Shown: positions 1 through 23,312 of the stretch, one piece after another
Layout: each line of letters opens with the position of its first letter
How positions within the stretch are numbered: the first letter of the stretch is position 1
Source: a virus
Reading direction: 5' to 3' (one strand)
IMG/VR virus record: IMGVR_UViG_3300011445_000068
Coordinates: 1-23,312 of that record
DNA length: 23,312 nt
Position numbers and translations under genes: made by a program
Notes under the pieces: generated by a model
Database searches by the model: none
What the model saw: only the letters and a program-made list of their open reading frames with translations
Told to the model about the DNA's origin: nothing

Positions 1-384
1 ACAGAATGGGGCCAGGCCTTCGAGAACAAGGTCGCGCAGTCGCGCGCCGCTCTGGGCCATTACGCGGAAGCGGCCGGCCTTGGCGACGAGTTGAAGAAGG
101 CGATGGACGAGACCGGGGCGGGCAACCACCCGGTGTTCATCAAGCTGTTCAACCATCTCAGCCGCAACCTGCACGAGGACGGCCATCTCACCGGCAAGGC
201 GTTCGGCGACACCGGCCTGTCCTCGCCGGTCGAGGCCCAGCAGCAGATCAACGCGCTGCGCGGCGACGCCAACTTCATGAAGCAGTACCACAACCCCAAC
301 CGTCGCGACCCGGCCCACCAGGAGGCCGTCGCCAAGATGGAAGCGCTCTACAAGCTGGCCCACCCCGACGGGCGGGCCGCGTAA
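1..384 (+). CDS. Phage scaffold/capsid-assembly-like protein, C-terminal part (5' end outside window)
   Basis: The frame is open from the first base of the window (it begins T-E-W-G-Q-A-F-E-N-K) and ends at TAA 382-384, so only the last 127 residues are seen. The segment is hydrophilic and helical. It contains an ETGAGNHPVFIKLFNHLS stretch that I recognise as the tail end of scaffold or head-assembly proteins in T7-like phages of alphaproteobacteria. Its place directly before the major capsid gene matches T7 gene 9 before gene 10. In T7 the scaffold guides procapsid assembly and leaves before the head matures. What is seen is the open frame, composition and position; the scaffold role is inferred from family resemblance and gene order. 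An alternative is a protease-scaffold fusion, which cannot be judged without the missing N-terminus. Confidence 0.65.
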   Translation, partial: TEWGQAFENKVAQSRAALGHYAEAAGLGDELKKAMDETGAGNHPVFIKLFNHLSRNLHEDGHLTGKAFGDTGLSSPVEAQQQINALRGDANFMKQYHNPNRRDPAHQEAVAKMEALYKLAHPDGRAA

Positions 385-485
385 TTCGGGTGATGCGGGG
401 AGCCTCCGACAGGTAGGTCCGCAAACACCAACGCCGGGCGGGCGGTAAGCGCCAAGGCAAGGGTCCGTTTCACGGGCAGCTCGAG

Positions 486-507
486 CCGTTGTCACGCAAC
501 ACAACGG
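486..507 (+). promoter_or_regulatory. Hairpin abutting the capsid gene ribosome binding site
   Basis: A perfect 7-bp stem (ccgttgt 486-492 with acaacgg 501-507, 8-nt loop) lies in the 136-base gap between the scaffold-like and capsid genes. Its 3' arm runs into the capsid Shine-Dalgarno (cgggag 505-510, 10 nt before the ATG at 521). It could tune translation or protect the 5' end of a processed capsid mRNA. No T-run follows it, so it is not an intrinsic terminator. Nothing else stands out in the gap. Confidence 0.4.
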
Positions 508-520
508 GAGCATCCCAGCT

Positions 521-1450
521 ATGTCCTTCACGGTAACCACGGCATTCGTTCAGCAGTTCAACGAAAACGTGGCGTTTCTGGCTCAACAGGTGGAATCACG
601 TTTCCGGGGCAAGGTCCTCGAGGACATGATCCAGGGCGAGAGCGCCTACATGGAACAGGTGGCCCCATCGGCCGCCCAGAAGATCACGAGCCGCCACAGC
701 GACTCGCCGGTCATGAACACGCAGCATCTGCGCCGTCGTCTCGCACCATACGATTATGGCTGGGGCGACCTGATCGACAACCTCGACAAGATGAAGCTGC
801 TGATCGACCCGACCAGCACGTATGCGAAGACCGGCGCGATGGCCATGAATAGAGGCCAGGACGACGAGGTGATCGCGGCGTTCTTCGGCACGGCCTACAC
901 CGGCCACTCGGGCGGCACGGTGCTCACCTGGCCGAACGGCAACTCGGAGTCGGTCCCGACGCAGCCCGGCGGCACCGTGGTCGCGGTCAACGACTGGGCC
1001 TACGGCAACGGCACCGGCAACTCGGGCCTGACGATCTCCAAGCTGGTGTCGGCGTCGGTGGCGCTCGACGCGGCCGAGGGCGACGAGGGCGAGGATCGCT
1101 ACTGTGCGATCAAGGCCATCCAGAAGGGCAACCTGCTGGCGACGACGGAAGCGACCCTGAAGGAGTTCGGCGTGGCCAAGGACGACCTCGCCCCGCTGCG
1201 CGACGGCAAGATCGCCTTCATCCTGGGCTTCCAGCTGATCCACAGCGAACGCCTGCAACTCAACGCTTCGGCGCAGACCAGGGTGCCGGCATGGCGCAAG
1301 TCGGCGATGGGGCTCGGCATCAACAAGGACATCTCGGCCCGTATGGCGGAGCGCGCTGACAAGCGGTTCAGCATGTACGTCTACCTCGATATGTCGATCG
1401 GTGCGACGCGCCTGGAAGAGTCCAAGCTCGTCGAAATCGTGTGCGCGTAG
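521..1450 (+). CDS. Major capsid protein
   Basis: This 309-residue protein resembles the phage capsid family found in podophages of alphaproteobacteria. An N-terminal helix (about residues 5-40) is followed by a basic segment with HLRRRLAPYDYGWGDLID near residue 68, then a beta-rich middle with GGTVLTWPNG and GGTVVAVNDW stretches typical of an HK97-like insertion domain. The C-terminus (WRKSAMGLGIN through LEESKLVEIVCA) is short and compact, as usual for shell subunits. The ATG at 521 has a cgggag Shine-Dalgarno at 505-510. Position between a scaffold-like gene and the tail tubular genes equals T7 gene 10. It should form the icosahedral shell and be the most abundant virion protein. Seen: length, composition and synteny. 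Family membership is from recognition, not a search. Confidence 0.85.
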   Translation: MSFTVTTAFVQQFNENVAFLAQQVESRFRGKVLEDMIQGESAYMEQVAPSAAQKITSRHSDSPVMNTQHLRRRLAPYDYGWGDLIDNLDKMKLLIDPTSTYAKTGAMAMNRGQDDEVIAAFFGTAYTGHSGGTVLTWPNGNSESVPTQPGGTVVAVNDWAYGNGTGNSGLTISKLVSASVALDAAEGDEGEDRYCAIKAIQKGNLLATTEATLKEFGVAKDDLAPLRDGKIAFILGFQLIHSERLQLNASAQTRVPAWRKSAMGLGINKDISARMAERADKRFSMYVYLDMSIGATRLEESKLVEIVCA

Positions 1451-1465
1451 AAGGAGGTCAGACAC

Positions 1466-1942
1466 ATGGCAATCGCAATCCAGGCCGGCACCAACATGGC
1501 GATGGTCCTCGCCAACACCGGCGGCAACCTGCAGACGCTTCCCAACCAGCTGGTCGGGGCCAAGCCGCACATCTGGACCGAGCGCATCACGCTCGCGTCG
1601 CAGGCGTCGGGCGTCAACATCCCGGTGGCGCGCATCCCCTACGGCAGCGCGCTGCTCGACATCGTGGTCACCGGCTCGGTGTCGCTCGGCACCAGCACGC
1701 TGGCGTTCGGCGACATGAACGCCGTGGCCCGCTTCTCGGCGGCCGTGGTGAACACCGCGGTCGACACGGCGACCCACAAGCTGAACTCGGCCTCGGCCGG
1801 CGCACTGCTGACGACCTGCTACGACTATCTCGGGGTCGCCAGCACGGCCTACGAGGACGTCATCATGACGGTCGCGGCGGCGGCGCTGCCGGCGTCCGGC
1901 ACGCTGGTCGTCAGCATCTACTACCAGGACCCTGGCGTTTAG
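1466..1942 (+). CDS. Small capsid-adjacent virion protein (possible decoration or head-fibre protein)
   Basis: This 158-residue Ala/Thr/Val-rich protein begins 15 bases after the capsid stop, behind a very strong Shine-Dalgarno (aaggagg 1451-1457), which suggests production close to capsid level. It has almost no charged stretches and looks all-beta, with alternating hydrophobic strands such as LLDIVVTGSVSLGTSTLAF and a C-terminal strand TLVVSIYYQDPGV. No signal peptide or membrane helix is seen. I do not recognise a named family. Genes in this spot of T7-like phages often encode head decoration or minor head proteins, so that is the leading guess. The strong terminator just downstream (1974-2007) groups it with the capsid gene as one high-expression unit. 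Confidence 0.7.
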   Translation: MAIAIQAGTNMAMVLANTGGNLQTLPNQLVGAKPHIWTERITLASQASGVNIPVARIPYGSALLDIVVTGSVSLGTSTLAFGDMNAVARFSAAVVNTAVDTATHKLNSASAGALLTTCYDYLGVASTAYEDVIMTVAAAALPASGTLVVSIYYQDPGV

Positions 1943-1973
1943 CAGCCTCGTCTCTTTTCGAGGGGTTGACTTG

Positions 1974-2007
1974 CGGCCGGGGTCCCATGCGCCCCGGCCG
2001 TCTTTTT
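1974..2007 (+). terminator. Intrinsic terminator after the capsid genes
   Basis: A perfect 9-bp GC stem (cggccgggg 1974-1982 with ccccggccg 1992-2000, 9-nt loop) is followed at once by tcttttt (2001-2007). This is a textbook rho-independent terminator on the plus strand. The next gene's Shine-Dalgarno (gaggagg 2008-2014) starts on the next base. Its position between the capsid genes and the tail tubular A-like gene equals that of terminator Tphi in T7. A weaker 5-bp hairpin (cctcg 1946-1950 / cgagg 1959-1963) precedes it. Confidence 0.85.
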
Positions 2008-2018
2008 GAGGAGGACCT

Positions 2019-2597
2019 ATGGCTCAGGGTGACAGTGCGACCTCGGTGGCCAACATCGCCCTGATCGCGCTCGGCGAGAAGCCGATCACGGTGCTCTCGG
2101 AGAACAACAAGAACGCCACCCTGGTCAACGCCCGGCTCGACGATGTGCGCCGCTTCGTCCTGCGCTCCCACCCGTGGCGCTGCGCCAAGAAGCAGGCGCA
2201 ACTGGCCGCCGCGGCGACCGCGCCGCTGTTCAACTGGACGTCGAAGTACCCGCTGCCGGCCGACTTCATCCGCTTCTACAACGAAGACGAGATGACCGAG
2301 GTGATGGGCATCTGGGAGATCATGGACGGCCATGTCTACACCAAGCGCCAGGGCGCGCTCGACTGCGAGTACATATTCGACCTGCAGGACTACACGCGGA
2401 TGGACGCGGCAATGATCCACGTCATTGCCTACCACCTCGCGGCCGAGATCGGCCTGCCGATCACCCAGAACCCGTCGCGTGTCGAGCTGTCGCTGCGGAT
2501 GATGTCGGGCAAGCTCGACCTCGCCCGCACCGTCAACGCCCAGGAGGCGAGCCCGCGTGAGTGGAACGTCGACGTGCTGCTGTGGAGTAGAAATTGA
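2019..2597 (+). CDS. Tail tubular protein A-like (head-to-tail adaptor)
   Basis: This 192-residue protein matches the gp11 (tail tubular protein A) type of T7-like phages. The N-terminus has the family look SVANIALIALGEKPITVLSE followed by residues resembling ARLDDVRRFVLRSHPWRCAKK (about residues 38-58), then LPADFIRFYN and an all-helical C-terminus (MIHVIAYHLAAEIGLPIT). In T7, twelve copies form the ring joining the portal to the tail nozzle. Start: ATG 2019 with gaggagg at 2008-2014. Its stop (TGA 2595-2597) overlaps the TTG start of the next gene, so the two tail genes are translationally coupled. Family assignment is by recognised motifs and gene order. Confidence 0.82.
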   Translation: MAQGDSATSVANIALIALGEKPITVLSENNKNATLVNARLDDVRRFVLRSHPWRCAKKQAQLAAAATAPLFNWTSKYPLPADFIRFYNEDEMTEVMGIWEIMDGHVYTKRQGALDCEYIFDLQDYTRMDAAMIHVIAYHLAAEIGLPITQNPSRVELSLRMMSGKLDLARTVNAQEASPREWNVDVLLWSRN

Positions 2598-4975
2598 GGC
2601 AGGACCTCGAGCTTACGAGTTTCACGAAAGGTGAGTTGTCGCCGAGGCTGCGCGGAAGAACGGACTATGAGGGATATTTCAACGGCTGCGAGACGCTCAT
2701 AAACATGGTGGTGATGCTGCAGGGCGGCGTCACCCGGCGTCCCGGCACGCTGTTTAGCGCCTACACCAAGTTCCAGACTGACGACACCAACGGCAAGTGC
2801 CGCCTGATCGCCTTCCAGTTCTCGGTGACCCAGGCCTACATCCTGGAGTTTGGCCACCTCTACATGCGGATTTACCGCGACCGCTTCCCGGTGGTCGACG
2901 GCGCCGACGTGCCCATCGAGATCGCCACGCCATGGACCGGAGCCCAGGTGTTCGAGCTCGGCCATGCCCAGTCGGCCGACGTGCTCTACGTCACCCATCC
3001 GCAGCACCAGCCCCGGACGATCTCGCGGACCTCGCACACGTCGTGGACGATCAGCTTTTTCGCGCCGCTCGACGGCCCCTACCAGGACGCCAAGTCCGGC
3101 CAGGGCAACCTGACCCTGGGCGCGACCTCGGGCTCGGTGTCGATGACCTGGGACTCGGTGATCGGCCTCAACAACGGGGCCGGCCTGACGGCCAACGACG
3201 TCAACCGCTCGGTGCGCTTTGCCGGCACCGCCAACTGGTACTGGCTCGTCATCTCGGCGGTCGGCAGCGCCACCACCGCCACCGGCACCGTCATGGCGGC
3301 GGTCCAGAACGGTGCCGCCGGGCCGCCGACCGACATGGTCGGGCCGAGCGACGAGTGGCGCATGGGCGCGTGGTACACCGGCAACTGGCCGTGGCTCGTG
3401 TCGTTCTGGCAGCAGCGCCTGTTCTTCAGTTCGACCAACGCCCAGCCGTCGCGCATCGACGGCAGCCAGGTCAACGACTTCACCAACTTCGCGCCGACGC
3501 TCAGTGACGGCACGGTGGTCGACAACGCGGCGGTCAGCTGGATCATCGTCGACGACCAGGTCAACGCCGCGCGCTGGCTGGTGGCGGCAGGCTCGGCGCG
3601 CACGCCGCAGCTGGCGATCGGCAACGACGGCTCCGAGCAGGTCGTGCAGGCCGGCGGCTCGGCCCAGGCGCTGACGCCGACCAGCGTACAGGCCTTCCGC
3701 GAGACCAACATCGGCTCGAAGGCCTACTCGACGGCGCTGCGGGTCAACAAGGCGGTGATCTTCGCATCGTTCGGCGGGCGCAAGCTCTACGAGTGGGCCT
3801 TCAACTGGCAGTCGGACGGCTACATCGGCGCCGACAAGTCGGTCGAGAGCGAGCACCTGACGAGAAGCGGCATCGTCGACCTCGCCTACCAGAAGCGGCC
3901 CTATTCCATCATCTGGGCGATCAAGGAGGACGGCGGCCTGATCGGCCTCACTTACCTCCCCGAGCAGGCGGTCCAGGGCTGGCACCGCCACCGCATGGGC
4001 GGCAACTACTACACCGGCCAGCCGATCGTCGAATCGATCGCCTGCATGCCGGCCCAGGACAACACCTACGACGAACTGTGGCTGGTCGTGAAGCGCACCA
4101 TCGACGGCGTCGTCGTTCGCACGGTCGAGGTGATGGCCAAGTACTTCGACGACCAGCCGCAGGGCCAGGCCGTCTTCATGGACCTGGCACTGGCGTCCGA
4201 GCTCAACCTCCCGCCGGGCACCCTGGTGGCCGACACGATAGAAAAGAGCGACGGCATCGACCAGGTCGTGGTCACCTTCACCGTCACCGGGGCGGCGCCC
4301 TTCGTGGCCGGCGATGTCGGCTCGATCATCCGCTACAACGGCGGCTCGGCCATCGTCACCGGGTTCGTCTCGTCCACCGAGGTCACCGGCCTCTGGTACC
4401 ACAGCCCGACCAACCTCAAGCCGGCCGCCCCCGATGCCTGGTCGATGACGCCGCAGAACGACACCTTCTCGGGCCTCGACCACCTCGAGGGCGAGGACGT
4501 CCAGATCCTGGGCGACGGCGCCGATTTCGGCGTCGAGACCGTGGTTGGCGGCGTAGTCACCATCGATCCCTCGCGGGGCCAGACTTCGGCCGCGATCATC
4601 GGCCTGCCGATCCGCTACCGCCTGGTGTCGATGCCGTGGGCGCCGCGCCAGGCCGCCGACAGCCAGGGCCACGCCAAGACCGTCGCGACCCTGTGGCTGC
4701 GGCTCTACCAGTCGCTCGGCTGCGAGTACGGCCGCCAGATCACCGACGAGTACACCGGGCGCACGGTCGACGAGACCGACAGCCTTCCGACCCGCAATAC
4801 GCTCGACGTGATGGGCGAGGCGCCGCCGCTCGAATCGGGCATCTACCGCCTGCCGATGCCGGGCGGCCACGACCAGGAAGGCCAGATCGTCATCAAGGGC
4901 GAGGGTCCGTACCCGACCACCGTGCTGGCGATCCTGGCCCACGCCGACGTCGGCGAACTGCCGGGAGGAGGCTGA
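2594..4975 (+). CDS. Tail tubular protein B-like (tail nozzle)
   Basis: This 793-residue protein starts with a hallmark of alphaproteobacterial podophage nozzle proteins: TSFTKGELSPRLRGRTDYEG, then NGCETLINMVVMLQGGVTRRPG (in pieces, about residues 8-52). The T7 counterpart is gp12, six copies of which form the tail nozzle. The rest is a long beta-rich body with repeated GxxVxG turns and no membrane segment. The proposed start is TTG 2594-2596, which overlaps the upstream stop as TTGA; a ggag at 2584-2587 lies 6-7 bases before it, and no ATG or GTG precedes the conserved N-terminus. It ends one base before the next gene. T7 gp12 is of almost the same length, from memory. Function is from family and synteny; the TTG start is an inference. 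Confidence 0.8.
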   Translation: MRQDLELTSFTKGELSPRLRGRTDYEGYFNGCETLINMVVMLQGGVTRRPGTLFSAYTKFQTDDTNGKCRLIAFQFSVTQAYILEFGHLYMRIYRDRFPVVDGADVPIEIATPWTGAQVFELGHAQSADVLYVTHPQHQPRTISRTSHTSWTISFFAPLDGPYQDAKSGQGNLTLGATSGSVSMTWDSVIGLNNGAGLTANDVNRSVRFAGTANWYWLVISAVGSATTATGTVMAAVQNGAAGPPTDMVGPSDEWRMGAWYTGNWPWLVSFWQQRLFFSSTNAQPSRIDGSQVNDFTNFAPTLSDGTVVDNAAVSWIIVDDQVNAARWLVAAGSARTPQLAIGNDGSEQVVQAGGSAQALTPTSVQAFRETNIGSKAYSTALRVNKAVIFASFGGRKLYEWAFNWQSDGYIGADKSVESEHLTRSGIVDLAYQKRPYSIIWAIKEDGGLIGLTYLPEQAVQGWHRHRMGGNYYTGQPIVESIACMPAQDNTYDELWLVVKRTIDGVVVRTVEVMAKYFDDQPQGQAVFMDLALASELNLPPGTLVADTIEKSDGIDQVVVTFTVTGAAPFVAGDVGSIIRYNGGSAIVTGFVSSTEVTGLWYHSPTNLKPAAPDAWSMTPQNDTFSGLDHLEGEDVQILGDGADFGVETVVGGVVTIDPSRGQTSAAIIGLPIRYRLVSMPWAPRQAADSQGHAKTVATLWLRLYQSLGCEYGRQITDEYTGRTVDETDSLPTRNTLDVMGEAPPLESGIYRLPMPGGHDQEGQIVIKGEGPYPTTVLAILAHADVGELPGGG

Positions 4976-4976
4976 C

Positions 4977-5729
4977 ATGGACGCTTCCAGCATGACGGCC
5001 ATCGCCAACATGGTCACCCAGGCGGCCGGCACGGTGTCGGCGGCCTCCGCCCAGCAGCAGCAGGGCGCGGTGTCCAACCGGGCGGCCGGCATCCAGGCGG
5101 CGGCCGTCACCTACCGGGGCGAGACCAACGCCACGATCGCCGAGTACCGGGCGGGCCTGACCGAGTGGGCGGCCACGACCAACGAGGGCTTCGCGATGGC
5201 GCGGGCCAACCGCGTCGAGGCCGAGGCGGCGGCCCAGGCCGAGATCATCTCGCGCTCGACCTCGCGGGTGATGGGCCGGGCGACGGCAGCCTATGGTGCG
5301 GCGGGGGTGAGCGGCGGCTCGTCGCTGTGGGTGCTGAACGACATCGCCACCGAGGGCCAGCTGCAGGCCAACCTGGCGGTCTACGGCGGCAAGGTGCAGG
5401 CCGGCGACATCCGCCAGCAGGCGAAGTTCGACACCCAGGCGGCGCAGAGCCAGGCGGTGATCTACCGGGCGATGGCGGTGGCCGAGCGGCAGTCGGCCCA
5501 GATCGGCGCGGCGGCGCTCTATGCCGGCGGCCAGGTCGCAGCCGACGCGGCCACCATGGCTGCCGGCAACACCCTGCTGACCGGGCTCGCCTCGGTTGGC
5601 GGCAAGGCGGCCGATCTGTTCGGCAAGAGCTCGACGACGCCGACAACGACGCCGACGCCGCTCAATCCGGCGACCATGCCGAGCACGAGTTCGATTGATA
5701 ACAAGATCGCACCGACGGTGAACTTCTGA
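4977..5729 (+). CDS. Internal virion protein, T7 gp14-like
   Basis: This 250-residue protein is rich in Ala, Gln and Gly and almost entirely helical through residue 200. It has the usual gp14-type features: an N-terminal AQQQQGAVSNRAAG stretch, helical heptads (EYRAGLTEW, FAMARANRVEAEAAAQAE), an AAYGAAGVSGGSS turn with hydrophobic flanks, and a C-terminal Thr/Pro-rich tail (STTPTTTPTPLNPATMPS). In T7, gp14 is ejected first and forms a channel in the outer membrane. The ATG at 4977 follows the previous stop by one base and has gggaggagg at 4963-4971, one of the best ribosome binding sites here. Its stop overlaps the next start (TGATG, 5727-5731). Seen: composition, order and coupling. Role by analogy. 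Confidence 0.7.
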   Translation: MDASSMTAIANMVTQAAGTVSAASAQQQQGAVSNRAAGIQAAAVTYRGETNATIAEYRAGLTEWAATTNEGFAMARANRVEAEAAAQAEIISRSTSRVMGRATAAYGAAGVSGGSSLWVLNDIATEGQLQANLAVYGGKVQAGDIRQQAKFDTQAAQSQAVIYRAMAVAERQSAQIGAAALYAGGQVAADAATMAAGNTLLTGLASVGGKAADLFGKSSTTPTTTPTPLNPATMPSTSSIDNKIAPTVNF

Positions 5730-8700
5730 TGGCCGTCATCCCGCAGATCGTCACGAGCCCCGGCGCGGTGCCGTCGACCGGCGGCTCGCAGGTTCGCGTT
5801 TCGCCGCAGGTCGACGTCCGCGCTCCCGCCGATCCCTCGCAGGCGCTGGGCGCGGCGGCGTCGATCGAGTCGCAGGCCTTCCAGACGACGGCGCGGGCGG
5901 GCGAGAAGCTGGCCGACTACGGCGAGCAGTTCGCCGACCAGTACGTCAAGGCCAAGCTCAACGTTGACGCGGCCAACCACCAGGCCGACCTGTCGAAGCA
6001 GTTGCACGAGGCCGAGTTCGAGTCCTCCAAGATCGCCGACCGCGCCGCTGCGACCACCGATTTCGACCAGAGAGCCGCCAAGATCAAGGACGACTTCGCC
6101 GCGAAGGACGTCAACCCGCAGGTGCGCGCCGCGGTCGATGCGAGCCTGCCCAACCAGATCGCGCTGCGCCGGGCGTCAGCGCAGAACGCTTCGTTCGGCC
6201 TCGAGAGCAAGGCCCAGGTCGGGCAACTGATCAGCAACATCGACCAATACAACAAGCAAGCGATCGATGCCCAGGACCCGCGCCTGACCGAGACCCTCAT
6301 TCAGCAGGCCAACGACGCCATCGACGGGCGCGTGGCCGGCGGCTGGCTGAGTGCCGAGGTCGCGGCGAAGATGAAGGTCGACTTCGGCAGCAACGTCTAT
6401 CTCACCAAGATCGAAGTCGCGATGCAGAAGGACATGGCGTCGGGCATCGCGCTCTACGACGCGACCAAGGGCAAGCTCAACGCCAGGGACAGCGCGAAGG
6501 CGGCGGTCATGGTCGAGGATCGTCGCAAGCACGTCGAGGCCGACAGCACGGTCTCGAGCGCCATGCCGGTGTTCGGCGGCGATGAAAAAGACCGCGTCCA
6601 TCGCGCCATCGTCGGCCAGGAAAGCGGCGGCCGGCAGGTCGATGCCTCGGGCAACATCCTGACATCGTCCAAGGGCGCGCTCGGCGCCGGCCAGATCACG
6701 CCGGGGACGTTCGCTCAATTCGCCAAGCCGGGCGAGAGCATCACCAACAAGGAGGACAATCTCCGCGTCAGCAAGCGCATCACCGATCACTACATGGAGA
6801 AGTACAACGGCGACTGGCAGCGGGCGGCGGTGGCCTACTTCTCGGGCGAGGGCAATGTTGCGCCGGCCGGGTCGCCGACGCCGTGGAAAGTGGATAGCAG
6901 CGACGGCCGCGTGAAGACTTCGGAGTACGTCAACCAGGTCGGCGCCCGGCTCGGCGGCGCGGCGGCCCCGCAGGGCGACCAGTTGGCCCAGTGGAAGATC
7001 GATGGCTACCGCTACATCCAGAGCCTCGTTGACGACAAGACGCTCGACCCGGAAGCCCGCAACCGGCAAATCTCGATCGCCAACCAGCGGCTCAACATCG
7101 GCAACTCCATCGTGCTCGAGCAGCGCAAGTCGGCGGCCGACACGGGAGAGGCGCTCGCGATCAAACTGAACACCGGGCAGTACACGATCGGCGGGTTCCA
7201 GCAGGTCTCCGACCAGTTCAGGGCAGCAGGCGACAACTCGAACGCCGACACCTACCAGGTCCTCGCCAACAACGAGGCCCAGCTGATCGAGGATTCCAAG
7301 AACCCGCCGGCCCAGCGCTCGGCTGCCAGCATGCTGCTGCCCGGCGCGGGCGGCAGAATCGCCGCCCAGCAGCATGCCCAGGTGCTGGCCGACGCGACCG
7401 AGCGGCGGCGGCTCGAGGCGGCGCATCGCACAGAGAACCGCCAGTCCGGGGCGGCGGAAGAGAAGATCATCGACGACAGCATCGGCACCGACGTCAACCC
7501 GGAGGCGCTGAAGCAGAACATGCGCAACACGCTGGCCTACTACACGGCGGCCGGCGACGACGCGAAGGTCGAGAGGCTGAAGGAGAAGTTCAACGCCATG
7601 CTCGATGGCGCGATCATGCAGAAGCTGCCGCCGGCCGAGCGCAACCGGCTTAAGCTCGAGCTTCAGGAAATCGCCAACAGCAAGGACGGTCTCAGCATCA
7701 GGGACTCCACCCTGCTGAAAATCCTCGACCGCAAGGAGACGGACAACCAGCAGCGCTGGGACCAGGACCCACTGACGGCGGCCCACAACATCGGCCCCAG
7801 GTACGGCGGCATCTCGCTGCAGCCGTTCAACACGAACGTGCTGCAGGACCGCGATGCCGCCCAGCTGTGGGCGAACCAGCGGCTGCATGACCTGAGGCAG
7901 GCGACGTATCGCAGGGACGGCAGCGTGAGCGTCCTGCCGGCCAACTACTTCACGCCGACCGAGATGAGCGACATCACCCAGAAACTCGCCACCATGAAAC
8001 CCCTCGAGGCGAAGATGTTCCTGGCCAACCTCGCCGCCGTCGTGCCGGCGCAGGCGATCGCCCTGATCGGCCAGCAGATGTCGCAGAAAGATCCGGTGTC
8101 GGACAGCTACGCCGGCGCGCTCGGCCTGTTCGCCCGCAACAAGAAGGACGATGTCGAGATCGGCAAGCGCGTCATCGACGGCATGAACTGGCGGACCAAG
8201 GGTGGCGAGGACGGCAAGTCGAGGATCGACGTGAACGCTGCCCTGTTCACCGCCATCGACAACCAGCTGGGCGGTGCCCGAACCGGCATGACTCCCGATG
8301 CCATCCGCATGCAGAACAACGTCATCATCTCGAACTACGTCGCCCTCACGGCAGGCTCGCCCGACCGGGCGGCCATCAAGCCAGACCAACTCAGTCAGGC
8401 GATCACCGAGATCGTCGGCAAGCGAGCGAACATCAACGGCGCCGACACGCTGATCGCCCGCGAACTGGAGCCCTACCAGGTCCGCAACGGCCTGGCGTCA
8501 ATCGGGCCTGCCGACGTTGCCAGCCTGCGCGCCTCCTCCGACGGCAAGCCGATCACCGACGCGACGATCCGCCAGCGGGGCCAGATCGTGCCGTATGGCG
8601 ACGGCCTGTACACGGTCGTCATCCCCGACCCCCTGAAAGCCGCCCGCATGGCCCAGGTCATCGACAACACCACCGGCCGGCCGTGGGTCATCGACATCCA

Positions 8701-8824
8701 TCCGCTGATTGCTCGTGGCGATACGACCAACCGTGCGAGCCGGTCGGAGAATCCGCCGAGCATGCCGAGGTCGACCCGCGGGATACCCGTCATCGTTCCG
8801 ACCGAGCCGGTGCCGCCCCAATGA
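5729..8824 (+). CDS. Ejection protein with lytic transglycosylase domain (T7 gp15/gp16-like)
   Basis: This 1031-residue protein has an N-terminal helical part (about 40-280), a lytic transglycosylase (SLT) domain at about 285-390 and a long helical C-terminal part. In the SLT domain, IVGQESGG carries the probable catalytic Glu298; ALGAGQITPGTFAQFA (Gln322) is the second SLT motif; and NGDWQRAAVAYFSGEGNV is the third. In T7 the equivalent activity is at the N-terminus of gp16 and opens peptidoglycan during DNA entry. Here it sits inside the gene next to the gp14-like one, so domain order differs from T7. Start ATG 5729 overlaps the previous stop by one base; the end overlaps the next gene as ATGA (8821-8824). 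No signal peptide is seen, as expected for a virion-packaged enzyme. SLT assignment is firm; equivalence to gp15 or gp16 is not. Confidence 0.82.
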   Translation: MAVIPQIVTSPGAVPSTGGSQVRVSPQVDVRAPADPSQALGAAASIESQAFQTTARAGEKLADYGEQFADQYVKAKLNVDAANHQADLSKQLHEAEFESSKIADRAAATTDFDQRAAKIKDDFAAKDVNPQVRAAVDASLPNQIALRRASAQNASFGLESKAQVGQLISNIDQYNKQAIDAQDPRLTETLIQQANDAIDGRVAGGWLSAEVAAKMKVDFGSNVYLTKIEVAMQKDMASGIALYDATKGKLNARDSAKAAVMVEDRRKHVEADSTVSSAMPVFGGDEKDRVHRAIVGQESGGRQVDASGNILTSSKGALGAGQITPGTFAQFAKPGESITNKEDNLRVSKRITDHYMEKYNGDWQRAAVAYFSGEGNVAPAGSPTPWKVDSSDGRVKTSEYVNQVGARLGGAAAPQGDQLAQWKIDGYRYIQSLVDDKTLDPEARNRQISIANQRLNIGNSIVLEQRKSAADTGEALAIKLNTGQYTIGGFQQVSDQFRAAGDNSNADTYQVLANNEAQLIEDSKNPPAQRSAASMLLPGAGGRIAAQQHAQVLADATERRRLEAAHRTENRQSGAAEEKIIDDSIGTDVNPEALKQNMRNTLAYYTAAGDDAKVERLKEKFNAMLDGAIMQKLPPAERNRLKLELQEIANSKDGLSIRDSTLLKILDRKETDNQQRWDQDPLTAAHNIGPRYGGISLQPFNTNVLQDRDAAQLWANQRLHDLRQATYRRDGSVSVLPANYFTPTEMSDITQKLATMKPLEAKMFLANLAAVVPAQAIALIGQQMSQKDPVSDSYAGALGLFARNKKDDVEIGKRVIDGMNWRTKGGEDGKSRIDVNAALFTAIDNQLGGARTGMTPDAIRMQNNVIISNYVALTAGSPDRAAIKPDQLSQAITEIVGKRANINGADTLIARELEPYQVRNGLASIGPADVASLRASSDGKPITDATIRQRGQIVPYGDGLYTVVIPDPLKAARMAQVIDNTTGRPWVIDIHPLIARGDTTNRASRSENPPSMPRSTRGIPVIVPTEPVPPQ

Positions 8825-10716
8825 GCATCCTCGGCCTGATGGAGAACACGGCGGACACCGCCCAGACGACGCCCGATCTCAGCGCCTCGCCGTCGACCAA
8901 CAGCGAGCGCTTTGCCGCAGCGTGGAGTGCCGGCCAGTCGCCCGACCGCTACTGGAACGAAGCGCGGGTCCGAATCGGCAAGGCCGAGCAGATCATCGAC
9001 ACCGTCCACTCCCTGACCGGCGAGCGCTACCTCAATCCCTACGACGTCAACAGTCCGATGCAGGATGAGATGGACCTGATGCCGGCCGAGATACAGGCCA
9101 AGCGCCTGGCGGCATTGCGCGAGGGCGCACGCAAGGCACGGTCGAAGGCGGACAAGTTCGGCGGCATGCCCGATGACCTGCTCGACCCCGACAGCGTCGA
9201 CATCGCCGTGGCCGGGGAGAGCCGTGCCGCCCGCACCGCCGACGAGCGCCTGACCGGGACCGGCGGCGGGGTCGGCGCCTTCCTGGGCGCGGCGGCGGCC
9301 GAGACGGCAAGCCCGCATGGCATCGCCTCGTCGTTCATCCCGGTGACCCGGATGGGCGGCGCGGTGGCCCAGGTCGGCCTGCGCGCCTTTGCGGCTAACG
9401 TGGCCAAGGAGGCGGCCTTCCAGGGCGGTGCCGCCGCCGTGGTGCAGTCGTTCGGCACCCTCATCGACTACCAGACGCGCAAGCAGTTCGGCACCGAGCA
9501 GACCAACGAGCAGATCATGGAGGAGATCATCTCGGCGGCCGGCGGGGGGGCCATCATCGGCGGTGCCTTCCGCGCCATTCACATCGGCGTGCTCAAGCTC
9601 GCCAGCCGCGGCGTCGACATCCCGGAGCCGATCCTCGATCGGGCGCGCATGATGGAGGAGGGCGACCTCTACGGGAACAAGAACCCGCTGCGCATCAACC
9701 CCGGCCAGATGGAGGTCGCGACCGACCAGGCGATGGGGGCCGCCGTGCTCGGCCGGGCGGCGTCGCCCAATGTCGACGTCAGTCCTGCCCAGACCCTGCA
9801 CGAGGCGGCCCGCCGGCTCGATCCCGAATTGATGCAGCGTTACGACGCGGCGGTGGCGTGGCGCGACGAGGCGCGTGCCCTCCTCGCGCCGACCGACGAG
9901 ACCATCGCCATGCTGAAGAAGAGAGCGGACGACGCCGATGCAGCGATTGCCGCAGCGGGACCGCAGACTAAGGAGGGCGCTGAGAAGCTCGGCCAGCAGG
10001 CCCGCATGGCGCGGGAAATCTACGAGGACGCCGTGGCGCGGGCCGAGGCGCAGGGCGTCGGGGCGCCGATCGAGACCCAGGTCTCGGAGAGCATGCGCCA
10101 GCAACTGCAGGCGGCCGACCTCGAGCTGCGCGAACTGATCCCCGAGATCAACAAGGTGATGACGAGGGCCGGCGAGGAGGTGACCGCAGCGCAGAGAGCG
10201 GCAGAGGCCGCAGAGGCCGCCCGCGCCGAGCCGACCCCGCTGTCGCCGGAAGCCGGCATCTCCGAGGCCAGGCTGTCGCCCGAGGAAGTCTCCCGCGTCC
10301 GCGATCTGCAGGAGCAGATCGCCGACTATGAACGATTCCGCGACAAGGCGAGCCCTGAGGATGCGCCGGCTTGGCAGCAGGCGATCGACGACTTCAACAC
10401 CGAGATCGCCAAGATCATGGACCTCGACATCGCCGACCAGGCTCCGGTCAAGGCGGCGATGAAGCGGCTCGAGGCGGCACCGAGCAACCCGATGCAGGCC
10501 CCTCGGCCGGCACCGCCGGAACCAAAGCCGCAGCCGTCCACCGCCAAGCTCCCCGGCGAGAGCGCCGAGGACAAGGCCATCCTGCAGCAGGCCAAGCAGA
10601 TCATGGACAACGAGAAGCTCGCCGGGGCCCCCGAGGCCAGGCAGCAGATGGAAGAGATCGACATCAAGGAGCAGCAGTACCTGGCGGCAACCGGCTGCGT
10701 CGTAGGAGTCCTGTGA
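8821..10716 (+). CDS. Probable internal virion/ejection protein with Gly-rich hydrophobic and coiled-coil regions
   Basis: This 631-residue protein has a charged N-terminus (RFAAAWSAGQSPDRYWNEAR). A Gly/Ala-rich hydrophobic stretch at about residues 147-270 (GGGVGAFLGAAAAE, SAAGGGAIIGGAFRAIHIG) could enter a membrane. A long coiled coil follows at about 360-560 (many A/E/R/Q heptads), then a Pro-rich C-terminus (APRPAPPEPKPQP). I chose ATG 8821 over an upstream in-frame ATG at 8683 because it makes the ATGA overlap with the previous gene, in line with the coupling of its neighbours. The stop overlaps the following start (TGATG, 10714-10718). I do not recognise a named family. Position between the SLT protein and the fibre gene, and the mix of membrane-like and coiled-coil parts, suggest a core protein ejected with DNA. 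That is inference. Confidence 0.7.
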   Translation: MSILGLMENTADTAQTTPDLSASPSTNSERFAAAWSAGQSPDRYWNEARVRIGKAEQIIDTVHSLTGERYLNPYDVNSPMQDEMDLMPAEIQAKRLAALREGARKARSKADKFGGMPDDLLDPDSVDIAVAGESRAARTADERLTGTGGGVGAFLGAAAAETASPHGIASSFIPVTRMGGAVAQVGLRAFAANVAKEAAFQGGAAAVVQSFGTLIDYQTRKQFGTEQTNEQIMEEIISAAGGGAIIGGAFRAIHIGVLKLASRGVDIPEPILDRARMMEEGDLYGNKNPLRINPGQMEVATDQAMGAAVLGRAASPNVDVSPAQTLHEAARRLDPELMQRYDAAVAWRDEARALLAPTDETIAMLKKRADDADAAIAAAGPQTKEGAEKLGQQARMAREIYEDAVARAEAQGVGAPIETQVSESMRQQLQAADLELRELIPEINKVMTRAGEEVTAAQRAAEAAEAARAEPTPLSPEAGISEARLSPEEVSRVRDLQEQIADYERFRDKASPEDAPAWQQAIDDFNTEIAKIMDLDIADQAPVKAAMKRLEAAPSNPMQAPRPAPPEPKPQPSTAKLPGESAEDKAILQQAKQIMDNEKLAGAPEARQQMEEIDIKEQQYLAATGCVVGVL

Positions 10717-13298
10717 TGGCAAAGATTTACGACGACTGTCTGAACGAGGCGGTGGCGGCCCGGAAGATCACCCAGTCGACGGCCGACAAGATGCGGAAGT
10801 TCATTGCCGAGGCCGAGAAGGAGGCCGTCGCCCAAGGCCACGCCGAGGGCAGCACGTCGAACTACACCTTCGCCACCTCGAGGGCCGCCGAGCGCATGAT
10901 GGAGGAGGTCGGCACGGCGCGGATGGCCGCCGCCCACACGATTCTGAAGACCCAGCGCAACCTCGATGACGCGACGCAGAATAGCGCCGGCATCTTCCGC
11001 GGCCTGCAGACCATCCTGGGCGAGCGCGTGCGCGGCGAGGGCGGCAAGTACAGCCTGATCAAGTCGCAGCAGGAGGCCAAGAAGTTCCTCGGCACCTTCC
11101 TGACCGACTTCATCGAGGACCTGCGCTCAAGCTCCTTCGGCCTGACCCGCGATCGCGTCGTGCCGCGCAACACGGTCAGCGAACTGATGGGCAAGGCAAC
11201 CGGCGTGGCCGGGGCCAAGGTGAACGCCACCGGCTGGCAGAAGATGATGGCCACCTGGCGCGACATGATGGAGGCGGAGGGCGTCAAGATACGCAACCTC
11301 GCCGACTACTTCCTGCCGCAGCAGTTCAATACGCTCAAGGTCAAGGGGATGGGCCGCGACGGCTTCATCGAAGCCATGACCCAACGCTGGAAGTCGGGCG
11401 ACCTCCGCCTGCGCGACTGGCGCTCGTCGGCCGACGACGCGGTGTTCACGCCGGGCGGCGAGACGTGGCGCAAGGAAGGCGTGATGAAGGACGACGACCT
11501 GGTGAGGGAGATTCTGGGCGACGCCTACGACAACATCGCGACCAAGGGCAACATCGCGATCGAGCCCGGCGTGTCGGTCCAGCAGACGATGGCCGACCGC
11601 TACAACAAGCGGCGCGTGTTCGAGTGGACGTCAGACACCGCGTATTTCGGCTTCGTCGATACGTTCGGCAACGGCGCCGACAACCTCGGCGAGGCCTTCA
11701 CCCGGCACTTCCACCAGATGGCGCTCGACCTCGGCACCGCCCGCATCCTCGGTGGCGATCCCGACAAGATGGCCAAGACCCTGATCGACTTCGGCAAGCA
11801 GCAGGGCATGAAGACGCGGTTCTCCGACAGCAATGCCTTGGCCGTGTCGCTCGACAAGCTCTACTACCACACCAGCGGCCAGGCCCATGCCGCGGCCAAC
11901 GTCACCTGGGCCAACACCGGCCAGGCGGTTCGCTCGTGGCTGTCGAGCGTCCAGTTGGGCGGCGCAGTCCTGTCGTCGGTGTCCGACATCGCCTTCCTGC
12001 GCTCGACGGCGGCGTTCAACGGTTTGAGCTCCACCAGGGTGATGGCGCGCTACGTCCAGGCGCTTGGCGAACTGGCCACGGCGGACGGCCGGCGCGCTGC
12101 CACGCAGCAGGGCCTGATGATCGAGACCGGCCTGCGCGGCCTGCGCGACTTCTTCGACGAGACGCTCACCGCCAACATCAGCAAGCCCGGCAGCCTGTTC
12201 GGCGGCGAGGGCCTGGAGGCGGCGAGTGCCGGTCTCGCCCGCATCGGTGGCCAGGCGGCCGAGGGCGTCATGCGCGTCACCGGCCTGGAGCATCACTCCA
12301 ACGCCGGCCGCATTGCGCTCGGCAACGAGTTTCTGGCCACCTTCGCCGACCACGCTCACCTGAAGCTCGACGCCCTGCCCGAGCGGCTCGGCCGCATGCT
12401 GCAGCGCTACGGCCTCGATGCCAACGACTGGGACATGCTGCGGACCAACGCCATGCACGGCAACAAGCTGTTCATGGACCCGATGTACCTCGCCCATTCC
12501 GGCACGGCGGCCCAGCGCGAGACGGCGCTTCGCCTGGTCGGCGCGGTCGACGCCGAGATCAAGTACGCCGTGCCCGAGGGCGGCTCGACCGTGCGTGCCA
12601 TCATGCTGGGCAAGACCCAGGCCGGGACATTCCTCGGCGAGGCGGCGCGCTCGCTCCAATACAAGGGCTTCGTCGGCTCGGTCACCATCTTCCACGGCTA
12701 CCGGGCGCTCGACCAGTTGATGTCGAAGCAGGGCTACATGATGAAAGGCCAGTACCTGGCGGCGCTCTCCATCGAGGCCACGGTGCTCGGCGCGCTGTCG
12801 GTTCAGCTCAAGAACATCGCCGCCGGCAAGGACCCCGAGGCGATGGACACGCCGACCTTCTGGGCCAAGTCGGCGGCGATGGGCGGCGTCGGCGGCATGT
12901 TCGGCGACCAGGTCAAAACCTTCATACAGACCAAGTCGGCGGCGGATGCGGCGCGCATGCTGACCCCGACGGCGGGCCTGGCGATCGACACGATGGCGCT
13001 GACCGGCGCCAACCTCAACCAGGCCTTCAGCGGCGAGAAGACCAACTTCGGCCGCGAGAGCGCCAACTACCTGCGCAAGTACGCCCTGCCGCGGACGTTC
13101 ATGACCAGCCTCGCCGTCGACCGCCTGGGCTGGGACACCCTGCAGAAGATGTGGGACCCCGAGGCCGGGCAGGCCTTCGCCCGCATCGAGCAGCGCGCCC
13201 GCAAGGACAAGCAAAGCTACTGGTGGCGGCCGGGTGATACCGCCCTGCCCAACCGAGGACCCAACCTGGGGGCCGCTGCCGGCCAGCTGGGCCAGTGA
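10716..13298 (+). CDS. Large internal virion protein (T7 gp16-like position)
   Basis: This 860-residue, mostly helical protein starts MAKIYDDCLNEAVAARKI. ATG 10716 has aggag at 10704-10708 and overlaps the previous stop. The C-terminal half has a pattern I know from large podophage internal virion proteins: an IGGQAAEGVMRVTGLEHHSN helix, then LPERLGRMLQRYGLDANDWD, and hydrophobic helices near LAALSIEATVLGALSVQ and AAMGGVGGMFGDQV. No enzymatic motif was found; the transglycosylase is in the 1031-residue neighbour. It probably sits in the head core or ejection conduit and enters the host with DNA. The longer upstream open frame from 10371 is read-through inside the previous gene and is not used. 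Function is inferred from size, order and resemblance. Confidence 0.7.
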   Translation: MAKIYDDCLNEAVAARKITQSTADKMRKFIAEAEKEAVAQGHAEGSTSNYTFATSRAAERMMEEVGTARMAAAHTILKTQRNLDDATQNSAGIFRGLQTILGERVRGEGGKYSLIKSQQEAKKFLGTFLTDFIEDLRSSSFGLTRDRVVPRNTVSELMGKATGVAGAKVNATGWQKMMATWRDMMEAEGVKIRNLADYFLPQQFNTLKVKGMGRDGFIEAMTQRWKSGDLRLRDWRSSADDAVFTPGGETWRKEGVMKDDDLVREILGDAYDNIATKGNIAIEPGVSVQQTMADRYNKRRVFEWTSDTAYFGFVDTFGNGADNLGEAFTRHFHQMALDLGTARILGGDPDKMAKTLIDFGKQQGMKTRFSDSNALAVSLDKLYYHTSGQAHAAANVTWANTGQAVRSWLSSVQLGGAVLSSVSDIAFLRSTAAFNGLSSTRVMARYVQALGELATADGRRAATQQGLMIETGLRGLRDFFDETLTANISKPGSLFGGEGLEAASAGLARIGGQAAEGVMRVTGLEHHSNAGRIALGNEFLATFADHAHLKLDALPERLGRMLQRYGLDANDWDMLRTNAMHGNKLFMDPMYLAHSGTAAQRETALRLVGAVDAEIKYAVPEGGSTVRAIMLGKTQAGTFLGEAARSLQYKGFVGSVTIFHGYRALDQLMSKQGYMMKGQYLAALSIEATVLGALSVQLKNIAAGKDPEAMDTPTFWAKSAAMGGVGGMFGDQVKTFIQTKSAADAARMLTPTAGLAIDTMALTGANLNQAFSGEKTNFGRESANYLRKYALPRTFMTSLAVDRLGWDTLQKMWDPEAGQAFARIEQRARKDKQSYWWRPGDTALPNRGPNLGAAAGQLGQ

Positions 13299-13305
13299 GG
13301 ACACC

Positions 13306-14481
13306 ATGACCGTCACGACCACCGCCAACTCGATCACCTACGCCGGCAACGGCACGACGACCGCGTACTCATTTCCCTACATATTCTTCGCGCCGACCGA
13401 CCTCGTGGTCACGCTGATCGACACCGCCACCAACGTGGCGGTCATGCCACCGTCGGTCCTCAACGGCGGCGCGACCTACGACTACACGGTGACCGGCGAC
13501 ATCACCGGCGGCGAATACGCCTCGGGCGCCACCGTCACCTTCAACACCGCGCCGCTCGGCAGCCACACCGTGCTCCTCGTGCGCGCCGTCCCGGCGACCC
13601 AGACCGTGACGCTGATCGACAACACCAAGTTCCCGGCCGACACCATCAACACCGAGTTCGACAAGCTGACCATCCTGGCCCAGCAATCGGCTTTCCTCAC
13701 GTCCACGGCGCTGCAGATCCCAAGTTCCGAGGTCGGGCTCATCGTCACCGCCGTGCCGGCGGCCAGCCGTGCCAACCGGCTTCTGGTGTGGGACGCCCTC
13801 GGCAACCTGACGACCATCGACCCCGCCACCCTGATCGGCGGCGCTGTTCCCGCCGGCCCGGCCAGCGGCGATCTTGCTGGCACCTATCCTGGCCCATCGA
13901 TCAAGGCCAGCGTCGGACTGACCGGCAGTCCGACCGCGCCGACACCGACGGCGGGCGACAACGACACCAGCATTGCCACCACGGCTTTTGTGAACACGGC
14001 GATCAGCGCTGCCGGCGGCCAGATCATCGGCGACACGACGCTGGTTGCACCTGCGGCATCAATGAACTTCTTCGCCTTGCCGGCGCGGACCATCGAACTG
14101 TCGTTCTACTGCGTGCCGACAGCGCCTCCGGCAACTCTCGGCCTGCGCGTGGCGACCGGCAGTACGGTCGAGGCGGGATTGGTCTACAACACGCAGCGTC
14201 ACTATGCGACGACCGCCACGCCGGGAGCCGACAGCCAGCTTCTCCAGGGCTCCTACATGATCTCGAGCGGCGTTACCGCCACTGGCGTCTTCGGCAAGGT
14301 CCACCTGCTGGGCAGCGCTCTCGGCGTGTTCGGCGGACAGGGCTTCGGCCAAGTCCTGAACTATCCCAGCACCCTGTTGAACCTCGGCCTGTTCGGGCCG
14401 AATGCCAATGGCTTTCAACTGGTATTCACTACCGGCAACATCGCGGCCGGCAGCTACTGCCGCGTCATCGGCTGGCCGTGA
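13306..14481 (+). CDS. Tail fibre protein with T7 gp17-type N-terminal domain
   Basis: This is a 391-residue protein. Residues 1-130 match the T7 tail-fibre N-terminal domain that anchors the fibre to the tail: ANSITYAGNGTTTAYSFPY, then FFAPTDLVVTLID, GGATYDYTVTGDITGGEY, and TLIDNTKFPADTINTEFDK. A Gly/Pro/Thr linker follows (GDLAGTYPGPSIKASVG, then SPTAPTPTAGDNDTSIATT), common in fibre shafts. The last 150 residues are a beta-rich, Gly-rich domain without a recognised family, likely the receptor-binding tip. The start is ATG 13306, seven bases after the previous stop, with gagg at 13297-13300. It sits exactly where T7 gene 17 sits, before the holin candidate. It is shorter than T7 gp17 (about 553 residues), so the shaft is brief. 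Confidence 0.85.
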   Translation: MTVTTTANSITYAGNGTTTAYSFPYIFFAPTDLVVTLIDTATNVAVMPPSVLNGGATYDYTVTGDITGGEYASGATVTFNTAPLGSHTVLLVRAVPATQTVTLIDNTKFPADTINTEFDKLTILAQQSAFLTSTALQIPSSEVGLIVTAVPAASRANRLLVWDALGNLTTIDPATLIGGAVPAGPASGDLAGTYPGPSIKASVGLTGSPTAPTPTAGDNDTSIATTAFVNTAISAAGGQIIGDTTLVAPAASMNFFALPARTIELSFYCVPTAPPATLGLRVATGSTVEAGLVYNTQRHYATTATPGADSQLLQGSYMISSGVTATGVFGKVHLLGSALGVFGGQGFGQVLNYPSTLLNLGLFGPNANGFQLVFTTGNIAAGSYCRVIGWP

Positions 14482-14482
14482 T

Positions 14483-14626
14483 GTGCTGCGGACCATTGTC
14501 TTCGTCGGCTTCATCTGCGCGATCATCCTGGTCCTGCTCAGTCCTCGGTCGCGCTGGATGTGGGCTCTTGCCCTGTCGGTGATGCACCTGTTCCTTCAGG
14601 CGGTGCTGCTGGTCCTGCTGTATTAG
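14483..14626 (+). CDS. Small two-helix membrane protein, holin candidate
   Basis: A 47-residue ORF starting at GTG 14483, one base after the fibre gene stop, and ending TAG 14624-14626. It is made of two hydrophobic helices (RTIVFVGFICAIILVLL, residues 3-19; MWALALSVMHLFLQAVLLV, from residue 26) joined by a short basic turn SPRSRW. That is the build of a small class II-type holin. It lies between the fibre gene and the endolysin, the same slot as T7 gene 17.5, which is the holin. No clear Shine-Dalgarno precedes the GTG; termination-reinitiation from the fibre stop is likely. An in-frame ATG at 14402 would overlap the fibre gene by 80 bases and add a non-membrane segment, so it is less likely. 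Lysis function is inferred from topology and position. Confidence 0.65.
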   Translation: MLRTIVFVGFICAIILVLLSPRSRWMWALALSVMHLFLQAVLLVLLY

Positions 14627-14633
14627 GGTGCCC

Positions 14634-15071
14634 ATGATCATCCACTTCACGCTCGAGGAGTTCCTGATCAGCGACACGGCGAATCAGATCGGGGTGAGCA
14701 ATTATCCGACGTGGGAGATCACCCGCAACCTCGAGAAGCTGGCGCTCACCATGGAATTGATCCGCTCGGGCCTGGGCGACAACCCGGTCACCGTCTACTC
14801 GGGCTACCGCTCGCCGCCGGTCAACAGCGCGGTCGGCGGTGCGACCAACAGCGCGCACCTCTATGGCCTAGCCTGCGACTTCGTCATCCCCGACTTCGGC
14901 AATCCGCTCGACGTCTGCCTCGCCATCGAGCCGCATATGGCGTTCCTGCAGATCGACCAGCTGATCTACGAGATCGACTGGATTCACCTTGGGCTGGCCA
15001 CGTCTGGCGAGCCGCGCCATCAGTGCCTGACGATCACCGCCAACGGCAACACCTACGAGGGCTTCCGGTGA
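14634..15071 (+). CDS. M15-family peptidase endolysin
   Basis: This 145-residue protein is a zinc D,D-peptidase of the M15 type. It has SxHxxGxAxD as SAHLYGLACD (His75, Asp82) and the third zinc ligand in YEIDWIHLG (His118) with the likely catalytic Glu113. The N-terminal HFTLEEFLISDTA and YSGYRSPPVNSAVGGATNS are usual for phage M15_3-like endolysins. It cleaves peptide crosslinks of peptidoglycan at the end of infection. There is no signal sequence, so it should depend on a holin, consistent with the two-helix protein whose stop lies 7 bases upstream. I chose ATG 14634 because aggg (14625-14628) is the only ribosome-binding-like stretch; GTG 14628 would add two residues. No spanin gene follows before the integrase region. 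Confidence 0.88.
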   Translation: MIIHFTLEEFLISDTANQIGVSNYPTWEITRNLEKLALTMELIRSGLGDNPVTVYSGYRSPPVNSAVGGATNSAHLYGLACDFVIPDFGNPLDVCLAIEPHMAFLQIDQLIYEIDWIHLGLATSGEPRHQCLTITANGNTYEGFR

Positions 15072-15075
15072 GAGT

Positions 15076-15093
15076 GTATACTGGAACGTATAT
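15076..15093 (+). repeat. Direct repeat copy 1, GTATACTG..AACGTATAT
   Basis: An 18-base copy that differs from the copy at 15286-15304 by a one-base indel and one substitution in the centre. It starts five bases after the endolysin stop codon. The likely role is an integrase arm site or operator. Confidence 0.6.
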
Positions 15094-15285
15094 CAGCCGG
15101 GAGGCGATAACCTAACGCCTTGCAAATATGCAGGAAAAAGGCCCTAACGAGCGCCTGCCCAAAGTGAAACAGGCAATTTCCCCCACCTTCCCCGCGCTGC
15201 CCCAAAGAGTAATATAACGCAGGCGGGCCAGCGTTTTGTCCTTCCCCTACCTTCCCGACGCTTTCCGGGGCTTCCCAAGCCGAAC

Positions 15286-15304
15286 GTATACTGATAACGT
15301 ATAT
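15286..15304 (+). repeat. Direct repeat copy 2, GTATACTG..AACGTATAT
   Basis: A 19-base copy 67 bases upstream of the integrase ATG. Together with the preceding AACG it forms two AACGTATAY units 13 bases apart (15283 and 15296), close to one helical turn, as expected for adjacent protein-binding sites. An inverted unit follows at 15342-15350, inside the integrase leader. Confidence 0.6.
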
Positions 15305-15370
15305 TTACCGTCGATCACCTGAGATCCTTCTCGGCTGGCCGATATACGTTTTGAAAAAGGCCTGGGGAAC

Positions 15371-16648
15371 ATGAGCAAGCACACCAACCGGATCGGCACG
15401 GCATTGCTGGTCGCCATCATGAAGGGCCGGCACACCTGGTCGACCGCGCTGCCGCCGCTGATCGCCGACGGCGGCGGTCTCTACCTGCAGCCGCGTGAAG
15501 GCGGCGGCGGCACCTGGAAGTATCGCTACACCAAGGATGGTCGGGCAACCTTTGCCGGGCTCGGCCGGCTCGAGGACGTGTCGGCCAGCCAGGCGCGGCT
15601 CCAGCGCGACCTTCTCAAGACGAGCCTGCGCAAGGGCGGCGATCCCGTGCGCGATCGCCAACGCGCCGGCGCCATTGCCTGGGCCACGGGCACAGACCTG
15701 TCGACCTTCGCCGCCGCCTGCGAGAACTGGATGGCGGCGCGACTGAGCAAGACGGCGCCGGCCCATCGGCGCAACCTGACCAGCGTCGCCAGCAATCACG
15801 TCATGCCGACGCTGGGCAAGATGCGGGTCGATGACGTGAGCGGCGACCACGTCATCCGCCTGACCGGCCACCTCAAATCGACGACCATGGTGCGGCGCTC
15901 GTTGCAGGTGATCCGCGAGACCATCAACTTCGCCAATGCCGCCCGCGCGGTGCCTGACCGTTGCGCCAATCCGGCCGCTGATCCGCTGGTCATCCAGACG
16001 CTGGCTCTCAGCAAGCGGACGACCGGCAAGAGCAGGCCGCACCCCAAGCTGGCGGTCGCCGACGTGCCCGCGTTGATGGCGCGGCTGTGGGAGAACAAGA
16101 GCGTCACCGGCCTCGGCATGATGGCGATCGTGCTGACCGGCCTGCGCGCCAACGAGGCGCTGCATGGCCGGTGGTCCGAGATCAGTGGCACCGTCTGGAC
16201 GATCCCCGGCGACCACGATGGCGTCGAGGGGCGCATGAAGGCGCGCGAAGGGCAGGGCAGGCCGCAGCGCGTGCCGGTGACGCCGGGCCTCAAGATGGTC
16301 CTCGACACCCTGCGCGAGCTGCGCCGCTCGGCCGACGATTTCATCTTTCCCGGCAACGCGGGCAAGCCCATCGCCGTCGGCTCGATGTGGAAGGTGCTGC
16401 GCGACTACAAGGCCGCGGGCATCACCACGCACGGCTTCCGCTCGACGCTGATGGACTTCGCCAAGGCGCAAAAGGTGCCGTTCGATGTCCGCGAGGCCAT
16501 GCTGCATCACGTCATGGGCGGCGCCGCCGGTCACTACGACTACGACGACGACCGGCTGGCCGATCGCATCGCCTGCATGACCGCCTGGTCGGACCACTGC
16601 ATGAGCGCCATCCCCACCGGGCAGCGCCGCCTGCACGTCGTTGCTTAA
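15371..16648 (+). CDS. int: Tyrosine-type integrase (P4-like)
   Basis: This 425-residue site-specific recombinase inserts and, with an excisionase, excises the phage genome. The N-terminal part has the DGGGLYLQPREGG and WKYRYTKDGR motifs of P4-type integrases (about residues 35-70), followed by a core-binding domain (about 115-205). The catalytic domain shows Arg259 in LTGLRANEALHG, His354 and Arg357 in THGFRSTLMDFA, His380 in AMLHHVMGG and the nucleophile Tyr389 in GHYDYDDD; the terminal AWSDH matches the usual C-terminal helix. All catalytic residues are present, so it is probably active. The start is ATG 15371 behind tggggaac. It has its own leader carrying AACGTATAY repeats, so autoregulation by bound integrase is possible. 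It converges on the excisionase-like gene. Confidence 0.93.
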   Translation: MSKHTNRIGTALLVAIMKGRHTWSTALPPLIADGGGLYLQPREGGGGTWKYRYTKDGRATFAGLGRLEDVSASQARLQRDLLKTSLRKGGDPVRDRQRAGAIAWATGTDLSTFAAACENWMAARLSKTAPAHRRNLTSVASNHVMPTLGKMRVDDVSGDHVIRLTGHLKSTTMVRRSLQVIRETINFANAARAVPDRCANPAADPLVIQTLALSKRTTGKSRPHPKLAVADVPALMARLWENKSVTGLGMMAIVLTGLRANEALHGRWSEISGTVWTIPGDHDGVEGRMKAREGQGRPQRVPVTPGLKMVLDTLRELRRSADDFIFPGNAGKPIAVGSMWKVLRDYKAAGITTHGFRSTLMDFAKAQKVPFDVREAMLHHVMGGAAGHYDYDDDRLADRIACMTAWSDHCMSAIPTGQRRLHVVA

Positions 16649-16651
16649 AGT

Positions 16652-16682
16652 GAGGGGGCTGGCCGCTGATACCAGCCCCCTC
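16652..16682. terminator. Strong hairpin between converging int and xis operons
   Basis: A perfect 11-bp GC-rich stem (gagggggctgg 16652-16662 with ccagccccctc 16672-16682, 9-nt loop), three bases after the integrase stop. Plus-strand reading continues into gtcctttc and minus-strand reading into actttaag; neither has a long T-run, so it may be a modest bidirectional terminator for both converging transcripts. Confidence 0.65.
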
Positions 16683-16732
16683 GTCCTTTCACCGGCTACG
16701 TCAGCGGACGCCGGCTTCCAGACCTCTTGAAA

Positions 16733-16981
16733 CTAGACCTTCTTTTTGCCGCCGATCTTGGTCGGCCCTTGCGTGCGGCGGATGTAGTCGCGGGGGACTT
16801 TGGGAAGTCCCTCGGCAGCAACGCGCTCGACCTCGGCAGCCGGGATGCGCAGCGCATGGCCGATGCGCGTGTATTTGATCATGTCGTGGCTCATCAGGCG
16901 ATTGAGCGTGGTGATGCTGATCGACAGAACCGCCGCGGCATCGCGCATCGAGTAGGCCAGCGGCCGGACAGGGTCGGTCAT
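16733..16981 (-). CDS. xis: Excisionase-like HTH protein
   Basis: This 82-residue protein has a MerR/excisionase-type helix-turn-helix at about residues 9-54: YSMRDAAAVLSISITTLNRL (recognition helix ITTLNRLMSHD) followed by a wing ending in ALRIPAAEVERVA. The C-terminus is basic (KIGGKKKV). Such proteins bend attachment-site DNA and turn integrase towards excision. It is the last gene of the leftward operon and faces the integrase, the classic int/xis pairing. ATG 16981 overlaps the upstream stop (ATGA, 16978-16981) and has aagga six bases before it. A small DNA-binding regulator is the main alternative. Confidence 0.75.
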   Translation of the reverse strand: MTDPVRPLAYSMRDAAAVLSISITTLNRLMSHDMIKYTRIGHALRIPAAEVERVAAEGLPKVPRDYIRRTQGPTKIGGKKKV

Positions 16982-17313
16982 GGCTTGTCCTTCAGTAGGG
17001 CGCGGGCTTTTTCGCAGGCCAAGGCAAGTGAACCAGGAAAGGCCGCACCCTGATTGTTGACGATGAAGATGGCTTCGTGCTGCCGATCGACAATCTCCTG
17101 CAAAGCCGCTCGCAGCCGATCGATCTCGGCTTGGCCGCCTTTGTCAGCAGCTCGCCACATCCCGTCCAGTTCGTCCACTTTGGCGCGCAGCCGCTCGATC
17201 TCGTCGGCGGCTTCATGGCGTTCTTTCGTGAGCGCTGAGATAACGTCCCAAAGCTGGTCGGGATTGTGCGTCAGTCCATGCGTGCGGCGCAGCCGGTCCA
17301 CGAGGTCGGTCAT
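16978..17313 (-). CDS. Coiled-coil phage protein, paralogue of upstream gene
   Basis: This 111-residue protein of unknown function starts MTDLVDRLRR and continues with EAADEIERLRAKVDELDG, a clear coiled coil (about residues 30-75). Its end is SLALACEKARALLKDKP. Upstream, the 66-residue gene also starts MTDLVDRLR, has EAADEIERLR and ends EARAALGGKP, so the two are paralogues from a local duplication followed by an indel. MTDLVxRLR...ADEIERLR proteins are widespread in phages without known role. ATG 17313 overlaps the upstream stop (ATGA, 17310-17313) behind gggggaaa. It could be an oligomerising partner of another early protein; no catalytic motif is seen. Confidence 0.75.
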   Translation of the reverse strand: MTDLVDRLRRTHGLTHNPDQLWDVISALTKERHEAADEIERLRAKVDELDGMWRAADKGGQAEIDRLRAALQEIVDRQHEAIFIVNNQGAAFPGSLALACEKARALLKDKP

Positions 17314-17510
17314 GGCTTTCCCCCGAGTGCGGCGCGGGCCTCGCGAACGGCGCGGGGGTCGTTGGAGCTATCTTCGATCTCCCGTAGCGTCTTGCGCAGG
17401 CGCTCGATCTCGTCGGCGGCCTCCTGATAAAGTACGGCATCGCCGTAGGCATGTTGCGAACTCGCAAGTTCGTCGGCCTTGTAGCGCAGCCGATCCACCA
17501 AATCAGTCAT
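17310..17510 (-). CDS. Small coiled-coil phage protein, paralogue of downstream gene
   Basis: A 66-residue protein, MTDLVDRLRYKADELASSQ at the start, with QEAADEIERLRKTLREIED (about 29-47) forming the coiled coil. It shares head, coiled-coil core and tail with the 111-residue neighbour but lacks the latter's middle insert. ATG 17510 has a strong ggggagg six bases upstream. A 16-codon ORF (17503-17553, MIEAMHRRRNGEARHD) lies between it and the winged-helix gene, overlapping both as ATGA and by 8 bases, and may simply carry ribosomes onto this start. Function unknown. Confidence 0.7.
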   Translation of the reverse strand: MTDLVDRLRYKADELASSQHAYGDAVLYQEAADEIERLRKTLREIEDSSNDPRAVREARAALGGKP

Positions 17511-17549
17511 GCCGCGCCTCCCCGTTCCGGCGTCGGTGCATGGCCTCGA

Positions 17550-17792
17550 TCATCGCAGCCTCTCCTGTATGCGCGCCACTTCCTGCCAGCCCATCTCGGT
17601 CAGCGTGATGCCGTCCTCGTCGGTATTACCAAAGCGGCCGTGGTGCGAGAGCTTGGCGTAGCCGCGTGCGATCAGCTCGTCGACCGTTCCAGGTGGCCCA
17701 AGCTCTTTGCGCGGCGTCCACTCCTCGCGGCTCAGCCACAGCAGCACCAGGTGGTCGGTGATCAGCGGCTGGAAAGCGGTGCGGCCGGTCAT
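17550..17792 (-). CDS. Small winged-helix-like protein
   Basis: This 80-residue protein has the pattern of a winged helix: helix 1 ITDHLVLLWLSREE, helix 2-3 TPRKELGPPGTVDELIARGYAKLS, and a wing/beta hairpin DEDGITLTEMGWQEVARI. The motif 'TxDxLxxRGYxxL...ITLTxxGxxxV' is common in phage and bacterial transcription regulators. It may bind DNA and modulate early or lysogenic transcription; that is inferred from fold-like pattern only. I chose ATG 17792, which overlaps the stop of the 29-residue ORF (ATGA, 17789-17792). An earlier in-frame GTG/ATG run would read through that ORF and gives an unlikely Gly-rich head. Confidence 0.6.
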   Translation of the reverse strand: MTGRTAFQPLITDHLVLLWLSREEWTPRKELGPPGTVDELIARGYAKLSHHGRFGNTDEDGITLTEMGWQEVARIQERLR

Positions 17793-17878
17793 GGCGTGAA
17801 CCACACCAGCAGGACGAGCCCAACCAGTCCGGCCACCGCCGCCAGCATCAGCGCCAAACCCAGTAGCTCCGCCCTCAT
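17789..17878 (-). CDS. 29-residue single-helix membrane peptide
   Basis: This tiny ORF lies between recT and the winged-helix gene. It starts ATG 17878 inside the recT stop (ATGA, 17875-17878) and ends TGA inside the next start (ATGA, 17789-17792), so it is coupled on both sides. The peptide is one hydrophobic helix, MRAELLGLALMLAAVAG then LVGLVLLVWFTP, with a single Arg near the N-terminus, giving a predicted membrane span. It is too short for ordinary gene calling. Without it there would be an unexplained 82-base gap in an otherwise overlapping operon. Function unknown; small single-span phage peptides can act in exclusion, lysis timing or membrane-protein modulation. Confidence 0.6.
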   Translation of the reverse strand: MRAELLGLALMLAAVAGLVGLVLLVWFTP

Positions 17879-18837
17879 GTCGACTTCTCCACATAGAGTG
17901 CGATCAGGTCGCTGAGCGCCGACTGGATGGACGGATGCTCATGGTCCTTCAGCTTGACCAGAGTGTCGGCGTAGTGCGTGTGCCAAGCATCGGCCTGCTC
18001 CAGCGTCGCCGTCTCCAGATACCCGGTGCTCCAGGTGAAGAACGCTTTCGGCGTCTTGTGCGCCGGCCAGTTCACCGGCTCGAGGATGTCCGCGGGCTCG
18101 ACGTCGATGATGGTGCCCTTGGCTTGCGGGCCTTCTGCGTCGCCGTGTAGCTCACCCTTAGTGTCAAGGTGGGCGGGATCACCCCGGTCATGTGCGCTAT
18201 CAAGGGCCGCAGCCGTCTGCAAAACGGACATGGGCATATCGCGAGCGAGGCGGCGCTTGCAGGTTTTTTCAACCATTGCTGGATAGCCGATAAAGGGGTC
18301 GTTCCACGGACTGTCCTTCTTTTTGGCACCCTGGCTGCGGGCTTTGACATCCTCGATCTCCTCGATCGACATCACTCGAATAATCGGCGGGCGGTCGTTG
18401 CTGGTGGCGCAGGCCCAGGCCGACACGATGCGGGCACCACGAGTGTGGCTCGGTCTATGTTTCACATAGGGCGTTGAACCAAGCTCATACGCAAAGGCGT
18501 CGCCTTCCCTCACGACGCCACCAGTGATCGTGTAGCCGCTTCGTGCCGCCAGCGTGTTGTAGCCCTTGTAGCCGACTTGAAACGTCGCGATCGATCCATA
18601 CGGCACGATGTAGCCCTGCCCGGTCACGCCATCGCATTCGAGGCCGAGCACCGCCGCCGTGGTCGCGGCGTTGACGATCGACTGCACGCTGCACTCGGCC
18701 AGGCGCGGGTTGCGCTCGACCGACATCATCACCGTCCGCATCAGCTTGTCGGCGCTCACCGACGGTGGCAGCAGCTCGGCGAAGATGGTTTTTCGCGCCG
18801 TCAGTTCCTTGTCGATGACGGCGAGGCTAGTCGCCAT
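17875..18837 (-). CDS. recT: RecT family single-strand annealing protein
   Basis: This 320-residue protein begins MATSLAVIDKELTARKTIFA and has the RecT core: CSVQSIVNAATTAAVLGLE, then GQGYIVPYGS, FQVGYKGYNTLAARSGY and WNDPFIGYPAMVEKTCKRR. RecT coats single strands made by its partner exonuclease and pairs them with homologous DNA. The exonuclease partner is two genes upstream in the same operon. ATG 18837 was chosen over an upstream in-frame ATG (18984) because homologues start near here; the 49 extra residues lie within the preceding gene. It overlaps the preceding gene by 11 bases. The C-terminal 80 residues (from about 240) are variable, as is common in the family. Confidence 0.9.
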   Translation of the reverse strand: MATSLAVIDKELTARKTIFAELLPPSVSADKLMRTVMMSVERNPRLAECSVQSIVNAATTAAVLGLECDGVTGQGYIVPYGSIATFQVGYKGYNTLAARSGYTITGGVVREGDAFAYELGSTPYVKHRPSHTRGARIVSAWACATSNDRPPIIRVMSIEEIEDVKARSQGAKKKDSPWNDPFIGYPAMVEKTCKRRLARDMPMSVLQTAAALDSAHDRGDPAHLDTKGELHGDAEGPQAKGTIIDVEPADILEPVNWPAHKTPKAFFTWSTGYLETATLEQADAWHTHYADTLVKLKDHEHPSIQSALSDLIALYVEKST

Positions 18838-19267
18838 GGGGCTTTTTCCATCCGACAGAGTTCTGAAAAATGTAGCCGGGAATGTTCTTTCCCTGCGTGA
18901 CGGCGTGCCCCTCAAGGATTGCCAGGCGGTGGGCAAATCCGGCGGATATTTTGTCGAACAATGCACTTTGCTGCTGTGCATCATGGTGGAGACGCTCGAT
19001 CTTATGCCTCAACTCTTCAATGACCTCGACGGCTTCCGCCATCCGCTGCGGCACACTCGGCGGTCCCGGTTCGCAAGGGACGGCCGCCCGCACTCTGGAT
19101 ACGGACAGCGCGCCAAAATTTGGAATGCGCTTTAGCTCATCGTCTTTTGCGCGGCGAAGTTGTCCGACGACCAAAATCCCCGCATTCGCCAATGTGCGCT
19201 GCATTTTGGGGGTGAATGACTTTATCCGTTCGACGGGAAGCTCGTCTGGGAGTCGCCTCTTGGCCAT
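18827..19267 (-). CDS. Protein with RNA polymerase alpha-CTD-like helix-hairpin-helix and coiled coil
   Basis: A 146-residue protein. Residues about 17-63, covering SFTPKMQRTLANAGILVVGQ and then ELKRIPNFGALSVSRVRAAV, follow the alpha-CTD pattern 'S.R..NCL...NI..IGDL....E.ELL..PNLG..SL.EI...L', including the final helix-hairpin-helix PNFG turn. Residues about 75-115 are helical and may dimerise (AVEVIEELRHKIERLHHDA). The rest of RpoA is absent. ATG 19267 overlaps the previous stop (TGATG); a GTG at 19270 is the alternative. The domain binds DNA in RNA polymerase, so this could be a transcription modulator or a DNA-binding accessory to the exonuclease-RecT pair it separates. Domain resemblance is seen; role is speculation. 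Confidence 0.7.
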   Translation of the reverse strand: MAKRRLPDELPVERIKSFTPKMQRTLANAGILVVGQLRRAKDDELKRIPNFGALSVSRVRAAVPCEPGPPSVPQRMAEAVEVIEELRHKIERLHHDAQQQSALFDKISAGFAHRLAILEGHAVTQGKNIPGYIFQNSVGWKKPHGD

Positions 19268-19290
19268 CACCCGGCCTCGATGGTTGAGCG
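19267..19290 (-). repeat. Gene-end repeat copy, RSTIEAG-stop (downstream)
   Basis: A 24-base segment coding RSTIEAG plus TGA at the end of the 65-residue gene. It matches 19461-19484 at 21 of 24 bases; the three differences are all third-codon, synonymous positions, and a 15-base run is identical. Confidence 0.8.
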
Positions 19291-19464
19291 CAGCTTTTCG
19301 ACGTACTCCTCGAACGCCTGAAGGACGGCCGGCTCCAGAAAAACGATGTTGGTCTTGCTGATGCCGTCGTACGCATAGAGTTCGATCTGATAGCCGTCAT
19401 AGCTCGCATAGAGGCCATCGCCGAGGTAGGTGTCTTTCGGGTCCTTGGTCGGTTCCATAGTCAT
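19267..19464 (-). CDS. Small conserved phage protein of unknown function
   Basis: A 65-residue acidic protein, MTMEPTKDPKDTYLGDGLYA followed by SYDGYQIELYAYDGISKTN, IVFLEPAVLQAFEEYVEKL and RSTIEAG. The DGLYASYDGYQIxLxAYDG...VFLEPxVLxAFxxYV pattern is one I know from small hypothetical proteins near phage recombination genes; it has no assigned role. It is probably a compact alpha/beta fold. ATG 19464 overlaps the exonuclease stop (ATGA, 19461-19464); an inner ATG at 19458 is possible. Its last codons are a near copy of the last codons of the exonuclease gene, see the repeats at 19267-19290 and 19461-19484. Confidence 0.75.
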   Translation of the reverse strand: MTMEPTKDPKDTYLGDGLYASYDGYQIELYAYDGISKTNIVFLEPAVLQAFEEYVEKLRSTIEAG

Positions 19465-19484
19465 CCTGCTTCGATGGTTGAGCG
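19461..19484 (-). repeat. Gene-end repeat copy, RSTIEAG-stop (upstream)
   Basis: A 24-base segment coding RSTIEAG plus TGA at the end of the exonuclease gene. It is the partner of 19267-19290, offset by 194 bases. Together they bracket the 65-residue gene. Confidence 0.8.
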
Positions 19485-20387
19485 CGGCCCATCGCCGACG
19501 ATGCCGTTGTCGCTCGGTTCGACGGTCATGCGGACATAGCCGCGCTTGTCCTGCTTCACGTTGACGTTGAAGCCGGGGATCTTGAGCAGCTCGGCATCCT
19601 CGGCCGCAGCGAGAAGCTTGGCCTTCGACGCCGTCTTCTGCCGCTCGAATCCGGCCAGTTGTTCGGAGGCATAGCGATAGAGGCTGGCCTCCGTGTTCAG
19701 GTCGTCGTCGGGGATCTCGACGATCTTCCGGGGCTCCCGCGCCGGCCAGATCAGCCGCATGATCGAAAGCTCGGCGTCGGTCCCGGTGGGCTCGGGCCGA
19801 CGCTTCGCCTTCACGCTCTCCCAGAACATCTGGACCTTGAGTTCGATCTCGCTGATCACCGCCGGGATCGGCCGCCGGATGATCGCCGGCATCAGCGTCC
19901 CGGTCTGCATGACCAGGACGGCGATGGCCGCCCACGACCGCCCGGTCACCGCCAACTGGTGCTGTACCTGAAGCTCGTACTGCGGCGGCGCCCGGTCGTC
20001 GGACCAGTGCTCGGCGTAATCCTTGTAGTCGAACACCACCTTGGTCTCGCAGATGCCCGGCCCCCATTCGTGGTCGACGATGTCGAAATCGAGCGTGCAG
20101 CCCATGCCGGTGACCGTCGGGTGGAGGTGGTACTCGCGAGACCGCTCGATCTTCCAGCCCAACTCCTTGCCAAGCTGCTCGCCGATGAACGGCTCCAGAT
20201 ATCGACCGAGCGCCATCTTGTTGTTCTCTTCGATGACGTGCTCGGTGATGCCGCTCTTCTCGGCGTAGAGCGTAAACTCGGTCATCCACGGGCTAGCGCC
20301 GAACAGGGCGGCGATGTCGGACCCGCCAATGTTGCGCTTCCTCAGTTCGTGCCACTGCTTGTCGTCTTCGATCGTAACTTTCGGCAT
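19461..20387 (-). CDS. YqaJ/lambda-type alkaline exonuclease
   Basis: This 308-residue protein is a PD-(D/E)XK recombination nuclease of the YqaJ family. It shows GGSDIAALFGASPWMTEFTLY (in two parts, residues 21-41), an RYLEPFIGE motif with Glu65, the metal-binding Asp100 or Asp102 in CTLDFDIVDHEWG, the catalytic pair Glu114-x-Lys116 in ICETKVVF, and a QYELQVQHQLAVTG motif at 136-149. It degrades one strand of duplex ends so that RecT can anneal the exposed strand. ATG 20387 is preceded by gagaggg at seven bases and overlaps the previous stop (TGATG). A longer frame upstream reads through the 58-residue gene and is not used. It ends in RSTIEAG, shared with the next gene. Confidence 0.92.
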   Translation of the reverse strand: MPKVTIEDDKQWHELRKRNIGGSDIAALFGASPWMTEFTLYAEKSGITEHVIEENNKMALGRYLEPFIGEQLGKELGWKIERSREYHLHPTVTGMGCTLDFDIVDHEWGPGICETKVVFDYKDYAEHWSDDRAPPQYELQVQHQLAVTGRSWAAIAVLVMQTGTLMPAIIRRPIPAVISEIELKVQMFWESVKAKRRPEPTGTDAELSIMRLIWPAREPRKIVEIPDDDLNTEASLYRYASEQLAGFERQKTASKAKLLAAAEDAELLKIPGFNVNVKQDKRGYVRMTVEPSDNGIVGDGPRSTIEAG

Positions 20388-20563
20388 CAGGCAGCCCTCT
20401 CGGCAATCTCGATCAGCAGGTCGGCGATCGCCTCCTGCTCGGTGGCACCCCAGCCCATCGCGTCGCCCGGCTCGTAATCCTCCAGGGTCGCGCACCAGTC
20501 GAAGCCGCGGGAGGGAATCGGCTTGGCGTCGTAGCTGGTCCTGATCGGCAGGGTCGGCTTCAC
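20387..20563 (-). CDS. Small conserved phage protein (GTG start)
   Basis: A 58-residue protein in two pieces MKPTLPIRTSYDAKPIPSR and GFDWCATLEDYEPGDAMGW, ending GATEQEAIADLLIEIAERAA. The 'PIPxRxFDWxATLxxYEPGDxMGWGATEQEAIxDLL' pattern is common in small phage proteins of unknown role, especially near recombination genes. The start is GTG 20563, which makes a GTGA overlap with the upstream stop (20560-20563); its own stop makes TGATG with the exonuclease start. The double coupling and family pattern support it although it is short and starts with GTG. Confidence 0.8.
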   Translation of the reverse strand: MKPTLPIRTSYDAKPIPSRGFDWCATLEDYEPGDAMGWGATEQEAIADLLIEIAERAA

Positions 20564-20805
20564 AGCAGCCTGCCGATCGGCACGCCATGCCTGCTGGCGA
20601 ACAAACAGACGGCGCGGGCCCTGGCGTATTCGCCGGCCTCGTAGTCCCGGAAGGCGCGCTCGGCCTTCTCGAGGTCGTCGTAGTCCTCGTACATCAGGCC
20701 GCCGGTCGTGGTCTCGCGGCCCGGCGTCGGCGACCAGGCGGAGACGACCACAAATTCTGTCGATTGCTCGATCAGCGGCTTAACGAGGGTGAGGGTGTGA
20801 GACAT
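20560..20805 (-). CDS. Small hypothetical protein
   Basis: An 81-residue protein starting MSHTLTLVKPLIEQSTEFVV, with an acidic middle (MYEDYDDLEKAERAFRDYE) and a basic, Leu-ending C-terminus (FASRHGVPIGRLL). I do not recognise a family. The 'EDYDDLEKAERAFRDYEAGEYARARA' part is one or two helices and could be a protein-protein interaction surface. ATG 20805 has ggag six bases upstream; ATG 20817 or 20820 are alternatives that overlap the previous stop (20817-20819). It ends in a GTGA overlap with the next gene. It is a member of the exonuclease-RecT operon, so it is expressed early; its role is unknown. Confidence 0.65.
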   Translation of the reverse strand: MSHTLTLVKPLIEQSTEFVVVSAWSPTPGRETTTGGLMYEDYDDLEKAERAFRDYEAGEYARARAVCLFASRHGVPIGRLL

Positions 20806-20816
20806 TGCGGGCTCCA

Positions 20817-21110
20817 TCATCTGACGACAAGGCGGGGAACGGGTGCGCGCTCGATCGGCCGGCAGCGCAGGCGCCAGCCCTTCTCGGCGCGCGACAGGGC
20901 GATCGCCTCCAGGCAATCGTGGCGGCTGGGGAACGTCTGTCCCATGCGCTTCACGTTTGGCGCGTCGGCGCGCAGTTCGGCGCCGGGCCGCTCGGCCAGG
21001 ATTTCATAATCGAGGGCGAAGGCGCGCGACGCACAGAACAGGATGGCGACGACCAGCGCCCAGGCGAGCAGGCTCAGTGACGCCGCCCACAGGAACCCGC
21101 GCGCGTTCAT
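20817..21110 (-). CDS. Small protein with N-terminal membrane anchor or signal
   Basis: A 97-residue protein, MNARGFLWAASLSLLAWALV then VAILFCASRAFALDYEIL. A Lys/Arg-poor n-region with one Arg is followed by about 22 hydrophobic residues, giving a signal anchor or a signal peptide (possible cleavage near ASRAFA-LD). The remaining about 65 residues (ERPGAELRADAPNVKRMGQT, then SRHDCLEAIALSRAEKGWRL) are soluble with two Cys and would be outside the cytoplasmic membrane. ATG 21110 has gggag seven bases upstream. No family is recognised. It may be a periplasmic or membrane-bound early protein, for example superinfection exclusion, but nothing in the sequence shows that. Confidence 0.6.
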   Translation of the reverse strand: MNARGFLWAASLSLLAWALVVAILFCASRAFALDYEILAERPGAELRADAPNVKRMGQTFPSRHDCLEAIALSRAEKGWRLRCRPIERAPVPRLVVR

Positions 21111-21120
21111 TGCTGCTCCC

Positions 21121-22026
21121 CTAGTCATTGAGAGAATGACGGTCGGGACATTCGTCGGAGAGCAAATCGCTACTAGCGGCAATTTGCTCCTTGGGCTTCG
21201 GACAAACCGTTTGGAGAAGGTCTACCGCCTGTCGGAGTGCGGCCTGCAAATCGCTCACCCTGGCGGTCCTGCCCGGCTTGGCTGCCCATTCCGCCAGCGT
21301 TGCCTGATCGGGCGGTGTGGCGGCGCCAAAGGCCGTCCCGGTGCCTAGCCACTTCTGTAGAACGTCCTGCCGCTTGCTGCGCTCGATCTCGTCCTTGGTG
21401 TGGAGGTTGACGTGTTGGTACTTGGTCGCGAACTGGAGGTCCGTTCCCTTGAAGTCGGGGTCAACCTCCTCGCGGGTCTTGCCCTTGAGGACCACCGCCG
21501 CCGGTTGCGGGCGGGGCGGCTGGTCCTGCATCACGTCGGGGATGCGCTGGACGCGACGGCGCTGCCGCTGTGCATGGCCTGACAGATGAGAACCACGACG
21601 AACGGCGTTTTTGGTACCCTTACCGGTTTGGGTAAGGGTACCAATTCCGCGTTTCGGCACACTTTCCCAGATCGTGCGCACTTTATACGACGTGCTTGCC
21701 TGCAGCATCTTGCGTCCCGCCTCGGGGTCGCGGGCGAATCCGGCTGTGGCTTTGATCTCGTTGGCCGTCATGATCCGCAAGTCATTCCGCACCAGCCAGC
21801 GGCTGTATGCATTGGTGTCGGGATACTGCCTGCGGGCCTCCAGGATGACCTCGCCAAGCTCGATCGTCGCCTCGATCCATTCCGCTCGCGCAGTCTGGGA
21901 TAGCGTCCGCGCAGTCTGGGATAGCGTCTGAGCGCGGGTGATCTTGTCGAAGGCGGCGCGGTAGCGCTCGGCCAGCGGGTCGACCTGGTTGGTGCTCTGC
22001 GTCGGCACCGGCATTTCGTTCGTCAT
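21121..22026 (-). CDS. DUF3102-like helical protein
   Basis: A 301-residue protein. The N-terminal third (about residues 18-110) is helical, with AEWIEATIELGEVILEARRQ followed by YPDTNAYSRWLVRNDLRIMT. This recalls the DUF3102-type pattern 'GELLLEAK...P.G.F..WL......S..TA...M..A', but the match is by eye. A Q/P/R-rich linker follows, and the C-terminal half includes DEIERSKRQDVLQKWLGTG. The start ATG 22026 sits eight bases after ggagg; a GTG at 22032 is too close to it. The gene carries a perfect 21-bp tandem duplication (21887-21928), which gives LSQTAR twice, and a perfect 14-bp inverted repeat (21611-21644). An intrinsic terminator lies just upstream. Function unknown. Confidence 0.65.
   Translation of the reverse strand: MTNEMPVPTQSTNQVDPLAERYRAAFDKITRAQTLSQTARTLSQTARAEWIEATIELGEVILEARRQYPDTNAYSRWLVRNDLRIMTANEIKATAGFARDPEAGRKMLQASTSYKVRTIWESVPKRGIGTLTQTGKGTKNAVRRGSHLSGHAQRQRRRVQRIPDVMQDQPPRPQPAAVVLKGKTREEVDPDFKGTDLQFATKYQHVNLHTKDEIERSKRQDVLQKWLGTGTAFGAATPPDQATLAEWAAKPGRTARVSDLQAALRQAVDLLQTVCPKPKEQIAASSDLLSDECPDRHSLND
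21611..21644. repeat. Perfect 14-bp inverted repeat inside a coding region
   Basis: Arm 1 ttggtacccttacc (21611-21624), a 6-nt loop, and arm 2 ggtaagggtaccaa (21631-21644) match perfectly. On neither strand does a T-run follow the stem, so it is not an intrinsic terminator. It codes GTLTQTGKGT, apparently an unconstrained linker. Confidence 0.85.
21887..21928 (-). repeat. Perfect 21-bp tandem duplication in a CDS
   Basis: The 21-base unit cgcgcagtctgggatagcgt plus c occurs at 21887-21907 and 21908-21928 without a mismatch. It is in frame and inserts exactly one heptad (seven residues) into a helix of the DUF3102-like protein. Confidence 0.9.
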
Positions 22027-22040
22027 CGTCACATCCTCCG

Positions 22041-22073
22041 AAAAAGGGGGGCGCCCTTCCCAAAGCGCCCCCC
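22041..22073 (-). terminator. Intrinsic terminator (minus strand) after the first early gene
   Basis: Read on the minus strand: a 9-bp stem (ggggggcgc 22046-22054 paired with gcgcccccc 22065-22073), a 10-nt loop, then TTTTT (22045-22041). It lies between the ParB/DGQHR-like gene and the DUF3102-like gene, a few bases before the ggagg of the latter. It should attenuate or gate transcription into the recombination operon. Confidence 0.85.
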
Positions 22074-22095
22074 GGTTCGTCCCCTCGATGGATGC

Positions 22096-23067
22096 TTACT
22101 CCGCCGCCTGCTGCAGCGGCGCCGGCCGGACGAAGTGCGGGAAGACCTCGTTGACGCGCAGTTGGATGCGCTTGACCTGCTCGTGACGCAGCCAGGCGTT
22201 GAAGGCCTTGATGACGTGGCCCAGCACCTGGTGCTTCTTCATCGGCGTCATCGAGCGCTCGTCGTCCGCCATCACCTTGCGCAGCGCCTCGAGGGGATCG
22301 CCCTCGACCGGCTCGTCGACGATCGTGCCGAGTTCGTTGGCGAACGAGTCGAGGACATCCTCACCGTGCAGCTCGATGATCTGGTAGGCCGCGAAGCCCG
22401 CCACATCCTTGTGCCCGATGACCGTGGCTGCCGCCTGGTACTCGCCGTTCATCAGGCGGGTGCCGAGCTTCAGGTTGGGATGCGTCTGGACGTACTCCAC
22501 GAATTTGATGGGCGGGAGCTTGTCCATTGGCTTCTTGGTCGTCGCGGTGAAGCAGTTGTGCTCGTACTGCAGCGCCATCGAGACGACTGCCGACATCTGC
22601 TTGGCCACGCCGTTCAGACCGGCGGTTGACAGGGCATCCGCGGCCGACCGCGCCTTGCCGTTGTCGATGTAGGCGAACAACGTCGGATCGTTGGGTACAT
22701 CGGTGATGATGTACGTCGGAAACGACGCGCCCGAGAGGTAGGACGCCCACAGGCGATGGGCGGAGTCGAGCAGAACGCCCTTGTCGTTGACCAGGATCGC
22801 CTGCCCGGTCTTCTTCCACTCGCCAGCGGACATCTGACGGGCGTAGTACTTGATGGTCGGCAGGGCCGGCTTGCGGTTGGCGCCGATCGGGTTGCGCAGC
22901 AGCAGGCCTTCGGCGGCCTCCTGATCGATCGTCACCCAGCCGTTGGTGAGGTTGAGCGGACGCTCGGGCTGCTCGGCCCGCCAGGCCTCGAACTCCTCGA
23001 GGAGGTTGGTGAACGCCTGCGATGAGGCGGTCACGAGGTCGAGCTTGAAGTGCGGTGTAAAGGCCAT
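22096..23067 (-). CDS. ParB/DGQHR-like phage protein with altered DSAHR motif
   Basis: This 323-residue protein is the first gene behind the leftward promoter. Residues about 68-150 follow a phage ParB-like pattern: TIKYYARQMSAGEWKKTGQA, ILVNDKGVLLDSAHRLWAS and YIDNGKARSAADAL. The usual DGQHR is DSAHR here (residues 101-105), so Gly and Gln are missing while His and Arg remain. The C-terminal half is helical without known motif. Members of this group are common in phages and mostly of unknown function; ParB-like folds bind DNA or nucleotides. ATG 23067 has ggag seven bases upstream. Its position suggests a regulatory or immediate-early role. I am sure of the gene, less sure of the family. Confidence 0.7.
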   Translation of the reverse strand: MAFTPHFKLDLVTASSQAFTNLLEEFEAWRAEQPERPLNLTNGWVTIDQEAAEGLLLRNPIGANRKPALPTIKYYARQMSAGEWKKTGQAILVNDKGVLLDSAHRLWASYLSGASFPTYIITDVPNDPTLFAYIDNGKARSAADALSTAGLNGVAKQMSAVVSMALQYEHNCFTATTKKPMDKLPPIKFVEYVQTHPNLKLGTRLMNGEYQAAATVIGHKDVAGFAAYQIIELHGEDVLDSFANELGTIVDEPVEGDPLEALRKVMADDERSMTPMKKHQVLGHVIKAFNAWLRHEQVKRIQLRVNEVFPHFVRPAPLQQAAE

Positions 23068-23133
23068 GAGAGGTCTCCAGGGCTGCGCGATGCGTCGGGA
23101 CAATTCCTTCGGCAGCATGACCAGCCTGGAGCC

Positions 23134-23162
23134 ATCGTAGGGACATGCTGTCTCTATCGCAA
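23134..23162 (-). promoter_or_regulatory. Leftward sigma70-type promoter for the early operon
   Basis: Read on the minus strand: -35 TTGCGA (23162-23157), a 17-base spacer and -10 TACGAT (23139-23134), each matching the consensus at 4 of 6 positions. The expected transcript start is near 23127, about 60 bases before the ATG at 23067. The spacer includes a TAGAGAC operator half-site, so repressor binding would block it. Confidence 0.65.
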
Positions 23163-23186
23163 GCGCTTTTAGAGACCGTTTGTCCC
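23140..23186. promoter_or_regulatory. 47-bp symmetrical operator over the promoter
   Basis: gggaca (23140-23145), 4 bases, gtctcta (23150-23156), 13 bases, tagagac (23170-23176), 4 bases, tgtccc (23181-23186). All thirteen outer positions pair about one centre at 23163, with aagcgctt palindromic inside. It covers the promoter from the -35 side to the edge of the -10. A dimeric repressor or Cro-like protein is the expected binder. Confidence 0.65.
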
Positions 23187-23236
23187 CCGCAGGAACAATT
23201 ACAGAAAGTCTGCAATCCGGAATTGGTCCGGCCGTT

Positions 23237-23249
23237 GCTAGAGACTAGC
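23237..23249. promoter_or_regulatory. Third TAGAGAC operator-like palindrome
   Basis: gctag-aga-ctagc is a perfect 5-bp inverted repeat with a 3-base centre and contains TAGAGAC (23239-23245), the same half-site as in the dyad at 23140-23186, 69 bases away from its second half-site. It is a likely additional repressor site, perhaps for a divergent promoter. Confidence 0.5.
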
Positions 23250-23312
23250 CAACCAAGCGGCGCGGCACCGTTCGGACGTTACGCCCGGCAATCCAGAAAT
23301 CGAGGTTCCGGT

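Follow-up and report, generated by a model that had tools for sequence, protein, structure and literature searches.

The DNA analysed here (the window) is a viral contig of 23,312 bases, which we read as a fragment of a temperate phage. Its rightward genes are those of podovirus-like morphogenesis (major head protein, tail tubular proteins, internal virion proteins, tail fibre, endolysin), and the presence of a tyrosine integrase gene, likewise rightward, agrees with a temperate phage (Table 1). Besides an HTH/excisionase-like gene and two genes of unknown function, the leftward early operon contains those of RecT and a YqaJ/RecE-like exonuclease. From the start of the first early gene (phrog_5931), the contig extends a further 245 bp upstream, and the candidate switch lies in this stretch, next to the gene. 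The second early gene contains a near-perfect hairpin (GGTACCCTTACC-GGTTTG-GGTAAGGGTACC, 21605-21650) within its coding sequence, as well as an exact, in-frame 21-bp tandem duplication at 21887-21928 (CGCGCAGTCTGGGATAGCGTC twice, protein repeat TLSQTAR), which is missing in the homologue of the related contig L053.

Table 1. Positions of the features discussed, in the window unless L053 is named.
Feature	Position	Strand	Remarks
Tyrosine integrase gene	15371-16648
First early gene, phrog_5931, unknown function	22096..23067	minus	start ATG 23067
Predicted early-mRNA 5' leader	23068..23127	minus	predicted start ~23127
-10 hexamer TACGAT	23134..23139	minus	initial TA invariant in window, L053, L205, L206
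Putative operator O1, TAGGGACA-TGC-TGTCTCTA	23138..23156		19 bp; placed as the operators of L205 and L206
-35 hexamer TTGCGA, early leftward promoter	23157..23162	minus	from the sequence
Putative operator O2, TAGAGACC-GTT-TGTCCCCC	23170..23188		19 bp; weaker symmetry, just upstream of -35
Third half-site TAGAGAC, inside GCTAGAGACTAGC	23239..23245		no recognisable partner half
Possible repressor gene end, last 21 codons RNLDFWIAGRNVRTVPRRLVG	23245..23310	minus	stop TAG 23247-23245; from position and analogy with L053 and L206
L053 divergent YdaS/P22-Cro-type gene	1328-1092
L053 palindromes, far side of repressor gene	1337, 1362		facing the divergent YdaS/P22-Cro-type gene
L053 CI-like HTH_3 repressor gene	1401-1796
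L053 palindromes at promoter	1807, 1839, 1863		first two 32 bp apart

The dyads at the early promoter

Upstream of the first early gene, we found an inverted repeat (23140-23186) whose arms, GGGACATGCTGTCTCTA at 23140-23156 and TAGAGACCGTTTGTCCC at 23170-23186, are 82% complementary and separated by a 13-nt spacer. A previous reading, made from the sequence only, had described it as a 47-bp symmetrical operator with thirteen of thirteen outer bases paired. The symmetry is present at that place, but the count is 14/17 pairs, and the mismatches form one 3-4-base block, located where two smaller dyads have their spacers. Two adjacent putative operators of 19 bp, O1 and O2, describe the 47-bp dyad better; their centres are 32 bp apart, which is also the spacing of two operators in L053. 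O1 and O2 each consist of one G-type and one A-type half-site, in mirror order between the operators, and it is this mirror order that results in the 47-bp symmetry. Their consensus is TAGRGACA-N3-TGTCYCTA, and no further site with up to two mismatches was found elsewhere in the 23-kb window.

O1 forms the spacer between the -35 and -10 hexamers of the minus-strand promoter of the early operon and overlaps the first two bases of the -10, so that operator and leftward early promoter overlap. The promoter with its 17-base spacer, as proposed previously, is real, but it is weak (TTGCGA-17-TACGAT matches at 4+4 of 12 positions, below the 9-of-12 cut-off of the tool used). These elements and their position relative to the operon were observed directly. 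The 7-mer TAGAGAC occurs at 23150 (as GTCTCTA), 23170 and 23239, with one further copy only in the 23 kb. The copy at 23239 had been assigned to another palindrome; it is present, but no partner half can be recognised. The region thus holds at least two related operator copies, O1 and the weak O2, together with one half-site. A second, loose motif resembling GGRMCAATTMC is seen at 23097-23108, 23191-23202 and 23217-23227 (GGGACAATTCC, GGAACAATTAC and GGACCAATTCC); its first copy is kept in the L053 leader, and the motif may be due to chance.

The same letters were sought elsewhere. The exact inner pair TGTCTCTA-N13-TAGAGAC occurs at 51 loci in IMG/VR, the flanks of none of which resemble the region, and the single operator TAGRGACANNNTGTCYCTA at 78 loci, with an immunity-like context in none of the 11 whose surroundings were read. 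Several other TAGRGACANNNTGTCYCTA loci in IMG/VR are arrays of 23-bp repeats. As a separate observation, TAGGGACAATTTGTCCCTA is repeated in L064, L072, L088, L112, L127 and similar loci, where four or five dyads spaced at 23 bp form an array; at the two loci read (L064 and L127), the array lies inside a phage gene that is possibly replication-related. No nucleotide match of the region was found in phages and plasmids, no prophage was confirmed in GTDB genomes searched via the adjacent gene, and a literature search on the half-site letters yielded nothing informative.

The corresponding region in relatives

Relatives were collected by scans with the protein of the adjacent first early gene and with an alignment. 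One of them, the sister contig L053, shares 93% protein identity. At the DNA level, its alignment to the window begins at 23130 and runs leftward over 2 kb with 84.6% identity, taking in the transcription start and the first two genes; no alignment was seen upstream of this point. This breakpoint, a direct observation, falls between the -10 hexamer and the leader. Upstream of its -10, L053 carries unrelated palindromes, AATACC-N4-GGTATT, and the whole 26-kb contig contains five AATACCNNNNGGTATT sites (up to two mismatches), all in two clusters that flank the gene of a CI-like HTH_3 repressor.

The plan is the same in L206 (63%), with its own motif CWACCAG-N4-CTGGTWG, which represents a third specificity: two sites lie at the promoter, two beyond the HTH_3 repressor gene, and 0 elsewhere in 34 kb. 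The operator clusters around the repressor genes of these two relatives were likewise seen directly. In L205 (68%), a perfect 19-bp dyad, GTCCTACAAAGTGTAGGAC, occupies the position between the -35 and -10, and strong dyads are present upstream of the first early gene also in the more distant L208, L211 and L214. The proposal that the early promoter is controlled by a lysogeny repressor is strongly supported by the repressor genes and flanking palindromes of L053 and L206 and by the promoter palindrome of L205, all at the same position upstream of the same gene. Previously, the half-site had not been recognised as that of a known phage repressor. The window motif was found in 0/15 relatives searched, which fits the prediction of a distinct specificity. 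GC-rich units of five bases (GGCNN) also form several arrays among the early genes of L206 (14540-16630), and a GGCAGGGATACTTTGTGAATT-like tail recurs in these arrays.

Instead of the divergent repressor gene that had been expected for the window, L053 and L206 have theirs upstream of the early promoter, on the same strand and reading toward it; the divergent gene, at the far end of the repressor gene, is of the YdaS/Cro type. By analogy, the window's own repressor gene is expected past the end of the contig, reading in the direction of the promoter. This gene is absent from the window, no contig extending the window was found, and the repressor was not found elsewhere. A reading frame with high GC at third positions that ends at 23245 may be its 3' end; searches with this possible C-terminus by tblastn and back-translation gave no database match other than one chance hit. 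As L053 and L206 have their right operator on the other side of the repressor gene, at a distance of about 350-500 bp, the half-site at 23239, which had been taken as a possible right-hand operator, is by the same analogy not one and would belong to the left cluster or to the 3' end of the repressor gene.

Interpretation and alternatives

We consider it very probable (about 0.85) that the region represents the OL/PL part of a lambda-type immunity cassette of a temperate podovirus-like phage, and that this cassette is exchanged as a module, because homology to L053 breaks off at the promoter and L053 and L206 share the plan but differ in their operators. We infer that a repressor of the window exists, that it binds O1 and O2, cooperatively, and that it functions in lysogeny. 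In the proposed mechanism, O1 in the promoter spacer would be bound by a CI-like repressor of the helix-turn-helix type, whose gene would lie directly to the right of the window. As a dimer on O1, this repressor would occupy the stretch between the -35 and -10, so that RNA polymerase could not reach the promoter. O2, located three helical turns further upstream, would probably be bound together with O1, and its position would support cooperative binding. The leftward early operon, with the phrog_5931 gene and the genes of the RecE-like exonuclease and RecT, would be blocked in this way during lysogeny. What passes between phages as a unit would be the repressor, its operators and the upstream promoter half, joined to the rest at the start of transcription.

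A further layer of control might be provided by the early mRNA leader. In the window, it can be folded as an outer stem around an inner hairpin, a fold that is weak here. The plan recurs, with different sequence, in L208, L211, L212, L214, L217, L220 and L206, and the fold is strong in L208, L211, L214, L217 and L220 (z about -3 to -4); in several relatives, the transcript 5' end (CUCC-like) pairs with the Shine-Dalgarno sequence. Over 16 relatives, the leader structure gives a suggestive signal, yet it does not reach significance when other genes from these contigs serve as the comparison (p 0.08). An Rfam search of the region gave no match above threshold, and a search with the leader sequence pattern matched L053 as the only one besides the window. 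A double control of the early operon, in which the exchangeable mirror double operator (O1/O2 three turns apart) is combined with a 5' leader RNA that is left in place at the junction, pairs its 5' end with the Shine-Dalgarno and is kept in several distant relatives, is for us a tentative idea and, taken as a whole, an unlikely one.

The dyad could instead act as an RNA hairpin in which a leftward transcript from upstream ends, as a terminator or 3' stabiliser, and not as a protein site. Its arms do form a stem (-25.9 kcal/mol, z -1.87), and 23245, just upstream, may be the end of a reading frame; however, there is no U-tract, no terminator was found, and a hairpin would not explain why relatives keep short promoter palindromes of unrelated sequence with copies beyond the repressor gene, which makes such a role improbable. 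We hold it to be just as improbable that the sites serve another regulator (Cro/YdaS-type, CII-type or a host factor) and not the lysogeny repressor. In lambdoid phages, the same operators serve both Cro and CI, and YdaS-type genes are present in the relatives, but the sites of the relatives are found on either side of the repressor gene, and a use shared with Cro would still make the site OL.

Judged without its surroundings, the sequence is only moderately convincing, and the case rests on position and relatives. In dinucleotide shuffling of the 245-bp intergenic region, 14 of 2000 shuffled sequences (~0.7%) contained an inverted repeat with 14/17 pairs and a spacer of up to 30. The triple half-site alone is weak evidence, because some 7-mer occurred three times in 157/2000 shuffles (8%), and comparable inverted repeats are common across the 23-kb window (20 overlapping matches vs. 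3.85 expected). Chance symmetry in a GC-rich intergenic region is nevertheless highly improbable, even though the dyad of O1 by itself lacks significance (38/60 shuffles were equally good) and triple 7-mers are not rare, since the whole dyad is matched so seldom and lies exactly where the relatives have their operators.

Relation to known immunity systems

In phages of the lambda/434/P22 type, tandem repressor operators of 14-19 bp lie over the leftward early promoter, and heteroimmune variants differ in operator sequence. The phage described here resembles these systems (CI, Cro, OL, OR) in the operators on its putative early left promoter and, in its relatives, in the second cluster beyond the repressor gene. 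In contrast to them, the repressors of the relatives are short HTH_3 proteins in which no peptidase S24 domain was detected, the early genes of this podovirus-like phage include those of RecE/RecT, and the window operator differs from the operators of its relatives.

In the PaaR2/YdaS region of CP-933P of E. coli O157:H7, 18-bp palindromes are located at the promoters of a CI-like/YdaS pair (PMC8630535). L053 and L206 are similar to it in having a CI-like HTH repressor gene divergent from that of a YdaS-type Cro, with palindromic operators, whereas the operator half-site consensus GTTTAGTAA and the toxin-antitoxin operon found there (PMC8630535) were not seen here. The mycobacteriophages L5 and Bxb1 of cluster A also have an operator within the early left promoter, and related phages of different specificity are heteroimmune; however, they carry 20-30 repressor sites genome-wide (PMC6550527), as compared to 0 other sites in the window at the same two-mismatch limit, which does not fit the stoperator type.

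Taken together, the same operon at the same position with a different repressor and operator is, as far as sequence tells, the pattern of heteroimmune phages. By the same measure, the operator specificity is new, and the type of switch is well known. The principle that immunity is exchanged as a unit has long been familiar from lambdoid phages. The finding brings one more operator specificity to the known phage immunity systems. The window and L053 also form a clean natural case of a lysogeny switch that is swapped as a whole, its breakpoint lying at the start of transcription, between stretches that are otherwise 84.6% identical. Such phage pairs make heteroimmunity and the co-evolution of repressor and operator directly testable.
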